DNA from: Luteitalea pratensis
GTDB lineage: Bacteria > Acidobacteriota > Vicinamibacteria > Vicinamibacterales > Vicinamibacteraceae
Direction: 5' to 3'
DNA: 64,000 bases
NCBI RefSeq assembly: GCF_001618865.1
Contig: NZ_CP015136.1
Span: 5,615,001 to 5,679,000 of the forward strand
The translations under genes and the position numbers were made by a program. Shown here piece by piece: positions 1 through 64,000 of this stretch (within the stretch, counting starts at the first letter, position 1; every line of letters begins with the position of its first letter). A model generated the notes under the pieces. It was not told the DNA's origin, did no database searches, and saw only the letters and a list, made by a program, of their open reading frames with translations.

Positions 1-1
1 G

Positions 2-223
2 GCACGACTCGTGTCCTTGCTGCCGCCCGTGCACGTGGCGCTCGTGCCGGTAGAACGCCTGCACGCGACGCTCGGAGCGTTGTTGGCCGCCGAGCCGGAC
101 CTGCTGCGCGCGGCGGCCAACGTCGTGTTCGTCACCGGGCCGAGCCGGACGGCTGACATCGAGATGACTCTCACCCGTGGCGTGCACGGGCCGCGCATCG
201 TGCACGTGGTGTTTGTCGGATGA
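2..223 (+). CDS. LUD-domain protein (LutC/YkgG type), C-terminal fragment
   Basis: Only the last ~73 codons are present; the 5' end lies outside the window. The reading frame enters at base 2 and the residues VVFVTGPSRTADIE, then GVHGP and a hydrophobic end (IVHVVFVG), match the C-terminal signature of the LUD domain found in LutC/YkgG. In known systems LutC works with LutA and the iron-sulfur protein LutB in oxidation of L-lactate. The stop codon overlaps the start of the next gene by four bases (ATGA), so the two are probably translated together, although the next gene is not a known lut component. Family assignment is fairly secure; the substrate is not established because LutA/LutB are not in view. 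Confidence 0.8.
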   Translation, partial: ARLVSLLPPVHVALVPVERLHATLGALLAAEPDLLRAAANVVFVTGPSRTADIEMTLTRGVHGPRIVHVVFVG

Positions 224-753
224 CGGTGAGTGGTGCGCCCGAAGCAACCAACTCGCGAGAACGCGCCGTGCGCGCCGCCGGACTGGTCGTCTCCAGCGCG
301 GGATGCGCGGCGTTGCTCTGGCTGTTCGTCCACCAGCCGACCAACCTGCAGGAACTCGCCGGCGGCGTCGCCGCCTCGGTGGGCGCGTACCAGATCAACC
401 AGGCGGACTTCGATCAGGGCAGGCAGTTCTTCGCGGGAGACAAGTTCGTCGAGGCACGCGCCGCGTTCGCGCGCGCCGACCCGGCGTCCCGTCACGCCAT
501 CACCCAGTTCTACATCGCCTACAGCTACTACAGGCAGGGCTGGGGCCGCGTCTACAGTGACGACACGCTGTTTGCCCGGGGGCTCGAGGCGGTGAACCGC
601 GCGATGACGCTGGCGCCCGGCGGTCTCCTTCGCGTCGACGATGCTGCGCTCGACATGAAGTCCGCCGACGAACTCAAGGCCGAACTCGAGCGTGGACTCA
701 CGCGCGACGCCTCCGATTTCAATCCGTTGCGCGTGCTGAGGCAGCGGCGATGA
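220..753 (+). CDS. Single-pass membrane protein with TPR-like soluble region, unknown function
   Basis: 177 residues. A basic N-terminus is followed by one hydrophobic segment (about residues 19-36). The remainder is a soluble, alanine- and arginine-rich helical region in which residues ~60-135 look like degenerate tetratricopeptide helices (FDQGRQFFAGDKFVEARAAF, then an ITQFYIAYSYY helix). ATG start chosen because it overlaps the upstream LUD gene stop (ATGA); the downstream membrane protein gene is coupled the same way. The arrangement suggests a three-gene operon with a membrane-associated role for genes two and three. I do not recognise a named family; a TPR scaffold is an inference from the repeat-like helices. 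Confidence 0.7.
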   Translation: MTVSGAPEATNSRERAVRAAGLVVSSAGCAALLWLFVHQPTNLQELAGGVAASVGAYQINQADFDQGRQFFAGDKFVEARAAFARADPASRHAITQFYIAYSYYRQGWGRVYSDDTLFARGLEAVNRAMTLAPGGLLRVDDAALDMKSADELKAELERGLTRDASDFNPLRVLRQRR

Positions 754-1649
754 GCGGCCACGAGATCGCACGTGCTGACGAAGGCCGGGCTCGGCCACCT
801 TCGCGCGACGCGCTTCGGCGCCCAAGGGGAGCCGGCCCTACCATCGGCAACGATGCGCACTTGCGCGCCGGGCGCGAGGCCTTCGTGTTGCCGCTGTTGC
901 TGATCGGCGTTGCAGCGGGAGGTGGCTTCCGCAGCAGCATCACCGACGGCGCGTGGCGATTCCTGCCGCCGACGCCGATGGCGCTCGTGCTCGGGTTGCT
1001 GCTGGTCGGCATGCTCGTGCGCACCGGCGTACTCGTCCCATGGGCGCTGCTCGGGCCGCAGCGATCGGGGCTGGCCAACGCCAATGGCGCGATGCTGCTG
1101 GGGACGCTGCTGCTGGCCTCGGCGCAGGTGTTCACGGCTCTGTCACCGGAATCGGGACTGCTGCAGGTCCTCGCATCGGTCTTCTTCCTGCTTCTGCTGC
1201 TCAACACCCTGGCCGCGCAGCCGACGCGCGCCCGCGCGATGCAGAGTCTCGGCGTGGTCCTGTTGTCGGCCTTCGTGCTCAAGTACGTGGTGCTCGACTC
1301 GCTGTACGCTCCGGAAGGCAGCCTGGCGCGCAAGGTCGTGACGACGCTGATCGAAGGTGTGTCGCTCGGTGCGCTCGGCTACACGGCACACGGCGCGGCA
1401 ACGGCGTACGTGGCGTTCGTGGTCGTGCTCGCCTACCTGTTCGCGCTCGTGCTGTTGCCTGGAGACGAGATGACCACAACGGTAGGGCCCGCTCTCCGAG
1501 CGGGCCGTCAACTGGAAGCCGATGGTCATGGCCTCGGAGTTGGCCGGCTCGGAGAGCCGGCCCTACCAGGAGAGCCGGCCCTACCAACCGTCACCGCGAC
1601 GCCCGCCAGCGACGCACGACTGGCACCGCCACGTCCGGACGATCGCTGA
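750..1649 (+). CDS. Multi-pass membrane protein, unknown; ends altered by repeat sequence
   Basis: 299 residues, start ATG overlapping the previous stop (ATGA). About five or six hydrophobic segments lie between residues ~46 and ~240 (for example VLPLLLIGVAAGG, ALVLGLLLVGML, VFFLLLLLNTL, AFVVVLAYLFALVLL). Both ends look foreign: residues ~10-35 are read from a degenerate copy of the family A repeat (half-sites at 783-794 and 830-842), and the last ~55 residues, rich in G, P and R, are read straight through a full family A repeat cluster at 1481-1585. Here GGTAGGG is read as ACG GTA GGG, so the TAG that ends other genes is out of frame. The core is a real membrane protein; the tail may not be functional. 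No family recognised. Confidence 0.65.
   Translation: MSGHEIARADEGRARPPSRDALRRPRGAGPTIGNDAHLRAGREAFVLPLLLIGVAAGGGFRSSITDGAWRFLPPTPMALVLGLLLVGMLVRTGVLVPWALLGPQRSGLANANGAMLLGTLLLASAQVFTALSPESGLLQVLASVFFLLLLLNTLAAQPTRARAMQSLGVVLLSAFVLKYVVLDSLYAPEGSLARKVVTTLIEGVSLGALGYTAHGAATAYVAFVVVLAYLFALVLLPGDEMTTTVGPALRAGRQLEADGHGLGVGRLGEPALPGEPALPTVTATPASDARLAPPRPDDR
1481..1585. repeat. Family A hairpin repeats: one forward, one reverse, one partial reverse
   Basis: A forward copy occupies 1481-1506 (GGTAGGG, stem CCCGCTC, loop TCC, stem GAGCGGG). A reverse copy occupies 1542-1567 with stem CCGGCTC/GAGCCGG, and a truncated reverse copy follows at 1568-1585. They sit between convergent genes: the forward copy lies at the 3' end of the membrane protein gene and the reverse copies begin six bases after the phosphodiesterase stop. 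The two complete copies have different but internally complementary stems. Confidence 0.9.
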
Positions 1650-2397
1650 TCAGGCCGCGGACACCCCACGCCAGCAGACGCTCCATCGCCGCCGGCTCAT
1701 CCACGGTCCATACGGCGACGGGCACCCCGGCCCGCCGCGCGGCGCGCACGAAGCGACGCGACACGACGCGGAGGGCGCCCGCCGTCTCCGGCACCTGGAA
1801 CGCCTGGAAGGCCGTGCGCCGCGGTGCCACCGCGACCCACGAGCGATACAGGAACCAGCGGATCTCCTCTCGCGCCGCACTCGACACGACGTCCGGTCCT
1901 TCCTCACGCGCGGCACGGACGACGGTGTCCTCGAATCCGGCGAAGCACACCCGGCCGATGGCGCCGGCACCGCGCACGAGCGCCACCGCACGACGCGCGA
2001 CCTCCGGATCGTCGCCCTTCAGTTCCATGATGATGGGCACCGCCGGATAGCGCGAGAGCACCACGTCGAGCCTGGGAATGACGCACCCCCTGTGCCGCCA
2101 GGCCAGGCCATCGAGACCCGTGAAGTGGTGACCGGCATCGAGTTGCTGCAACGCGTCAGCCGTGTGTGCCGAAATCGGCCCGGTCCCGCTGGTGGTGCGA
2201 TCCAGCATCGCGTCGTGGTGCACCATCGGCACGCCGTCACTCGACAGCCGGACGTCGAACTCCAGCCCGTCGGCACCGAGCGCAAGGCCGTGGTCGAACG
2301 CGACGAGCGTGTTTTCCGGGCGCAGTTTCGATCCGCCGCGATGCGCGAACACGAGCGGCGGCCCGAGCGAGGCGACAGGATGTGACTGGCTCGACAA
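1591..2397 (-). CDS. Glycerophosphodiester phosphodiesterase (GDPD/UgpQ family)
   Basis: About 268 residues from a TTG start at 2397. It hydrolyses glycerophosphodiesters to glycerol-3-phosphate and an alcohol. The family signature is clear at the N-terminus: VFAHRGG with PENT shortly after, then LEFDVRLSSDG, VHHD and, further on, IIMELKG, which supply the catalytic histidines and metal-binding acidic residues. The C-terminal VAVWTVDEP and GVRGLISDRPD are also typical. No signal peptide is visible, so it is probably cytoplasmic. An alternative TTG start at 2436 would add 13 residues and overlap the divergent ATPase gene by 16 bases; neither start has a good ribosome binding site. The gene converges on the membrane protein gene, with family A repeats between them. 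Confidence 0.88.
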   Translation of the reverse strand: MSSQSHPVASLGPPLVFAHRGGSKLRPENTLVAFDHGLALGADGLEFDVRLSSDGVPMVHHDAMLDRTTSGTGPISAHTADALQQLDAGHHFTGLDGLAWRHRGCVIPRLDVVLSRYPAVPIIMELKGDDPEVARRAVALVRGAGAIGRVCFAGFEDTVVRAAREEGPDVVSSAAREEIRWFLYRSWVAVAPRRTAFQAFQVPETAGALRVVSRRFVRAARRAGVPVAVWTVDEPAAMERLLAWGVRGLISDRPDVAVPVVRRWRASR

Positions 2398-2406
2398 AAT
2401 CGACCT

Positions 2407-2412
2407 GATACT
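2407..2412 (+). promoter_or_regulatory. Possible -10 box for leaderless ATPase transcript
   Basis: GATACT lies nine bases before the ATG at 2421, and no Shine-Dalgarno sequence separates the two. This spacing would put the transcription start at or beside the start codon. No convincing -35 hexamer is seen at the usual distance. Confidence 0.3.
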
Positions 2413-2420
2413 ATCGCCCC

Positions 2421-3953
2421 ATGTCCCGACCGACAACGCTTGGCGCGCTCAAGCGGGAGATCGCGGCCGGACGCGTCGCACGGCGGCCCGTGCGATCCGA
2501 ACTCCGCGAGAACCTGCTGGCTCGCCTCAAGGCGGGTGGCCCGATCTTCCCCGGTGTGCTGGGCTACGACGACACCGTCGTGCCGCAGGTGGTCAATGCC
2601 ATCCTCGCCCGGCACCACTTCATCCTGTTGGGCCTGCGTGGGCAAGCCAAGAGCCGCCTGCTCCGTGCGCTCACCACGCTGCTCGACGACGAGATTCCCG
2701 TCGTCCCCGGATCGGAGGTCAACGACGACCCGACAGCGCCCTTGAGCGCGTACGGGCGGCACCGCGTCGCCGAGGCTGGTGATGATCTGCCGATCGAATG
2801 GCTGTCGCGGGATCGACGGTACGTCGAGAAACTGGCGACACCTGACGTGACCATCGCCGACATGATTGGCGACATCGACCCGATCAGGGCCGCCCGCGGC
2901 GGGCTCGCGCTCGGCGATGAACTGACGATGCACTACGGCCTGGTGCCGCGCGCCAACCGCGGCATCTTTGCCATCAACGAACTGCCCGATCTCGCCGGGC
3001 GCATCCAGGTCGGCCTGTTCAACATCCTCCAGGAGGGGGATGTGCAGATCAAGGGCTTCCCGGTACGGCTGCCGCTCGACATCCTGCTCGTGTTCAGCGC
3101 CAATCCCGAGGACTACACCGCCCGCGGCAAGATCATCACGCCGCTCAAGGACCGCATCGGCTCCGAGATCCGCACGCACTATCCGTCCACGCTTGCCGAC
3201 GGCGTGGCGATCACCGAACAGGAAGCCTGGACCGTCCGGCCCGACGATGGCGGGCACACGATCGAGGTGCCGCGCTACATCCGGGAGATCGTCGAGGAAG
3301 TGGCATTCCAGGCGCGCAAGGAACCCAAGGTCGACAAACGTTCGGGCGTTAGCCAGCGGCTGCCGATCACGGTCCTCGAATACGTCGTCTCCAACGCCGA
3401 GCGCCGGGCGGTGATCAACGACGAGGCCCTGGCCGTCCCTCGCGTGTCGGACATCCACGCGGCACTGCCGGCCATCACCGGCAAGCTGGAACTCGAGTAC
3501 GAGGGCGAACTCAAGGGCGCCGACAAGGTCGCCGCGGAGATCATTCGCGCCGCCGTCGGCCAGGTCTTCGACGCACACCTGGGCGTGGCGAACCTGCGGC
3601 AGGTCATCGAGTGGTTCGACATGGGCGGTTCATTGCAGCTCGACGACACCGCCTCGGCGCGAACGCTGCTCGACCAGGCGAAGAAGGTGCAGGGCCTGGC
3701 CGACGTCCCGGAAGCGCTCGGCCTGCCCGAGGACGCACCGGCGCCGCTCATTGCCTCGGCGATCGACTTCGTGCTCGAAGGCCTGTATGCCCAGAAGCGC
3801 ATCAGCCGCACCGAGTCTGGCACCTACACCGCGGGCGAGGAGCCGGCGCGGCGTGGCGGCAAGGCCGACAAGCGGCGCGATCGCCAACTGCGCGATGACG
3901 ATGACGACGATGGCGGGTTTGGCGGGGGCAGCGGGGGCCGCTATTACAACTGA
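2421..3953 (+). CDS. MoxR/magnesium-chelatase-like AAA+ ATPase
   Basis: 510 residues. The AAA+ core is visible: Walker A as GLRGQAKS (residues 71-78), a Walker B-like stretch GIFAINELPDL (181-191), and sensor-like VFSANPEDY followed by PLKDRIGSEIRTHYP. This matches cytosolic ATPases of the MoxR/BchI group, which act as chaperone-like remodelers with a VWA-domain partner. Such a partner is encoded directly downstream on the same strand. The C-terminal ~40 residues are charged and glycine-rich (RRDRQLRDDDDDD, then GGFGGGSGG), probably disordered. The client protein is unknown. It is not a true magnesium chelatase, since no bacteriochlorophyll genes are nearby. Confidence 0.88.
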   Translation: MSRPTTLGALKREIAAGRVARRPVRSELRENLLARLKAGGPIFPGVLGYDDTVVPQVVNAILARHHFILLGLRGQAKSRLLRALTTLLDDEIPVVPGSEVNDDPTAPLSAYGRHRVAEAGDDLPIEWLSRDRRYVEKLATPDVTIADMIGDIDPIRAARGGLALGDELTMHYGLVPRANRGIFAINELPDLAGRIQVGLFNILQEGDVQIKGFPVRLPLDILLVFSANPEDYTARGKIITPLKDRIGSEIRTHYPSTLADGVAITEQEAWTVRPDDGGHTIEVPRYIREIVEEVAFQARKEPKVDKRSGVSQRLPITVLEYVVSNAERRAVINDEALAVPRVSDIHAALPAITGKLELEYEGELKGADKVAAEIIRAAVGQVFDAHLGVANLRQVIEWFDMGGSLQLDDTASARTLLDQAKKVQGLADVPEALGLPEDAPAPLIASAIDFVLEGLYAQKRISRTESGTYTAGEEPARRGGKADKRRDRQLRDDDDDDGGFGGGSGGRYYN

Positions 3954-3956
3954 ACG

Positions 3957-4062
3957 CGGCAATTTCAAATTGCAGAATTTCAGAATTTCATTGCCACCGC
4001 CAAGCTTCGAGGCGCCGAGGTGGTCGTGCAATTATGAAATGTTGAACTTCTGAAATTCCCGA
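3957..4062. repeat. Family B octamer inverted repeat
   Basis: Starting ten bases after the ATPase stop, octamers of the type AATTGCAG/AATTTCAG run into the core TTGCCACCGCC. After a central spacer the complement appears (GGTGGTCGTGCAATT, then TGAAATT units). The left and right arms could pair over most of their length. It is notably AT-richer than the surrounding coding sequence and lies between two genes transcribed in the same direction. Confidence 0.85.
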
Positions 4063-4092
4063 CGGCCGAAGGCCGAACGACGAAGGCCGACC

Positions 4093-5337
4093 GTGAAATA
4101 CAAGTACACGAAGTTCATCCCGGACGATCTCGAGGGCATCGACCTCGAACAGCTGCTGTCGAAGCTGTCGGACCTGCTGCTCTCGAGCGGATTCGAGAAC
4201 CCGTATGAGCCGGACCCCGACGCGCACGGCCACACGCGACAGGAGTTGCAGGACGCGATCATCGAGGCGTTGCTGGCCAACGGGCTGCTGACGCCCGAGC
4301 AGATGGAACGGCTGCTCGGTGAACCGGCCGACAGCGACAGCAAGTCGGGGCTCGAGCAACTGCTGGACAAGTTGATCGACCGGATGCGTCAGCAGGGCTA
4401 CCTGACGCCGCAGCCTGAGGAAGGCACGTTGAGTGGCGGCCAGCAGGGCAAGGACCTGCCGCCGGTCAAGTTCGAGGTCACCGACAAGGGCATCGACTTT
4501 CTCGGCTACCGGGCCTTGCGCGACCTGCTCGGGTCGGTCGGCCGCAGCAGTGCCGGCCGTCACGACACGCGTGACATGGCGACGGGCATCGACGCCGGCG
4601 GCGCCGTGAAGCCGTACGAGTTTGGCGACACGCTGAACCTCGATCCCGTGGCCACGCTCCTCAGCTCCGTCAGCCGCAACGGCCTGCCGGCGCCCGGTGA
4701 GCGATTCGAGCTCGACTACCCCGACCTGCACGTGACGCAGGGCGAGTACCAGAGTTCATGCGCGACCGTGGTCATGCTCGACTGCAGTCACAGCATGATC
4801 CTGTATGGCGAGGATCGGTTCACGCCCGCCAAACGGGTCGCGCTCGCGCTCGCGAACCTGATCCGCCACCAGTACCCCGGCGACGCACTGAACGCCGTGT
4901 TGTTCCACGATTCGGCCGAGGAGGTACCGGTGGAACAGCTGGCGCGCGTGCGTGTCGGCCCCTACTACACCAACACCCGCGAAGGCCTGCGCCTGGCGCG
5001 CCGTGTCCTCGAGCGGCAGCGCAAGGACATGAAGCAGATCGTGATGATCACCGATGGCAAGCCGTCGGCGATCACGCGGCCGGACGGCCAGATCTATCGC
5101 AACGCCTTCGGTCTCGACCCGTACATCGTGTCGGAGACATTTGCCGAGGTCGCCGCCTGCCGCAAGGCCGGCATCATGATCAACACGTTCATGCTCGCGC
5201 GCGATTACGAACTGATGGCTTTCGTACGTCGCGTCGCGCAGATCTGCCACGGCAAGGCGTATTTCACCACGCCGATGACGCTCGGGCGGTATGTGCTCAT
5301 GGATTATCTCGACAAGAAGACGCGGACGGTCCACTGA
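4093..5337 (+). CDS. VWA-domain protein, partner of MoxR-type ATPase
   Basis: 414 residues from a GTG start. Residues ~1-120 are acidic and helical without a recognised domain. A von Willebrand factor A domain begins near residue 224 and has a complete MIDAS metal site: D230-x-S-x-S234 in MLDCSHSM, a threonine in the [11 protein letters not shown] segment, and the downstream aspartate in MITDGKP. VWA proteins of this kind pair with MoxR ATPases in metal insertion or assembly of protein complexes; the ATPase gene is immediately upstream. No signal peptide or membrane anchor is seen, so the pair is probably cytoplasmic. Family A repeats begin 24 bases after the stop. Confidence 0.88.
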
Positions 5338-5360
5338 CGAACGCCGGACGCCGCACGCGT

Positions 5361-5509
5361 GGTAGGGACGCCTCTCCGAGGCGTCCATCACCGCATCACA
5401 ATCTCGCGACGCCTCGACGCCCAGGAGATGGACCGCTCGGAGAGCGGTCCCTACCGGCTACCGATCGCGTACTTCGAGGAGATGGACCGCTCGGAGAGCG
5501 GTCCCTACC
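5361..5509. repeat. Family A hairpins: one forward, two reverse copies
   Basis: Forward copy 5361-5386 has stem ACGCCTC/GAGGCGT; reverse copies 5430-5455 and 5484-5509 have stem ACCGCTC/GAGCGGT. All three keep the TCC loop and the outer GGTAGGG. The stem differences are compensated on both sides. The third copy ends ten bases before the LON-domain gene start, so it would lie in that gene's 5' leader if the gene is read from upstream. Confidence 0.92.
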
Positions 5510-5519
5510 AGCGACGACG

Positions 5520-6143
5520 ATGACGCTCCCTTCCGAGATCCCGCTCTTCCCTCTCCCCAACGTCGTCTTCTTCCCCGACGTGTACCTGCCGCTGCACATC
5601 TTCGAGGAGCGGTACCGGGCGATGACGCGCCAGGCGCTCGGGGGCACGAAGGTGATCGGGATGACGGTGCTGCGCGAGGGCTGGCAGGACGACTACAAGG
5701 GCGCGCCGCCGATCTACGCAACCGGGTGTGCAGGCGCGATCGTGCATCACGAACCGCTCGAAGATGGACGGTTCAACATCGTGCTCCAGGGCCTCGCCCG
5801 CTTCGAGGTCGTGCAGGAGTTGGCCAGCACGACGCCGTTCCGCGTCGCTCGCGTCCGCTGGCACGAGGAGGCCGATGCCTCGGGACGCCGTGCGTCGCTG
5901 ACGCGGCTGCGTCGGCAGGTGGAGACGCTGCTGCTCCCGGCCATCGCGCAAGGTGAGGTACGCATGCCGCCGGGCATGAGCGACCAGGCCCTCATCAACG
6001 CCGTGTGCCAGGCCATCGACATCCCCGTCGTCGAAAAGCTGGCGCTGCTCGAGAAGCCCGACGTGCTGCTGCGGGGACAGGCGCTGCTGCCGATTCTCGA
6101 ACGTCTCGTGATCAAGCTGTCGGGATCAGGGCAGGTCCACTGA
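5520..6143 (+). CDS. LON N-terminal substrate-binding domain protein
   Basis: 207 residues. The sequence opens with IPLFPLPNVVFFPDVYLPLHIFEERYR, the hallmark of the LON (PUA-like) N-terminal domain, and continues through GCAGAIVHHEPLEDGRFNIVLQGLARF. It lacks the AAA+ and protease domains of full-length Lon, so it is a stand-alone LON-domain protein; such proteins are widespread and mostly uncharacterised, presumed to bind peptides. ATG at 5520 was chosen because the conserved motif begins only six residues later; the longer open frame upstream runs antisense-like through the VWA gene. The start region lies right after family A repeats and no clear ribosome binding site is seen. A family B repeat begins at the stop. 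Confidence 0.88.
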   Translation: MTLPSEIPLFPLPNVVFFPDVYLPLHIFEERYRAMTRQALGGTKVIGMTVLREGWQDDYKGAPPIYATGCAGAIVHHEPLEDGRFNIVLQGLARFEVVQELASTTPFRVARVRWHEEADASGRRASLTRLRRQVETLLLPAIAQGEVRMPPGMSDQALINAVCQAIDIPVVEKLALLEKPDVLLRGQALLPILERLVIKLSGSGQVH

Positions 6144-6250
6144 ACGCCGAAATTGCAAGATTGCAAAAGTTCAGAATTTCCTTGCCACCGCCATGGGTCA
6201 ACCTGCTGATGGTGGTGATGCAATTCTGAAATTCTGAAATTCTGCAATGC
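6144..6250. repeat. Family B octamer inverted repeat between convergent stops
   Basis: It fills the whole gap between the LON-domain stop and the dioxygenase stop. From each stop, four octamer-like units (AATTTCAG, AATTGCAG and variants) lead inward to TTGCCACCGCC on the left and its relative CACCACCATC on the right. The element is therefore symmetric about the two stop codons. Confidence 0.88.
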
Positions 6251-7016
6251 TCAAGGTTTCTTCTGCTGCGCTTCCCACGTCTTGACGTAATCCCAGAACG
6301 CGGGCGCGCCTTCCGGTTTGCCGATCGCGCCACGCGTGATGCCATCGTCACCTTCGAAGGCGGTCTGCCCGAGCACGACGTCCCCAGCGCGCGGCGATCT
6401 CGCCAAGCGGGCTACCGGGAATGGGCCGGAAGTCGGCGATGACCGTCGCGCGTGCCGCCGGGTCGAGCCTTGTCAGCACGCTGTCGGCGGCGTTGAGCGG
6501 GTCGCCTGCGACATGCACCTGCGTGGTCATGACACGCCGCCCGTTACGGCTGACTGCGAGGTGGATGTGCGGCGCGCGGGTGATGCCGTACTGCGAGTAG
6601 GAAACCGGCCGGATGGTGCGGAAGCTGTACTCGCCGGTCGAGCCCGTGAGGACACGCCCGTATCCCTGGAAGTTCGGATCCCGTTCCACGCCGCGGCCCT
6701 TCGAGTGCAGGTACGACCCTTTCGCGTCGCACTGCCAGACTTCGACGACGGCGTTTCGCACGGGCGCACCGGTCACGCTCAGCACGCGGCCCGAGAAGTA
6801 GGTGATATGCCCCGTTGATGGCGTCAGGGCGTCGTTGAGCAGCAGCAGGTCGTTGTCGGTGTCGAGCGGCAACTGGTCCGGATAAAACGGCCCTTCGGTC
6901 GTTCGCGCGGTCTCGGTGAGCACGTCGGCGTAGACGCCTCGGGGCCAGAAGAGCGAGGCGCCGACGCCCAGACCGGCGAGCAGGGAACGACGAGTGATCG
7001 CAGTACGCACAAGCAT
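6251..7016 (-). CDS. Tat-exported intradiol ring-cleavage dioxygenase, frameshifted near the C-terminus
   Basis: The N-terminus has a twin-arginine signal (ITRRSLLAGLGVGASLFW). The body matches intradiol (protocatechuate/catechol-type) dioxygenases: TEGPFYP, VWQCDAKGSYLH, FQGYGRVLT, then Y in SYSQYG and RAPHIHLAV, which provide the two tyrosine and two histidine ligands of Fe(III). The frame opened at ATG 7016 stops at 6348 after WGRRARADRLRR. In the adjacent frame, coding continues as DVVLGQTAFEGDDGITRG to FWDYVKTWEAQQKKP and a stop at 6251. Removing one C from the CCCC run at 6382-6385 joins them as RWDVVLGQ, the expected family sequence. It is either a real frameshift or a sequencing error. 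Exported members of this group are common in Acidobacteriota; the substrate is unknown. Confidence 0.85.
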
Positions 7017-7084
7017 GGGCACCCTTTCGCGGGCCACCAAGGCGGCCGGCAAACGTTTGCTTGAATTGTCGAGCTGCGGGCGAT

Positions 7085-7215
7085 TGTCGCCCGAGGCCAG
7101 GCCCGCCTGCAAGAATTGCAGGAATTGCAGAAGTTCAAGATTGCACCACCTGCAATGCCGCGACGGTTGGCGGTGGTAATGCAATTCTGAAATTCTGCAA
7201 TTCCTGCAATTCTCA
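7085..7215. repeat. Family B octamer inverted repeat in a divergent intergenic region
   Basis: AATTGCAG-type units, a GCACCACC/GGCGGTGG core and the complementary AATTCTGAAATTCTGC units lie between the divergently transcribed dioxygenase and BtuF-like genes. Unlike the other copies it is not at a 3' end, so it would sit in one or both 5' leaders. The right arm ends 20 bases before the GTG start of the binding-protein gene. Confidence 0.8.
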
Positions 7216-7235
7216 GGTGCCCGTACACTCGCGCC

Positions 7236-8018
7236 GTGTCCTACCCGTCGCGGATCGTGTGCCTGACCGAGGAAACGACCGAGATTCTCTACCTGCTCGG
7301 CGAGGGCGATCGGGTGGTCGGGGTGTCTGGCTACACGGTGCGCCCACCCGAAGCTCGCCGCAAGCCGCGCGTCTCGTCGTTCCTGCACGCGCGGACGGAC
7401 AAGATCGACGCCCTCAAGCCTGATCTCGTCCTCGCCTTCTCGGACCTGCAGGCCGACATCGTCTCCGGGCCGATCCGACGCGGCTACCCGGTGATGACCT
7501 TCAACCAGCGCAGTGTCGACGAGGTGCTGCAGGCGGTCCGCCTCGTGGGCGGCCTGGTCGGTGCGCAGGCGCGCGCCGAGGCACTCGCTGACAGGTTGCG
7601 CGCCGGGCTCGACGCGATTGCGCGGGAAGCCACAACGTTGCCGGTACGGCCGCGCGTGTTCTTCGAGGAGTGGGACGAGCCGCTGATCTCCGGGATCCAG
7701 TGGGTCGAGGAACTGGTCGAGATCGCGGGCGGGACCCCGATCTTCCCTGAACGCCGGCAGGCGGGTCTCGCGAAGGATCGGATCGTGTCAGCCGACGAGG
7801 TGCGGTCGCGGAATCCCGACGTGATCCTGGCCTCGTGGTGCGGCAAGCGGGCCCAGCCGGCGCGCATCGCGTCACGGCCGGGATGGGAGACCATCGCTGC
7901 CGTTCGACACGGCCGGATTCACGAGATCAAGTCGTCGCTGATCCTGCAGCCGGGCCCGGCGGCGTTGACCGACGGAGTACGCCAGATAGCCGCGCACATC
8001 CGCGGGGCGGCACAATAA
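7236..8018 (+). CDS. BtuF-like substrate-binding protein (cobalamin/iron-siderophore type)
   Basis: 260 residues from a GTG start. The helical-backbone (class III) periplasmic-binding fold is recognisable: RIVCLTEETTEILYLLGEGDRVVGVS at the start, KIDALKPDLVLAFSDLQ, and the end motif VRHGRIHEIKSSLILQPGP. In the family this binds vitamin B12, haem or siderophores for ABC import. There is no signal peptide or lipobox, and no permease or ATPase next to it, so a classical import role is uncertain; soluble orphan relatives annotated as cobalamin-binding proteins are known. The stop TAA is read from the first unit of a family B repeat. Confidence 0.82.
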   Translation: MSYPSRIVCLTEETTEILYLLGEGDRVVGVSGYTVRPPEARRKPRVSSFLHARTDKIDALKPDLVLAFSDLQADIVSGPIRRGYPVMTFNQRSVDEVLQAVRLVGGLVGAQARAEALADRLRAGLDAIAREATTLPVRPRVFFEEWDEPLISGIQWVEELVEIAGGTPIFPERRQAGLAKDRIVSADEVRSRNPDVILASWCGKRAQPARIASRPGWETIAAVRHGRIHEIKSSLILQPGPAALTDGVRQIAAHIRGAAQ

Positions 8019-8146
8019 TTTCAGAATTTCCGAATTGCAGAATTGCAGTGCCACCGCCAACCTTCGAAGCGATCAGGTTGCTGAGTGGTAACGGTGGTGG
8101 TGGTGGCAGTGGTGGTGAAATTTTGAAATTCGGCAATTCTGCAATT
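8019..8146. repeat. Family B octamer inverted repeat spanning two convergent stops exactly
   Basis: From the BtuF-like stop the units are AATTTCAG, AATTTCCG, AATTGCAG, AATTGCAG, then TGCCACCGCC. From the folE stop on the other strand they are AATTGCAG, AATTGCCG, AATTTCAA, AATTTCAC, then CACCACTGCC. There are four octamers on each side and the core is in the middle. Both stop codons touch the array. Confidence 0.92.
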
Positions 8147-8686
8147 CTATTGTGCGAGTTGGAGGAACTCGGCGCGCGTGCGCGCGTCGCTGCGGAACGT
8201 GCCGAGCATCGCGCTGGTCACCGTCGCGGAGTTCTGCTTCTCCACCCCTCGCATCGCCATGCAGAGATGCGTACCATGCATGATCACGCCGACGCCGAGC
8301 GGATCGACTGCCTCGCGGATGCACTCGGCGATCTCGTTGGTCAGCCGTTCCTGCACCTGGAGGCGACGGCTGAACACATCGACGAGGCGCGGAATCTTGC
8401 TGATGCCGATGACCTGCGTACGCGGGATGTAGGCGACGTGGCACTTGCCGAAGAACGGCAGCAGGTGGTGCTCGCAGAGGCTGTAGTAGTCGACATCCTT
8501 GACGATCACCATCTCGCTGTAGTCAACGGTGAACAGCGCCCCGTTGAGGATGTCACCGATGTCGGCGGCGTACCCGCTGGTCAGGAACTTCATCGATTTC
8601 TCGACGCGTTCCGGGGTCTTGAGCAATCCCTCCCTGCTAGGATCCTCTCCGAGCTGCTCCAGCAGGGAACGGATGAGAGTCTGCAT
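8147..8686 (-). CDS. folE: GTP cyclohydrolase I
   Basis: 179 residues, close to the usual core length. It converts GTP to 7,8-dihydroneopterin triphosphate, the first step of folate (and pterin) synthesis. The zinc ligands are present: C71 and H74 in [10 protein letters not shown] and C142 in [25 protein letters not shown] and [10 protein letters not shown] are also characteristic. ATG at 8686 was preferred to the adjacent TTG at 8689. The first 14 bases overlap the divergent TPR gene start, so the two promoters must lie inside each other's coding regions. The stop codon TAG abuts a family B repeat. Confidence 0.96.
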
Positions 8687-9416
8687 CAAGTCAGTCTACC
8701 TTACGGCCTTGCTGGCCCTCTGTGTGGACGCACGCCTGGCGGCCGAGGTTCCGGCCTCGGTCGACGCCTTGTATTCGCGGCGCGAGGATCCGGTTGCGGC
8801 GCGGCAGGCGGCGGACCAGTACCTGGCGCATCATCGCGCGGCCCCGCAGGACTTCGTCGGCGGTTGGAAGCTGGCGCGGGCCAGTTACTTCCTCGGCACG
8901 CAGGGCCCGGCCGCCGAGCGGCGGATGTGGCTCGAGACCGGGCTCGCGGCCGCAACCGACGCAGTGGCGCTGAACGACGCGAGACCCGAGGGACATTTCT
9001 GGCTGGCGGCCAACATGGGCGCGCTGGCCGAGTCGTACGGGCTGCGCCAGGGACTCAAGTACCGCACCCGCATCAAGCAGGCGCTCGAACGCGTCCTGGC
9101 GATCGATCCGCGGTTCATGGAAGGCTCGGCCGACCGCGCCCTGGGGCGTTGGTATCACAAGGTGCCGGGACTGTTCGGCGGCAGCGCCGCCAAGGCCGAA
9201 CAGCACCTCCGCAAGTCGCTCACCTACAGCCCGCAGTCGACGGTGAGCCTGTTCTTCCTCGGCGAACTCTATGCCGACCAGGGCCGGCCCGCCCAGGCGC
9301 AGCGGCTCTACCAGGAGGTCCTCGAGGCGCCGATCCACCGTGAGTACGTGGCCGAGGACAAGTTCTACAAGGCGCAGGCCCGCGCGCGCCTGCAGACCCT
9401 CGCCGAGAAGCGGTGA
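8673..9416 (+). CDS. Secreted TPR-repeat protein (TatT-like)
   Basis: 247 residues with an N-terminal signal-like segment ([11 protein letters not shown], cleavage likely near RLAAEV). The mature part contains tetratricopeptide-type helices: [38 protein letters not shown], and a clear final [56 protein letters not shown] resembles TRAP-transporter accessory TatT proteins. The start ATG at 8673 has AGGGA seven bases upstream and retains the signal peptide, though it overlaps the folE start by 14 bases. No transporter genes are adjacent, so a scaffold or accessory role in the periplasm is all that can be said. A 7-bp repeat array begins directly at the stop. Confidence 0.78.
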
Positions 9417-9498
9417 CCGGGTGCCGGGTGCCGGGTACCGGGTGCCGGGCATCCTTCATTTTCAGCGTTCGGCGTTAGGCGTTAGGCGTTAGGCGTTC
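9417..9498. repeat. 7-bp arrays: CCGGGTG/CCGGGTA, then GGCGTTA
   Basis: Immediately after the TPR gene's TGA, five units of CCGGGTG/CCGGGTA are followed by a different word, GGCGTTC/GGCGTTA, repeated four times. These are families D and E side by side. Confidence 0.9.
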
Positions 9499-9794
9499 CT
9501 ATGCCTGCCCCCTCGACCATCCCCTTCGCCCCGGCTTGCAAGCAGTTTGGCCCTCGATGGGTCCAAGTTCTTGAATTCTGCCCATCCGACCTGATGGATC
9601 GAGCCCGTGGTTGCGGCAGAGATCACGTAAATCGTCACAATTCCACCACACAAGCGATCCGGTATGCACCATGCAGGTACCGTCCCGTCCCACGGGAGGG
9701 ACGTGCCGGCAGATAAAGACGCTGCGTACGGCCCTCCCATGGACGACTTGGCTCCACATCCTGTGGAGTCCTGAGAACTTCAGGAGGGTAGGAC
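9499..9794 (+). promoter_or_regulatory. Long leader of the TonB receptor gene with hairpins near the RBS
   Basis: The stretch has no gene. Three hairpins lie close to the receptor start: an imperfect one around CGTCCCGTCC ... GGGAGGGACG near 9680-9705; a perfect seven-base stem CTCCACA/TGTGGAG with loop TCC at 9752-9768; and CCTGA/TCAGG at 9770-9784, whose right arm overlaps the AGGAGGG ribosome binding site at 9782-9788. The last could control translation. No confident -35/-10 pair was found. Confidence 0.45.
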
Positions 9795-13000
<3,206 letters not shown>

Positions 13001-13001
<1 letters not shown>

Positions 13002-13069
13002 TGCACCTCCGCCCGCTCACGCGGGCTCGGTGCACAACGCTCACTCGCGGCGCCCCAGGGCGCCGCGAG
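13001..13069 (+). terminator. Two strong hairpins after the receptor gene
   Basis: The first (13001-13035) nests GTGCACC/GGTGCAC around GCCCGC/GCGGGC. The second (13044-13069) is a perfect eleven-base stem CTCGCGGCGCC/GGCGCCGCGAG with loop CCAG. Neither has a T-tract, so they may act as mRNA 3' stabilisers. Confidence 0.55.
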
Positions 13070-13101
13070 AGTTCTAGTCAGCCGCTCGGCGTGAAACAGT
13101 T

Positions 13102-13140
13102 CGGGCCCGGTGGGAACACTCCCATCGGCCCGAGTTGTTT
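13102..13140 (+). terminator. Rho-independent-like terminator
   Basis: CGGGCC...GTGGGA, loop ACAC, TCCCAT...GGCCCG forms a stem of about twelve pairs with small internal bulges and is followed by AGTTGTTTG. It is the best terminator candidate for the receptor transcript. Confidence 0.5.
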
Positions 13141-13222
13141 GCGGCCCCGGCGTTCGGCCTTGGGCCTTCGGCCTTCGGTCTTGAATCCTTCTGCGTTCGG
13201 CGTTCAGCGTTCGACGTTCGTC
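13141..13222. repeat. 7-bp arrays of CCTTCGG and GCGTTCG type (family E)
   Basis: CCTTGGG, CCTTCGG, CCTTCGG units are followed by GCGTTCG, GCGTTCA, GCGTTCG. Read on the minus strand, the second array (GAACGTC, GAACGCT, GAACGCC) starts three bases after the aldehyde dehydrogenase stop. Confidence 0.85.
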
Positions 13223-14716
13223 TTATATCTGCTCCGTGTCCATCTGCGCGCGTTGCAGGCGGCCGCTGAAATCCACGTAGATCGATTTCCACTCGCTGAA
13301 CACGTCGAGTGCCGCGATGCCGGCTTCGCGGTGGCCGTTGCCCGTCGCCTTGACGCCCCCGAATGGCAGGTGGACCTCCGCGCCGATGGTCGGCGCGTTC
13401 ACGTAGAAGAGCCCCGTGTAGACGTCCCGCATCGCCGTGAACGCGTTGTTGATGTCCTGGGTGTAGATGGCCGCCGAGAGGCCGTACGCGACGTCGTTGG
13501 CTACCGCGATCGCCTCGTCGAGCGATCGCACCTTGATCACCGACACGACCGGCCCGAAGATCTCCTCGCGCGCGATGCGCATCGTCGGCGTGACGTCGGC
13601 AAAGATGGTCGGCTCGTGGAAGCATCCGGCCGCGAACGCGCCGTCGGACAACCGCGATCCGCCAAGCACCAGCCGCGCGCCCTCATTGCGGCCGATGTCG
13701 ACGTACTCGACCACCTTCGCCAGTTGCTCCTCGTGGATCGAGGGTCCCATCTGGACGCCATCGCGACGGCCATCGCCCACCACCAGTTGACGCGCCCTGG
13801 CGACGAACCGCTCGACGAACGAGTCGTAGACCGCTTCGTGCACGACCACCCGGCTGGCCGCCGTGCAGCGCTGCCCGGTTGTCCCGAATCCACCCCAGAC
13901 GGCGCCCTCCACCGCCAGGTCGAGGCGCGCGTCGTCCATCACCAGGATGACGTTCTTGCCCCCCATTTCGAGGTGCACCTTCTTGAACGTACGCGCGCAC
14001 GTCTCGTTGATCCGCCGGCCCGTGTCCGTGGATCCGGTGAACGACACGACCGCGACATCCGGATGCTCGACGATCGGCGCAGCGGCGCCGGGTCCGTCGC
14101 CCATCACCAGGTTGAGCACGCCGGCGGGCAGCCCGGCATCGATGAGCGTCTGGACGAAGTTGATCGCGGTCAGCGGTGCTTCTTCGGCCGGCTTGAACAC
14201 GACCGTGTTGCCGCAGATCAGCGCCGGCAGGATCTTCCACGACGGCACCGCCATCGGGAAGTTCCAGGCGGTGATCATCCCGCACACGCCGATCGGCTGC
14301 CGGATCGACATCGCGAACTTGTTGCGCAACTCGGAAGGTGTCGTCTGGCCGAACAGCCGCCGGCCCTCACCCGCCATCAGGTAGCTCATGTCGATGGCTT
14401 CCTGGACGTCGCCAGCCGTCTCGGCGAGCACCTTGCCCATTTCGCGGGTCATGTCATCGGCGAACCGATCCTTGCGCTCGCGGAACAGCTGCGCCGCCCG
14501 GTACAGGATCTCCGCGCGACCAGGCGCGGGTACGAGTCTCCACGAGGCATACGCGCGCCGCGCCGCCGCCACCGCAGCGTCGACGTCGACCGCGCCAGAC
14601 TGCGGGAAGAGGCCAATCAGGTCCTCACGGTCGGCAGGATTGCGGTTCTCGTACGTGGCTCCCGATTGCGCGGGCACCCACTGTCGGTCGATGTAATTGC
14701 GGTATGTCTGCGGCAC
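13223..14716 (-). CDS. NAD(P)-dependent aldehyde dehydrogenase
   Basis: 497 residues from a GTG start; full length for the ALDH superfamily. It oxidises an aldehyde to the acid. NAD-binding segment WNFP (151-154) and FTGST (227-231), general base E250 in HLEMGGKN and catalytic C284 in GQRCTAASR are all intact, as is the C-terminal [16 protein letters not shown]. The closest recognisable types are the ketoglutarate-semialdehyde/ALDH7-like enzymes, but substrate cannot be fixed from sequence alone. It is divergent from the PilZ gene with ~75 bases between starts, and no pathway genes adjoin it. Confidence 0.92.
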
Positions 14717-14790
14717 CGGGCTATTCTAGGCTGGAGCCGGAAGGGCTTCCTGCCGATTCCGGAACTGGGGAGTCCCGCTTCCCGCAACTC

Positions 14791-15147
14791 ATGGACGATC
14801 GCCAACGGTTTCGCATCCCGCTCGAGCACGCCCTCACCGGCGAAGTGACCGTCTACCGCCCGTTGACGGTGAGCGACCTGTCGCCGCACGGGGCACGCGT
14901 CGAGACGCCGGAACCGCTGCGGGTGAACTCGGTGCGGGCATTTCGCCTGAACCTCGGCGAGCAGACGGTGGTGCTCAAGGGCCGCGTCTGCCACGCGAGC
15001 GTCCGCGCCCTCGATGACCAGCGCGTCGTCTACACGTCGGGCATCGAGTTCCTCGACGTCGCGCCCCAGGCGCGCATGGCCATCGAACGCTTCCTCGAAC
15101 GCGTCGGCGGCATCCTCCTCACCGCCGAGCACGGGGAGATTCATTAG
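14791..15147 (+). CDS. PilZ-domain protein (probable c-di-GMP effector)
   Basis: 118 residues, essentially one PilZ domain. The RQRFR motif (residues 4-8, in DDRQRFRIPLEH) and DLSPHGAR (the D-x-S-x-x-G motif) form the c-di-GMP-binding signature. The strand-rich remainder (VRAFRLNLGEQTVVLKGRVCH, YTSGIEFLDV) completes the barrel. ATG 14791 is chosen because the signature starts just after it. A single-domain PilZ usually works by binding another protein; none is obvious here, though a GGDEF enzyme is encoded at ~61 kb. A CGGGTAC heptamer array begins just after the stop. Confidence 0.88.
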   Translation: MDDRQRFRIPLEHALTGEVTVYRPLTVSDLSPHGARVETPEPLRVNSVRAFRLNLGEQTVVLKGRVCHASVRALDDQRVVYTSGIEFLDVAPQARMAIERFLERVGGILLTAEHGEIH

Positions 15148-15148
15148 G

Positions 15149-15195
15149 AAACCGGGTACCGGGTACCGGGTACCGGGTACCGGGTACCGGGTCCA
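15149..15195. repeat. CGGGTAC heptamer array (family D)
   Basis: About six tandem units of CGGGTAC start a few bases after the PilZ stop. Each junction contains the palindrome GGTACC. Confidence 0.93.
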
Positions 15196-15219
15196 TGTCC
15201 TCTCCGGGGCCGTCAAGTT

Positions 15220-15453
15220 GGTAGGGACGCCTCTGCGAGGCGTCCATGTCCTCTCCGAGGCGTCGATGTCCTCTCTCCGGGGCGTCCATCCTCCCGTAGG
15301 AGATGGACCGCTCGGAGAGCGGTCCCTACCTACCGTCACGTTGGTAGGGACGCCTCTCCGAGGCGTCCATGTCCTCTCCGAGGCGTCGATGTCCTCTCTC
15401 CGGGGCGTCCATCCTCCCGTAGGAGATGGACCGATCGGAGAGCGGTCCCTACC
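15220..15453. repeat. Tandem 123-bp duplication of a family A hairpin pair
   Basis: Two successive blocks offset by 123 bases each hold a forward hairpin (15220-15245; 15343-15368), short related fragments, and a reverse hairpin (15305-15330; 15428-15453). The blocks differ by only a few substitutions, for example loop TGC versus TCC, and one stem mismatch in the last copy. The last GGTAGGG touches the M28 peptidase stop codon. Confidence 0.92.
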
Positions 15454-16853
15454 TACTTCACCTTGATTTCCACGGGCGTGCGCGGCGGGTTGGCGTAGGC
15501 CGACACGAGGCTCTCGTGGCCGCCAGGGCCGACCGCCGCGACTCCGAACACGTAGTCATCCACTGACACGTCTGGCAACACGATCTCGGTGACGTTGCCG
15601 ACGTGCCGCTCGAACTGCCAGTCCGGAGTCCATGCCTCGCGCCAGAAGATGCGATATCCGACCGCGCCCTCGGAGGCACGCCAGCGCAGCCGTGCGTCGT
15701 AGCCGGATGGACCACGATCCAGCTGCGGCACGCCGCGGTCCGACGTGATCGCCGGTGCCGCCGGCGCCATCGCCAGCGCCGCGGCTCCGGCGACGTTGAC
15801 CTTCGTGTTCCGTGCCAGGTACGCCGCATCGACGCCGTCAGCGGTGTCCTCCACCACGTGCTGTCGTCCGTAATTCTCATTCGCTTCGCTGAAGCGGATG
15901 CCGGCGTACCCGCGCTGGTTGAAAGCGGTGTGGTCGCCACCGCGACCGAACCGATCGTGCCGCGCGATGAGGCGTACCCGGTGCGACGGCACGTAACGCG
16001 CGGCCGTGCGGTACACATAGCGCGCAAGCTGGCGTGACGACGAGTCCTCGGGTCCCTCCGCAAACACGCGCACCGATTCCGCGTCGACGATACCGTTGCC
16101 GCCGCGCGAGTTGCCGATGATGTCGTTGTTGAAGACGGCGTCGATCACGGCCTTGTCCGCCCGCGCCTTCTGGGCGTGCAGGTGCGCCCCGACCAGCCCC
16201 TGCTCTTCGCCGGCAAATGCGACGAAGACCAGCGTCGCATCGAACTCGAGACCGCTCTGCGCGAGCACACGCGCCGCCTCCATCGTCAAGGCCGTGCCGC
16301 TGCCATCGTCGTTCGCGCCCGGCGCGGGAAGATCACCGGCGGCCCAGTCGAACCCTCCGTTTGCCGAGGCTGCGCGAGGACTGCCTGCGGCCGCTGGCGC
16401 CGTCGCGGCTGCGGCGGCGGTGGTGACGGCGGCCGACTGCGGCGGCCGGACCGGACGTGCCACGGTGTCGTAGTGGCCGCTCACGTAGATGCGGCGAGCC
16501 GTGCGCCCGGGCAACACGGCGACGACGTTACGGATGCGGACGTCCCTCAGGATGCGCTCGCCCTGGGCGGGGATCTCGTAATCGTCGAAACTCACCTGCA
16601 GCCGTGGACTCGCCGCGCGGAACTCGTCGTGGATCCATTGCGCCGCGGCGCCGAGCCCTCGAACCGGGTCGGCCTGGCTGGACAGCGTGTGGCGGGTGCC
16701 GAACGCCGCCAACCTGTCGACGGTGGCCGAGAGGCGCTCGGCTGAGATCTGTGCAAGCACCTGCTCGATCCGGGGGTCGGCGTCCTGCGCGAACGCGGGC
16801 AGGGCAAAGGCTGTGGCTAGAAAGGCAGTCTGCACAGCGGGGCGAAATGGCAT
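15453..16853 (-). CDS. Secreted M28-family zinc aminopeptidase with C-terminal Fn3-like domain
   Basis: 466 residues with a signal peptide (FLATAFALPAFAQ). M28 metal ligands are visible: H127-x-D129 in SGHYDT, D182/D183 in ANDDGSG, the catalytic E216 and ligand E217 in AGEEQGL, and D244 in NNDIIG. An alanine- and proline-rich insert (~139-168) separates HYDT from NDDGSG and probably forms a surface loop. The last ~95 residues (YDARLRWRASEGAVGYRIFW to DDYVFGVAAVG) look like a fibronectin type III domain. It probably releases amino acids from extracellular peptides. ATG 16853 is chosen because it begins the signal peptide. The TAG stop shares its last G with a family A repeat. Confidence 0.92.
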   Translation of the reverse strand: MPFRPAVQTAFLATAFALPAFAQDADPRIEQVLAQISAERLSATVDRLAAFGTRHTLSSQADPVRGLGAAAQWIHDEFRAASPRLQVSFDDYEIPAQGERILRDVRIRNVVAVLPGRTARRIYVSGHYDTVARPVRPPQSAAVTTAAAAATAPAAAGSPRAASANGGFDWAAGDLPAPGANDDGSGTALTMEAARVLAQSGLEFDATLVFVAFAGEEQGLVGAHLHAQKARADKAVIDAVFNNDIIGNSRGGNGIVDAESVRVFAEGPEDSSSRQLARYVYRTAARYVPSHRVRLIARHDRFGRGGDHTAFNQRGYAGIRFSEANENYGRQHVVEDTADGVDAAYLARNTKVNVAGAAALAMAPAAPAITSDRGVPQLDRGPSGYDARLRWRASEGAVGYRIFWREAWTPDWQFERHVGNVTEIVLPDVSVDDYVFGVAAVGPGGHESLVSAYANPPRTPVEIKVK

Positions 16854-16879
16854 GCGCGGCAGCTTATCAGGGAGAGTGA

Positions 16880-17064
16880 GGTAGGGACCGCTCTCCGAGC
16901 GGTCCATGACCGCGGGGTACCTGGGCGGAGGTGGACGGCTCCTGCCTCCGCCAAGGCTGCGGCTGGTCAGTCTGGAGAGGCGTCGCGGTGGACGGCTCGC
17001 AGAGGCGTCTCGTGGACGGCTCGGAGCGGCGTCGGGGTGGACGGCTCGGAGAGCCGTCCCTACC
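16880..17064. repeat. Family A hairpin pair with degenerate copies between
   Basis: Forward copy 16880-16905 (stem ACCGCTC) and reverse copy 17039-17064 (stem ACGGCTC/GAGCCGT) flank several decayed fragments of the same element. The reverse copy supplies the stop codon of the cyclotransferase-like gene: its internal TAG at 17060-17062. Confidence 0.88.
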
Positions 17065-17461
17065 TCACGCGTACGTGCTGGAGGTAGTCGCCCGAGTCGA
17101 TGCGCTGGGCGCCTCCCAGCGGGGCGTTGTAGAAGTAGACCCACGCCTCCAGGCTCTCGCCGGAATCGAGTTGCACGGGACAGAGATGACGCGTGTACAG
17201 GCTCTGGGCGATGTGCCCTTCGCGGTAGCCTTCGATTTCATCGAGCGCGGCAAGGACACCCGCCGGGTCGTCCATCTCGTAGACCTCGCCCCACACGCAG
17301 CCGTCCGGGTCGGGAATCGCGGCCGGGTAGATGCCCAGGTCGTACAGTGACGCGCGAATGCAGCCACGTCGCCGATGGCGAAGTTTGCCCTCGATGCCTG
17401 CGCGACGACGCCGATCGAATCCCGTCATCAACGTGCCGTAGAAGAACGCAGCAGTGTTCAC
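17060..17461 (-). CDS. Gamma-glutamylcyclotransferase-like (GGCT/YtfP/AIG2) protein
   Basis: 133 residues from a GTG start. The fold signature FFYGTLMTG at the N-terminus, YPAAIPDPDGCVWGEVYEMD, LDEIEGYREG (with the conserved glutamate) and AWVYFYN are typical. Members either cleave gamma-glutamyl amino acids to 5-oxoproline or, like YtfP, have unproven activity. The stop codon is the TAG inside GGTAGGG of a family A hairpin, so the terminal VRVR residues are set by where the repeat lies. No pathway genes are nearby. Confidence 0.88.
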   Translation of the reverse strand: MNTAAFFYGTLMTGFDRRRRAGIEGKLRHRRRGCIRASLYDLGIYPAAIPDPDGCVWGEVYEMDDPAGVLAALDEIEGYREGHIAQSLYTRHLCPVQLDSGESLEAWVYFYNAPLGGAQRIDSGDYLQHVRVR

Positions 17462-17820
17462 GGAAGCCTGTGACCGGATCGGCGGCTCGTGAACTCGACC
17501 GCGGACGCGGGAGCAACAGAGCTACACGCGACGCGGCAAGAAATGCCATCCCCGACGTGGAGAAGGCCGAGCCCACCTGCGCGGCACGCACGCGGGAAAA
17601 TCGCGGCCGAAGCGACAGCCGGGCCCTCCCTGCTGGCGTTTTCGGCGTGGCTGAAACACGGAGTCTAGCAGAAAAGCCACGGGCCGGCCGAGGTTGCCCT
17701 CGCCGGCCCGCGTCATTGGATCCCCCGTCCGACGTCCTTCTTCAGCGCACTGTTTCAGGCGTGCCTGGGGCTTGCCGCGCCGAAGCTCTCGCGCTTTCCA
17801 GCGAGAAGCGAAGGCGGGCC
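17462..17820. other. Intergenic region without a gene
   Basis: No convincing reading frame, tRNA or 7-bp array is seen. It holds the terminator at 17681-17712 and, beyond it, the 5' flank of the cyclotransferase-like gene. A weak inverted repeat (GCTCTCGC ... GCGAGAAGC) near 17785-17808 is the only other structure noticed. Confidence 0.5.
17671..17709 (-). terminator. Rho-independent terminator of the 360-residue secreted protein gene
   Basis: On the minus strand GGGCCGG, then CGAGG, loop, CCTCG and CCGGCCC form a long GC stem with one bulge (17681-17709), followed within four bases by CTTTTC. It lies about 110 bases after the gene's stop. Confidence 0.65.
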
Positions 17821-18903
17821 CTAGTTCTCCGCGCGCTGGTGCAGCTGCTTCCAGTGTGCGTCGTGTGTCGCGCTCGCCTGCTTGACGATGACGTCGAGCA
17901 TCTCGGCCGGCAGCGTCAGGTGCAGCGCCACGCCGTTGCCGGTGCCTTCGATCTGGATGGAGTTGAGCAGGGGCTTGAGCTCCGGCTTGGCATCGACCTG
18001 GAGGCGCGCGAGCGCGAGGACACCCTGGAGCACCTCACGCATGTTCTTGCCGGCTTCTTCGTCCTTGCCTTCGGCCCGCACCGTCGCCTGGAGCCCGCCA
18101 TTCAGGTGTCCTGACGCAGCGAACCACTTGACCTCGGGAATCTGCTGCAGGATCTGGGTCGGAAGCTCGGCGCCGTCCTGCAGGACCTTCGGGCGGCCAA
18201 TGGCCCACACCGTTGAATTCTGGTCGACGCTCTCGAGCATGCGGACGAACTCACCGTCGCTCGTGATGCTGGCGGTGCCGGCGCCCTGGCTGCGGTCGAT
18301 GGCGGCCTTGACCGCGGCGTCGGAGCCGACGATGACCAGGTTGGCATTGACGAGGGCGATGACGGGCGGGACGCGCTCGTGCAGCGTCGGCTCGACTATG
18401 GGCTCGGTGCCTGTCGGCTCGGCCGGTTCGGTGGTGGGCTCGGATTCGGTGTGCGCCGGCGCCTGGAGGATCTTGGCGCCCTTGTACTCGCTGATCTGGC
18501 CGCCCTTGCTGACGACGAGGGCCTCGATCTTCCCGATGTCGAAACGGCCGCGGAGGGCGACGAATGCGTCGGAGTGCCCACCCGGCGATATGGCGGCGAT
18601 GACGGCGTCGATGTCCTGCTCGACGTCGATGCCGGTGTGTTCCTGGAATTCCTGCCGCCCCTTGCCCTCATCGTCCATCAAGGTCGTGAGGCGCTGGCGG
18701 AACTCCGACGACATGACTCCCTGGACGTTCGCGTACGCGACGACGGCGGCGCCGACGGGTACGAGGGACAGTTCGTCCGGGCCGGCATTGCTCGCGAAGG
18801 CGCGCGGCATGCCACCCATGTAGGCGACGGTGCCGGCAGTCAGCCCGGCGGTGAGGATGGCGGCCGAGCCAACGAGGAAGTAACGGGTCTTTGCGGTGCT
18901 CAT
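17821..18903 (-). CDS. Secreted or membrane-anchored protein of unknown function
   Basis: 360 residues. One hydrophobic segment near the start (FLVGSAAILTAGLTAGTVAYMGG) acts as signal or anchor. The rest is soluble: LSLVPVGAAVVAYANVQGVM, GIDVEQDIDAVIAA, a P/E/T-rich linker (~150-172) and a second half with similar alternating beta/alpha pattern (VIALVNANLVIVGSDAAVKAAID). The style recalls DUF3352-like or other solute-shell proteins found in Acidobacteriota, but I cannot assign a named family. It has its own terminator and stands alone between the cyclotransferase-like gene and the ABC cluster. The ATG start is supported by the signal segment. Confidence 0.75.
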   Translation of the reverse strand: MSTAKTRYFLVGSAAILTAGLTAGTVAYMGGMPRAFASNAGPDELSLVPVGAAVVAYANVQGVMSSEFRQRLTTLMDDEGKGRQEFQEHTGIDVEQDIDAVIAAISPGGHSDAFVALRGRFDIGKIEALVVSKGGQISEYKGAKILQAPAHTESEPTTEPAEPTGTEPIVEPTLHERVPPVIALVNANLVIVGSDAAVKAAIDRSQGAGTASITSDGEFVRMLESVDQNSTVWAIGRPKVLQDGAELPTQILQQIPEVKWFAASGHLNGGLQATVRAEGKDEEAGKNMREVLQGVLALARLQVDAKPELKPLLNSIQIEGTGNGVALHLTLPAEMLDVIVKQASATHDAHWKQLHQRAEN

Positions 18904-19014
18904 CGGAAATTCACCCCTGTATAGCCAATGTAACGTACTCGGCGGCAGGAAGGTTCCCAGCCCTGCCGTACTGGCTTGGGACGAAGGGCCAGGAATTCTG
19001 AATTGCCGGCCTTC

Positions 19015-19968
19015 CTACTGCTCGAGGACGTATTCCCGCCGGGTGACGGTCCGCATGGCCAGCCACAGGGTCGTCGCGGTGATGAGGACGAGCCAGAACA
19101 GGCTCGTGCCGACCGTTGGAAACTCACGGAAGAGCGACGTCAGCAGGCTGGCGGTGCTGTCATCGGTCGGCATCGCCTGTGGCACCAGGCCCTGGAGGTA
19201 ATAGGCCACCGAGAAGCGGCGGAGATAGCCGGGGATGACCAGCATCGCCGGTTCCCAGGCGAAAACGAAGGCCAGGCCGGTCAACAGCGGCCGCTTGAAC
19301 TGGGCCCCCACCCACGCGAACACGGCGCCATAGGCGGCCAGGCCCAGGACGATGACGACCAGGTCCTTGACGAGATCCATGAACCCGCCGGCCAACGATG
19401 CTCCCGGCCTGGACATGATCAGCAGGTAGACCAGGACCACCGATGGGAGGACGACGGCGACCGTGCAGACCAGGTACGCCAGGTACTTGCCGAGGAGCAC
19501 GGCGCCGCGCGGAATCGGGCGCGAGAACAGGTACGTGATCGTCTTGTCCTCGACTTCGTCGGCCATCAGGGACGTGCCGTAGAACACGGCCAGCACGGGC
19601 ACGGCAAAGCGCAGGTAGAACACCCAGACCATGAGCCCGAAGATGGCGGCGCTGCCGACCTTCACGCCGTCGATCTGCACCCCGCCCTGCGCCGCAAACA
19701 TGTCGATCACCCGCACCGCGAGCGCGATCAGGAGCGGTCCGCCGACCACGAGGGCCATGAACACCGTCCGCCGCGACCACAGCATCTGGTCGAGCGAGAG
19801 ATCGAAGATGCGTGCCGAGGCTCGCCACAGCGACAGGCTCGCCGCGCCGCGGCTCGCTGGCGTTCCGGGTATCGGGTCACGGGTGACGGGTACCGACTTC
19901 CCCGCCACGTCCGAACCGGGCGTGACCTCGGCTGTGACGTTCATCTGCGCGCTCCCAGTCTCGGGCAT
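19015..19968 (-). CDS. ABC-2 type transporter permease
   Basis: 317 residues. About six membrane segments: VFMALVVGGPLLIALAVRV, AIFGLMVWVFYLRFAVPVLAVFYG, LAYLVCTVAVVLPSVVLVYLL, LVKDLVVIVLGLAAYGAVFAWVG, and SLFWLVLITATTLWLAM among them. LMADEVEDKTITYLFSRPIPRGAVLLGKYL is the typical ABC-2 sequence and also occurs in the other permease of this cluster. The N-terminal ~45 residues are a cytoplasmic extension read partly from CGGGTAC-like repeat sequence (19866-19903: VPVTRDPIPGTP). It is the last gene of a four-gene ABC cluster but is separated from the rest by the oppositely oriented four-helix-bundle gene. Confidence 0.88.
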   Translation of the reverse strand: MPETGSAQMNVTAEVTPGSDVAGKSVPVTRDPIPGTPASRGAASLSLWRASARIFDLSLDQMLWSRRTVFMALVVGGPLLIALAVRVIDMFAAQGGVQIDGVKVGSAAIFGLMVWVFYLRFAVPVLAVFYGTSLMADEVEDKTITYLFSRPIPRGAVLLGKYLAYLVCTVAVVLPSVVLVYLLIMSRPGASLAGGFMDLVKDLVVIVLGLAAYGAVFAWVGAQFKRPLLTGLAFVFAWEPAMLVIPGYLRRFSVAYYLQGLVPQAMPTDDSTASLLTSLFREFPTVGTSLFWLVLITATTLWLAMRTVTRREYVLEQ

Positions 19969-19991
19969 GGTATTGGCTCACGGCAGGGGGC

Positions 19992-20354
19992 ATGAGCCCC
20001 CTCAACGATTTCCATGAACTCGAGGCGTGGCAGCGAGCCATGGATCTTGCCGTCCTCGTCCTCGGTGCGACTCCACAGCTTCCGGCGGCGGAACGTTTCG
20101 GGCTTGGCGCTCAGATGCGCGCTGCGGCGGTGTCGATCCCGAGCAACATCGCCGAGGGCTATGGCAGAGGCACAAGACCGGACTACCTGCGCTTCCTTCA
20201 CATGGCACGCGGCTCGGCCAACGAACTGACGACGCTCTTGCTGCTCGTCGAGCGGCTGGGCTACCTGACACCGATAAGCCTCGAGCCGATGCTCGAACTC
20301 CTCGAGCGTGTGCGCGCAATGATGCATAAGCTCATTGCGACATTGGCGCGCTGA
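19992..20354 (+). CDS. Four-helix-bundle protein (23S rRNA intervening-sequence/bS23-like family)
   Basis: 120 residues, full length for the family. FHELEAWQRAMDLAVLVL at the start, LGAQMRAAAVSIPSNIAEGYGRGTRPDYLRFLHMARGSANEL in the middle and the C-terminal LLERVRAMMHKLIATL are diagnostic. Relatives occur inside 23S rRNA intervening sequences, as scattered stand-alone genes, and as Avd accessory proteins of diversity-generating retroelements. Here the gene stands alone, pointing against an ABC exporter cluster and separating its fourth gene from the first three; it looks inserted. No reverse transcriptase or rRNA is near. The stop is followed by a CGGGTAC-type array on the opposite strand. 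Confidence 0.92.
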   Translation: MSPLNDFHELEAWQRAMDLAVLVLGATPQLPAAERFGLGAQMRAAAVSIPSNIAEGYGRGTRPDYLRFLHMARGSANELTTLLLLVERLGYLTPISLEPMLELLERVRAMMHKLIATLAR

Positions 20355-20364
20355 CTCGACGCGA

Positions 20365-20408
20365 AGCAGGCAACCGGTACCCGTGACCCGGTACCCGTAA
20401 CCCGGGCA
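20365..20408. repeat. GTACCCG heptamer array (family D)
   Basis: Units of GGTACCCGTGACCC and GTACCCGTAACCC begin 12 bases after the four-helix-bundle stop. A related stretch (19866-19903) lies within the permease gene on the other side, so the inserted gene is flanked by family D sequence. Confidence 0.85.
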
Positions 20409-20416
20409 GATGCCGT

Positions 20417-21340
20417 TCACTTGACCAAGTACCCAAACACCGCCGCGAGATTGTCGTCGGGCGAGGTGACCTCCTCGATGCGGCCGAAGGTCTCGGCGGC
20501 AGCGAGGTTGGTGACCTGCGTGTAGAACGTATCGGGGGCGTCGGTCTCCACCACGAGGGCGTCGCCTTCGAACCGCAGGCTGCGCACGTAGGCGTACGAC
20601 AGGCACTCGCGGGCCAGTTCGCGCGGGCGCTCGGCGCGGATGTGGACGGTGTGCGGATGGTGGTCGATGAGCCCACGGATGTCGTGGACGTCGCCCTCGG
20701 CCAGAATCCGGCCGTTGTTGATGAGGAGCACGTTGCTCGTCATCGCCTCCACCTCGTGGAGGATGTGGCTCGAGACCAGGACGCTGCGGCCGTCACGCGC
20801 CCATTCTCGGATGATGCGGATGGTGCGGCGCCGCATCAGCGGATCCATGCCCGTGAGCGGTTCGTCGAGGATGAGCAGGTCGGGGTCGTGCACGAGCGCC
20901 TGCGCGAGTTTCACGCGCTGCCGCATGCCCTTGCTGTAGGCGCCGATCTTCTTGTCAGCGGCGGGCACGAGATCCACGGCCTCGAGCGCGCCGAGAGCGG
21001 CATGGCGCGCCTCGGTGCTCGAGTAGCCATTGAGCCGCACCAGCGCCGACACCCATTCGAGTCCGGTCATCCGCTCGTAGAAGGCGTCCTGCTCCGGACA
21101 GAAGCCGATGCGCGTGTACGCGGCCGGGTTGTTCCAGATCGACCCGCCGAGCACCGTCATGGCGCCCTTGCTCGGCTTCAGCTGACCGGTGATCAGCTTC
21201 ATGAACGTCGACTTGCCTGCCCCATTGGGGCCGAGCAGTCCGGTGATGCCGGCCGGAATCGTCACCGAGACGTCGTTGAGGCCGATGACCTGTCCGTACC
21301 ACTTGGACACGTGGTCGGCGGTGATGATCGCGGCGCTCAT
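20417..21340 (-). CDS. ABC transporter ATP-binding protein
   Basis: 307 residues. Walker A GPNGAGKS, Q-loop in FCPEQDAFYE, signature YSKGMRQRVKLAQAL, Walker B LLILDEP and the switch histidine in VSSHILHE are all intact. A C-terminal regulatory region (VHIRAERPRELAREC to GYLVK) follows, as in exporters of the CcmA/NatA type. It is translationally coupled to the upstream permease (ATGA overlap). It probably powers efflux of an unidentified substrate together with the permeases at 21337-22179 and 19015-19968. Confidence 0.94.
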   Translation of the reverse strand: MSAAIITADHVSKWYGQVIGLNDVSVTIPAGITGLLGPNGAGKSTFMKLITGQLKPSKGAMTVLGGSIWNNPAAYTRIGFCPEQDAFYERMTGLEWVSALVRLNGYSSTEARHAALGALEAVDLVPAADKKIGAYSKGMRQRVKLAQALVHDPDLLILDEPLTGMDPLMRRRTIRIIREWARDGRSVLVSSHILHEVEAMTSNVLLINNGRILAEGDVHDIRGLIDHHPHTVHIRAERPRELARECLSYAYVRSLRFEGDALVVETDAPDTFYTQVTNLAAAETFGRIEEVTSPDDNLAAVFGYLVK

Positions 21341-22179
21341 GCCACCACCTCCACGCCACGCACGCGCCGCTCGAGTACCGACGCCGAGATCACGATGACG
21401 GCCAGCAGCACCAGGAACGACACGGTTGCCGGCGTCTGGTGCCGCGGTACCTGCCGGAAGATGACGTCGCCCACCTGGTCGAGGCTCGCCTGGATGGAGA
21501 CCCACGAAATCGCCGACGATCCGGTGATGAAGCGAAGCGCGTTGAACATCGCGTCCGAGAAGATCAACACGCCGGCAAAGAGGATGCCGACAAAGCGGCT
21601 GCTGCGCGACAGCGAGGAGAGCGCCGTCATGCCGAACGTGATGACGATGACCGTCAGCAGGCAGTAGAGCGTGACCGACGCGATCAGCGACGCGTTGGCC
21701 TTGAGGAAGCTGAAACTGCCGGAGAACGCGATCTGGAAGATGAGCAGCAGGATCGCCGGCAACCAGGTGATCCCCAGCAGGAACGTCGCGAGCACCGTCA
21801 TCTTGCCGAGGATGTACTCGGCGCGCGTGACCGGCTTGGACAGGTACAGCTGCAACGCGTTGGCGCGGCGGTCGTTGGCGATGAGCCCGGCGCCCACGTA
21901 CACCGTGATCAGGAAGACGAAGATGCTCTGCTGACCAAGGAAGTCGCGGAACGTCTGGGCCGACGGCGCCAGGAACGTCGCTGCCTGCGAGAAGTTGGAC
22001 GCGAGGAACAACTGGCTCGCCCGGACGACGAACGGGATCCACGCGACGATGAGCAGGCCCAGGAACGCGCGCCGCGACAGGAACGACATCAGGCCGGCGC
22101 GGGCAATCACCGTCCAGGCGCTTCGGACCGGCCGCTTCTCGCCGCTGTAGCGCCGGTACGATTGATCATGGATGGGCAC
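21337..22179 (-). CDS. ABC-2 type transporter permease
   Basis: 280 residues from a GTG start with GGAGG eight bases upstream; the longer frame above it reads through the ATPase gene and was discarded. Segments FLGLLIVAWIPFVVRASQLFL, IFVFLITVYVGAGLIANDRRANALQLYLSKPVTRAEYILGK, FLLGITWLPAILLLIFQIAF, TLYCLLTVIVITFGM and FLVLLAVIVISASVL give about six membrane spans and the ABC-2 core motif. The gene overlaps the upstream ATPase gene by 14 bases and the downstream ATPase gene by four, so all three are tightly coupled. Confidence 0.9.
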   Translation of the reverse strand: MPIHDQSYRRYSGEKRPVRSAWTVIARAGLMSFLSRRAFLGLLIVAWIPFVVRASQLFLASNFSQAATFLAPSAQTFRDFLGQQSIFVFLITVYVGAGLIANDRRANALQLYLSKPVTRAEYILGKMTVLATFLLGITWLPAILLLIFQIAFSGSFSFLKANASLIASVTLYCLLTVIVITFGMTALSSLSRSSRFVGILFAGVLIFSDAMFNALRFITGSSAISWVSIQASLDQVGDVIFRQVPRHQTPATVSFLVLLAVIVISASVLERRVRGVEVVA

Positions 22180-23110
22180 GGCCGCCTCCTTCGATGGCGT
22201 CGATGAAGACGTCTTCCAGCGTCGGCACGCTCGGGCGCAGGTGGCGCACCTGCACCCCCTCCGTAGACGCCAACGCGAAGACGTCGCGCGCGGTGCGGCC
22301 TGCCGGCACCAGCACGCGCATGACGTCATCGTCGGTGCCGTGCGCTTCGAGCCCGTTGGTGCGGAGCGCGTCGATGAACTGCGGCAGGTTCCCCTTGATG
22401 CGCAGCTCGAACACGCTGCCGCCCGTGCCCTTGAGGGTGGCGATCGGCCCCTGGGTGGCGATGCGTCCCTTATCCATCACGATGACGTGATCGCAGGTGT
22501 GCTCGACGTCGGGCAGCAGGTGCGACGACAGGATCAGGTTGACGCGCTTGTTGTGACCGAGGTCATGAATCAGGGCGAGCATCTCGTCGCGGCCCTTCGG
22601 GTCCATGCCGTTGGTCGGCTCGTCGAGGAAAAGCAGGTCGGGGTCGTGGACGAGCGCCTGGGCCAGCTTGATACGCTGCTTCATGCCTGTCGAGTAGGTC
22701 TCGACGTTGCGGTACCGAGCCTCGCCCAGGCCCACGTAATAGAGCACCTCGTGGGCACGCTGCATGGCGTCTACCGGCGGCAGGCCCGAGAGCTGCCCGC
22801 AGTACGCCACGAAGGTGACCGCATTCATGCCCGGGATGTGCGAGTCGTTCTCGGGCATGTAGCCGATGCGGGCGCGGATGTCCTGCGCCTTGTGGCGCAC
22901 GTCGAGCCCGAGCACCAGCATCTGGCCGTGGGTCGGCACGATGAAGCCGAGCAGGGCCTTGATCATCGTGCTCTTGCCCGCCCCGTTCGGTCCCAGCAGA
23001 CCGACGGCGCCGGCGGGAAACTGGACAGCGACACCTGACAGGGCCTCGTTCTTCCCGTAGACGACGGTGACGTCGTCCAGGGACACCACGGAGGAGGGAT
23101 CGAGACTCAC
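22166..23110 (-). CDS. ABC transporter ATP-binding protein
   Basis: 314 residues from a GTG start. Walker A GPNGAGKS, Q-loop YMPENDSH, signature YSTGMKQRIKLAQAL, Walker B LLFLDEP and switch histidine LSSHLLPD are intact. It is similar to the second ATPase of the cluster (same VHDPDLL wording before Walker B), suggesting duplication. Its C-terminal domain (LRPSVPTLEDVFIDAIEGG) is typical of NatA-like exporters. It is the first gene of the exporter operon. The start region merges into a TCTCAGG-type repeat zone, and the ribosome binding site is weak; a later GTG (codon 8) is possible. Confidence 0.93.
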   Translation of the reverse strand: MSLDPSSVVSLDDVTVVYGKNEALSGVAVQFPAGAVGLLGPNGAGKSTMIKALLGFIVPTHGQMLVLGLDVRHKAQDIRARIGYMPENDSHIPGMNAVTFVAYCGQLSGLPPVDAMQRAHEVLYYVGLGEARYRNVETYSTGMKQRIKLAQALVHDPDLLFLDEPTNGMDPKGRDEMLALIHDLGHNKRVNLILSSHLLPDVEHTCDHVIVMDKGRIATQGPIATLKGTGGSVFELRIKGNLPQFIDALRTNGLEAHGTDDDVMRVLVPAGRTARDVFALASTEGVQVRHLRPSVPTLEDVFIDAIEGGGRAHP

Positions 23111-23360
23111 GACTCAGGGCTCACGGCTCAGGGCCTCGGGGAAACGCACCGCGCGGCTGGGCCAGGCGGCAAGCAACGGGCCGCAGGCCGCGCCCGCGAT
23201 GGGACGGGGCGCAGGCGGCGGACTACAGGCTACATACGGAGGGGGACGGAGCGGGGTTCGTCGGCCCGAGTCTCACGTCTCAAGTCTCAGGTCTCAGGAC
23301 TTGCCTGAGACCTGAGGCTTGAGGCTTGAGGCTTGAGACTTGAGTCTCGAGACGTGAGAC
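23103..23360. repeat. TCTCAGG heptamer arrays with inverted arms (family C)
   Basis: GACTCAC/GGCTCAC units near the ABC gene start are followed by ~140 bases of unclassified sequence. Then come TCTCACG, TCTCAAG, TCTCAGG units (23272-23300), a short spacer, and their complement (CTGAGAC, TTGAGGC, TTGAGAC; 23305-23360). The complement ends at the TAG stop of the HD-domain gene. Confidence 0.88.
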
Positions 23361-23936
23361 CTACGGCTCCCCGCGCAGCCCCAGGAGGTCAGCCTCCTCG
23401 CGGAGCGACTCGATGACGTTGCCGATGTGGGTCTCGAGCGGCAAGCCGAGGCCCTCCGCCCCCTGTATCAGGTCTTCCCGCGACACCGCCCGGGCGAACC
23501 CCTTGTCCTTGATCTTCTTCTTGACCGACGCGGCCTCCAGATCCATGACGCTCTTCGATGGCCGCACGAGTGCGGCCGCCGTCACGAAGCCTGACATTTC
23601 GTCGCACGCATAGAGGACCTTCTCCAGCGGGCTGTCGCGGCTCACGCCGCTGTAGTTGGCGTGCGAGAGGATGGCCCGCGTGACTATCTCCGGATAGCCA
23701 TGCTGGGCAAGAATCTCGACACCCCTGTAGGGATGCTCTTCCAGCGAAGGCCATCGCTCGTAGTCGAAGTCGTGCAGGAGCGCCGTCACGCTCCACACCG
23801 CCTCGTCCCCACCCATACGCCTCGCGTAGCCGCGCACGGCGGCATCGACGGCGTAGGCATGGCGCCTGAGGCTCTCGCTCTTCGTGTACTCGTGCAGCAG
23901 CGCGAGTGCGGCCTTTCGATCGGGTGTCCAGCTCAT
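23361..23936 (-). CDS. HD-domain (HDIG-type) metal-dependent phosphohydrolase
   Basis: 191 residues. The HD signature is clear: H in LRRHAYAVDAAV, HDFDYE for the HD pair, then EHPYRGVEI and SHANYSG for further ligands, and DEMSGF. Proteins of this size are phosphohydrolases of unknown substrate, often called on nucleotides. ATG at 23936 overlaps the permease stop by four bases, so it is translated with the amino acid permease upstream. Stop TAG is continuous with a TCTCACG array on the minus strand. Confidence 0.88.
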   Translation of the reverse strand: MSWTPDRKAALALLHEYTKSESLRRHAYAVDAAVRGYARRMGGDEAVWSVTALLHDFDYERWPSLEEHPYRGVEILAQHGYPEIVTRAILSHANYSGVSRDSPLEKVLYACDEMSGFVTAAALVRPSKSVMDLEAASVKKKIKDKGFARAVSREDLIQGAEGLGLPLETHIGNVIESLREEADLLGLRGEP

Positions 23937-25426
23937 GCCCGCGCACTTCCCTTCGCCACCAGGTACACCGGCAGCCCGGCGAGGACGATCGCGAGCCCAG
24001 GCCATGTCGTCGCCGGCCGGTACGCGAACAGGACGAACAGGATCGCGAGGGCACCGACGATGTACAGGGCGGGGATGACCGGGTAGCCGAGCGCCTTGTA
24101 GGGACGTGGCGCGTCCGGACGGGTCACGCGCAGGCGAAACAGCCCAGCCACCGTGAGCGCATAGAAAATCAGCGCCGCAGAAATGACGTAATCGAGCAGG
24201 TTCGAGTAGAGGTTGCCGTAGCGGCCGGTCGTGGCGTCGTAGGTGCGTGGCAGCACGAGCAGGACCGCCCACAGCCCCTGCAGCACCAACCCGAAGGCGG
24301 GCACTCGCGCCGCGTTCAACTCGCCGGCGCGACGGAAGAACAGGCCATCGCGGGCCATCGCGTAATAGGCGCGCGCCCCGGCGAGCACCAGCCCGTTCAC
24401 GCAGCCGAACGTCGACACCATGATCGCGGCCGCCATGGCCGCCGCACCGATCCCGGGGAACACGGTGTTGAGCAGCAGCGTGGCGACGCGGTCCGACGGC
24501 GCCGACTGGATCAACTCGAGCGGCAACGCCACCAGGTACGCGACGTTGGACAGCACGTACAGCCCTGTGACGATGGCCGTGCCGAGCACCATCGAGAGCG
24601 GCAACGTGCGCCGCGGGTCCTTCACCTCGCCGGCGGTGAAACAGATGTTGTTCCACGCGTCCGCGGAGAACAGCGACCCGGTCTGCGCAATGCCGATTGC
24701 CACGAAGAGGCCGAACGCGCTCACCGCCGTGAGACCAGGCGCGAGTTCCACGAAGCCACGCGGCTGCCAGAGGTTGCCGAAGTTGGCGCTCACGGCTTCG
24801 GCATTCCAGCCGAGCAGCAGGCCGGCGGCAATCAGGGCGACCAGTGCCCCGGTCTTCGCCGTGGTGAAGACGTTCTGAACGATCTTCCCGTACTCGAGGC
24901 CGCGCGTGTTGCTCCACGTCAGGAGGGCGATGAGCAGGACGCCGACCAGTTGCGCCGTCGACAGCGACAGCGCGTATCCGGAAGTGACGTGGATCGGCGC
25001 GATCAGGTACTGGTCCTCGGCGACGGCTGGAAACAGCACGCCCGTGAACCGCGCGAAGGCCACGGCCACGGCCGCGATCGTGCCGGTCTGGATGACGGTG
25101 AAGAGCGTCCAGCCGTAGAGGAACCCCCACAGCGGCGAGAACGCCTCACGGAGGAACACGTACTGGCCGCCGGCCCTCGGCATCATGGCCGCCAGTTCCC
25201 CGTACGCCAGGGCCGCGCCGATGGTGAGGACGCCGGTCAGCACCCACGCCAGCAGCAGCCATCCCGGACTGCCGATGAGGCGGGCCATGTCGGCCGAGAC
25301 GATGAAGATGCCCGAGCCGATCATCGAACCGACGACGACCATGGTGGCGTCGTAGAGGCCGAGGCCGCGGCGGAATTCGCTGTCGAGGCCGGCATCCCGT
25401 ACGTCCGCCGAAGTTGGAGTGAGCAT
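23933..25426 (-). CDS. APC-superfamily amino acid permease
   Basis: 497 residues with about twelve to fourteen membrane segments. The N-terminal ATMVVVGSMIGSGIFIVSADMA contains the G-S-G substrate-backbone motif of APC transporters, followed by GGQYVFLREAFSPLWGFLYGW in TM3 and GEVKDPRRTLPLSMVLG, typical of LAT/AdiC-like members. It likely imports or exchanges amino acids across the inner membrane. It is coupled to the HD hydrolase gene downstream. Start ATG at 25426 is preceded by AATATATCAGGAGC-like sequence on the opposite strand, and the repeat-rich region begins just upstream. Confidence 0.93.
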   Translation of the reverse strand: MLTPTSADVRDAGLDSEFRRGLGLYDATMVVVGSMIGSGIFIVSADMARLIGSPGWLLLAWVLTGVLTIGAALAYGELAAMMPRAGGQYVFLREAFSPLWGFLYGWTLFTVIQTGTIAAVAVAFARFTGVLFPAVAEDQYLIAPIHVTSGYALSLSTAQLVGVLLIALLTWSNTRGLEYGKIVQNVFTTAKTGALVALIAAGLLLGWNAEAVSANFGNLWQPRGFVELAPGLTAVSAFGLFVAIGIAQTGSLFSADAWNNICFTAGEVKDPRRTLPLSMVLGTAIVTGLYVLSNVAYLVALPLELIQSAPSDRVATLLLNTVFPGIGAAAMAAAIMVSTFGCVNGLVLAGARAYYAMARDGLFFRRAGELNAARVPAFGLVLQGLWAVLLVLPRTYDATTGRYGNLYSNLLDYVISAALIFYALTVAGLFRLRVTRPDAPRPYKALGYPVIPALYIVGALAILFVLFAYRPATTWPGLAIVLAGLPVYLVAKGSARA

Positions 25427-25454
25427 GAGCCCGGCAATATATCAGGAGCTTCGC

Positions 25455-25633
25455 CGGGTACCGGGTACCGGGGTACGGGTACCGGGGTACGGGTACCGGG
25501 GTACGGGTACCGGGAACCGGGAACCGGGACCGGGAACCAACTCATGCCTCATGGCGACAGCCGCGTCGGTGTTACCCGGTACGCGGATCCCGCCGTGTGA
25601 GGGGTACCCGGAACCCGGTACCCGGCACCCGAC
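25455..25633. repeat. CGGGTAC arrays with inverted arms (family D)
   Basis: A left arm of GGGTACC, GGGTACG and GGGAACC units (25456-25535) is followed by ~65 bases without repeats and a right arm of GGTACCCGG/AACCCGG complement (25590-25633). Read on the minus strand the right arm begins eight bases after the Nudix stop codon. Confidence 0.9.
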
Positions 25634-25638
25634 CCCCA

Positions 25639-26079
25639 TCAGGCATCAGGCATGACCATCTCCCTGGCCCGGCTGATGACCTCGAGTGCCTTGTCGGTCA
25701 GTTGGTACGGCGCGAGGGCATCCAACTGCACCCACTCCGCCTCCGACACATCGTCGCCGGCCTGCAGCGAGCCGCCGACGGGTACGCAGAGGTAATCCAC
25801 GAGTACGAAGTGGTACTTCACGCGCCCATCCTCATCGCGCAGGATGCGGTCGAAGACCTCGATCACCGGGCCGACGCGCACGACGAGCCCGGTCTCTTCC
25901 AGCAACTCGCGGGCGACCCCCACCTCGAGCGTCTCGCCAACCTCGAGGCCACCGCCGGGAAGGCTCCATCGCAGCGCGAGCGGCTCGTACTTGCGCTTGA
26001 TGAGGAGGACATGGCCATCGTCGACGACGACAGCGCCGACGCCGACGATGGGACGAGCTGGGTAGAGACGCTGCGACAC
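25639..26079 (-). CDS. Nudix hydrolase
   Basis: 146 residues from a GTG start. The Nudix box is complete: GGGLEVGETLEVGVARELLEETGL fits G-x5-E-x7-R-E-x2-E-E-x-G. The family hydrolyses nucleoside diphosphates linked to another group; the short single-domain form suggests an ADP-ribose, NADH or oxidised-nucleotide substrate. It is divergent from the hybrid histidine kinase gene with only ~56 bases between starts. Confidence 0.93.
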   Translation of the reverse strand: MSQRLYPARPIVGVGAVVVDDGHVLLIKRKYEPLALRWSLPGGGLEVGETLEVGVARELLEETGLVVRVGPVIEVFDRILRDEDGRVKYHFVLVDYLCVPVGGSLQAGDDVSEAEWVQLDALAPYQLTDKALEVISRAREMVMPDA

Positions 26080-26100
26080 GATGCTTATGGAACAGCTTAC

Positions 26101-26137
26101 ATGACGTGGCTTCCGCCGTATGCTTGCGCCACGTCAT
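26101..26137. promoter_or_regulatory. Perfect 10-bp inverted repeat at the kinase start
   Basis: ATGACGTGGC (26101-26110) and GCCACGTCAT (26128-26137) form a perfect inverted repeat with a 17-base spacer in the divergent Nudix/kinase promoter region. The right half includes the first bases of the kinase start codon (26136). It could be an operator or an mRNA hairpin blocking the start. Confidence 0.5.
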
Positions 26138-28385
26138 GGAGCCCGCGCCCGCACTGATCGCGCTACCGACGGCGCGCCTCGTCACGTGGACGTGGCGACC
26201 CGAGGGAGGCCGGCTGATCGTGCCGACCAATGCGGACACGGCGCTCGGCGCCGAACTCGCCGCGGCGCTGGCGCAGCCGGACTGGGGCTTCGTGCACCCG
26301 GACGACGTGGCCAGCCTCGATACGGCGCTCCAGCGCTGCCTCCGTGATAACGAGCCCATCGAGCGGGCGGTGCGCGTGCATCCCGATCTCGGTTCGCCGG
26401 TGACATGGCTCGAGGTTCACGCCACGTGCGCCGATACGACCGACGGGCCGCAGTTGCGCGGTGTGATGCTCGACGGCACGCGGCGGCGCCTGGCCGAATC
26501 GGCCCGCGAGCGGCAGGAGGCGCGCTACCGGCTGATCATGGACAGCGCGCGCGAATACGCGATCCTGACCCTGGATCGGGGCGGCCGCATCACCGGCTGG
26601 AGCGTGGGGGCGGCGCGCGTGTTCGGCTACACGGAGGCCGAGGCCATCGGCCTGCCGGCCGCGGCCCTCTTCACTCCGGAAGATGCAGCGGCCAGCGTCC
26701 CGGAACAGGAGATCGCCAGGGCACTGTCGCGGGGGCATTCGAAGGACGAACGCTGGCACGTGCGCAAGGATGGGACGCGCTTCTTCGGCAGCGGCCTGAT
26801 GATGCGCATGGACGGCGACGACGAGACGAGTCGCCTGCTGAAGATCCTGCGCGATCGCACGCTGGAGGAGCAGGCCCGCACGGCGCTTGCGGAAAGCCAG
26901 GAACGTCTGCGGCTCGCAACCGACGCCGCCGGACTGGGTGTATTCGAGTGGAACCTGGAGACCGGCACGGCCCTGTGGGAGAACACGCGGATGTACGAGA
27001 TCTTCGGGCGCCACCCCGAGGAGGGGCCGCTCGATGCGGAATGCGTCGTCGCGAAACTGGTGCCCGGCGATCTCGAACGGCTGCGCACGGCGCTGCAAGA
27101 GCATCCAGACCAGGGCGAACCGCTGCACCTCGTGGTCGGCATCAACGACGAGGACGGCGCGTCGCCGCGGTTCCTCGAACTGTGGGGACGCTACGGACGC
27201 GACGCCGAGGGTTCACGCACCCGGCTGATTGGGGTGGTGGCCGACGTCACCGCGCAGCGGCGGGCGCAGGCGGCGTTGATCGAAGCCGACAGGCGCAAGG
27301 ACGCGTTCCTCGCGACGCTGGCGCACGAGTTGCGCAACCCGCTGGCGCCGATTCGTCATGCGCTCGAGATCCTGCGCCGGGCCGAACACGACCCGGCGCT
27401 GACCACGCGCGCCCGTACCCTGATGGAGCGGCAGATCTCGCAGATGGTGCGCCTCATCGACGACCTGCTCGATCTCTCCCGCATCACGCTCGGCAAGATC
27501 AGCCTGCGGCGCCAGATCGTGTCGCTCGAGGACATGGTCGGGAGCGCGATCGAGACCTGCCAACCGATCCTCGACGCGGCCGGCCAGCGCCTCGACGTGC
27601 ATGTGCCCACCGACGACGTGCATGTGCTCGGCGACCTGACGCGCCTGGCGCAGGTACTGACCAACCTGCTGAACAACGCGAGCAAGTTCTCCGGCCCTGG
27701 TCAATCCATCAGCCTCGTCGTCGACGTGTCGGACCACCACGTGACGTGCCGGGTCACGGATCAGGGTGCCGGCATCACCAGCGAGGAGTTGCCGACGATC
27801 TTCGACATGTTCGCGCAGGGAACCGACCGCATGCAGCAGGCGCGCGGCGGGCTTGGCGTTGGCCTGGCGCTGGTCAGGCAACTCGTGGGCATGCACGGTG
27901 GGACGGTGCATGCCGAGAGCGCCGGGCACGGCAAAGGGAGTACCTTCACGTTCATGCTGCCGCGGCTGCCCGCACCCGCGGGGCGGACGGTGGCCGACAC
28001 ACGGCCGGAGATGATGCAGACCATGAAGCGCGTGCTGGTAGTGGATGACAATGCCGATTCGGCCGAGAGCCTGTCGCTGTTGCTGGAGTTGATGGGACAC
28101 ACGGTACGGACGGCCCACGATGGCGAAGAGGCGCTCGAGCAGGCCGAGGCGTTCCGTCCGGAGCTCGTGCTCATGGACATCGGGATGCCGCGCATGGACG
28201 GCTACGAGGCGGCGCGTCGATTGCGACAGTTCCCATGGGCAGCCGGGGTCGTGATCGTGGCGCTGACTGGCTGGGGCCAGGACGAGGACAAGCGGCGGAG
28301 CGAGGAAGCGGGCTTCGATCGGCACCTGATCAAGCCCGTGGACCCGACCGCCCTCGAGGCACTCCTCGGTCAGACGGCACAGTGA
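26136..28385 (+). CDS. Hybrid sensor histidine kinase (PAS-PAS-HisKA-HATPase-REC), soluble
   Basis: 749 residues. No membrane segment is visible. An N-terminal PAS-like region (residues ~5-115) is followed by PAS domains at ~130-245 (YAILTLDRGGRITGWSVGAARVFGY) and ~265-370 (GVFEWNLETGTALWENTRMYEIFG). The HisKA dimer domain has the phospho-acceptor His at ~397 (LAHELRNPLAPI). The ATPase domain shows N-box (NLLNNASKFS), G1 (DQGAGI) and G2 (GGLGVGLALV). A receiver domain ends the protein, with Asp ~680 (LVLMDIGMPRMDGYEA) and conserved K in LIKPVDP. It senses a cytoplasmic signal. Start ATG 26136 is preferred to GTG 26106. The dehydrogenase gene follows at once. Confidence 0.9.
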   Translation: MEPAPALIALPTARLVTWTWRPEGGRLIVPTNADTALGAELAAALAQPDWGFVHPDDVASLDTALQRCLRDNEPIERAVRVHPDLGSPVTWLEVHATCADTTDGPQLRGVMLDGTRRRLAESARERQEARYRLIMDSAREYAILTLDRGGRITGWSVGAARVFGYTEAEAIGLPAAALFTPEDAAASVPEQEIARALSRGHSKDERWHVRKDGTRFFGSGLMMRMDGDDETSRLLKILRDRTLEEQARTALAESQERLRLATDAAGLGVFEWNLETGTALWENTRMYEIFGRHPEEGPLDAECVVAKLVPGDLERLRTALQEHPDQGEPLHLVVGINDEDGASPRFLELWGRYGRDAEGSRTRLIGVVADVTAQRRAQAALIEADRRKDAFLATLAHELRNPLAPIRHALEILRRAEHDPALTTRARTLMERQISQMVRLIDDLLDLSRITLGKISLRRQIVSLEDMVGSAIETCQPILDAAGQRLDVHVPTDDVHVLGDLTRLAQVLTNLLNNASKFSGPGQSISLVVDVSDHHVTCRVTDQGAGITSEELPTIFDMFAQGTDRMQQARGGLGVGLALVRQLVGMHGGTVHAESAGHGKGSTFTFMLPRLPAPAGRTVADTRPEMMQTMKRVLVVDDNADSAESLSLLLELMGHTVRTAHDGEEALEQAEAFRPELVLMDIGMPRMDGYEAARRLRQFPWAAGVVIVALTGWGQDEDKRRSEEAGFDRHLIKPVDPTALEALLGQTAQ

Positions 28386-28423
28386 CCACCGTTCTGGTGC
28401 CGGTTCGCGTACCATCCCGACGA

Positions 28424-30376
28424 ATGCTGCTGGCGCGCCCGATCGTCGGAACGCTGATGCTGCTCGCGGCCGCTCGGCCGGGCGCGGCGCAGGCCACCGG
28501 CCGCGCGATCTTCGAGCAGCGCTGCGCACAGTGCCATGGTGGTGACGGCAACGGCGGCGAGATGGGCCCCCCGATCGCCGTCCGGCTCCCGGTCCTGAGC
28601 GACACCGACATCACGACGCTGATTCGCGAGGGCCGTCCCGCCAGGGGCATGCCGCCGCAGGTCGTCCCCGCGGCGGACATGGCGGCGCTGCTGCAGCATC
28701 TCCGATCCATCGAGCGTCGCGAGGCACCGCTGCCCCGCCGTATCGTGCGCATCGACGGCGGAACGACGCTGGAGGGCGAGGTGCTCGGCGAGGGCGTCGA
28801 CGACCTGCAACTGCGCACCGGCGATGGCCGGGTGCACCTGCTGCGCAAGGACGGCGACCGCCTCCGTGCAGTGACGTCCGAGGTCGACTGGCCGAACTAC
28901 AACGGCGAGGCCGGCGGTAACCGCCACACGTCGCTGCGCGGCATCGACAAGGGCAACGTGAGCCGGCTTGCGCCCCAGTGGATGGCGACGATGCCAGGCG
29001 GCGGCTCGCTCCAGGTCACACCGGTGGTAGTGGGCGGCATCATGTACGTCACCGCCCCGAATGAATGCGTCGCGCTCGACGCCGGCACCGGCCGGCGCCT
29101 GTGGCGCTACAGCCGGCCGCGCACCAAGGGCATCCAGGGCGGCCATGCCAATCGCGGCGTCGCCGTGGCGGGTGATCGCGTGTTCATGATGACCGACCAT
29201 GCGCACCTGATCGCGCTTGACCGGTTCACCGGCGCGCTGCAGTGGGACACGGTGCTCGCCGACTGGCGCGAGAACTATTCGGGCTCCTCGGCGCCGCTGC
29301 CGACAGGCGACCTGATCGTGACGGGCGTAGGCGGCGGCGAACATGGCGCCAACGGCTTCGTGGTCGCTGTCGACCAGGCCACGGGCAAGGAAGTCTGGCG
29401 CTTCCGCACCGTCCCGCGTCCGGGCGAACCCGGCTCCGAGACATGGCAGGGCAAGGACATCGAGCACGGCGGCGCGCCCACCTGGTTCACGGGCAGCTAC
29501 GACCCTGCCCTCGACCTCGTCTACTGGCCGACCGGCAATCCGTCGAAGGAGTACGACGGCAGCGATCGGAAGGGCGACAACCTGTACGCCTCCTGCATCC
29601 TGGCGCTCGATCGGCGCACCGGCGCGCTGCGCTGGCACTACCAGTTCACCCCGCACGACCTGTGGGACTGGGACGCAACACAGACGTCGGTGCTCATCGA
29701 TGCGCTTTGGCAGGGCCAGACGCGGCGTCTGTTACTGCATGCGAGCCGCAACGGCTTCTTCTACGTGTTCGACCGCGCCACCGGTGAGCGGTTGCTGTCG
29801 ACGCCATTCGTCAAGAACCTCACGTGGGCCAGCGGCATCGGCAGCGATGGCCGGCCGAACCGGTTGCCCAACCAGGAGCCCTCGCCCCAGGGCACGAAAG
29901 TCTGCCCGTCGCAGGACGGCGCAACCAATTGGTTCTCGCCGTCCTTCAACCCGGCCACGGGCCTGTACTACGTGCAGACCTTCGAGAAGTGCAGCATCTA
30001 CACGACCAGACCAGAAGGGCCGTGGGAAAGTGGACGCTCGTACCTCGGCGGCTCGCAGCGCACCGCCGAGGACCCGGTGCCGCAGCGGATCCTGCGGGCG
30101 ATCGACGTCGCCACCGGTGCGGTGCGATGGGAGTTGCCGCAGGTCGGGACGGCTGACTCGTGGGGCGGTACGCTGAGCACGGCGACCGGCCTGGTCTTCG
30201 TCGGCGAGGACAGCGGGACGCTGATGGCGGTGGATGCCGTCTCGGGAACGCCGTTGTGGAATTTCAAGACCAACCAGATGTGGAGGGCTTCCCCGATGAC
30301 CTACCAGTTCGATGGTCGCCAATACATCGCCGTCGCCGCTGGCCCCGCCATCATGGCGTTCGCGGTGCGGGACTGA
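28424..30376 (+). CDS. Cytochrome c-PQQ-dependent dehydrogenase fusion (quinohaemoprotein)
   Basis: 650 residues. Signal peptide (IVGTLMLLAAARPGAAQ), then an N-terminal cytochrome c domain with C34-x-x-C37-H38 (RCAQCHGGDG), and an eight-bladed PQQ propeller: DWPNYNGEAGGNRHTSLRGID, GHANRGVAVAGDRV, DLWDWDATQ (containing the catalytic Asp region), TNWFSPSFNPATGLYYVQ. The order haem-PQQ is unusual, since alcohol dehydrogenase quinohaemoproteins carry cytochrome at the C-terminus. It probably oxidises an alcohol or sugar in the periplasm and passes electrons to its own haem. ATG 28424 is chosen because it begins the signal peptide; a GTG at 28382 overlaps the kinase stop. Confidence 0.88.
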   Translation: MLLARPIVGTLMLLAAARPGAAQATGRAIFEQRCAQCHGGDGNGGEMGPPIAVRLPVLSDTDITTLIREGRPARGMPPQVVPAADMAALLQHLRSIERREAPLPRRIVRIDGGTTLEGEVLGEGVDDLQLRTGDGRVHLLRKDGDRLRAVTSEVDWPNYNGEAGGNRHTSLRGIDKGNVSRLAPQWMATMPGGGSLQVTPVVVGGIMYVTAPNECVALDAGTGRRLWRYSRPRTKGIQGGHANRGVAVAGDRVFMMTDHAHLIALDRFTGALQWDTVLADWRENYSGSSAPLPTGDLIVTGVGGGEHGANGFVVAVDQATGKEVWRFRTVPRPGEPGSETWQGKDIEHGGAPTWFTGSYDPALDLVYWPTGNPSKEYDGSDRKGDNLYASCILALDRRTGALRWHYQFTPHDLWDWDATQTSVLIDALWQGQTRRLLLHASRNGFFYVFDRATGERLLSTPFVKNLTWASGIGSDGRPNRLPNQEPSPQGTKVCPSQDGATNWFSPSFNPATGLYYVQTFEKCSIYTTRPEGPWESGRSYLGGSQRTAEDPVPQRILRAIDVATGAVRWELPQVGTADSWGGTLSTATGLVFVGEDSGTLMAVDAVSGTPLWNFKTNQMWRASPMTYQFDGRQYIAVAAGPAIMAFAVRD

Positions 30377-30379
30377 GTC

Positions 30380-31348
30380 ATGTCCGCGTTCGCCCTGCTG
30401 TTGTCGCTGCTGCTGGTTGCCGCCTCGCAGGAGGCCTCGCCCGTGTATCCCCAGGCCGAAATCACCAGTCCCCGGCTACAGGTGACCGTGCACCTGCCCG
30501 ATCCCCACTCCGGCTACTACCGCGGCACGCGCTTCGACTGGTCGGGCGCCATCGCGAGCCTGCGCTGGCAAGGCCACGAGTACTTCGGCCCGTGGTTCGA
30601 GCGGCACGACCCGTTCCTCCACGACGGCATCACCGGACCTGTCGAGGAATTCCAGGCCGGCGAGTCATCGGTCGGCTACGCGGAGGCGCCGATCGGCGGT
30701 ACCTTCGTACGGATTGGCGTCGGCCACGTACGCAAGCCCGAGGAACCGGCGTATCGCCGGTTCGCGACGTATGAAATCGTCAATGGCGGCAAGTGGATGA
30801 TCGAGCGTGGCCCCAGCTACATGACGTTCGTGCACGAACTGGGCGAGGCCAACGGCTACGCGTACGTGTACCGGAAGACGCTGCGCCTGGAGGGCGACAT
30901 GATGGTGCTGGACCATTCGCTTCGCAACACCGGCAGCAAGCGGATCGAGACCAGCGTCTACAACCACAATTTCTTCACGCTCGATCGCCGGCCGACGGGT
31001 CCACAGGTAAGTGTCACGTTCCCCTTCGACGCGAAGGCGACGCGCCCGATCGCTCCCCTGGCCACGCTCGTGGCGCGCGACCTGCGGTTTGCCCGTGAGC
31101 TCGCCGCAGGTGAGACCGTGTTCACGGAACTGGAAGGCTTCGGGACCGGAAGAGCCGACTACGACTTCCTGATGAGGCACGCGGAGACCGGCGCCGCCGT
31201 GCGAATCCGCGCCGACCGACCGCTGACGAAGCTGGTCTTCTGGTCCGCGCCGCGGACCGTGTGCCCGGAACCCTACGTCGACGCCAGCGTCGATCCGGGC
31301 CAGACGACGACATGGCGAATCACGTACGAGTTCTCGGAGATCAAGTAA
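30380..31348 (+). CDS. Secreted mutarotase-fold protein, unknown
   Basis: 322 residues with a signal peptide (FALLLSLLLVAASQEAS). The beta-rich body (YYRGTRFDWSGAIASLRWQGHEYFG, FEEG-like YVYRKTLRLEGDMMVLDHSLRNTGSKRIETSVYNHNFF, WRITYEF) resembles the galactose-mutarotase/aldose-1-epimerase-like fold. Histidines in YNHNFF and LGEANGYAYVYR are candidates for the active site. The gene starts three bases after the quinohaemoprotein stop, so it is probably co-transcribed and may act on a sugar used by that dehydrogenase. Function is not established. Confidence 0.72.
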   Translation: MSAFALLLSLLLVAASQEASPVYPQAEITSPRLQVTVHLPDPHSGYYRGTRFDWSGAIASLRWQGHEYFGPWFERHDPFLHDGITGPVEEFQAGESSVGYAEAPIGGTFVRIGVGHVRKPEEPAYRRFATYEIVNGGKWMIERGPSYMTFVHELGEANGYAYVYRKTLRLEGDMMVLDHSLRNTGSKRIETSVYNHNFFTLDRRPTGPQVSVTFPFDAKATRPIAPLATLVARDLRFARELAAGETVFTELEGFGTGRADYDFLMRHAETGAAVRIRADRPLTKLVFWSAPRTVCPEPYVDASVDPGQTTTWRITYEFSEIK

Positions 31349-31354
31349 CCCGTC

Positions 31355-31500
31355 GGCTACGGCCTACAGCCTGCAGCCTCGGGACGAGCGCTCCAAGTCT
31401 CAGGTCTCAGGTCTCAGGTCTCAGGTCTCAGGTCTCAGGCCTAATGGGCTCACGTGAGACTTGAGTCCTGAGACATGGCCCTTAGCCCGTAGGCCACAGG
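31355..31500. repeat. Families F and C heptamers, inverted arms
   Basis: GGCTACG, GCCTACA, GCCTGCA units begin at the mutarotase-fold gene's stop. They give way to six TCTCAGG units (31396-31440), a short spacer, and complementary GTGAGAC, TTGAGTC, CTGAGAC units. Heptamers of GGGCTAA/GGCCTAC type (minus strand) reach the YjbQ stop. Confidence 0.9.
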
Positions 31501-31914
31501 TTACTTATCTCCTATGACTTTGATGATGACGCGCTTGCGCCGCTGCCCGTCGAACTCGGCGTAGAAGATCTGCTCCCAGGGCCCGAGGTCAAGGTCGCCA
31601 TTCGTGATCGGCACGAGGACCTGGTGTCCCATCAGCGTCCGCTTGAGGTGGGCATCGGCGTTGTCCTCACCGGTCTGGTGGTGCCTGTACGGCTGGCCGG
31701 CAGGTGCCAGCTTCTCGAGCCACACCTGGAAGTCGTGGATCAGGCCGTCTTCCCAGTCGTTGACGTAGACGCCGGACGTGATGTGCATGGCCGACACGAG
31801 CGCCATGCCGTCGCGGATGCCGCTGCGCGAGACGATCGCACGCACGTGGTCGGTGATACGCACGAACTCCTGGCGCTGTTTCGTCGTGAACCAGAGGTAT
31901 TCGGTGTGGACCAT
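31501..31914 (-). CDS. YjbQ-family (UPF0047) protein
   Basis: 137 residues, the standard length. [79 protein letters not shown]-type sequence identifies the family, with conserved histidines and the NADAHLK motif at the putative active site. E. coli YjbQ has a reported weak thiamine-phosphate synthase activity; the true role is unclear. It is monocistronic, flanked by repeats on both sides. Confidence 0.92.
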
Positions 31915-32171
31915 GCGGCCTACAGCCTACCGCCTACAGGCTGCAGGGGCTGCGCCAACGGGCAGGCTCACAGGGTGCGACAGTTTACGGCTAACGGCTA
32001 CAGCGTGCAGGGGCTGCGCCAACGGGCAGGCTCACAGGGTGCGACAGTTTACGGCTAACGGCTACAGCGTGCAGGGTACGGCCGGACGGGCTACCCAGGC
32101 TGCAGGCAAGGCTCCAGCGCAGGCTGGAGTCTTCAGTTGCAGGCTGTAGGCCGCAGGCTGCAGGCTGCAGG
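31915..32171. repeat. GGCTGCA/CTACAGG heptamer region with a 64-bp tandem duplication (family F)
   Basis: GCCTACA, GCCTACC, GCCTACA units are followed by a 64-bp segment present twice in tandem (about 31943-32006 and 32007-32070). Then come GGCTGTA, GGCCGCA, GGCTGCA, GGCTGCA units. The last array, read on the minus strand as CCTGCAG, starts right after the TAG stop of tsaD. Confidence 0.9.
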
Positions 32172-33260
32172 CTAGAGTGTCAGCCCAGGTTCCGCGTTGA
32201 AGTCGAGCGCATCGCCACGCGCACCCGCGGCCCATCGGCGCAGGCCGGCAGCGGCGATCATGGCGGCATTGTCGGTGGCCAGGGCGAGGCTCGGCACGAA
32301 CACCGGCAGGCCTGTGGCGGCACCCCGCGCTTCGGCCTCCTGGCGCAGGCCGCTGTTGGCGGCCACGCCGCCGGCGATGCCCACGGCGCGCGCGTCGAAC
32401 CACTCGGCGGCGCGGAAGGTCCGGTCGAGCAACGTCTGGATGACGACGCGCTGAAAACTGGCGCAGATGTCGTCGATTTCGGTGTCGGTGAGTGGCCGCG
32501 CCCCGCCACCTGTGACGAGCTCGACGTGCCGCCGGACAGCCGTCTTGAGGCCACTGAAGCTGAAGTCGGCGCTCCGCTTCAGCACTTCTTCGAACCCCTC
32601 GGGCAGGTGCGTCTTCGGGCCCTTCGCGCGATCGTCGTGGGTGAGCCTGGGCACCGGGAAGGCAATGGCCTGCCGATTGCCGATCCGCGCGCGACGGTCG
32701 ACGAGCGGCCCGCCTGGATACCCGAGTCCCACCAGCTTCGCGACCTTGTCGTACGCCTCCCCCGCCGCATCGTCACGCGTCCGGCCGACGAGCCGATACA
32801 CGCCAGGTGCGGGCAGGTGGTACAGGCTGGTGTGCCCGCCGGAGACCACGAGGACCATCGCCGGGTACGGGAGGTCGCCGTTGTGCAGCGCCAGCGACTC
32901 GATGTGCCCCGCGAGGTGATGAACGGCGAGCACCGGGATGCCACGCGCCGCCCCGACGGCCTTGGCAAAGCTGACGCCGACGAGCAATGAGCCGACCAGC
33001 CCCGGCCCCTGCGTGACGGCGATGGCGTCGACGTCGTCCCAGGTCGTGCGGGCCTCGTCGAGCGCGCGTTCGACGACGCCGCAGATGTCGCGCAGATGCT
33101 GGCGAGCTGCGAGTTCGGGGACGACGCCACCCCATTCACGGTGAATCGCGACCTGCGAGGCGACGATGTTGGAGAGCAGCTGCCAACGGCCGCCCTCGGG
33201 AGCCGCCACGACGGCGGCGGCGGTCTCGTCGCAGCTGCTCTCGATGCCGAGGATGCGCAT
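32172..33260 (-). CDS. tsaD: tRNA N6-adenosine threonylcarbamoyltransferase
   Basis: 362 residues. It transfers threonylcarbamoyl to A37 of ANN-decoding tRNAs, using the adenylate made by TsaC and helped by TsaB/TsaE. Family features: ILGIESSCDET at the N-terminus, the metal-binding VHHLAGHIES (H-x3-H), VSGGHTSLY, DDAAGEAYDKVAKLLG-type ATP site (as VAKLVGLGYPGGP), and GIAGGVAANSGLR. The start ATG overlaps the mtnA stop (TGATG). The other t6A genes are not in the window. The TAG stop is joined directly to a CCTGCAG array. Confidence 0.97.
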   Translation of the reverse strand: MRILGIESSCDETAAAVVAAPEGGRWQLLSNIVASQVAIHREWGGVVPELAARQHLRDICGVVERALDEARTTWDDVDAIAVTQGPGLVGSLLVGVSFAKAVGAARGIPVLAVHHLAGHIESLALHNGDLPYPAMVLVVSGGHTSLYHLPAPGVYRLVGRTRDDAAGEAYDKVAKLVGLGYPGGPLVDRRARIGNRQAIAFPVPRLTHDDRAKGPKTHLPEGFEEVLKRSADFSFSGLKTAVRRHVELVTGGGARPLTDTEIDDICASFQRVVIQTLLDRTFRAAEWFDARAVGIAGGVAANSGLRQEAEARGAATGLPVFVPSLALATDNAAMIAAAGLRRWAAGARGDALDFNAEPGLTL

Positions 33261-34357
33261 CAGCGCGCGCCGGCCGCCACCGGCGCGTCGCCCGTCTCCG
33301 CCAAGGCGACGGCGGAGAGGTCGAAGAGCGCCTGCAGGGACTCGGTGTACGGCGCTCGCGCCACGCCCCGCTCGGTGATGATGCCGGCAATCAGCCGGTG
33401 CGGCGTGACGTCGAAGGCCGGGTTGTAGACCTTGGCTTGGTCGGGCGCGATCTGCGTCGTGCCGACGTGAGTCACTTCGCGGCGGTTGCGCTCCTCGATC
33501 GGAATGGCGTCGCCGTCGAGCGTCCGCATGTCGATCGTCGAGAGTGGTGCGGCGACGTAGAACGGTATGCCGTGCTCCTTGGCGAGCACGGCGACGGTGT
33601 AGGTGCCGATCTTGTTGGCGGCGTCACCGTTGGCGGCGATACGGTCGGCGCCGACGACGATGAAGTTGATGCGGCCCTGCCGCATCAACACCGCGGCCAT
33701 GTTGTCGGAGATGACGGTCGTGTCGATCCCGTCCCGGACCAGTTCCCAGGCCGTGAGCCTCGCCCCCTGGAGGACCGGGCGGGTCTCGTCGGCGAAGACC
33801 GAGACGGTGCGACCCTGCTCGATCGCGCCTCGAATCACGCCGAGCGCGGTGCCGTAGCCGGCCGTGGCCAGGGCGCCCGCGTTGCAGTGGGTCAGGATGC
33901 CAGCCTTCTCCGGCACGAGCGCACCACCGAACTTGCCGATCGCGCGGCAGCTGGCGACATCCTCGTCATGGATGGCCTGTGCCTCGGCCAGCATCACCTG
34001 GCGGAGGTCTTCGACGCTGGCCCCGGCCAGCACCTTCTCGGAGAACACGTGCTTCATGCGGTCGATCGCCCAGAAGAGGTTGACGGCCGTGGGCCGGGTC
34101 GCCGCGAGCAGGTCGCAGTCCTTCAGGAATTCGGTCGTCAGCTGTTTGGTGCCGGCCGCCTTGCTGCGGCGGACGCCGAGCGCGAGCCCGTATGCCGCGG
34201 TGACGCCAATTGCCGGCGCGCCGCGGATCACCATCGTCTTGATGGCCCTGGCGATTTCGGTGGGGGTGGTGCAGGTCAGGTAGACCTCGCGGGTGGGCAG
34301 CTTGCGCTGGTCTACCATCACGACCGCGTCATCCTGCCAGGCAATCGTCGGAAGCAT
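33260..34357 (-). CDS. mtnA: S-methyl-5-thioribose-1-phosphate isomerase
   Basis: 365 residues. It converts methylthioribose-1-phosphate to methylthioribulose-1-phosphate in methionine salvage. [20 protein letters not shown], the catalytic Cys in [19 protein letters not shown], the conserved Asp in [20 protein letters not shown] and VAAPLSTID are present. It is coupled with tsaD. Its 5' region is unusually short: the IS110 element ends within ~40 bases of the ATG at 34357, and the transposase gene reads toward it, so mtnA-tsaD expression may depend on transcription from the element or a hybrid promoter. Confidence 0.96.
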
Positions 34358-34418
34358 TGGGCAATTCTACCGGGTACGGGAACGCAGGGTGACGTCTCAG
34401 CCACTGTGTTCGCGCGCG

Positions 34419-35483
<1,065 letters not shown>

Positions 35484-35529
35484 TCAGGCGCTCAGGTCTT
35501 TACGAGCTAACGCCCTGCGCAACAACATA

Positions 35530-35592
35530 TAAGGTCTCAGGTCTCAAGTCTCAGGTCAGGCCTGAGACCTGCGGCCTGAGACCTAAGACCCT
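35530..35592. repeat. TCTCAGG heptamer array with inverted arm (family C)
   Basis: Units TCTCAGG, TCTCAAG, TCTCAGG are followed at once by the complement CCTGAGA, CCTGCGG, CCTGAGA. On the minus strand the array begins inside the cdd stop codon (TTAGGTCTC). The IS110 element ends ~50 bases away. Confidence 0.9.
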
Positions 35593-35993
35593 GTCAGGAA
35601 CCGCCCGTCGAAAGGATGGGGAAGGAGTTCACGCAGGCCGAGCACGAGCTTGACCTCGGCCGGCGTGGCGAGGATGACCGGGATGTCACCGCAGAACTCC
35701 CACAGGATCTGACGACACGCGCCGCACGGAGGGGTCGGTTCGTCGGTGTCGGCGACGACGGCCACCGCCGTGAACTCGTCCGGCCGCATGCCCTCCGAGA
35801 TTGCCTTGAACACGGCGACGCGCTCGGCGCAGATGGTCAACCCGTAGGTCGCGTTCTCCACGTTGCAGCCGGTGACGATACGGCCGTCGCGATGGCGTAG
35901 CGCCGCCCCGACGGCGAAGTTCGAGAACGGGGCCCAGGCGTGCGCACGCACGGTGCGCGCGGCAGCCACGAGATCGGGGTCGGTGTGGGCCAT
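35583..35993 (-). CDS. cdd: Cytidine deaminase
   Basis: 136 residues, the homotetrameric short type. It deaminates cytidine and deoxycytidine to uridine and deoxyuridine. The zinc site is TICAERVAVF (C-A-E) with PPCGACRQIL (PCxxC); NVENATYG and FSNFAVGAAL bind the nucleoside. ATG at 35993 is used because the longer frame overlaps the purine phosphorylase gene. It follows the two nucleoside phosphorylase genes on the same strand with a 32-base gap, forming a salvage operon. The TAG stop lies in a TCTCAGG repeat. Confidence 0.95.
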   Translation of the reverse strand: MAHTDPDLVAAARTVRAHAWAPFSNFAVGAALRHRDGRIVTGCNVENATYGLTICAERVAVFKAISEGMRPDEFTAVAVVADTDEPTPPCGACRQILWEFCGDIPVILATPAEVKLVLGLRELLPHPFDGRFLTGS

Positions 35994-36025
35994 GCGGGGT
36001 TGGACGCGGGACTGGGACGCGCCGA

Positions 36026-36862
36026 CTACCGGCGCGGCACCATGCGAGCGATGAACGCATCGAGCAACGCGATGAACTGGCCGCGGACGCGGCTGGCCGT
36101 CTCCATCACGTCGTTGTGGTTGAGCGGTTCGTCCACGACGCCGGCGGCGGGGTTGGTGATGCACGAGATGCCCGCTACGGCGGCGCCCATGTGCCGCGCG
36201 GCTATGGCCTCGGGCACCGTTGACATGCCCACTGCGTCGGCGCCGAGCACGCGAAACGCCCGGATCTCCGCCGGCGTCTCGTAGCTGGGTCCAAGCGTCG
36301 CCAGGTAGACCCCTCGCTGCAGCGGCACGCCGACGGCGGCGGCGGCCTCCATGGCCATGGCACGAAGGTCGCGGTCGTACACGTAGGTCATGTCCGGGAA
36401 TCGGAGACCCAGTTCGTCGAGATTCGGGCCGACGAGCGGGTTGGTGCCGAGCATGTTGATGTGGTCGTCGATCAACATCAGCGCGCCCTGCATGAACGCG
36501 GTATTGATCCCGCCGGCGGCGTTGGTCAACACCACGCGCGGTACGCCCCATCGCACCATGGCCCGGACGCCGAAGACCGCACGCGAGACGTGGTGGCCTT
36601 CATACAAGTGGGCGCGCCCGGCGAGCGCCGCGACACGTGCGCCGGACGCATGCGTGCCGACGACCAGCTTTCCCGCATGGCCGATCACCGCCGACGAAGG
36701 CCACTCGGGTATGGACGCATACGGCAACACGATCGGGTCACCGAGCGTGTCGGCGAAGTCGCCGAGACCTGAACCGAGCACGACCGCCACGTCGGGAGAC
36801 GGGCCGGCGCGCTGGCGGAGGACCGATACCGCCGTGTCGAGGGCGGACAGGAGTTCACTCAT
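36026..36862 (-). CDS. Purine-nucleoside phosphorylase (PNP, trimeric type)
   Basis: 278 residues. It phosphorolyses inosine/guanosine to base and ribose-1-phosphate. Signature residues: VVLGSGLGDFAD (phosphate loop), IGHAGKLVVG with the catalytic His, AGRAHLYEGH, VVLTNAAGGIN, GPSYETPAEIR, the substrate motif VGMSTVPEAIAARH, and SCITNPAAG...NHNDV (Asn and His of the purine site). It lies six bases from the end of the pyrimidine phosphorylase gene upstream and 32 bases before cdd, so it is in the same operon. The N-terminal sequence SxLxTAVSVLRQ is typical of the trimeric family. Confidence 0.95.
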   Translation of the reverse strand: MSELLSALDTAVSVLRQRAGPSPDVAVVLGSGLGDFADTLGDPIVLPYASIPEWPSSAVIGHAGKLVVGTHASGARVAALAGRAHLYEGHHVSRAVFGVRAMVRWGVPRVVLTNAAGGINTAFMQGALMLIDDHINMLGTNPLVGPNLDELGLRFPDMTYVYDRDLRAMAMEAAAAVGVPLQRGVYLATLGPSYETPAEIRAFRVLGADAVGMSTVPEAIAARHMGAAVAGISCITNPAAGVVDEPLNHNDVMETASRVRGQFIALLDAFIARMVPRR

Positions 36863-36868
36863 GATGTG

Positions 36869-38188
36869 TCAGGCCGATCGAGCCAGGCCAAGCCGATCCA
36901 GGATGAGGACACGAGGCGCCGGAGCAGCATCGGCCATGGTGAGCGCCTCAGTCAGCATCGGCCGCACCGCGTCGACGTCGGCCGTGGTCCGCGCGTGGAT
37001 GGCGATCAACGGCGCGCCCGCTGGGACCTGATCGCCGGGCACCGCGAGGAGGTCGAACCCGACCGCCGGATCGACGACGTCGGCGCTCTTCGCACGGCCG
37101 GCGCCGAGTTGCACCGCGGCCCGCCCGAGCAAGCCGGCGTCATAGCGGGCCACGTAGCCGTCGGACGGCGCGACAAGCGTCTCGCGCACCGGCGCCTGCG
37201 GCAGCGTGGAGGGTTGGTCGATCATGCCGACGTCGCCGCCCTGCCGCTGCACGATGGCGCGGAACGTAGCGAGGCCGCTGCCATCGGCGAGTGCGCCGCG
37301 CACGGCCGTCCTGGCGGCGTCGAGCGACGACGCGCCGTGACCGAGCCACACCATCAACGCCGCGAGTTCCACCGACAGTGCGACGAGGTCCGCAGGGCCG
37401 GCGCCGCGAAGGACCTCGATACACTCACGCACTTCGAGGGCGTTGCCGATCGTGCGCCCGAGTGGCACGTCCATCTGCGTGAGCAGGGCCGCGACGCGAA
37501 GACCGGAGCGCTCCGCCAGCGCGACGAGCGCGTCGGCCAGCGCCCGCGCGTCTTCCTCGCGTGCCATGAACGCACCGCTGCCCGTCTTCACGTCGAGCAC
37601 CAGGGCATCGATGCCCTCGGCGATCTTCTTGCTCAGGATCGAGGCACAGATCAGCGGCAGGCTCTCGACGGTCGCGGTCACGTCGCGCAGCGCGTAGAGC
37701 GTCCGGTCGGCAGGGGCCACTTCGTCGGTCTGGCCGATGAGCGCGCACCCGAGATCGGCGACCTGCGCACGGAACTCGTCGAGCGTGAGTCGGGTCCTGA
37801 AGCCGCTGATGCTTTCGAGCTTGTCGAGCGTGCCGCCCGTGTGCCCGAGCCCTCGGCCCGACATCATCGGTACCGGCACGCCGAGGGCAGCGACGACGGG
37901 CGCGATGATCAGCGACGTCTTGTCACCGACACCGCCGGTGCTGTGCTTGTCGACCTTGACGCCCTTGATGGCTGACAAATCGACACGCACGCCCGATCGC
38001 ACCATCGCGTCGGTCAACCAGGCCGTTTCTTCAGGGGACATGCCGCGCAGCCACACGGCCATCAGCCACGCCGACAACTGGTAGTCAGGGACGGAGCCAT
38101 CGCTCGCGCCACCGATCATCCAGCCGATCTGTTCGCGGGTGAGCGAATTGCCGTCGCGCTTGGCGCGAATGATGTCGACCGCACGCAT
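36869..38188 (-). CDS. Thymidine/pyrimidine-nucleoside phosphorylase
   Basis: 439 residues from ATG 38188; a TTG at 38200 is also possible. It splits thymidine, deoxyuridine or uridine into base and pentose-1-phosphate. VDIIRAKRDGNSLTREQI, DKHSTGGVGDKTSLI (phosphate loop), MMSGRGLGHTGGTLDKLESI and LDVKTGSGAFM are diagnostic; C-terminal lipoyl-like barrel domain at ~345-430. It could be DeoA or the broader Pdp; the residues that separate them were not settled. First gene of the nucleoside salvage operon. It is divergent from the amidohydrolase gene, with a 26-base gap containing AGTATACT. Confidence 0.93.
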   Translation of the reverse strand: MRAVDIIRAKRDGNSLTREQIGWMIGGASDGSVPDYQLSAWLMAVWLRGMSPEETAWLTDAMVRSGVRVDLSAIKGVKVDKHSTGGVGDKTSLIIAPVVAALGVPVPMMSGRGLGHTGGTLDKLESISGFRTRLTLDEFRAQVADLGCALIGQTDEVAPADRTLYALRDVTATVESLPLICASILSKKIAEGIDALVLDVKTGSGAFMAREEDARALADALVALAERSGLRVAALLTQMDVPLGRTIGNALEVRECIEVLRGAGPADLVALSVELAALMVWLGHGASSLDAARTAVRGALADGSGLATFRAIVQRQGGDVGMIDQPSTLPQAPVRETLVAPSDGYVARYDAGLLGRAAVQLGAGRAKSADVVDPAVGFDLLAVPGDQVPAGAPLIAIHARTTADVDAVRPMLTEALTMADAAPAPRVLILDRLGLARSA

Positions 38189-38214
38189 GAGGAGGCGCAA
38201 GTATACTGCCGGCC

Positions 38215-39894
38215 GTGCGCGGATTGTCCTTGCTCCTCTCGCTGATGGTGGCTGGCGGCGTATCGTTCACGCGGCTGACGCAACCCGCGGCGGCACCAGC
38301 CGATCTCGTGGTCGTCCACGCGCGTGTCTACACGGTGGACGAGACACGCCCGGAAGCACAGGCTGTCGCGATCCGCGGCGATCGCATCGTCGTCGTCGGC
38401 ACCGATGCGGAGGCGCTCGCCCTCCGTGGACCCGCGACGCAGGTGATCGACGCCGGCGGTCGCGCGGTGATCCCCGGGCTGCACGACGCGCACGGTCACG
38501 TGCTCGGTCTCGGCCAGAGCCTGCAGGAGGTGGACCTGCGCGGCACGACGAGCGCGCAGGCGGTCATCGACGCCGTGCGGGTGCGTGCGCAACAGGTGCC
38601 GACGGGGCAATGGCTCCGCGGCCGCGGATGGGACCAGAACGACTGGGCCGACACCGCCTGGCCGACCGCCGCTCAACTCGATGCCGCAACGCCGGACCAT
38701 CCCGTCTACCTGAGCCGCGTCGACGGCCACGCCGCGTGGGTGAACACGGCAGCGGTGCGCGCCGCGGGCCTCACCGCGACCGTGGCTGATCCTGCCGGGG
38801 GCCGCGTCATCCGTGGTGCGGGAGGGGCGCCGGCCGGGGTGTTGGTCGACACCGCGATGAACCTGGTGGCGCGCCACATCCCGCCAGCCGACGTCGCGGC
38901 GCGACGCGCACAGTTGCGCCTCGCCGACGACGTCGCCGCCAGCCTCGGACTGACGACGGTGCATGACGCAGGCGTCGCCTGGGACGATGTCGCGGTGTAC
39001 CGCGCCGCCGCCGACGATGGCACGCTGAAGACACGCCTGTACGTGATGCTCCGGCCGCCGAGAACAGGCGAGACACTGCCACCACCTGTGCTCGACTACG
39101 CCAGCCACCTCCTGACGGTGCGCGCGGTGAAACTGGTGGCCGACGGCGCACTCGGGTCGCGTGGCGCTGCGCTGCACGAGCCGTACAGCGACGACCCCGG
39201 CACGCGGGGCCTGCTTGTGACCGCGCCCGCCGACCTCCACACGCAGGCGCTGGCCGCAGTGAGGGCCGGCTACCAGCCCTGCGTGCACGCCATCGGCGAT
39301 CGCGCCAACACTGCTGTCCTGGACCTGTTCGAGCAGTTGCAGCGCGAGGTGCCCGGCAGCCGTGCGCTCCGCATGCGCGACGAACATGCGCAGATCCTGC
39401 GGGCAGGCGACATTCCACGGTTCGCGGCCCTCGACGTGATCGCCTCGGTGCAGACGACGCATGCCACATCCGACATGCCGTGGGTGGAGAAGCGGATCGG
39501 CGCCGCCCGCACGCGCGACGGTGCGTACATGTGGCAGGCCTTGCGACGCAGCGGTGCGCACCTGGCCAACGGTTCCGATTTCCCCGTCGAGGAACCCAAT
39601 CCGATGTTCGGCTTCTACGCCGCCATCACGAGACAGGATGCCCAGGGACAGCCTCCGGGCGGCTGGATGCCCGACCAGCGACTGACGCGCGCCGAGGCGC
39701 TGCACAGCGTCTCGGCCGGCGCCGCGTATGCCGCACACCTCGAGCAGGAACTGGGGATGCTGCGACCAGGCATGCTCGCCGACCTGCTCGTGCTGTCAGA
39801 CGACATCATGCAGGTCGTGCCCGCTCGTGTTCGTGATGCGCGGCCGCTGGTCACGATCCGGGGCGGGCGCGTGACGTTCCGCGATGGGATCTGA
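38215..39894 (+). CDS. Secreted YtcJ-like amidohydrolase
   Basis: 559 residues from a GTG start; a signal segment (LSLLLSLMVAGGVSF) is seen. The amidohydrolase fold is clear: VVVHARVYTVDE, GGRAVIPGLHDAHGH (the HxH metal site), carboxylated-Lys region AVKLVADGALGSRGA, CVHAIGDRAN, HLANGSDFPVEEPNPM and the C-terminal VPARVRDARPLVTIRGGRV. YtcJ-type members hydrolyse amides such as formamides, often in scavenging. Export is inferred from the N-terminus. The stop overlaps the next gene by 11 bases. Confidence 0.88.
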   Translation: MRGLSLLLSLMVAGGVSFTRLTQPAAAPADLVVVHARVYTVDETRPEAQAVAIRGDRIVVVGTDAEALALRGPATQVIDAGGRAVIPGLHDAHGHVLGLGQSLQEVDLRGTTSAQAVIDAVRVRAQQVPTGQWLRGRGWDQNDWADTAWPTAAQLDAATPDHPVYLSRVDGHAAWVNTAAVRAAGLTATVADPAGGRVIRGAGGAPAGVLVDTAMNLVARHIPPADVAARRAQLRLADDVAASLGLTTVHDAGVAWDDVAVYRAAADDGTLKTRLYVMLRPPRTGETLPPPVLDYASHLLTVRAVKLVADGALGSRGAALHEPYSDDPGTRGLLVTAPADLHTQALAAVRAGYQPCVHAIGDRANTAVLDLFEQLQREVPGSRALRMRDEHAQILRAGDIPRFAALDVIASVQTTHATSDMPWVEKRIGAARTRDGAYMWQALRRSGAHLANGSDFPVEEPNPMFGFYAAITRQDAQGQPPGGWMPDQRLTRAEALHSVSAGAAYAAHLEQELGMLRPGMLADLLVLSDDIMQVVPARVRDARPLVTIRGGRVTFRDGI

Positions 39895-40345
39895 AGCAGG
39901 CCGGGCCTTGTTTGCTGGCGCCGGCACGCTCGTGGCAGCTCTGGCGGTGCTCACCTGGCAAACCGTGCGCATTCCAGGGCACGCCCCGCACCGCGTCGTC
40001 GCGGAGCTTCGGCTGGCGCAGGCCGCGGCGGTGCTGCTCGCGTTTTCGGCGGCATTCGTGGCCGGCCTCGCCGCCTCCGCACCGGGCCCCGTCGCGGCCT
40101 TCGACATGGCATGCGCGGTCCTGGTCGCCGGCGTGGCGCTGATGACGCTGGTGCGGGACCCGCGGGCGGCACTGGCCTGGATCGCCGCGGCGTTCCTCGG
40201 GCGCGCCGTTCTCGACCTGGCGCACCTCCTCGGGTGGCTGCCGAGGGTGGCAGGCGATGCCGTCCTGACCGGCAGCCTCGTGGCCAACCTCTGCGCGGCA
40301 GCCCTGTGCGTCCTGCCCCTGAGCCGCACACCCATTCGACGGTAG
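39884..40345 (+). CDS. Four-TM membrane protein, unknown
   Basis: 153 residues. Hydrophobic segments at ~8-24 (ALFAGAGTLVAALAVL), ~45-65 (AQAAAVLLAFSAAFVAGLAAS), ~75-90 (AFDMACAVLVAGVALM) and ~125-143 (VLTGSLVANLCAAALCVL) suggest a small integral membrane protein. ATG start overlaps the amidohydrolase gene by 11 bases. The stop codon is the TAG inside GGTAGGG of a family A hairpin, so the C-terminal SRTPIRR is set by the repeat's position. No family recognised. Confidence 0.65.
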   Translation: MGSEAGRALFAGAGTLVAALAVLTWQTVRIPGHAPHRVVAELRLAQAAAVLLAFSAAFVAGLAASAPGPVAAFDMACAVLVAGVALMTLVRDPRAALAWIAAAFLGRAVLDLAHLLGWLPRVAGDAVLTGSLVANLCAAALCVLPLSRTPIRR

Positions 40346-40414
40346 GGACGCCTCTCCGAGGCGTCCATCTCCTCGAGGGCGCTGACATGGACCGCTCGGA
40401 GAGCGGTCCCTACC
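40341..40414. repeat. Family A hairpin pair (forward then reverse)
   Basis: Forward copy 40341-40366 has stem ACGCCTC/GAGGCGT; reverse copy 40389-40414 has stem ACCGCTC/GAGCGGT; the spacer is 22 bases. The GGTAGGG of the forward copy supplies the stop of the membrane protein gene. Confidence 0.93.
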
Positions 40415-40497
40415 TTCATGGCGATTCTTCGTACACACTAGATGCGCGCGGACCGCATGTGGCGGCCCCGCGCCCTGTTTTTCGGAGGTTTTTACAG

Positions 40498-41823
40498 ATG
40501 CCGTCTTCCCTCAGCCGCCGCCGTTTCCTGCAGGAACTCACCGTGGCATCCGCGGCCCTGCCGCTGGCGGCCCGGGCGGTGCAGGCGCAGGCCGCGCGCA
40601 AGGTCCGTCATGCCAGCTTCGGTGCGTCCGGCATGGCGATGTCCGACATCCGCAGTTTCTCGAGCCATCCCGCGTTCGACCTCGTGGCGGTGGCCGACGC
40701 GGACCTGTCGCGGACCGAGCAGGTCAAGAAGCTGTTCCCGAACGTGCGGGTCTACCAGGACTGGCGCGAACTGCTGCACAAGGAAGCGGACAACCTCGAC
40801 TCGGTCAACGTGTCGACGCCCGACCACATGCACGCCCCCATCGCGATGGCGGCGATGTCGTACGGCAAGCACGTGTACGTGCAGAAGCCACTGGCGACGA
40901 CGGTGCGCGAGACCCGCATGCTGGCCGCAGCCGCGCGCGAGAAGCGGCTCGTCTCGCAGATGGGGATCCAGATCTCGTCGCACCCGACGCAACTGGCAAC
41001 CGAGCAGATGATCCGCAGTGGCGTCATCGGCAAGATCACCGAGGTCCACACGTTCTGTGACAAGACGTGGGGCGACATGTCGCCGATCCCGGCCGGGTCC
41101 GATCCCATACCGCCGATGCTCGATTGGGACCTGTGGCTCGGCGTCAGCGAGAAGCGTCCGTTCAAGACGGACGTCTACCATCCGGGCAACTGGCGCAAGC
41201 GGGTCGGCTTCGGCACCGGCACCCTCGGCGACATGGGCTGCCACATCTTCAGCACGCCCATCCGCGGTGTGAACCTGTACCTGCCCGCCTCGGTGACCTC
41301 GTACGGACCCGGCGCTGTGTACGGCAACTGGCCCATCGACGCGAAGATCAAGCTGGTCTTCCCCGGGACGTCGCTGACCGCAGGCAGCACGCTCGATTTC
41401 TGGTGGTACGACGGCGCGGTGCGTCCGCCGCAGAACGTCGCGGCCGCCGTTGGCGGCACCGTGCCGGGATCGGGCGCGGTGATCATCGGGACCGACGGCG
41501 CGATCCTGCTGCCGCACATCGGCCCGCCGACGCTGCACCCCGCGAGCACGTTCGCCTCGCGCACCGTGCCCACGCCGGCGGCGCGCAACCACTACCACGA
41601 GTTCCTCGACGCCGTCCTCACGGGTCCGGGCACCACGTGTTCGGCCGGCTTCGACTACGCACAATTGGTCACGGAGGCGGTGCTGCTCGGCAGCGTCGCG
41701 GAACACTTCCCCAACGAGACACTGAACTACGATCCGGCCGCGATGCGCGTGACCAGCCAGGCTGCTGCCAACAAATGGCTGCAGCGCTCGTTCCGCAAGA
41801 AGTACCTGCTGACGCGGCTCTAG
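40498..41823 (+). CDS. Gfo/Idh/MocA-family oxidoreductase, Tat-exported
   Basis: 441 residues. The N-terminus SLSRRRFLQELTVASAALPLAARAVQAQA is a twin-arginine signal. A Rossmann-type domain follows (HASFGASGMAMSDIRSFS, VAVADADLSR, NVSTPDHMHAPIAMAAMSYGKHVYVQKPLA, with K in QKP as in the family), then the C-terminal beta domain (WDLWLGVSEKRPF, GTLGDMGCHIF). Such proteins oxidise or rearrange sugars with NAD(P); here it is predicted periplasmic with a cofactor that is pre-loaded before export. Ribosome binding site GGAGG precedes ATG 40498. The PafA-like gene follows in the same direction. Confidence 0.9.
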   Translation: MPSSLSRRRFLQELTVASAALPLAARAVQAQAARKVRHASFGASGMAMSDIRSFSSHPAFDLVAVADADLSRTEQVKKLFPNVRVYQDWRELLHKEADNLDSVNVSTPDHMHAPIAMAAMSYGKHVYVQKPLATTVRETRMLAAAAREKRLVSQMGIQISSHPTQLATEQMIRSGVIGKITEVHTFCDKTWGDMSPIPAGSDPIPPMLDWDLWLGVSEKRPFKTDVYHPGNWRKRVGFGTGTLGDMGCHIFSTPIRGVNLYLPASVTSYGPGAVYGNWPIDAKIKLVFPGTSLTAGSTLDFWWYDGAVRPPQNVAAAVGGTVPGSGAVIIGTDGAILLPHIGPPTLHPASTFASRTVPTPAARNHYHEFLDAVLTGPGTTCSAGFDYAQLVTEAVLLGSVAEHFPNETLNYDPAAMRVTSQAAANKWLQRSFRKKYLLTRL

Positions 41824-41840
41824 ATCCCAGTGTGCCCCGC

Positions 41841-43574
41841 ATGACTGCAGCCGCCGTTCGTTTCCTTGCCGGTCGGGTGACGCTCGGGCTCCTGGCCCTG
41901 GTGGTGTCGGCGTTGCCGGCCGCCCCCCAGGCCGCCACGCCCGCCGTGGATTCACCGGCGCGCCCAGCCCTGGTCGTCATCCTGGTCGTGGACCAGTTCC
42001 GCGGTGATTACGTCGACAAGTACGGACACCAGTGGCGGCACGGGCTGCGCCGCCTCTTCGACGAGGGCGCCTATTACACGGAAGCGGCGTACCGGTACGC
42101 GAGCACGACGACCTGCGCCGGCCACGCCACGATCGGGACCGGTGCCACGCCGCAGACGCACGGGATGATCTCGAACGCCTGGTTCGACCGCGCCCTGGGG
42201 CGCGACGTGGCGTGCACCGAGGACCCGTCGATCACCAACGTGTCCTACGGGACGACGCCCGCGCGCACCGGGGACAGCAGCATCCGGCTCGCGACGCCGA
42301 CACTGGCCGACGAGATGCGAGCGCAGCTTGGCGTCGCGCCGCAGGTGGTGACCATGTCGATCAAGGCGCGCGCGGCGCTGTCGCTCGCGGGGCACCGATC
42401 GGCGCTCTCGACCTGGTTCGACGGCCCGCGCGGCTTCGTGACGTCGCCGGCGATGGGCGGCCCGGGCCGCGTGCCGTTCCTCGAGCGGTACGTCGCGGCG
42501 CACCCGGTGGAAGCCGATGTCGAGGCGGTCTGGGAGCGATCCCTGCCGCCCACCTCCTACCTCTACGAGGATCTGGGCGTTGGCGAAACCGGCTTCGGCG
42601 CCGCGTTCCCGCACCGCCTCACGGCGCCGCCGGTCGACGGCCAGGTCGATCCTTCCTTCTACGGCACGTGGCAGATGAGCCCGTTCGCGGATGCATACCT
42701 GGGCCGCATGGCCGCGGCGGCCGTGGCCGACCTCAAGCTCGGACAGGGGCAGGGCACCGACTTCCTCGCGGTGAGCTTCTCCGCGCTCGACACCGTCGGG
42801 CACGCCTACGGGCCGCGCAGCCACGAGGTGCAGGACATCCTCGTGCGGCTCGACGAGACCATCGGCACGCTGCTGGCGGAACTCGACCGCCAGGTCGGCC
42901 GCGATCGTTACGCCATCGCCCTCACCTCCGACCACGGTGTCGGCCCGATTCCCCAGCAGATGCAGGCGCTCGGTCTCGGCGGCGGCGTGGTGGATCGAAA
43001 GACGGTCAGCACGGTGCTGACGGCTGCCCTCGGCGGCAGCGTCCTCGACAGCAACACGGGATCCGAGATCTACCTGTCCAGGGACGCGGCGGCGAAGCTG
43101 GCTGCGCTCGACCAGCACGAATGGGATGCGGTCAGGACGTCGCTCGAGCAGGTCGACGGCATCGCCCGCGCCTGGCGCACCACCGACCTGCTCGCGGGAC
43201 GGTACGAAGCCGCCTCCGACCCGATGGCACACGCCGCCAGGTTGAGCGCGTACGGGGGCCGATCGGGCGACATCACCTTCATCACCGATCCGTACTGGTT
43301 TCCTTACCGGATCGCCGCCACGCATGGCACGCCGTACAGCTACGACCAGCACGTGCCGCTGGTCTTCGCCGGGCCGCAGTTCAGGCGCGGCCGCTACACC
43401 GCCACGGCCAGCCCTGCCGACGTGGCGCCCACGCTCGGCCGGCTGCTCGGCGTGATCCTGCCGGCCGCGGACGGCGCCACGCGGGTCGATGCGCTGTCGC
43501 GCCCGCCGGGATTGGCCGCTGCAGACGAGCCGCCACAGACGCAGGAGGGCCGTCAGGCGTCGACCTCGCCTTGA
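41841..43574 (+). CDS. Secreted alkaline-phosphatase-superfamily phosphohydrolase (PafA-like)
   Basis: 577 residues. Signal peptide (VTLGLLALVVSALPAAPQ). Metal site D51 (ILVVDQFRGDY) and the nucleophile Thr (T91) in TTTCAGHATIGTG resemble PafA and the nucleotide pyrophosphatase/phosphodiesterase group. LAVSFSALDTVGHAYGPRSHE and ALTSDHGVGPIP supply further Asp and His metal ligands. It releases phosphate from organic phosphomonoesters, probably outside the cytoplasmic membrane. ATG 41841 was chosen; a GTG at 41832 is nearly as good. It lies 17 bases after the oxidoreductase gene. Confidence 0.92.
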   Translation: MTAAAVRFLAGRVTLGLLALVVSALPAAPQAATPAVDSPARPALVVILVVDQFRGDYVDKYGHQWRHGLRRLFDEGAYYTEAAYRYASTTTCAGHATIGTGATPQTHGMISNAWFDRALGRDVACTEDPSITNVSYGTTPARTGDSSIRLATPTLADEMRAQLGVAPQVVTMSIKARAALSLAGHRSALSTWFDGPRGFVTSPAMGGPGRVPFLERYVAAHPVEADVEAVWERSLPPTSYLYEDLGVGETGFGAAFPHRLTAPPVDGQVDPSFYGTWQMSPFADAYLGRMAAAAVADLKLGQGQGTDFLAVSFSALDTVGHAYGPRSHEVQDILVRLDETIGTLLAELDRQVGRDRYAIALTSDHGVGPIPQQMQALGLGGGVVDRKTVSTVLTAALGGSVLDSNTGSEIYLSRDAAAKLAALDQHEWDAVRTSLEQVDGIARAWRTTDLLAGRYEAASDPMAHAARLSAYGGRSGDITFITDPYWFPYRIAATHGTPYSYDQHVPLVFAGPQFRRGRYTATASPADVAPTLGRLLGVILPAADGATRVDALSRPPGLAAADEPPQTQEGRQASTSP

Positions 43575-43667
43575 CCGTGTCGAGCGCCGACACCGACAAT
43601 GCGGCAGCCACATCGACATCGGCACGGGATGGTCGCCATCCAGGCCCACACAGGAAAGAGACTCTCC

Positions 43668-45137
43668 ATGCGTCGATCGGTGATCCTCATGGGGCTGGTC
43701 CTGGTGACGGCACTGAGCCTGGTGCTCGCCGCCCAGGAGCCCGCCTTCACGCGCAGCCCGCGCGCCGACATCGCGGTGCGACTGCGGGCCGCGGCGCGTC
43801 TCGGAACCGACTACGTACCCGGCCGCGTGCTCGTGAAGTTCCGGGCCGGGCTACCCACGCAGGCCCAGGCGTCGGCCGTGACGCAGGCGCTGCCCGGCAC
43901 GGCCACCGCCCTGCGCGCTGGTGACGTCTACACCGACTTCGCCTACGTCGACGTGCCGCTCGATGCCGATGTCCCCACGCTGGCTGCCGCGCTCGCCGCG
44001 CGCCCGGAGGTGGAATACGCCGAACCCGACGCGATCCACCACCTCGAGGTCACCCCCAGCGACCCGTCGTTCGGGCGGCAATGGAACATGCGGGCCATGA
44101 ACCTCGAGCGCGCATGGGACATCAACGACGGCGCCCACGATGTCGTCGTTGCCGTGATCGACAGCGGCCTCGCGATGGCCAACGACGTGCTGCGGTTTCC
44201 GCGCTTCTTCAACGGGCGGCTGCAGATCGTCGACGTGCCCTTCGCGCGCAGCACCGACATCGTGTCCAGCAACCGCCTCGTCGCGCCGTACGACTTCTTC
44301 TACGAGGACGACCTGCCCTACGACATGGACGGCCACGGTACCCACGTGACCGGCACCGTCGGGCAGTTGGCCAACGCGGAGAGCGGGGTCGGCGTGGCCT
44401 ACAGCGCGCGCATCATGCCGCTCAAGGTGTGTCTCGGGGAGTGGGAGGTGCTGTTCCTGCTCGCCGAGGACGGCGTGTCCACGCTCCCGCCGACATTCCA
44501 GGGTGGCGTCTGTTTCACGTCGGACGAATCGCGCGCCATCCGGTATGCGGCCGACAACGGCGCGAAGGTGATCAACATCAGCATCGGCGGTGAATCGCCT
44601 GCCGCAGCCACGCAGAGCGCCCTGCAGTACGCGGTGTCGCGAGGGGCCTTCGTCGCCCTGTCCGGCGGCAACGACTTCGAGGAGGGCAATCAGCCCGGGT
44701 ATCCCGCCCTCTATGCCAAGGACATCAACGGCGTGATGGCCGTCGCGGCCGTCGGCCAGGACCTCAATCACGCGTACTACTCGACGACCGGTGACTTCAT
44801 CGAGATCGCGGCGCCGGGAGGCAACACGCGTGTCGGCGGCGCCGCTGGGCGCATCTGGCAACAGACGTACCGCCCCGCCAGCATCAGCCTCAACCAGCTC
44901 GCGCCTCGCTTCGATCTCCTCGAAGACGACGCCTACCAGGGCACGTCGATGGCTTCGCCGCACGTTGCGGGGCTGGCTGCCCTCCTGCAGTCCCAGGGGA
45001 TCCGCAGCCCGGCGGCGATCGAGGCCGCGATCCGGCAGTTCGCGAACGACCGCGGCACCGCTGGCCGCGACAACGAGTACGGGTTTGGCGTGGTGGACGC
45101 TCGCGCGACGCTCAGAGGCCTGGGGATCGCGAAGTGA
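43668..45137 (+). CDS. Secreted subtilisin-like serine protease (S8)
   Basis: 489 residues. Signal peptide (SVILMGLVLVTALSLVLAAQ), then a prodomain (PGRVLVKFRAG to ARPEVEYAEPDAIHH) and the S8 domain with D165 (VAVIDSGLA), H223 (DGHGTHVTG) and S427 (GTSMASPHVAG). Oxyanion Asn is in SGGND. Cysteines C255 and C282 may form a disulfide. It is an extracellular or periplasmic protease. ATG 43668 has CAGGAAAG upstream. The stop overlaps the next gene by four bases, linking the two. Confidence 0.95.
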   Translation: MRRSVILMGLVLVTALSLVLAAQEPAFTRSPRADIAVRLRAAARLGTDYVPGRVLVKFRAGLPTQAQASAVTQALPGTATALRAGDVYTDFAYVDVPLDADVPTLAAALAARPEVEYAEPDAIHHLEVTPSDPSFGRQWNMRAMNLERAWDINDGAHDVVVAVIDSGLAMANDVLRFPRFFNGRLQIVDVPFARSTDIVSSNRLVAPYDFFYEDDLPYDMDGHGTHVTGTVGQLANAESGVGVAYSARIMPLKVCLGEWEVLFLLAEDGVSTLPPTFQGGVCFTSDESRAIRYAADNGAKVINISIGGESPAAATQSALQYAVSRGAFVALSGGNDFEEGNQPGYPALYAKDINGVMAVAAVGQDLNHAYYSTTGDFIEIAAPGGNTRVGGAAGRIWQQTYRPASISLNQLAPRFDLLEDDAYQGTSMASPHVAGLAALLQSQGIRSPAAIEAAIRQFANDRGTAGRDNEYGFGVVDARATLRGLGIAK

Positions 45138-45934
45138 GGGCGAGGCGCCCGCGCTCGCTGCTGAGCGCCCTTACGCTGGCGTCGGCGCTCTGCGTGGGTC
45201 CTGCATCGGCTCAGCCACCGACGCCTCCGCCTGTCCCGACCGAACGGCCCACGGATCGGCCTCCGACACCGACGGACCCGGTCACGATCGACGACACGAC
45301 ACAGCCGCCAGACGACGCGCCGCCCCCGCGCCCGCCCGGCCTGTCCGTGCGGCCGCGATTGTTCGGCCTGGTCGGGTTCCAGTCGTTCACCGCGTCGGAC
45401 AGCTTCTCGGCCGTGCTCGACTCGTCGAGCGGTGTCGTCTTCGGCGGCGGTGGCGGTGTGCTGCTCGGGCGCAACCTGTTCGTCGACGTCAGCATCTCGC
45501 GCTTCGCGGCGGACGGGACGCGCGTCTTCGTCACAGACGCCGGCGACATCGTCGATCTCGGCATCGCCACGGAGGTGACGGTCTTGCCAATCGACGTGTC
45601 GATCGGATGGCGCATGGAGGGCCGGCCGTCGTTCACGGCGTCGGGCAAGCCCCGCCTTCGGCCGGTGCCGTTCGCGGGCGGAGGCTTCGGGTTCCAGCAG
45701 TACAGGGAAACGTCGGAGTTTGCCAGTTCGGAAGACGACGTGGACGAGTCGCACGGCAGCTATCACGTGCTGGGCGGCATCGAGCTGCCATTCAGCCCAC
45801 ACCTGGGCGCAATCGCGGACGTCCTGTACCGGTGGGTGCCCGATGCGATCGGCACTGGCGGCGTCTCGGCGTACTACGACGAGACCGACCTGGGCGGCCC
45901 CCAGGTGCGCGTCCGCGTCGTGTTCGCGTTCTAG
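45134..45934 (+). CDS. Proline-rich linker plus outer-membrane beta-barrel-like protein
   Basis: 266 residues from a GTG start. Signal peptide (LLSALTLASALCVGPASAQ), a P/T-rich linker (~28-68), and a region of alternating beta strands (RLFGLVGFQSFTA, VVFGGGGGVLLGRNLFVDVSISRF, IDVSIGWRM, PVPFAGGGFGFQQY, HVLGGIELPF, ADVLYRWVPD) ending in VRVRVVFAF, a C-terminal aromatic consistent with an eight-strand outer-membrane barrel. It is coupled to the subtilase gene. Function unknown. The TAG stop is continuous with a GGAGTCG array. Confidence 0.72.
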   Translation: MRARRPRSLLSALTLASALCVGPASAQPPTPPPVPTERPTDRPPTPTDPVTIDDTTQPPDDAPPPRPPGLSVRPRLFGLVGFQSFTASDSFSAVLDSSSGVVFGGGGGVLLGRNLFVDVSISRFAADGTRVFVTDAGDIVDLGIATEVTVLPIDVSIGWRMEGRPSFTASGKPRLRPVPFAGGGFGFQQYRETSEFASSEDDVDESHGSYHVLGGIELPFSPHLGAIADVLYRWVPDAIGTGGVSAYYDETDLGGPQVRVRVVFAF

Positions 45935-45967
45935 GGAGTCGGGAGTCGGGAATCAAGAGTCCCCGAC
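45932..45967. repeat. GGAGTCG heptamer array (family H)
   Basis: TAG of the barrel-protein gene leads directly into GGAGTCG, GGAGTCG, GGAATCA, then the partial complement CCCCGACTG. Confidence 0.85.
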
Positions 45968-45994
45968 TGATTCGGCGTTCGGCACGGGCTGCGT

Positions 45995-46082
45995 GTAGCC
46001 GTCGAGCTTGCTCGACGGTCAGTGATCTTCCCGGGAGTTCCTGCTTCCGTAGCCGTCGACCTTCAGGTCGACGGTCAGTGAT
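45995..46082. repeat. Family I hairpins, two copies
   Basis: Copy 1 (45995-46026) is GTAGCCGTCGAGC, loop TT, GCTCGACGG, tail TCAGTGAT. Copy 2 (46049-46082) is GTAGCCGTCGACCT, loop TC, AGGTCGACGG, same tail. The stem change GAGC/GCTC versus GACCT/AGGTC is compensated. Copy 2 ends six bases before the next gene's ATG. A third copy begins at the window end. Confidence 0.85.
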
Positions 46083-46088
46083 GCTGGC

Positions 46089-46490
46089 ATGAGCGAACAG
46101 CACAGGCGAGCAGAGAATCGGGCAGTCAGGACGCGAGACGACGCGCGATCGAGCCCTCGACGAATGCCGGCGCGGGGGACGCGTTCGACCCCGAAGCCGT
46201 TCGCCAATCGGGTGTTCGACGCCGTCCGGGCGATTCCGGCAGGACGGGTGGCGACGTACGGGGACGTGGCGGCGGCGGCGGGGCGACCCGGCGCGGCCCG
46301 CGCGGTGGGTACCCTGATGGCCAACTGCGGCCCCCGCCAGATCCCCGCCCATCGCGTGGTCGCGGCTGGGGGGGCGCTCGGCGGGTACGGCGGTCATGAG
46401 TCGCTGAAGGCCTCGCTGCTGCGCGCCGAGGGACTGACGGTCGTCGGCCGGCGGATCAGGAATTTTGCCGCGGTCAGGTTCAACCTTTGA
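46089..46490 (+). CDS. Alkyltransferase-like protein (MGMT fold, catalytic Cys replaced by Ala)
   Basis: 133 residues. An arginine-rich N-terminal tail (~1-35) is followed by the MGMT DNA-binding domain: FANRVFDAVRAIPAGRVATYGDVAAAAGRPGAARAVGTLMANC. The active-site motif, normally PCHR, reads IPAHRVV, so the alkyl-acceptor cysteine is absent. Cys-less alkyltransferase-like (ATL) proteins flip and hold O6-alkylguanine and hand the lesion to nucleotide excision repair; this is the likely role. The start ATG follows a family I hairpin by six bases, leaving little room for a ribosome binding site. A TCTCAGG array begins three bases after the stop. Confidence 0.9.
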   Translation: MSEQHRRAENRAVRTRDDARSSPRRMPARGTRSTPKPFANRVFDAVRAIPAGRVATYGDVAAAAGRPGAARAVGTLMANCGPRQIPAHRVVAAGGALGGYGGHESLKASLLRAEGLTVVGRRIRNFAAVRFNL

Positions 46491-46491
46491 C

Positions 46492-46668
46492 AGTCTCAGG
46501 ACTCAGGTCTCAGGTCTCAGGAGTCAGGACTCAGGTCTCAGGACTCAGGTCTCAGGGCTCAGGGCTCAGGGCTCAGGGCTCAGGGCTCAGGTCTCAGGAC
46601 TCAGGTCTCACGTCTCAGTCCGGAATCCAGAATGCGGGTGTTTGCTTGAGACCTGCGCCTTGAGACGG
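46492..46668. repeat. Longest TCTCAGG heptamer array in the window (family C)
   Basis: About seventeen units of TCTCAGG, ACTCAGG and GCTCAGG fill 46495-46615, followed after a ~30-base spacer by complement units TTGAGAC, CTGCGCC, TTGAGAC. It begins three bases after the TGA of the alkyltransferase-like gene. The first base of each unit varies (T, A, G), while CTCAGG is nearly fixed. Confidence 0.95.
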
Positions 46669-46772
46669 GGTGAATTCCACTCTGACGGAGTCCGGCCGTC
46701 GAACTCCGCGGGGCACGAACTCGTCTCTCTAGCCACCTCCGGGCAACGTTGCTCACGAGCCCACCGTCCAAG

Positions 46773-47345
46773 ATGCCAGTGACGAGTCATGCCGCCGACG
46801 TGCGGCTCGCCGCCAGATGCCGCGCAGGAGATCTGACGGCGTTCGAAGAGTTGTACCGCGTGCACAGCACGCGCCTGTACGCAGTGGCATATCGGATGCT
46901 CGGCCACGCCGAGGACGCCGAGGACATGCTGCAGGAAATCTTCCTGCTGGCATTCCGGAAGCTGTCATCCTTCAAGGGGGATGCCTCGCTCGGCACGTGG
47001 CTGTACCGGCTCGGGGTGAATGCCTGCCTCGACCGCCTGCGCAGCAAGGCGCGCCGCAACGACCAGCAAACCGAGTGGCTGGACGACGAGCTGCCGCCGG
47101 CCCGGGCCACGACCGAGGCAGGCGGGGGCGTGCTGCACCGGCTCGACCTCGAACGCGCCTTGCGGGAGTTGCCCGCCGGGTGCCGGGCTGCCTTCCTGCT
47201 GCATGACGTCGAGGGATTCGAGCATCGGGAAATCGCCTCGATGCTCGGCATTGCGGAAGGCACGTCGAAGTCGCAGGTCCACAAGGCGCGCATGCGCCTG
47301 CGGGGCCTGCTCGGACGGGTCGTAACAGGAGGGTCACGGGCGTGA
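46773..47345 (+). CDS. RNA polymerase sigma factor, ECF (sigma-70 regions 2 and 4)
   Basis: 190 residues. Region 2 is at ~10-75 (AFEELYRVHSTRLYAVAYRMLGHAEDAEDMLQEIFLLAFRKL, with -10 recognition helix SLGTWLYRLGVNACLDRLRS) and region 4 at ~125-180 (LRELPAGCRAAFLLHDVEGFEHREIASMLGIAEGTSKSQVHKARMRLR). It directs transcription of a stress or envelope regulon. It overlaps the anti-sigma gene by four bases. ATG 46773 was chosen; a TTG at 46749 would add eight residues. Confidence 0.95.
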   Translation: MPVTSHAADVRLAARCRAGDLTAFEELYRVHSTRLYAVAYRMLGHAEDAEDMLQEIFLLAFRKLSSFKGDASLGTWLYRLGVNACLDRLRSKARRNDQQTEWLDDELPPARATTEAGGGVLHRLDLERALRELPAGCRAAFLLHDVEGFEHREIASMLGIAEGTSKSQVHKARMRLRGLLGRVVTGGSRA

Positions 47346-48100
47346 AGTGCCAGGACATACAGCAGGCGCTGGATGCGCAGCTCGTGGGCACGCTCGGTCG
47401 CGCGGACGCCGAGGCGCTCGACGCGCACCTGGCGACCTGCCCGGAGTGCGAAGCGATGGTCGCCGATGCTCGTCGGCTGCAGGCCGAACTGCGCCTGATC
47501 GGTGTCGAGGGCCCGTCGCCCCGGGTGTGGGAACGGGTGTCGGCGCGGCTCGAGGCCGACCCGGAGTTCGAACGCGCCGCGGCCGCCGCCGTCGACGCCG
47601 CCCCACGGTCCTCACGCATCGACTGGCGCTGGGCGGCGCTGGCCGCCACGCTCCTGATGGTGATCGCCGGGTCGTTGCTGGTCCTGCGGCGCTCCCTGAC
47701 GACGGCCACGCCACCGGCACCCGCGGTCGCGGCCGCGCCGGCCGACGCCGGCAGTGACGCCATCGTGAGTTCGATCGAAAGCGAGCTGGACCTGGCCGCG
47801 AAGCACTACGAGAACGCCATTGCCGGGCTCGAGCGCGTCGCCAGCGAGAGCGACTCGCCCATCGATCCGACCGTGATGGCGACGGTCAAGGAGAACCTGG
47901 AAATCATCGACCAGGCAATCGATGACAGCCGGCAGGCGCTGCGCACGGACCCGCAGAGCCAGTTGGCGCAGGAGAGCCTGTTTGACGCGTTCCGCCGCAA
48001 GGTGGCGCTGCTGCAGGACACGATTTCGCTGATGAACGAGATGCGAAAGGGCAACCCGACACGTGCGACGGCGATTGCCCCGGGGCTGAACAAGGGATGA
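47342..48100 (+). CDS. Anti-sigma factor with zinc-binding (ZAS/zf-HC2) domain and one TM segment
   Basis: 252 residues from a GTG start overlapping the sigma gene. The N-terminal ZAS signature H29-x3-C33-x2-C36 (HLATCPEC) with C3 as a fourth ligand candidate binds the cognate sigma. A hydrophobic span at ~97-115 (WAALAATLLMVIAGSLLVL) anchors it, and the remainder (~130-252) is helical and outside the membrane (AIVSSIESELDLAAKHYENAIAGLERV, IDQAIDDSRQAL). It holds the ECF sigma inactive until an envelope signal arrives. It ends by overlapping the DUF4097 gene (ATGA). Confidence 0.92.
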   Translation: MKCQDIQQALDAQLVGTLGRADAEALDAHLATCPECEAMVADARRLQAELRLIGVEGPSPRVWERVSARLEADPEFERAAAAAVDAAPRSSRIDWRWAALAATLLMVIAGSLLVLRRSLTTATPPAPAVAAAPADAGSDAIVSSIESELDLAAKHYENAIAGLERVASESDSPIDPTVMATVKENLEIIDQAIDDSRQALRTDPQSQLAQESLFDAFRRKVALLQDTISLMNEMRKGNPTRATAIAPGLNKG

Positions 48101-49269
48101 CGATCATGCGTGGGACCTGGCGGGGACTGATGTGTGCGGGCGTGCTGGTGGCGATGTGGCCACCCGCCGCGAGTGCTGACGCGCTGACCGAGGCGGTGGG
48201 ATCCGAGGCGCCGCTGCTGAGCGCGGCAGACGGGCCCCACGCCGCGCCGAGCCAGCCGGCGGCGACGCCGCAGACGCCTCCCCCGGCCGCACCGGCTCCT
48301 GTTCCCGCACCGGCCCCGGTCCCGCCGCCGCGTCCCCCGCGCCCTGAGAATCGCGCCATCGAGCGCAAGGTCTGGCGCGAGGGCGATCGGGGCTGGGTCG
48401 ACGGCGAGGCCATCGTCCGCCTGTTCAAGGGCGGCGAGGGCATCACGCTCGATGTGGTCAACATGCTGGGGGACGTCGTGGTGGTCGGCGCGAAGGGCCG
48501 CGAAGGGCGTCTGTCCATCGTGCGAAAGGTCCAGAGTCGCGGGGCCGACACCGAGCAGTTGCTGAAGTCGATCGAGGTGGACGTCACCGAGCACGCCAAC
48601 CGGGTCGAGGTCCGCGCCACCATGCCGATGCCGTCGCAGCCGCCGCGGGTCTCCAGGATCCGCCTGCGCACCGACTACGAGATCACGCTGCCTTCCGGTA
48701 CGGCGCTCGAACTCAAGAACATGCAGGGCAACGTGCGGCTCAGCAACGTGGGCGGGGACGTTCGCGTCGAGGCCATGGCCGGCGACGTCGTGGGCGAGGC
48801 GCTCTCGCGGGTGCGGATGCTCCGCAGCATGTCGGGTGACGTGATGCTTTCGCATAGCGTCGTCCAGGGGGACGCCAACCTGCAGTCGGTGAGCGGCAAC
48901 GTGATCACGTCCGGGGTCAAGGCGGGGTCGCTCACGCTGGGCAGCGTCAGCGGCAACGTCCAGGTCCGGGAATCCTCGTCGGAACGGGCGTTGGTGCGGA
49001 CCGTCACGGGCGACATCGAGTTTGCGTCCGTGCCACGGAAAGCAGGGCGTTACGAGCTCAAGTCGCACGCCGGCGACATCTTCGTCTTCACCGGCGCGGC
49101 AGGGTTCGAGTTCGAGGCCAACACCGTCAAGGGCGAGGTCTCGAGTGACGTCCCGACTCGGCCGGGAACGGTCGGATCGAACCAGGTCCGCGGCACCGTC
49201 GGTGACGGATCAGCCTATTTCGACCTGACGACCTTCACTGGCGACATCAAGGTCGTCAGGAAGCCGTAA
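48097..49269 (+). CDS. Secreted DUF4097-type beta-helix protein
   Basis: 390 residues. Signal peptide (LMCAGVLVAMWPPAASA), a P/A-rich linker (~45-80) and an extended region of short repeated strands typical of DUF4097 (LDVVNMLGDVVVVGAKGREG, LELKNMQGNVRLSNVGGDVRVEAMAGDVVGEAL, LQSVSGNVITSGVKAGSLTLGSVSGNVQVRESS, FTGDIKVV). DUF4097 genes commonly accompany sigma/anti-sigma pairs and may encode the envelope sensor or target. Here it is the third gene of a coupled cassette. Function not established. Confidence 0.88.
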   Translation: MTIMRGTWRGLMCAGVLVAMWPPAASADALTEAVGSEAPLLSAADGPHAAPSQPAATPQTPPPAAPAPVPAPAPVPPPRPPRPENRAIERKVWREGDRGWVDGEAIVRLFKGGEGITLDVVNMLGDVVVVGAKGREGRLSIVRKVQSRGADTEQLLKSIEVDVTEHANRVEVRATMPMPSQPPRVSRIRLRTDYEITLPSGTALELKNMQGNVRLSNVGGDVRVEAMAGDVVGEALSRVRMLRSMSGDVMLSHSVVQGDANLQSVSGNVITSGVKAGSLTLGSVSGNVQVRESSSERALVRTVTGDIEFASVPRKAGRYELKSHAGDIFVFTGAAGFEFEANTVKGEVSSDVPTRPGTVGSNQVRGTVGDGSAYFDLTTFTGDIKVVRKP

Positions 49270-49335
49270 CCCGGCCATTGCCAGATTTTTCGGGACTGGT
49301 CCTTGGATTGGCTTCAGAATGCCCCGTCGTGTGCC

Positions 49336-49341
49336 TATAAT
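49336..49341 (+). promoter_or_regulatory. -10 box TATAAT for the small secreted protein gene
   Basis: A perfect TATAAT lies ~26 bases before the ATG at 49367, with AGGCAGGAGG as ribosome binding site between. The -35 region is poor (TTCAGA at 49313-49318 with 17-base spacing). Confidence 0.55.
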
Positions 49342-49366
49342 TGGCCCGAAAGGCAGGAGGCAACTG

Positions 49367-49861
49367 ATGACGCGTAGACACATGGCTGGACTGACCGGCG
49401 TGCTCGCTGCAGGCGCGTTCGCGCTGGCGACGACCACGGCTCCTCTTTCGGCCCAGCACAAGGCGCCGAACACGCAGCCCGCGACGGCCGCTGCCGATAC
49501 CGCAGCGTTGCCGTCCGGCACGACGGCCCTCGGCACCGTGCGCTTGAGCCGCGCCGTCAAGGCCAATGGCGAAGCCCTCCCGGCGGGCAGCTATCAGCTG
49601 CGCCTGACTGGCGAGGAACCGCCTGCCCCGACGGGTGCGACCAAGCCCTACGAGCGCTGGGTCGAATTCGTGAAGGGTGGCAAGGTCGTGGGCCGCGAAG
49701 TGGTGAGCGTGGTCCCGAGCAGCGAGATCAAGAACGTCGCCAAGGGCAGCGCGCCAGCCGCGGGCGGTGTGAAGGTGGAGATGCTGAAGGACAACGAGTA
49801 CGTGCGCGTGTGGGTCAACAAGGGCGGCACCCACTACCTCGTGCACCTGGTCCCGGCGTAA
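49367..49861 (+). CDS. Small secreted protein, DUF2911-like or related, unknown
   Basis: 164 residues from ATG 49367. Signal peptide (GLTGVLAAGAFALATTTAPLSAQH), a T/A-rich linker and a beta-rich domain (LGTVRLSRAVKANGEALPAGSYQLRLTGEEP, RWVEFVKGGKVVGREVVSVVPSS, VRVWVNKGGTHYLVHLVP). The pattern recalls DUF2911-type secreted proteins of Acidobacteriota, but the match is not firm. It has its own TATAAT box and a strong terminator, so it is a single-gene unit. Confidence 0.75.
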   Translation: MTRRHMAGLTGVLAAGAFALATTTAPLSAQHKAPNTQPATAAADTAALPSGTTALGTVRLSRAVKANGEALPAGSYQLRLTGEEPPAPTGATKPYERWVEFVKGGKVVGREVVSVVPSSEIKNVAKGSAPAAGGVKVEMLKDNEYVRVWVNKGGTHYLVHLVPA

Positions 49862-49903
49862 ACGCCAAGAACGGCCGCACACCGCGGCCGCCAAGGAACA
49901 ACA

Positions 49904-49930
49904 GAACGGCCGCCTCGATGGCGGCCGTTC
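49904..49930 (+). terminator. Perfect 11-bp hairpin after the small secreted protein gene
   Basis: GAACGGCCGCC, loop TCGAT, GGCGGCCGTTC, then CCTGTTTC. The stem has no mismatch. It lies 43 bases after the stop. Confidence 0.7.
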
Positions 49931-49977
49931 CTGTTTCAGTACAAGGGAGAAGGGACGAGGAACACGTCACCGGGGCG

Positions 49978-50019
49978 ACAAGGGACAAGGGACTTTCTTC
50001 GTTTTCCCTTGTCCCTTGT
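49978..50019. repeat. Perfect 15-bp inverted repeat of ACAAGGG heptamers (family G)
   Basis: ACAAGGGACAAGGGA, 12-base pyrimidine loop, TCCCTTGTCCCTTGT. More AGAAGGG/ACAAGGG units lie at 49941-49960. On the minus strand the array begins ~18 bases after the stop of the cytochrome-HhH gene, so it would form that transcript's 3' hairpin. Confidence 0.9.
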
Positions 50020-50037
50020 TCACGTTCCGCGAAGCCG

Positions 50038-50577
50038 TCAGAAGAACAGCGCGTCGCGGCGTGTCGTGAGTGCGGCCACGGGTACGCCTGGCGCGGCCAC
50101 GAGCGCGTCGAAGTCCGCGAAGCGGCCGGCCGCGCGCCGGGCTGTGACGATCGCGTCGGCCTCTGCGGCTTCGAGGTGCAGCACCGAGGCCAGTTCGGGT
50201 GCGGTCGCGGTATTGACGCGCACACGGCCGAACTCACTCACCAGGTAGCCGATGATCACCTCGAAGTCCTCGTCGTTGACGACGGCGCCGCGCGAGACCA
50301 TCTGCTCGATCAGTTCCTCCCACTGGGGGCGGAACCGGCGGCCCTGCACGACCCGGTCGGAGGTGTGGCACTTGATGCACACACGCCGGAAGGCCTCGGG
50401 CGGCTCCGACACCGGGGCGGCGCCGGCCGGCGGCATCGCCGGAGATTGTTGCGCCGCCGGCGCCGCGGGCCAGGGAGACGCCACCCAGGCGACCGAACTG
50501 GCCCATGCGGCAACGACGACGGCCAACGCCGTGCCCTGGCCACGCACGTGCTGCTGCCCTGTCCTGCTGCGCATCAT
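50038..50577 (-). CDS. Secreted c-type cytochrome fused to a helix-hairpin-helix domain
   Basis: 179 residues. Signal or anchor segment (~17-34), A/P-rich linker, haem site C67-x-x-C70-H71 (VCIKCHTSDR) in a small cytochrome domain (~60-118), then a ComEA-type helix-hairpin-helix at ~119-165 (VNTATAPELASVLHLEAAEADAIVTARR, GRFADFDALVAAPGV). HhH domains usually bind DNA; joined to a periplasmic cytochrome it is unusual. It is coupled (ATGA overlap) behind the quinoprotein and presumably accepts its electrons. Confidence 0.85.
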   Translation of the reverse strand: MMRSRTGQQHVRGQGTALAVVVAAWASSVAWVASPWPAAPAAQQSPAMPPAGAAPVSEPPEAFRRVCIKCHTSDRVVQGRRFRPQWEELIEQMVSRGAVVNDEDFEVIIGYLVSEFGRVRVNTATAPELASVLHLEAAEADAIVTARRAAGRFADFDALVAAPGVPVAALTTRRDALFF

Positions 50578-52139
50578 GGGTTGAGCACGAAGGCGGCGAG
50601 CCGGCCGCCAGCGCCGGCAATCACATACTGCCGTCCATCGAGTTCGTAGGTGATCGGCCCATTGGTCACGTTGCCGATCCGCGAGTCCCACAGGGCCTCG
50701 CCGGTCGTTGCATTGAAGGCGGCAAGGCCGTTGCCACCGGAACCGAAGACGACGTTGCCGGCGGTGGACAACAGGCCGGAATTGCCGCCGTAGCGGGGCA
50801 CGCTCCACCGGACCTTGCCGGTGCGGTAATCGATGGCCTTGAGCTGTCCCTGCTCGGCGTACCCGCCACGGTCGGTGCCGCCCCAGCCCATCGGGTTGTC
50901 GCTCGCGTCGTAGATGTACCAGACGCTGAAGGCCCGCGTAGCATTGACGTAGAACAGCCCCGTCTGCGGGCTGAAGCTGGGCGAGAACCAGTTGGTCGCG
51001 CCGCCCTGGTTCGGCGTCACGAGCGCGCCAGCGACCTGTGGCTTCTTGGCCGGGTTCGGGATCGGCTGGCCCTTTTCGTCGTAGCCGAGCGACCAGTTCG
51101 TCTTCACGTACTCCGACGACACGACGTTCTTGCCGGTGGTCCGGTCGAGCACGAAAAAGTGTCCATTGCGAGATGCCATCGCTACGAGCTTGCGGGGTCG
51201 GCCCTCGACCGTGCCGTCGATGAGCACCGGGGTCTGCGTGGCATCCCAATCGTGCGTGTCCTGCGGGGATGCCTGGAAATGCCACTTCATCTTGCCGGTA
51301 TCGGCGTCGAGCGCCACGAGCGAAGCCGTGTAGAGATTGGCACCCTCGCGGTTCTTGTACGCGACGACCGGCTGGGGGTTGCCGGTCGTGACGTAGATGG
51401 TGCTCAGCGCCGAGTCGTAGGTGATCGGCTGCCATGTCATGCCGCCGCCGTGCTGCGCCATGTCGAGGCTCGGCCACGTGTCGAGCCCAGGGTCACCGGC
51501 CTTCTGCGGCGTCACGTACCAGCGCCAGATCAACTCGCCGTCCTTCGGGTTGCGCGCGTCGAGATAGGCCGGCATGTCGAGGTCGTCGCCGCTGACGCCG
51601 ACAATCAGCTTGTCCTTCACGACGACCGGCGCGACCGAGCCGTAGTAGACCATCTCGGTCGAGCAGTACTCCTTGAACCAGCGCTCCTTGCCGGTCTTGA
51701 CGTCGAGCGCCACGAGATTGCAATCGGGCGTCACGAAGTACAACGAGTCGCCGAGGACGGCGACACCACGATTGCCGATGTGAATCCCGCCGCGATTGCG
51801 CGTCCAGGTGTAGTGCCACAACTCGCGGCCGGTCCTCGCCTCCACCGCATAGGCGTGATCGGGAATCGTGAAATAGAGCACGCCGTCCACCTGCAGCGGC
51901 GTCGCCTTGATCGTGCCGCCGCCTGGCAGGTCGTACAACCAGGCGAGGCTGAGATGCTGCACGTTGTGATCGGTGATCCTGGCAAGCGCACTGAAGCGCC
52001 GGCCAGAGTAGTCGCCGTTGTAGGTCGGCCAGGACGAGGGCGACGGCGCGAGTATCTGCTCGACCGTCAGGCCCCCCTGCTGGGCAACCACCGTGGTCGC
52101 CAGGCACGCGGCCGCGAGGACGCCACTCAGGTACCTCAT
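50574..52139 (-). CDS. PQQ-dependent dehydrogenase (quinoprotein, acid/alcohol type)
   Basis: 521 residues. Signal peptide (LSGVLAAACLATTVVAQQ), then an eight-bladed propeller: WPTYNGDYSGRRFSALARITD, GGTIKATPLQVDGVLYFTIPDHAYAVEARTG, IGNRGVAVLGDSLYFVTPD, DTHDWDATQTPVLID (catalytic Asp region), [21 protein letters not shown]. It probably oxidises alcohols or aldehydes in the periplasm using PQQ. Cytochrome genes on both sides, coupled by four-base overlaps, make a three-gene electron-transfer operon (dihaem cytochrome, dehydrogenase, cytochrome-HhH). Confidence 0.93.
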   Translation of the reverse strand: MRYLSGVLAAACLATTVVAQQGGLTVEQILAPSPSSWPTYNGDYSGRRFSALARITDHNVQHLSLAWLYDLPGGGTIKATPLQVDGVLYFTIPDHAYAVEARTGRELWHYTWTRNRGGIHIGNRGVAVLGDSLYFVTPDCNLVALDVKTGKERWFKEYCSTEMVYYGSVAPVVVKDKLIVGVSGDDLDMPAYLDARNPKDGELIWRWYVTPQKAGDPGLDTWPSLDMAQHGGGMTWQPITYDSALSTIYVTTGNPQPVVAYKNREGANLYTASLVALDADTGKMKWHFQASPQDTHDWDATQTPVLIDGTVEGRPRKLVAMASRNGHFFVLDRTTGKNVVSSEYVKTNWSLGYDEKGQPIPNPAKKPQVAGALVTPNQGGATNWFSPSFSPQTGLFYVNATRAFSVWYIYDASDNPMGWGGTDRGGYAEQGQLKAIDYRTGKVRWSVPRYGGNSGLLSTAGNVVFGSGGNGLAAFNATTGEALWDSRIGNVTNGPITYELDGRQYVIAGAGGRLAAFVLNP

Positions 52140-53035
52140 TTCAGGGACTCCAGGTAGGCCACCAGATCGTGGACCTGGGTGTCGGTGATCACGTCGAGCA
52201 GGTCGATGTGCGCTTGCAGGGGATTGGTCAGGACGATCCTGGTATCTGGCGCCCTGCGGACGGCCCGGACGGTGCCGTCGGCCTGTCGCAGGGTGACGAA
52301 GAAGTCACTCTGTTCGACGAGGACACCCAAGATCTCCGGGCCTGTGGCCGGCGTGATCGTGACGGTGATCGCCGCAGCGCCCGTTGGCGCCGCCGCTCCA
52401 CGGCCGCCACCGGCGCCGCCACTGCCGGGAAACAGCAGCCGCTGCTGGATGTCGACCGGCGCCGGCACGCGGCCACCGATGCCGGCAAGGGGGCGAGTGC
52501 TGTCGTTGTGACACGACGTGCACCGGCCGGCGCCCTCGAAGTACTTCTGGCCGGCGGCTCGATCGCCGACGAGGATGTCGCCGACCGTGAAGACCGGCGA
52601 GCCTCGCATCGTGTCGTTGACGCGTTGTCGCACGAAGTTGGCAAGACCCGCGATCTCCTCGGCGGTGAACGAGGCGCTGGGCTTGCCGCTCTGGGTCGGG
52701 TGTCCTGCCTTCAGGAACGGCCCGAGGACGCTGCCGGGAGTGGGTGACGATCGGTCGAAGTTGACCGTCTTCGTGCGGATGATGTTGGGCCCGGTGTCTG
52801 AACCCCGGGCCTGGCCGCCATGGCAGTCGACGCACTCACGCGCCCAGATGGCCCGCCCGCGGTCGTGGGCCGCCTGATCCACGTCCGGTGTCCGGGGTAT
52901 CTGCTGCACTGTCGAGGTCGGCGCGCGACCGCTCCCAGGTCCGCCCGGCGCTGGTGCCGGCCCTTGTCGAGCCGATGCCGTCAGCCCCAGGACGAACACC
53001 GCCGATACGATCGTGAGCAGACGAAATATGTGCAT
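52136..53035 (-). CDS. Dihaem c-type cytochrome
   Basis: 299 residues. Signal peptide (FRLLTIVSAVFVLGLTASA), a P/G-rich linker, haem sites C68-x-x-C71-H72 (ECVDCHGG) and C172-x-x-C175-H176 (RCTSCHND), and a C-terminal beta-rich stretch (~215-295, TVTITPATGPEILGVLVEQSDFFVTLRQADG) reminiscent of domains seen in quinoprotein-associated cytochromes. It is first in the operon with the PQQ dehydrogenase and should take electrons to the respiratory chain. ATG 53035 has AGGGAAAAG upstream. Confidence 0.92.
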   Translation of the reverse strand: MHIFRLLTIVSAVFVLGLTASARQGPAPAPGGPGSGRAPTSTVQQIPRTPDVDQAAHDRGRAIWARECVDCHGGQARGSDTGPNIIRTKTVNFDRSSPTPGSVLGPFLKAGHPTQSGKPSASFTAEEIAGLANFVRQRVNDTMRGSPVFTVGDILVGDRAAGQKYFEGAGRCTSCHNDSTRPLAGIGGRVPAPVDIQQRLLFPGSGGAGGGRGAAAPTGAAAITVTITPATGPEILGVLVEQSDFFVTLRQADGTVRAVRRAPDTRIVLTNPLQAHIDLLDVITDTQVHDLVAYLESLK

Positions 53036-53059
53036 GCTTTTCCCTGCGCCTCCGGTGAC

Positions 53060-53087
53060 GGGCCGCGCTCGGAGAGCGGGCCCTACC
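53060..53087. repeat. Family A hairpin, reverse copy
   Basis: Reading GGTAGGGCCCGCTC on the minus strand, it starts ~10 bases after the rng stop. The other side has a one-base bulge (GAGCGCGGCC), so this copy is slightly decayed. Confidence 0.85.
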
Positions 53088-53093
53088 CAATCT

Positions 53094-54743
53094 TCACAAA
53101 GACATGACGTCGAACTGCTCGTGGTGCAGGTAGGCATCCGGGCGGACGGTGACCTTGCGTCCGACCACCTGCTCCACCTCCCGAAGCACCCCGCGCTCGT
53201 CTCCCTGCAGCGCCTCGGCGATCTCGGGATTGACGCGCAGCAATACGCCGCGGCCGTCGAGATCGTTGCCGACCTTGCGCATCTCGTTGAGGATTTCCTG
53301 GCACACCGTCGCACTGGACTTGATGGTGCCGGTGCCCGTGCAGTAGGGGCACGTGTCGGTCATCAGGCGCTCGAGGCTCTGCTTCACTCGCTTGCGAGTG
53401 ATGATGATCAGCCCGAAATCCGAGACCTGGATGGCCTTGCTCGGGGCGCGGTCGCGGCGCAGTTCCTGCTCGAGCGTCTGGAAGACCTTCTGCCGGTTCT
53501 TCTTGTCCTCCATGTCGATGAAGTCGAGGACGACGATGCCGCCCATGTCGCGCAGCCGCAACTGCCGCACGATCTCCTTCACCGCCTCCATGTTCGTCTT
53601 GAGGATGGTGTCCTCGAGCCGTCCCGTCGTCTTCTTGCCGACATAGCGTCCGGTGTTGACGTCGATCGCGACCAGCGCCTCGGTCTGGTTGATGACGATG
53701 TAGCCACCGGACTTCAGCCACACCTTGCTCCGCAGCGCCTTGTCGATCTCGGTGCGAACGCCGTACTCCTCGAAGATCGGATAGTCGCGCGTGTAGAGCT
53801 TCACGCGCGGCAGCATCGCCGGCATGATCCGCTCGACGAGCGCGGTGACGCGGCGGTGTTCGTCCGCCGAGTCGATGCGGATGACGCTGAACTCGTCGGT
53901 GAGGAGATCGCGCAACAGCTTGGCGACGAGGCTCTGCTCGCGGTAGATGACCGCCGGTGCCCGCTGCGTTTCCGACTTGTGCTTGATCTCCTTCCACACC
54001 TGGTGGAAGTACTCGAGGTCGCCGAGGATGTCGGCGTCGGGGCGGTTGGCTGCGGCAGTCCGGATGATCACCCCGCCGTTGAACGCGTGCGCTTCGCGGA
54101 ACTGCCGGACGATGCCCCGAAGGCGGGCACGTTCCTCGCGCGACTCGATCTTGCGGGAGACACCGATGTGATCGACGGTCGGCATGAACACCAGGAACCG
54201 GCCGGGAATCGTCACGTGCGAGGTGATGCGCGCGCCCTTGGTGCCGATCGGCTCCTTGACGACCTGCACCAGCACGTCCTGCCCTTCCTTGAGCAGGTCC
54301 TCGATGTTCGGCTGGGCGGCGCGCTCCTGCCGCTGCCGCCGGTCCCCGCCCTTGCCAGCCACGCCGGCGGCCTCGCCGTTGGCGCCCCGCGCCTCCCCGC
54401 CGTCGGCGCCCGTCTCGTCTGGCCCGTCGCCGTCGTCAGCCTGCGCGACCAGTCCGGCCGCTACATCGTCGGCAGGGATGGAGGGCTCGTCGGGGTCGTC
54501 CTCGAGCGCTTCGGCCGGGGTGATGACGTCGGAGACATAGAGGAACCCGTCACGCTCGAGCCCAAGATCGATGAACGAGGACTGCATCCCGGGCAGGACT
54601 TTCGAGACGCGTCCCTTGTAGACGTTCCCGACCACGCCCTGCTGGCGCTCCCGCTCCATGAAGAACTCGACGACCTGGTCGTCCTCGAGAATGGCGACCG
54701 CGGTCTCGCGGTCGGTCGCGGAGACAATCATCTCCTTGGTCAT
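53094..54743 (-). CDS. rng: Ribonuclease G/E family protein
   Basis: 549 residues. It processes 16S rRNA 5' ends and degrades mRNA. The S1 RNA-binding region (VVGNVYKGRVSKVLPGMQSSFIDLGLERDGFLYVSDV) is interrupted by an acidic, glycine/alanine-rich insert at ~79-143. The DNase I-like catalytic domain has D361 (VAIDVNTG) and D407/D410 (VVLDFIDMED), and the zinc-link C465-x-x-C468 (TCPYCTG). ATG 54743 with GGGAG upstream was chosen. It closes the mre-rod cluster, where rng genes are often found. A family A repeat follows its stop. Confidence 0.95.
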   Translation of the reverse strand: MTKEMIVSATDRETAVAILEDDQVVEFFMERERQQGVVGNVYKGRVSKVLPGMQSSFIDLGLERDGFLYVSDVITPAEALEDDPDEPSIPADDVAAGLVAQADDGDGPDETGADGGEARGANGEAAGVAGKGGDRRQRQERAAQPNIEDLLKEGQDVLVQVVKEPIGTKGARITSHVTIPGRFLVFMPTVDHIGVSRKIESREERARLRGIVRQFREAHAFNGGVIIRTAAANRPDADILGDLEYFHQVWKEIKHKSETQRAPAVIYREQSLVAKLLRDLLTDEFSVIRIDSADEHRRVTALVERIMPAMLPRVKLYTRDYPIFEEYGVRTEIDKALRSKVWLKSGGYIVINQTEALVAIDVNTGRYVGKKTTGRLEDTILKTNMEAVKEIVRQLRLRDMGGIVVLDFIDMEDKKNRQKVFQTLEQELRRDRAPSKAIQVSDFGLIIITRKRVKQSLERLMTDTCPYCTGTGTIKSSATVCQEILNEMRKVGNDLDGRGVLLRVNPEIAEALQGDERGVLREVEQVVGRKVTVRPDAYLHHEQFDVMSL

Positions 54744-54890
54744 GCCGCATGCTCCCGGCGCCATCGGCGACCTCGACGAGTTCGAGCGCGCGAGCGCACC
54801 CCGGCGATGGGTGCGACGCTCGCGACCCGAGGGTCAGGCCGAGCAGTCGCAGCACCATCTGCCACACGAAGAGGACGGACGTGGTCACCA

Positions 54891-55991
54891 TCAATTCGCG
54901 AACCGCCGCATCCGGACGTTGAGGATGCAGCCGAAACTCGTGAGCGTGGCGATCATCGACGATCCGCCGTAGCTCATCAGGGGCAGGGTGAGCCCCTTGA
55001 CCGGCGCAAGGCCGGCCGACATCGCGATGTTGTAAATCACCTGGAAGGCAAAACACGAGATCAGGCCCACCACCAGGTAGGCCCCGATGCGATCCCGTGC
55101 GAGCCGCGCCGCCTCCAGCGAGCGGAGCAGCACGAACAGGTACAACCCCAGCGTGGCGAGCACGCCGATGAAGCCGTGCTCCTCGGCGAGCACGGAATAG
55201 ACGAAGTCGTTGTGGGCGACGGGCAGGAACTTGTACTGGCCCTGCGTGCCGTTGAGGAAGCCCTTGCCCGTCAGGCCGCCCGACCCGACGGTGATGCGCG
55301 CCTGGATCTGCTGGTAGCCCGCGCCGCGGGCGTCCTGCGAGGGATCCAGGAAAGTGACGACGCGCGAGCGCTGGTAGTCCTTCAGCCCATACACCCATGC
55401 GACCGGGGTGAGCAGCACGAACACCAGGAGGGCATAGCCGATGAGCCGCAGGCGGAGGCCGGCCGCGTAGGCGATCCCGCCCGCGACCGGCAGCAACGTG
55501 ACCGCCGAGCCGAGGTCCGGCTGGCGCGCGACGAGGAGGAACGGCAGCAGCAGCACGCCGCCGGCAACCGCAAGGTCGCCGCGGCGCAGCGCCGAGAGTT
55601 TGTCCTGACCGAACCACGTGGCGAGCAGCAACGCGAGTGCCGCCTTGGCAAACTCTGAGGGCTGCAGGTTGAAGACGACCAGTGAAATCCAGCGCCGGGA
55701 TCCGCCCGCCACGACGCCGAAGAAGAGGACATAGGTCAGCAGGACGGCGACACCGCCGTAGAAGACCGGCGCGTACTCCGAGAGCGTCCGGTAGTCGATC
55801 AGGAGCATCACCGTCAGCGCTACCAGGCCGATCCCGACGGCGGACAACTGGGTATAGAACTCGCGGCCGACGTGCCCGCGGATCGGGTCGTACGTCGTGC
55901 TGTAGATCATCACCAGGCCGAAGGCGCACAGCAGGAGCACGGCCCCCAACAGGCTCCAGTCGAGGTGCTTGTAGAGGCGTTGTTCAAACAT
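54891..55991 (-). CDS. rodA: Rod-shape SEDS glycosyltransferase RodA
   Basis: 366 residues, about ten membrane spans. SEDS features: GGSRRWISLVVFNLQPSEFAKAALALLLA, VARQPDLGSAVTLLPVAGGI, and the C-terminal GLAPVKGLTLPLMSYGGSSMIATL. RodA polymerises peptidoglycan strands together with the transpeptidase PBP2 (MrdA), encoded just upstream. It belongs to the mreBCD-mrdA-rodA operon on this strand. Heptamers of GGAGTCG type and a family A hairpin sit between it and mrdA. Confidence 0.96.
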   Translation of the reverse strand: MFEQRLYKHLDWSLLGAVLLLCAFGLVMIYSTTYDPIRGHVGREFYTQLSAVGIGLVALTVMLLIDYRTLSEYAPVFYGGVAVLLTYVLFFGVVAGGSRRWISLVVFNLQPSEFAKAALALLLATWFGQDKLSALRRGDLAVAGGVLLLPFLLVARQPDLGSAVTLLPVAGGIAYAAGLRLRLIGYALLVFVLLTPVAWVYGLKDYQRSRVVTFLDPSQDARGAGYQQIQARITVGSGGLTGKGFLNGTQGQYKFLPVAHNDFVYSVLAEEHGFIGVLATLGLYLFVLLRSLEAARLARDRIGAYLVVGLISCFAFQVIYNIAMSAGLAPVKGLTLPLMSYGGSSMIATLTSFGCILNVRMRRFAN

Positions 55992-55997
55992 CGGTTC

Positions 55998-56113
55998 GAC
56001 TCCGGGAGTCGGGAGTCGGGAGTCCGGAGTCGGACATCGGGCACAGGGTGCCGGGTGCCGGGCACCAGGTACCGAAGATCCGGGACGGTAGGGCCGGCTC
56101 TCCGAGCCCGGCC
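55998..56113. repeat. Mixed repeat block: GGAGTCG and CGGGTGC heptamers, family A hairpin
   Basis: GGGAGTC x3 (family H), then GGGTGCC units (family D-like; 56046-56075), then a forward family A hairpin (56087-56113; stem CCGGCTC). Three families lie side by side in the 150-base gap between mrdA and rodA. Confidence 0.88.
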
Positions 56114-56144
56114 ATCCGGCGGTCAGCGTCCGGTCGAACGGGCA

Positions 56145-58079
56145 TCATGGCTCGACACCACCGGGGGTGGGTGTCACCGGCGTGGACGGCGCGCGGTGCT
56201 GCGCCGCGACGACCTCGGCCGGCAACGGCACGCCCGGCGGGACCGGTGTCCCAGGCAGCGGCGGCAGCGTCGGCAGGGGCCGCCCTTCCTGCTTGGCGAA
56301 CCACGTCTCCATCATGTATTTCGCGATCGGCGCGGCAAAGTAACCGTGCTCGGCGTGCTCGGCGAACACGACGCCGGCAATGGTCGGATTCTTCGCCGGC
56401 GCGAAGAACACGAACCAGCCGTGATCGCGCAGATCGCGGTCGCCACGGGCGCGGGCCTTGCCCTGGTTGGAGATGACCTGGGCGGTGCCGGTCTTGCCGC
56501 CAACGTCGTAGCCGACGATCCTGCCGCGGCCGCCGGTGCCTGCACCGTTGACCACCATCCACAGCCCTTCACGGACGACGTCGACGTGTGACAACCCGAG
56601 GTCCTTCTGACCTTCCGGCGGCGGGAGTTGCTCCCAGCCCTTGCCGTTGTCGATCGCCCGCACCATGTGCGGCACGATCCGGGTGCCGCCGTTGGCCACC
56701 GACGCCATCATCACGGCGAGCGAGATGGGCGTCACCGACACCTGACCCTGGCCGATCGACACCGAGATCGTCTCGCCGGCGTACCACTTCTCGCCCGTCC
56801 GCTGCTTCTTCCACGCGGTGGACGGCATGATGCCCCGCGTTTCGTGCGGCAGGTCGACGCCACTCATCTCGCCGAGCCCGAGCGCGGTCGCCCACTTGTG
56901 GATGCGGTCGACGCCGAGCATGTTGCCGAGCGTGTAGAAGTAGACGTTGCACGACTTCTCCAGCGCCTCACGCATCGCGACCGACCCATGGCCGCCGGCC
57001 TTGTGACACTTGAAGTAGCGTCCGTAGAAGGTTGCGCCGCCACTGCAGAACACGCGAGTCTCCGGCGTGACCACGCCTTCTTCGAGACCTGCCACCGCCA
57101 CGGCGATCTTGAACGTCGACCCGGGCGAATAGCGGCCCTGGATGGCGCGGTTGTTCAGCGGCCGAAGCGGGTCGGTCAGCAGGCCGTTCCATTCCTCGCG
57201 GCCGATGCCCGCCGCGAAGGCGTTGGGGTCGTAGGCGGGCAGCGACGACAGCGCCAGCACCTCGCCGCTCGACGGCGCGAGCGCGATCGCGGCACCGCGG
57301 AATCCGTAGTGCCTGAAGGCCTCCTCGGCGGCACGCTGGACGTCGCCGTCGATCGTCAACTGGAGGCGGCGCCCCTCGATCGGATCCTCTTCGCCGAGGA
57401 CGTCGATCTCGCGGCCACGGCTGTTGACGATCACGTGGCGGGCGCCATCGGCGCCCATCAGCAGCGGGTTGTAGGTCTGCTCGACACCGGCCTGCCCCAC
57501 GATCGCCCCGCCCTGGACGTCCTTGTATTCCGGCCGCGCCAGCTGGGCGTCGGTGACCTCGCCGACGTACCCGATCAGGTGCGCCGCCATCGAGTTGGTC
57601 GGGTAACGACGGGTGGGCACCTTCTCCACGATGACGCCCGGCAGTTCGAGCCGGTGCGCGGCGACCGACGCAATCTGCGCCTCGGTCGCATCACGCAGCA
57701 CCACGATCGGCCGGTAAGCGGGCAACCGCTTGTTGCGATCGAGGGCCTCGAGGATGGCTTCGACCGACGCGCCCGTCAGTTGCGCGACGGCATGGGCGGT
57801 CCGCTCGAGGTCGTTGGTCTGCTCGCGAACGATGGAGATGTTGAAGGCGAAACGGTTTTCGACCAGCACCGTGCCGCCCCGATCGAACAGCACCCCGCGC
57901 GGCGCCGCCAGGGGCAACGCCCGCTGGTGGTTGTTCTCCGCCATCTCGAGGAACTGCTGGTGACGCGCAATCTGGAAGTACCAGAACGCTGTCGCCAGCA
58001 CGAGGAAGGCCACGGCGAAGCTCCACTGGAGCACGCGCAGACGCAGCGGCAGGTTGAGGCGTTCCTCGTTGACGAGCAT
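56145..58079 (-). CDS. mrdA: Penicillin-binding protein 2 (MrdA), peptidoglycan transpeptidase
   Basis: 644 residues. One membrane span (VLQWSFAVAFLVLATAFWYF), dimerisation/pedestal domain, then the transpeptidase domain with S-x-x-K in SPGSTFKIAVA, S-x-N in KSCNVYFYTLG and K-T-G in GGKTGTAQV. It crosslinks lateral-wall peptidoglycan with RodA. The C-terminal tail (~600-644) is proline-rich. It is the fourth mre/mrd gene on this strand, 19 bases after mreD. Confidence 0.96.
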   Translation of the reverse strand: MLVNEERLNLPLRLRVLQWSFAVAFLVLATAFWYFQIARHQQFLEMAENNHQRALPLAAPRGVLFDRGGTVLVENRFAFNISIVREQTNDLERTAHAVAQLTGASVEAILEALDRNKRLPAYRPIVVLRDATEAQIASVAAHRLELPGVIVEKVPTRRYPTNSMAAHLIGYVGEVTDAQLARPEYKDVQGGAIVGQAGVEQTYNPLLMGADGARHVIVNSRGREIDVLGEEDPIEGRRLQLTIDGDVQRAAEEAFRHYGFRGAAIALAPSSGEVLALSSLPAYDPNAFAAGIGREEWNGLLTDPLRPLNNRAIQGRYSPGSTFKIAVAVAGLEEGVVTPETRVFCSGGATFYGRYFKCHKAGGHGSVAMREALEKSCNVYFYTLGNMLGVDRIHKWATALGLGEMSGVDLPHETRGIMPSTAWKKQRTGEKWYAGETISVSIGQGQVSVTPISLAVMMASVANGGTRIVPHMVRAIDNGKGWEQLPPPEGQKDLGLSHVDVVREGLWMVVNGAGTGGRGRIVGYDVGGKTGTAQVISNQGKARARGDRDLRDHGWFVFFAPAKNPTIAGVVFAEHAEHGYFAAPIAKYMMETWFAKQEGRPLPTLPPLPGTPVPPGVPLPAEVVAAQHRAPSTPVTPTPGGVEP

Positions 58080-58098
58080 CGTGTCAGGGCCGCGCGCC

Positions 58099-58623
58099 TC
58101 AGCGCACCAGCCGTCGTCCTTCCGCGCGTCGCGTGTACTGGCGTCGCCGCCACCACTCCGGTCCGCGCTCGATCATGCGGGTGGCCACGACGCCGACGAC
58201 AGCATTGAGCAGGCTCTGCACCAGCAGCTGCCGCCAGGGGCGGCCCATCCCGTGTCTCTCTATCATGGCGTACAGTCCGAGGAAACACACGCCGTGCAGC
58301 CATGTCATGGCAAAAAATACGACGCCCCGCGGGATGACGCTGCTGACGATGAACTGCGTCGCGATGACGCCGGCAACGAATCCGGCCAGCGTCTTGGCGA
58401 GGCCAGCGACGCCGAGCACGCCACCTGACAACGCGTCCTGGCAGAGCCCTGCCACGGTACCGCTCACCATGCCGGCCGTGGGTCCGAAGAACAGCGCCGT
58501 CGAGACCACCACGACCAACACCAGGTCGATGGCGATGAGCCGCCCGAAGAGCTGGTAGCCGACGACCGTCTGCAGCATCAGCGCGCCGACGATGGCCACA
58601 CCCGCCAGGAACAGACGCGTCAT
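58099..58623 (-). CDS. mreD: Rod-shape-determining protein MreD
   Basis: 174 residues, five membrane spans (LFLAGVAIVGALMLQTVVGYQLFG, DLVLVVVVSTALFFGPTAGMVSG, LAKTLAGFVAGVIATQFIVSSVI, FAMTWLHGVCFLGLYAMIE, VQSLLNAVVGVVAT). MreD is an integral membrane part of the elongasome linking MreC and the synthases. It overlaps mreC by four bases. Confidence 0.93.
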   Translation of the reverse strand: MTRLFLAGVAIVGALMLQTVVGYQLFGRLIAIDLVLVVVVSTALFFGPTAGMVSGTVAGLCQDALSGGVLGVAGLAKTLAGFVAGVIATQFIVSSVIPRGVVFFAMTWLHGVCFLGLYAMIERHGMGRPWRQLLVQSLLNAVVGVVATRMIERGPEWWRRRQYTRRAEGRRLVR

Positions 58624-59597
58624 GGCAACGGCGCCGCTGGCGGCGGTGGGGACGCCGGCCGCCTGGGTGCGGGCGCGGCAGGCAGAGACGGCCCCGGAGT
58701 TGACTTGGCGGGCACCCCGGGGGCCGGGTTCGACCTCGATGGCGGCGTTGCCGTCGCTGGCTGTGGCCCGCTGACCAGGAGCACCGTGTCGAGCGAGGAG
58801 AAGTCGACCCGCGGGCGGATGGCGATCAACTTGTAGAGCCCGGATCCGCGCTCGACTTTCTCGATGCGGCCGATCACGTAGCCACGCGGGTAGATGCCGT
58901 CCAGCCCGGATGTCATCACCAGGTCGCCGATTGCGACGTCGGACAGGTTCGACACGTACTCCATGCGCAGCGGCGCGTCGCTGTCGGCACCGACGACGAC
59001 GCCACCCGCCCCGTTGCGATCGATGAAAGCGCCCGCCCCGGCGTTGCGATCGATGATCAGCTGCACCTTGGCGGCATGCGCCGCAGGCTCGTCGATGACC
59101 CGGCCGACGACGCCAAGCGGCGACAACACCGCCATGTCGCGGTGGACACCGTCGTTCGCGCCTTTGTCGATGGTGACCGTTCGGAACGCAGCCGCCGGAT
59201 CAGCGGCAATCACCCGCGCCGCCATCGTCGCCGGCAGTTCCGTGCGCTGCAGCTGCAGCAGTTGTTCGAGCTGCTCAGCGCGGCGGGCTTGCGCGTTGGC
59301 GTGCTGAAGTTCGACGCCGAGGCGATCGAGCTGCAGTTGCAGTGCATCCGCGCGAGTACGGTGGCCCTTGAGCGCGACGTAGTTGCCCCAGGCGCCGGCC
59401 ATTCCCTGCGTGACCCAGGCGGTGAGCGCCTGCACCCGCGACAGCGCCCCGAAGATCGTCGTCTCGAGCACGCTCGCGCCCTGCTGCGAGCTGACCTGCG
59501 CCGAAATCAGCAACAGATGGCCGAGCAGGGCCGCCACCAGCAGGTAGCCGGTGCGCTTCTGGAACTCGAGGACGGGACCGCGGTCGTTCGTCAGCAC
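58620..59597 (-). CDS. mreC: Rod-shape-determining protein MreC
   Basis: 325 residues from a GTG start. One membrane span (YLLVAALLGHLLLISAQVS), a coiled coil (~80-120), then the beta domains (VIAADPAAAFRTVTIDKGANDGVHRDMAVLSPLGVVGRVI, GGVVVGADSDAPLRMEYVSNLSDVAIGDLVMTSGLDGIYPRGYVIG). A P/A-rich C-terminal tail follows. It organises PBP2 outside the membrane. The gap to mreB carries family E heptamers. Confidence 0.94.
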   Translation of the reverse strand: MLTNDRGPVLEFQKRTGYLLVAALLGHLLLISAQVSSQQGASVLETTIFGALSRVQALTAWVTQGMAGAWGNYVALKGHRTRADALQLQLDRLGVELQHANAQARRAEQLEQLLQLQRTELPATMAARVIAADPAAAFRTVTIDKGANDGVHRDMAVLSPLGVVGRVIDEPAAHAAKVQLIIDRNAGAGAFIDRNGAGGVVVGADSDAPLRMEYVSNLSDVAIGDLVMTSGLDGIYPRGYVIGRIEKVERGSGLYKLIAIRPRVDFSSLDTVLLVSGPQPATATPPSRSNPAPGVPAKSTPGPSLPAAPAPRRPASPPPPAAPLP

Positions 59598-59609
59598 TCT
59601 CAGGTCACG

Positions 59610-59703
59610 GACGGCCTTCGGCCTTCGGCCTTGGGCCTTCGTTCTTGGTCAGCATTCAGCATTCGGGTTCGGCGTTCGGCGTTCGGCGTTCGGCGTTGGA
59701 CAG
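59610..59703. repeat. CCTTCGG and GCGTTCG heptamer arrays (family E)
   Basis: CCTTCGG, CCTTCGG, CCTTGGG, CCTTCGT units, then CAGCATT units, then GTTCGGC x5 up to nine bases from the mreB stop. It lies between mreB and mreC in the same operon. Confidence 0.9.
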
Positions 59704-59705
59704 CG

Positions 59706-60731
59706 TCAGTCGATTGAAATCTTCCTCAGCAGGTTGAAGTCGGACAGCATGCGGCCGGCACCGAGCACCACCGTCGAGAGCGGATCCTCCGCCATCGCCA
59801 CCGGCAGGCCGGTCTCCTCTCGCAGCCGCTTGTCGAGGTTCTTGAGCAGCGACCCGCCGCCGGTGAGCACGATGCCGCGATCGACGATATCGGCCGAGAG
59901 TTCCGGCGGCGTGCGCTCGAGCGCGATGCGTACGGCATCGACGATCACGTTGACCGTCTCGGCCAGGGCACCGCGGATCTCGCTGTCGCTGATGGTGATG
60001 GTCTTGGGCACGCCTTCGACGAGGTGGCGCCCCTTGATCTCCATCTCCTTCGGATCCTCGAGCGGGAACGCGGAACCGAGTTCCATCTTGATCTGCTCGG
60101 CGGTGCGCTCGCCGATCAGCAGGTTGTAGGTCTTCTTGATGTACTGGATGATCGCCTCGTCCATCTCGTTGCCGGCGACGCGGACGGCCTTGCTGTAGAC
60201 GATCCCGGCCAGCGAGATGACCGCGATGTCGGTCGTGCCACCACCGATGTCCACGATCATGTTGCCGGAGGGCTCGGTGATCGGCATACCGGCGCCGATC
60301 GCCGCGGCCATCGCCTCCTCGACCAGGTGCACCTCGCTCGCCTTGGCCCGGTAGGCGCTGTCCTTCACCGCCCGCTTCTCGACCTGGGTGATCTCGCTCG
60401 GCACGCCGATCACGATGCGCGGCCGCACCCACACGTTGCGGTTGTGCGCCTTCTTGATGAAGTACGTGAGCATCTTCTCGGTGACCTCGAAGTCGGCGAT
60501 GACGCCGTCCTTCATCGGCTTGATGGCCACGATGTTGCCCGGGGTGCGCCCGAGCATGTCCTTGGCCTCCTTGCCGACGGCCTCGATGCGGCCGTTCACC
60601 TTGTTGATGGCGACGATGGAGGGCTCGTTGACGACAATGCCCTTGCCACGCGCGTACACGCACGTGTTGGCCGTGCCGAGGTCGATGGCAAGGTCACTCG
60701 AAAACAACGAGAACAGCGAACGCAGGCTCAC
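59706..60731 (-). CDS. mreB: Actin-like rod-shape protein MreB
   Basis: 341 residues from a GTG start. Nucleotide-binding actin motifs: AIDLGTANTCVY (phosphate 1), VDIGGGTTDIAVIS (phosphate 2), VLTGGGSLLKNLDKRL (adenosine), and the membrane-binding N-terminal amphipathic stretch MSLRSLFSLF. MreB filaments guide lateral peptidoglycan synthesis. The start overlaps the GGDEF gene stop by four bases. A family E heptamer array begins nine bases after its stop. Confidence 0.98.
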   Translation of the reverse strand: MSLRSLFSLFSSDLAIDLGTANTCVYARGKGIVVNEPSIVAINKVNGRIEAVGKEAKDMLGRTPGNIVAIKPMKDGVIADFEVTEKMLTYFIKKAHNRNVWVRPRIVIGVPSEITQVEKRAVKDSAYRAKASEVHLVEEAMAAAIGAGMPITEPSGNMIVDIGGGTTDIAVISLAGIVYSKAVRVAGNEMDEAIIQYIKKTYNLLIGERTAEQIKMELGSAFPLEDPKEMEIKGRHLVEGVPKTITISDSEIRGALAETVNVIVDAVRIALERTPPELSADIVDRGIVLTGGGSLLKNLDKRLREETGLPVAMAEDPLSTVVLGAGRMLSDFNLLRKISID

Positions 60732-61780
60732 TCGGTCGTACTCCCTTTCCGGGCGCCTCTGCCGAGCAGGACGGCCCTGATACCGTTGCGGCCGTGCCGC
60801 TTGACCCAGTACATCGCCTCGTCGGCGGTGCGGATCAGCTCGGCGGCCGAATAGGTCGGGCGGTTCAACGAGGCAACGCCGACCGACACGGTCAGGCGCA
60901 CCTCGACTCCCCTTCCCGACAAGAACGTTTCAGCAGCAACCCGCTGCTGGATGCGGCGGGCCACACCTGTGGCATCGCGCCGGCTGGTCCCGGGCAGCAC
61001 GACCACGAACTCGTCGCCGCCGAACCGCACCGGAGTGTCGGTCAGGCGGACGCAGGCCCGCAGCAGTTGCCCCACTTCGACGAGCGTCTGGCTCCCCAGC
61101 AGGTGGCCGTGACGGTCGTTGACACGCTTGAAGGCGTCGAGATCCAGGAACACGAGCGACAGCGGGCGGCCTGTCCGCGCCAGCTGCGAGAGCTCGCGTT
61201 CCACGGTGTGCTGCAAGTGCCTGGCGTTGAACAACCCCGTGAGGTCGTCAATCGTCGCCAACTCCTCCAGGCGATCCAGATGACGCACGCGAGCCAGCGC
61301 CAGGCCGATCGGCTCGAGGACGTCCCGCCACAACGCCTCGCCTGCCCTGACCACGTCGGGCGGCCGCGGCGCCGGCGTGTTGTCGATCCCGACCAGCACG
61401 CCCGCTACTTCTTCTCGGCCGCGGAGGGGCCACGCGACAGCGGCAGCGTCCGGTCCGGTTCGCAGCACCGCGCGCATCGAGCCGGCACTCCAGGGCGCCT
61501 GCGCGCGGAGCGCCGCGTCGGCGACGGCCAGGACCGCCGGTCCGAGCCGTCGTCCCCGGGGGGCGGGGCCCACACGTTCCGGGCCGTGCGGTCCGGGAAT
61601 CACCAGCGCCCAGGCCTGGAGTGGCAGCCATTCCGACAGCCGGGGGACGAGAAACCGTGCAAGAGCGGCCCCGGTCGCGGGGCGCTGGAGATCGAGCAGC
61701 CAGGCATGCAGCGCCGTGCGGGACGCGAGCTGACGCCGCGCGGCGCGCGGCAGGCGGGGCAGACCAAGGGCCAGGTTCAC
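60728..61780 (-). CDS. Diguanylate cyclase (GGDEF) with N-terminal GAF-like region
   Basis: 350 residues from a GTG start. Residues ~25-165 look like a GAF-type sensory region with no membrane span. The GGDEF domain has an intact active site (FGGDEF, 253-258) and the product-inhibition I-site R245-L-T-D248, five residues before it. IDDLTGLFNARHL and VSVGVASL are typical. It makes c-di-GMP. It is translationally coupled (four-base overlap) to mreB, an uncommon pairing that places c-di-GMP synthesis at the head of the cell-shape operon. Confidence 0.95.
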   Translation of the reverse strand: MNLALGLPRLPRAARRQLASRTALHAWLLDLQRPATGAALARFLVPRLSEWLPLQAWALVIPGPHGPERVGPAPRGRRLGPAVLAVADAALRAQAPWSAGSMRAVLRTGPDAAAVAWPLRGREEVAGVLVGIDNTPAPRPPDVVRAGEALWRDVLEPIGLALARVRHLDRLEELATIDDLTGLFNARHLQHTVERELSQLARTGRPLSLVFLDLDAFKRVNDRHGHLLGSQTLVEVGQLLRACVRLTDTPVRFGGDEFVVVLPGTSRRDATGVARRIQQRVAAETFLSGRGVEVRLTVSVGVASLNRPTYSAAELIRTADEAMYWVKRHGRNGIRAVLLGRGARKGSTTE

Positions 61781-61870
61781 GGGGTCGATACTCGGGTCAG
61801 GCTGTGGCGGGACGGGTGTGCCGGCGGGTCACGAAGCGCCCATCATCATAGCCTTGCACATCCAGTGCCG

Positions 61871-61876
61871 TATAAT
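61871..61876 (+). promoter_or_regulatory. -10 box TATAAT of the foldase gene
   Basis: TATAAT lies ~78 bases before the ATG at 61954. TTGCAC at 61854-61859 is only 11 bases away, so the -35 is unsatisfactory. Confidence 0.5.
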
Positions 61877-61953
61877 GGTGGGTCTTTGTGCCGACGTCGG
61901 CGGGCTTCCGTGCGAAGTCGCAGGACGAACGTCGGCCCCCGGAGAACGACCGT

Positions 61954-63873
61954 ATGACCATGCTCGACCGGATGCGTCGCCACCAGGGGTGGCTCAAGTG
62001 GAGCCTCGGCCTCGTGGTGCTCACATTCGTGTTCTTCTACGTGCCCGACTTCCTGTCGCCGCCCACGGGAACCGGTGCGACCGCCGATGCCGTCGCCACC
62101 GTCCAGGGGCGCGCCATCACCGTGGGCGACTTCACGCGCGCCTACAACGCGCAGCTGGCGCAATTCCGCAACGCCTACGGCAACAACATGAGTCCCGCCA
62201 TGCTGCGCCAGCTCGGGATGGATCGGCAGGTCCTGCAGCAGATGATCGATCAGGAGGCGGTGCTGGCCGAGGCAACGCGGCTCGGGATCTCGGCGACCGA
62301 CGCGGAAGTCCGCGACCGGATCGTCAGCATCCCCGCCTTCCAGGAGAACGGTCAGTTCATCGGCGAGCAGCGCTATCGACAGCTGCTGCGGCTGCAGCGA
62401 CCGCCGATCACCGCGGCGCAGTTCGAGGACGAGATCCGCAACAGCGTGATCCTGGACAAGATGCGCGCGACGCTGACCGAGTGGATCACCGTCTCCGATG
62501 CCGATGCCGACGCGGAGTACCGGCGCCGCAACGAAAAGGTCTCGCTCGAACTGGTGTCGTTCCCGACCGTGTCGTTCCTCGGCCAGGTGCAGGTGACCGA
62601 TGCCGACGTGGCGACCTACTTCGAACAGAGCAAGGACACGTACCGGATCGGCGAGCGCCGCAAGGTGCGCTACCTGCTGCTCGACGCGCAGGCGATCCGC
62701 AACAACATCACCGTGCCCGAGCAGGACATCCAGCGCGCGTACCGGCAGAACATCGAGCAGTACTCGCAGTCCGAGCAGGTGCGCGCCAGCCACATCCTGC
62801 TGAACACCGAAGGCAAGGACGAAGCGGCCGTGCGGGCGAAAGCCGAAGACCTGCTGAAACAGATCAAGGGCGGCGCCGACTTCGAGGCCCTGGCCAGGGC
62901 GAACTCGCAGGACCCGGCCAGCGCCAGCAAGGGCGGCGACCTGGACTTCTTCGGCCGGGGACGCATGGTGCCGGAGTTCGAGGCCGTCGCCTTCACGCTG
63001 CCGGTCGGTCAACTCAGTGACGTCGTGCGCACCCAGTACGGCTTCCACATCATGAAGGTCACCGACAAGAAGGCCGCCGAAGTGCAGCCGCTGGACGCCG
63101 TGCGGCCCCAGATCGCGGAGCAACTGAAGGTCGAACGGGCTCAGACCCGCGTGCAGGATCTCGCGACCGCGATCACCACCGAACTGAAGACGCCGGCCGA
63201 TCTCGACAAGGCCGCCGCCAAGCGCGGCTTGAAGGTGCAGGAGTCGCCGTTCTTCATGCGCAGCGAGCCGATCGCCGGCCTCGGCGCCTCTCCCGAGGTC
63301 TCCGAGCAGGCGTTCACGCTCGACGCCGGGAAGGTCAGCGGGCCCTTGCGAACCGGCACCGGTGTCGCGTTCCTGACCGTCACCGGCAGCGAGGCGGCAC
63401 GCGTGCCCACCCTCACCGAGGTGAAGGAACGCGTGACGACCGACCTGAAGAGGAAGAAGGCGCAGGACGTGGCGCGGACCCGGGCGCAGGCCACCGCCAC
63501 GACCCTGAAGGCGTCGGCCGACTTCACGGCCGCGGCCAAGGCGGCTGGACTGACCCTGCGCACGGCCGAGAACCTGGCGCGCGGCGCCGCCATCCCTGAA
63601 GTCGGGCCCAGCCCGGCTGTAGACCAGGCGGTCTTCTCGCTCCCGCTGGGCGCGGTGAGTGACCCGATCACGACGCCCAACGGCGCCGTGGTGGTCCGGG
63701 TGGCGAGCCGCACCGACGTGCCCGCGACCGACCTCGCCAAGAACCGCGATGCGATCCGCCGGGAATTGGCGTCGCAGAAGCGGTCGCAGTTCTTCGCCAG
63801 CTACATGACCAAGGCCAAGCAAGGCATGGGCATCAACATCGACCAGGCAGTGCTTCAGCGTCTTACGACGTAG
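61954..63873 (+). CDS. PpiD/SurA-like periplasmic peptidyl-prolyl isomerase
   Basis: 639 residues. One N-terminal membrane span (WSLGLVVLTFVFFYVPDFL) as in PpiD, then a SurA_N-type chaperone region (VATVQGRAITVGDFTRAYNAQLAQFRN) and a parvulin PPIC domain at ~285-390 (VRASHILLNTEG, GGADFEALARANSQDPASASKGGDLDFFGRGRMVPEFEAVAF, TQYGFHIMKVTD). A degenerate second parvulin-like region may lie at ~440-620. It helps fold outer-membrane and secreted proteins. ATG 61954 with GGAGAA upstream. The stop is followed by heptamers and then a strong terminator. Confidence 0.92.
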   Translation: MTMLDRMRRHQGWLKWSLGLVVLTFVFFYVPDFLSPPTGTGATADAVATVQGRAITVGDFTRAYNAQLAQFRNAYGNNMSPAMLRQLGMDRQVLQQMIDQEAVLAEATRLGISATDAEVRDRIVSIPAFQENGQFIGEQRYRQLLRLQRPPITAAQFEDEIRNSVILDKMRATLTEWITVSDADADAEYRRRNEKVSLELVSFPTVSFLGQVQVTDADVATYFEQSKDTYRIGERRKVRYLLLDAQAIRNNITVPEQDIQRAYRQNIEQYSQSEQVRASHILLNTEGKDEAAVRAKAEDLLKQIKGGADFEALARANSQDPASASKGGDLDFFGRGRMVPEFEAVAFTLPVGQLSDVVRTQYGFHIMKVTDKKAAEVQPLDAVRPQIAEQLKVERAQTRVQDLATAITTELKTPADLDKAAAKRGLKVQESPFFMRSEPIAGLGASPEVSEQAFTLDAGKVSGPLRTGTGVAFLTVTGSEAARVPTLTEVKERVTTDLKRKKAQDVARTRAQATATTLKASADFTAAAKAAGLTLRTAENLARGAAIPEVGPSPAVDQAVFSLPLGAVSDPITTPNGAVVVRVASRTDVPATDLAKNRDAIRRELASQKRSQFFASYMTKAKQGMGINIDQAVLQRLTT

Positions 63874-63876
63874 CGC

Positions 63877-63924
63877 GAATCGGGAATCGGGTACGGGGTA
63901 CCGGGTACCGGGTACCGGGTACGA
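63877..63924. repeat. GAATCGG and GGGTACC heptamer arrays (families H and D)
   Basis: GAATCGG x2 then GTACGGG, GTACCGG x3 units begin ~4 bases after the foldase stop. Confidence 0.9.
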
Positions 63925-63931
63925 ATACACG

Positions 63932-63968
63932 AAGGGCGGGGCGGCCTCACGGCTTCCCCGCCCTTTTT
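63932..63968 (+). terminator. Rho-independent terminator with T-tract
   Basis: AAGGGCGGGG, 14-base loop, CCCCGCCCTT followed by TTT. This is the clearest classic terminator in the window. Confidence 0.9.
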
Positions 63969-63978
63969 GTCGATTTCC

Positions 63979-64000
63979 GGGAAGATCACTGACCGTCGAC
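63979..64000 (-). repeat. Family I hairpin, partial (continues past the window)
   Basis: The last bases ATCACTGACCGTCGAC, preceded by CGGGAAG, are the complement of the tail of the family I copies at 45995-46082, including the adjoining GATCTTCCCGG. Confidence 0.8.

Follow-up and report, generated by a model that had tools for sequence, protein, structure and literature searches.

Heptanucleotide tandem arrays of many words in the intergenic DNA of Luteitalea and their replacement at shared gene junctions

Why should tandem repeats of differing sequence within one bacterial genome keep a common period of seven bases? The question was raised by an array on the plus strand at positions 46493 to 46618 of the window, the 64,000-bp stretch of DNA analyzed here (5,615,001 to 5,679,000 of the closed 7,480,314-bp Luteitalea genome, G000). 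The array (126 bp) was resolved by TRF as 18.0 copies of GTCTCAG, equivalent to CTCAGG followed by T (7 units), A (5 units), or G (5 units), plus two other substitutions, in agreement with a first-pass annotation of about seventeen TCTCAGG-like units that vary mainly at one base. Within the interval of 46492 to 46668 originally assigned to it, positions 46619 to 46668 are a spacer containing two inverted TTGAGAC remnants (minus strand, 46647 to 46667) spaced by 14 bp. The array starts 2 bp past a TGA stop, that of a short gene encoding an O6-methylguanine-DNA methyltransferase DNA-binding domain, and sits upstream of a gene for a sigma-70-family (ECF-like) sigma factor. It was missing at the orthologous junction in both congeners compared, Luteitalea sp. 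TBR-22 and a second congener, G004. In G004 (L030), a period-9 micro-array (CCGGCATTC/CCGGCATGC) occupied this junction, upstream of the gene for the sigma factor. No tRNA, and no Rfam family at gathering score, was found in the window.

Arrays were called with TRF and a period-specific scorer at a fixed score threshold, and the genome sample consisted of three pieces totaling 1.259 Mb (17% of the genome). This sample contained 247 period-7 arrays. Period 8 followed with 33, period 9 with 9, period 6 with 4, and period 10 with 1, and periods 4, 5, and 11 were not represented; an order-2 Markov shuffle produced no period-7 arrays. In the window, 14 period-7 and 2 period-8 arrays exceeded the score threshold, and no other period from 3 to 13 was represented. 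At the period-7 density of the sample, the whole genome would have roughly 1,470 arrays. The autocorrelation of intergenic sequence proposed in the first-pass annotation gave a concordant result, with 409 lag-7 match runs of at least 8 in 138 kb of intergenic DNA versus 3.5 in shuffles (about 117-fold); lags 14, 21, and 28 followed lag 7 in excess, and lags 5, 6, and 10 were near chance or modestly higher. With the arrays masked, short isolated runs numbered 58 at lag 7 (8.0 expected) and 30 at lag 8 (9.1 expected), and the isolated lag-7 matches may represent recent duplications or what is left of degenerated arrays. The pattern of many periods and no excess of seven, under which the proposed constancy would have failed, was therefore not what the period counts and the autocorrelation revealed. 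The observation in the window is real and much larger than first noted. A 7-nt unit thus recurs in tandem beyond its expected length and frequency and is preferred among units of 5 to 11 nt, as in heptanucleotide long simple sequence repeats (LSSRs). The arrays are also present in the independently sequenced TBR-22 and in many metagenome-assembled genomes, which argues against an assembly artifact.

Other repeats were observed in the same DNA. Period 8 was the sole other clearly enriched short period in G000 (33 arrays in 1.26 Mb), and the window contains an AT-rich period-8 family of AATTCTGA-like sequence (3961 to 3990, 6222 to 6248, 7180 to 7213, and 8017 to 8148). A 123-bp unit composed of 20-bp repeats (CCTCTCCGAGGCGTCCATGT) is tandemly duplicated at 97% identity at 15210 to 15456, and a 64-bp tandem duplication (95% identity) at 31927 to 32076 adjoins a GGCTGCA heptad array. 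Dispersed REP-like palindromes were seen at about 46015 to 46080 and at 55991 to 56145 of the window and in genome region L011 to L024. One of these starts with GTAG (GTAGCCGTCGAGCTTGCTCGACGG) and resembles the GTAG-tagged REPs of PMC3733652; another is TAGGGCCGGCTCTCCGAGCCGGCCCTACC.

Period-7 arrays of CGGGTAC, GCCGAAC/CCTTCGG, GGCTGCA, and GGAGTCG, all listed in the first-pass annotation, were recovered by TRF, and its ACAAGGG array proved weak, consisting of just two short GACAAGG/TCCCTTG pieces (49977 to 49993 and 50005 to 50019; no strand assigned). Different words side by side, as had also been described, were seen on the plus strand at 9417 to 9497, where a CCGGGTG array immediately past a stop codon is followed by a TTAGGCG array whose words form a gradient, and on the minus strand at 56003 to 56062, where CGGGAGT (56003 to 56033) is followed by GGGTGCC and TBR-22 has the same or nearly the same words in more copies. 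At other junctions, the congeners carried different words. CGGCCTT and then TTCGGCG arrays (13148 to 13220, plus) correspond to TCAAGCT and CGTTAAA arrays in TBR-22, and a perfect (ACCGGGT)6 located 4 bp past a stop (15151 to 15192, plus) corresponds to CGGGAGT, likewise 4 bp past the stop, in TBR-22. A GTCTCAG array separated by a short spacer from an inverted TGAGACT/TTGAGGC array (23270 to 23360, plus) is matched by AACCGGG in G004 and CGGGAAT in TBR-22, and CCGGGTA arrays (25454 to 25538, plus) with an ACCCGGA piece at 25606 to 25631 are matched by CGGGAGT in G004 and CCGGGCA in TBR-22. A GGGAGTC (CGGGAGT) array that overlaps the stop of the preceding gene (45934 to 45951, plus) corresponds to a TGAGCCT array in G004. 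For the CGGCCTT and GTTCGGC arrays at 59612 to 59697 (minus), G004 retains CGGCCTT and TBR-22 has CGGGAGT and CGACTCC. Further arrays were a perfect (GTCTCAG)6 (31397 to 31439, plus) and an AGCCTGC (GGCTGCA) array (32096 to 32173, minus), both called by TRF and the period scorer, as well as an inverted pair of AGGTCTC and then CCTGAGA (35532 to 35590, plus) and a GAATCGG/CGGGTAC array 4 bp past a stop (63877 to 63922, plus), both called by TRF.

The 247 arrays in 1.26 Mb represented 72 canonical consensus words, led by ACCTGAG, ACCCGGT, AACGCCG, and ACTCCCG. The words had been described as unrelated; they do change at a constant period, but 68 of the 72, accounting for 98% of arrays, are linked in a single-substitution network and so are not mutually independent. 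The largest component formed by letter-shuffled control words held 43 to 80% of arrays, and the network of real words is tighter than that of shuffled words, though only somewhat. Words also changed in phase along single arrays, and neighboring units differed by 0.82 mismatches versus 1.65 for distant units, which fits local duplication. Variation within units was confined to particular positions. In the TGAGACC family (47 arrays), positions 1 to 7 were variable in 3, 8, 13, 8, 25, 3, and 27 arrays (P of about 1e-8, an optimistic value because arrays of one family are not fully independent). Arrays of ACCGGGT varied at positions 1 and 7, those of AGGCATC at position 7, and those of CCCGACT in TBR-22 at position 6. 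Whole-genome matches to 3.5 copies of TGAGNCN numbered 395, compared with 115 and 119 when the degenerate bases were placed in two other ways. Such fixed variable positions could result from constraint, or the polymorphic arrays could descend from a common ancestor.

Placement relative to genes was evaluated with a simple codon-usage caller written for the analysis, whose gene boundaries are approximate. Most period-7 arrays (216 of 247) were intergenic. Between codirectional genes, 28% of arrays began 0 to 5 nt from the upstream stop, compared with 7% under random placement, and some overlapped the stop codon itself (e.g., TAACGCCTAACGCC); no comparable pile-up was found at start codons in codirectional gaps. 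Arrays made up 5.1% of the base pairs in divergent gaps versus 7.7 to 8.2% elsewhere, a contrast that varied between regions. Candidate signals at gene ends were considered. The frequencies of the TGAG and CTCA orientations with respect to the upstream gene did not differ (24 versus 25), which gives no support to an RNA-level directional signal, and the sense strand near stops contained 29% C and 34% G, which speaks against a C-rich Rho-type signal. A role in providing stop codons in three frames was also rejected, as the excess of words with a stop was modest (43% versus 31% of shuffles on either strand and 8% versus 6% on both strands).

The period was kept between species whose dominant words differed, in accordance with the original claim. 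A 400-kb sample of TBR-22 contained 54 period-7 arrays, with ACTCCCG, ACCGGGC, and ACTGCCG as leading words. Matches to three copies of TGAGACC (≤2 mismatches, overlaps counted) numbered 482 in G000, 1 in TBR-22, and 11 in G004, and matches to three copies of CGGGAGT (overlaps counted) numbered 190, 606, and 141, respectively. Among 36 orthologous junctions at which the gap was 40 bp or longer in G000 as well as in TBR-22 (one genome per species compared), 8 had arrays in both species, more than the 4.6 to 5.0 expected (length-stratified permutation, P = 0.015 to 0.019), and words differed by at least two substitutions at 7 of these 8. At the site with shared words (55991 region), copy numbers were 4.1 and 2.4 in G000 and 7.6 and 5.3 in TBR-22. 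Distinct words lay within one substitution of each other more often between the two congeners (5.1% versus 2.6% in the null) than between families (2.7% versus 2.3%). Across 21 relatives from genus to order level (0.77 Mb), 48 arrays had period 7, 16 had period 9, 12 had period 8, and 11 had period 6, and several families had no period-7 arrays; the excess was moderate in Pyrinomonadaceae and related loci and almost absent from Acidobacteriaceae loci. In G012 and G016, a reversed but not complemented CGGGAGT control gave 32 and 36 matches, which suggests another heptad word of equal composition there.

Collectively, these results are best explained by a genome-wide heptanucleotide LSSR system, in which duplication and deletion in steps of 7 bp act on tolerant intergenic DNA at the 3' ends of genes, a reading to which we assign a probability of roughly 0.6. 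Under this reading, short 7-bp tandem duplications would arise and then gain or lose units through strand slippage or unequal events with a preferred step of 7 bp. Loops of 7 bp evade mismatch repair, and escape through loop size would leave a genome without 1- to 5-nt repeats yet with heptad arrays. Loss of mismatch repair is rejected as the cause because MutS1 was found in G000 and in every relative searched, with some matches partial in fragmented genomes. Selection would purge arrays from coding sequences and promoters and tolerate them just past stops, where they may be neutral, and point mutation followed by local re-duplication would let words drift along and between arrays. Slippage fits the evidence of local duplication, but alone it leaves unexplained the recurrence of one word at many unlinked loci that have no flanks in common and the confinement of variation to certain positions. 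The 482 TGAGACC matches in G000 versus 1 in TBR-22 are hard to obtain by purely local slippage from random seeds, and the uneven polymorphism within units counts against the LSSR reading. Site sharing between species exceeds expectation, and neutral tolerance would account for only part of it. A further step would be needed, in which words are carried between loci or certain words are favored.

A bolder possibility is an activity that would act in trans in steps of seven nucleotides, writing or converting intergenic heptad arrays and spreading the current words between unlinked sites without their flanks. We regard this as unlikely; if it were true, relatives that keep the period and the sites and exchange the words would represent genome-wide concerted evolution of 7-bp words. 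Similarly improbable are recognition arrays, maintained or spread by a DNA-binding or DNA-cutting protein that has the 7-bp repeat as its footprint and reads unit cores such as TGAG-N-C-N, CCGGG, and GANT. The position-specific variability, with all four letters at free positions, the TGAGNCN excess, and the sites common to G000 and TBR-22 are consistent with such a protein, as is the likewise position-specific Xanthomonas consensus GGGANTN (PMC4692102). However, the word families share no consistent core, each genome has many words, no dinucleotide, palindrome, or self-pairing rule sets the words strongly apart from shuffles, and shared ancestry of polymorphic arrays could yield the same pattern.

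Hairpins in RNA or DNA at gene ends, formed by inverted array pairs and acting as terminators or in protection of mRNA 3' ends, are very unlikely to be the general explanation. Inverted pairs do exist (e.g., 23270 to 23360, 35532 to 35590, and several in TBR-22), arrays are placed at stop codons, and inverted neighbor pairs in TBR-22 exceeded expectation (8 versus 2.4) in one consensus-level test. However, exact inverted partners were not more frequent than in controls with arrays and flanks swapped, self-pairing of words was at the null level, the region from 46480 to 46680 did not fold better than shuffles (z = −1.33), and no U-tract or intrinsic terminator was found at the 46.5-kb array. 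The swapped-control, folding, and terminator tests were all negative, and the general hairpin or intrinsic terminator class is rejected. G-quadruplex elements, as proposed for the heptamers of Xanthomonas and Nostoc, would apply to words with a G-tract in each unit (ACCGGGT, ACTCCCG, and AATCGGG) and could hold for this G-rich subset. They are excluded as a general cause of the seven-base period, because GGG or CCC occurs in the unit of only 79 of the 247 arrays; the commonest word, TGAGACC, and the AAATCTG and AAAGTTG words of relatives have no G-tract and still have period 7. Copies of a larger heptad-carrying mobile element (MITE, REP, or transposon end) might account for identical words at many loci and for REP-like palindromes in the same intergenic regions, but this idea is hardly tenable, since flanks were shared by 109 of 3,765 same-word pairs (2.9%) versus 625 of 26,616 different-word pairs (2.3%) in 1.26 Mb, inspected flank matches were mostly REP-like palindromes, and no conserved sequence extended beyond the heptads.

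The LSSR reading has precedent. In most LSSR-rich genomes, heptanucleotides outnumber every other LSSR class (Mrazek 2007 as cited in PMC4679880), and slippage related to the polymerase footprint has been suggested as their origin (Mrazek 2007 as cited in PMC4679880 and PMC4692102). As described in these citing papers, the prokaryotic LSSRs of Mrazek, Guo and Shah (2007) resemble the Luteitalea arrays in being scattered over the genome with units of 7 over-represented among 5 to 11 nt; Acidobacteriota are outside the ten top genomes quoted there, and Luteitalea differs in its many words and in word replacement at orthologous sites. A search of open-license texts returned no paper that describes such repeats in Acidobacteriota. 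That seven is over-represented among bacterial tandem repeats has been on record since 2007, and no accepted explanation has emerged. With about a thousand arrays of many words in a single closed genome, a second closed genome in the genus, and strains in culture, Luteitalea makes word-specific explanations (G-quadruplex or one binding motif) separable from a process that sets only the step length. Since sister species often have different words at the same junctions, the choice of seven becomes testable, and any mechanism must accommodate both word replacement at shared junctions and fixed variable positions within units.

Among individual systems, the GGGAATC repeats of Xanthomonas and GGGGA(C/T)T repeats of Nostoc (PMC4692102) are similar in period, in location in codirectional gaps near or overlapping stops with scarcity in divergent gaps, in some convergent inverted pairs, in length variation at shared sites, and in position-specific unit variation (GGGANTN). 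The Luteitalea arrays agree with this class in stop codon placement and divergent-gap depletion and differ in lacking a G-tract in each unit (present in 79 of 247 arrays): Xanthomonas and Nostoc have one G-rich word family, whereas Luteitalea has 72 consensus words in 1.26 Mb, and two-thirds of its arrays are without a G-tract. The TAACTGA repeats of marine Beggiatoaceae, some Cyanobacteria, and Bacteroidetes (PMC4679880) are also intergenic heptamer direct repeats, but they consist of a single word in few copies, mostly just upstream of starts, in contrast to the many words at 3' ends in Luteitalea. The tandem heptamers of the cyanobacterium Calothrix, by their description as cited in PMC4692102, likewise comprise several different heptamers per genome. 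Heptamer repeats are thus known from other bacteria, and what is notable in Luteitalea is the replacement of words at shared sites.
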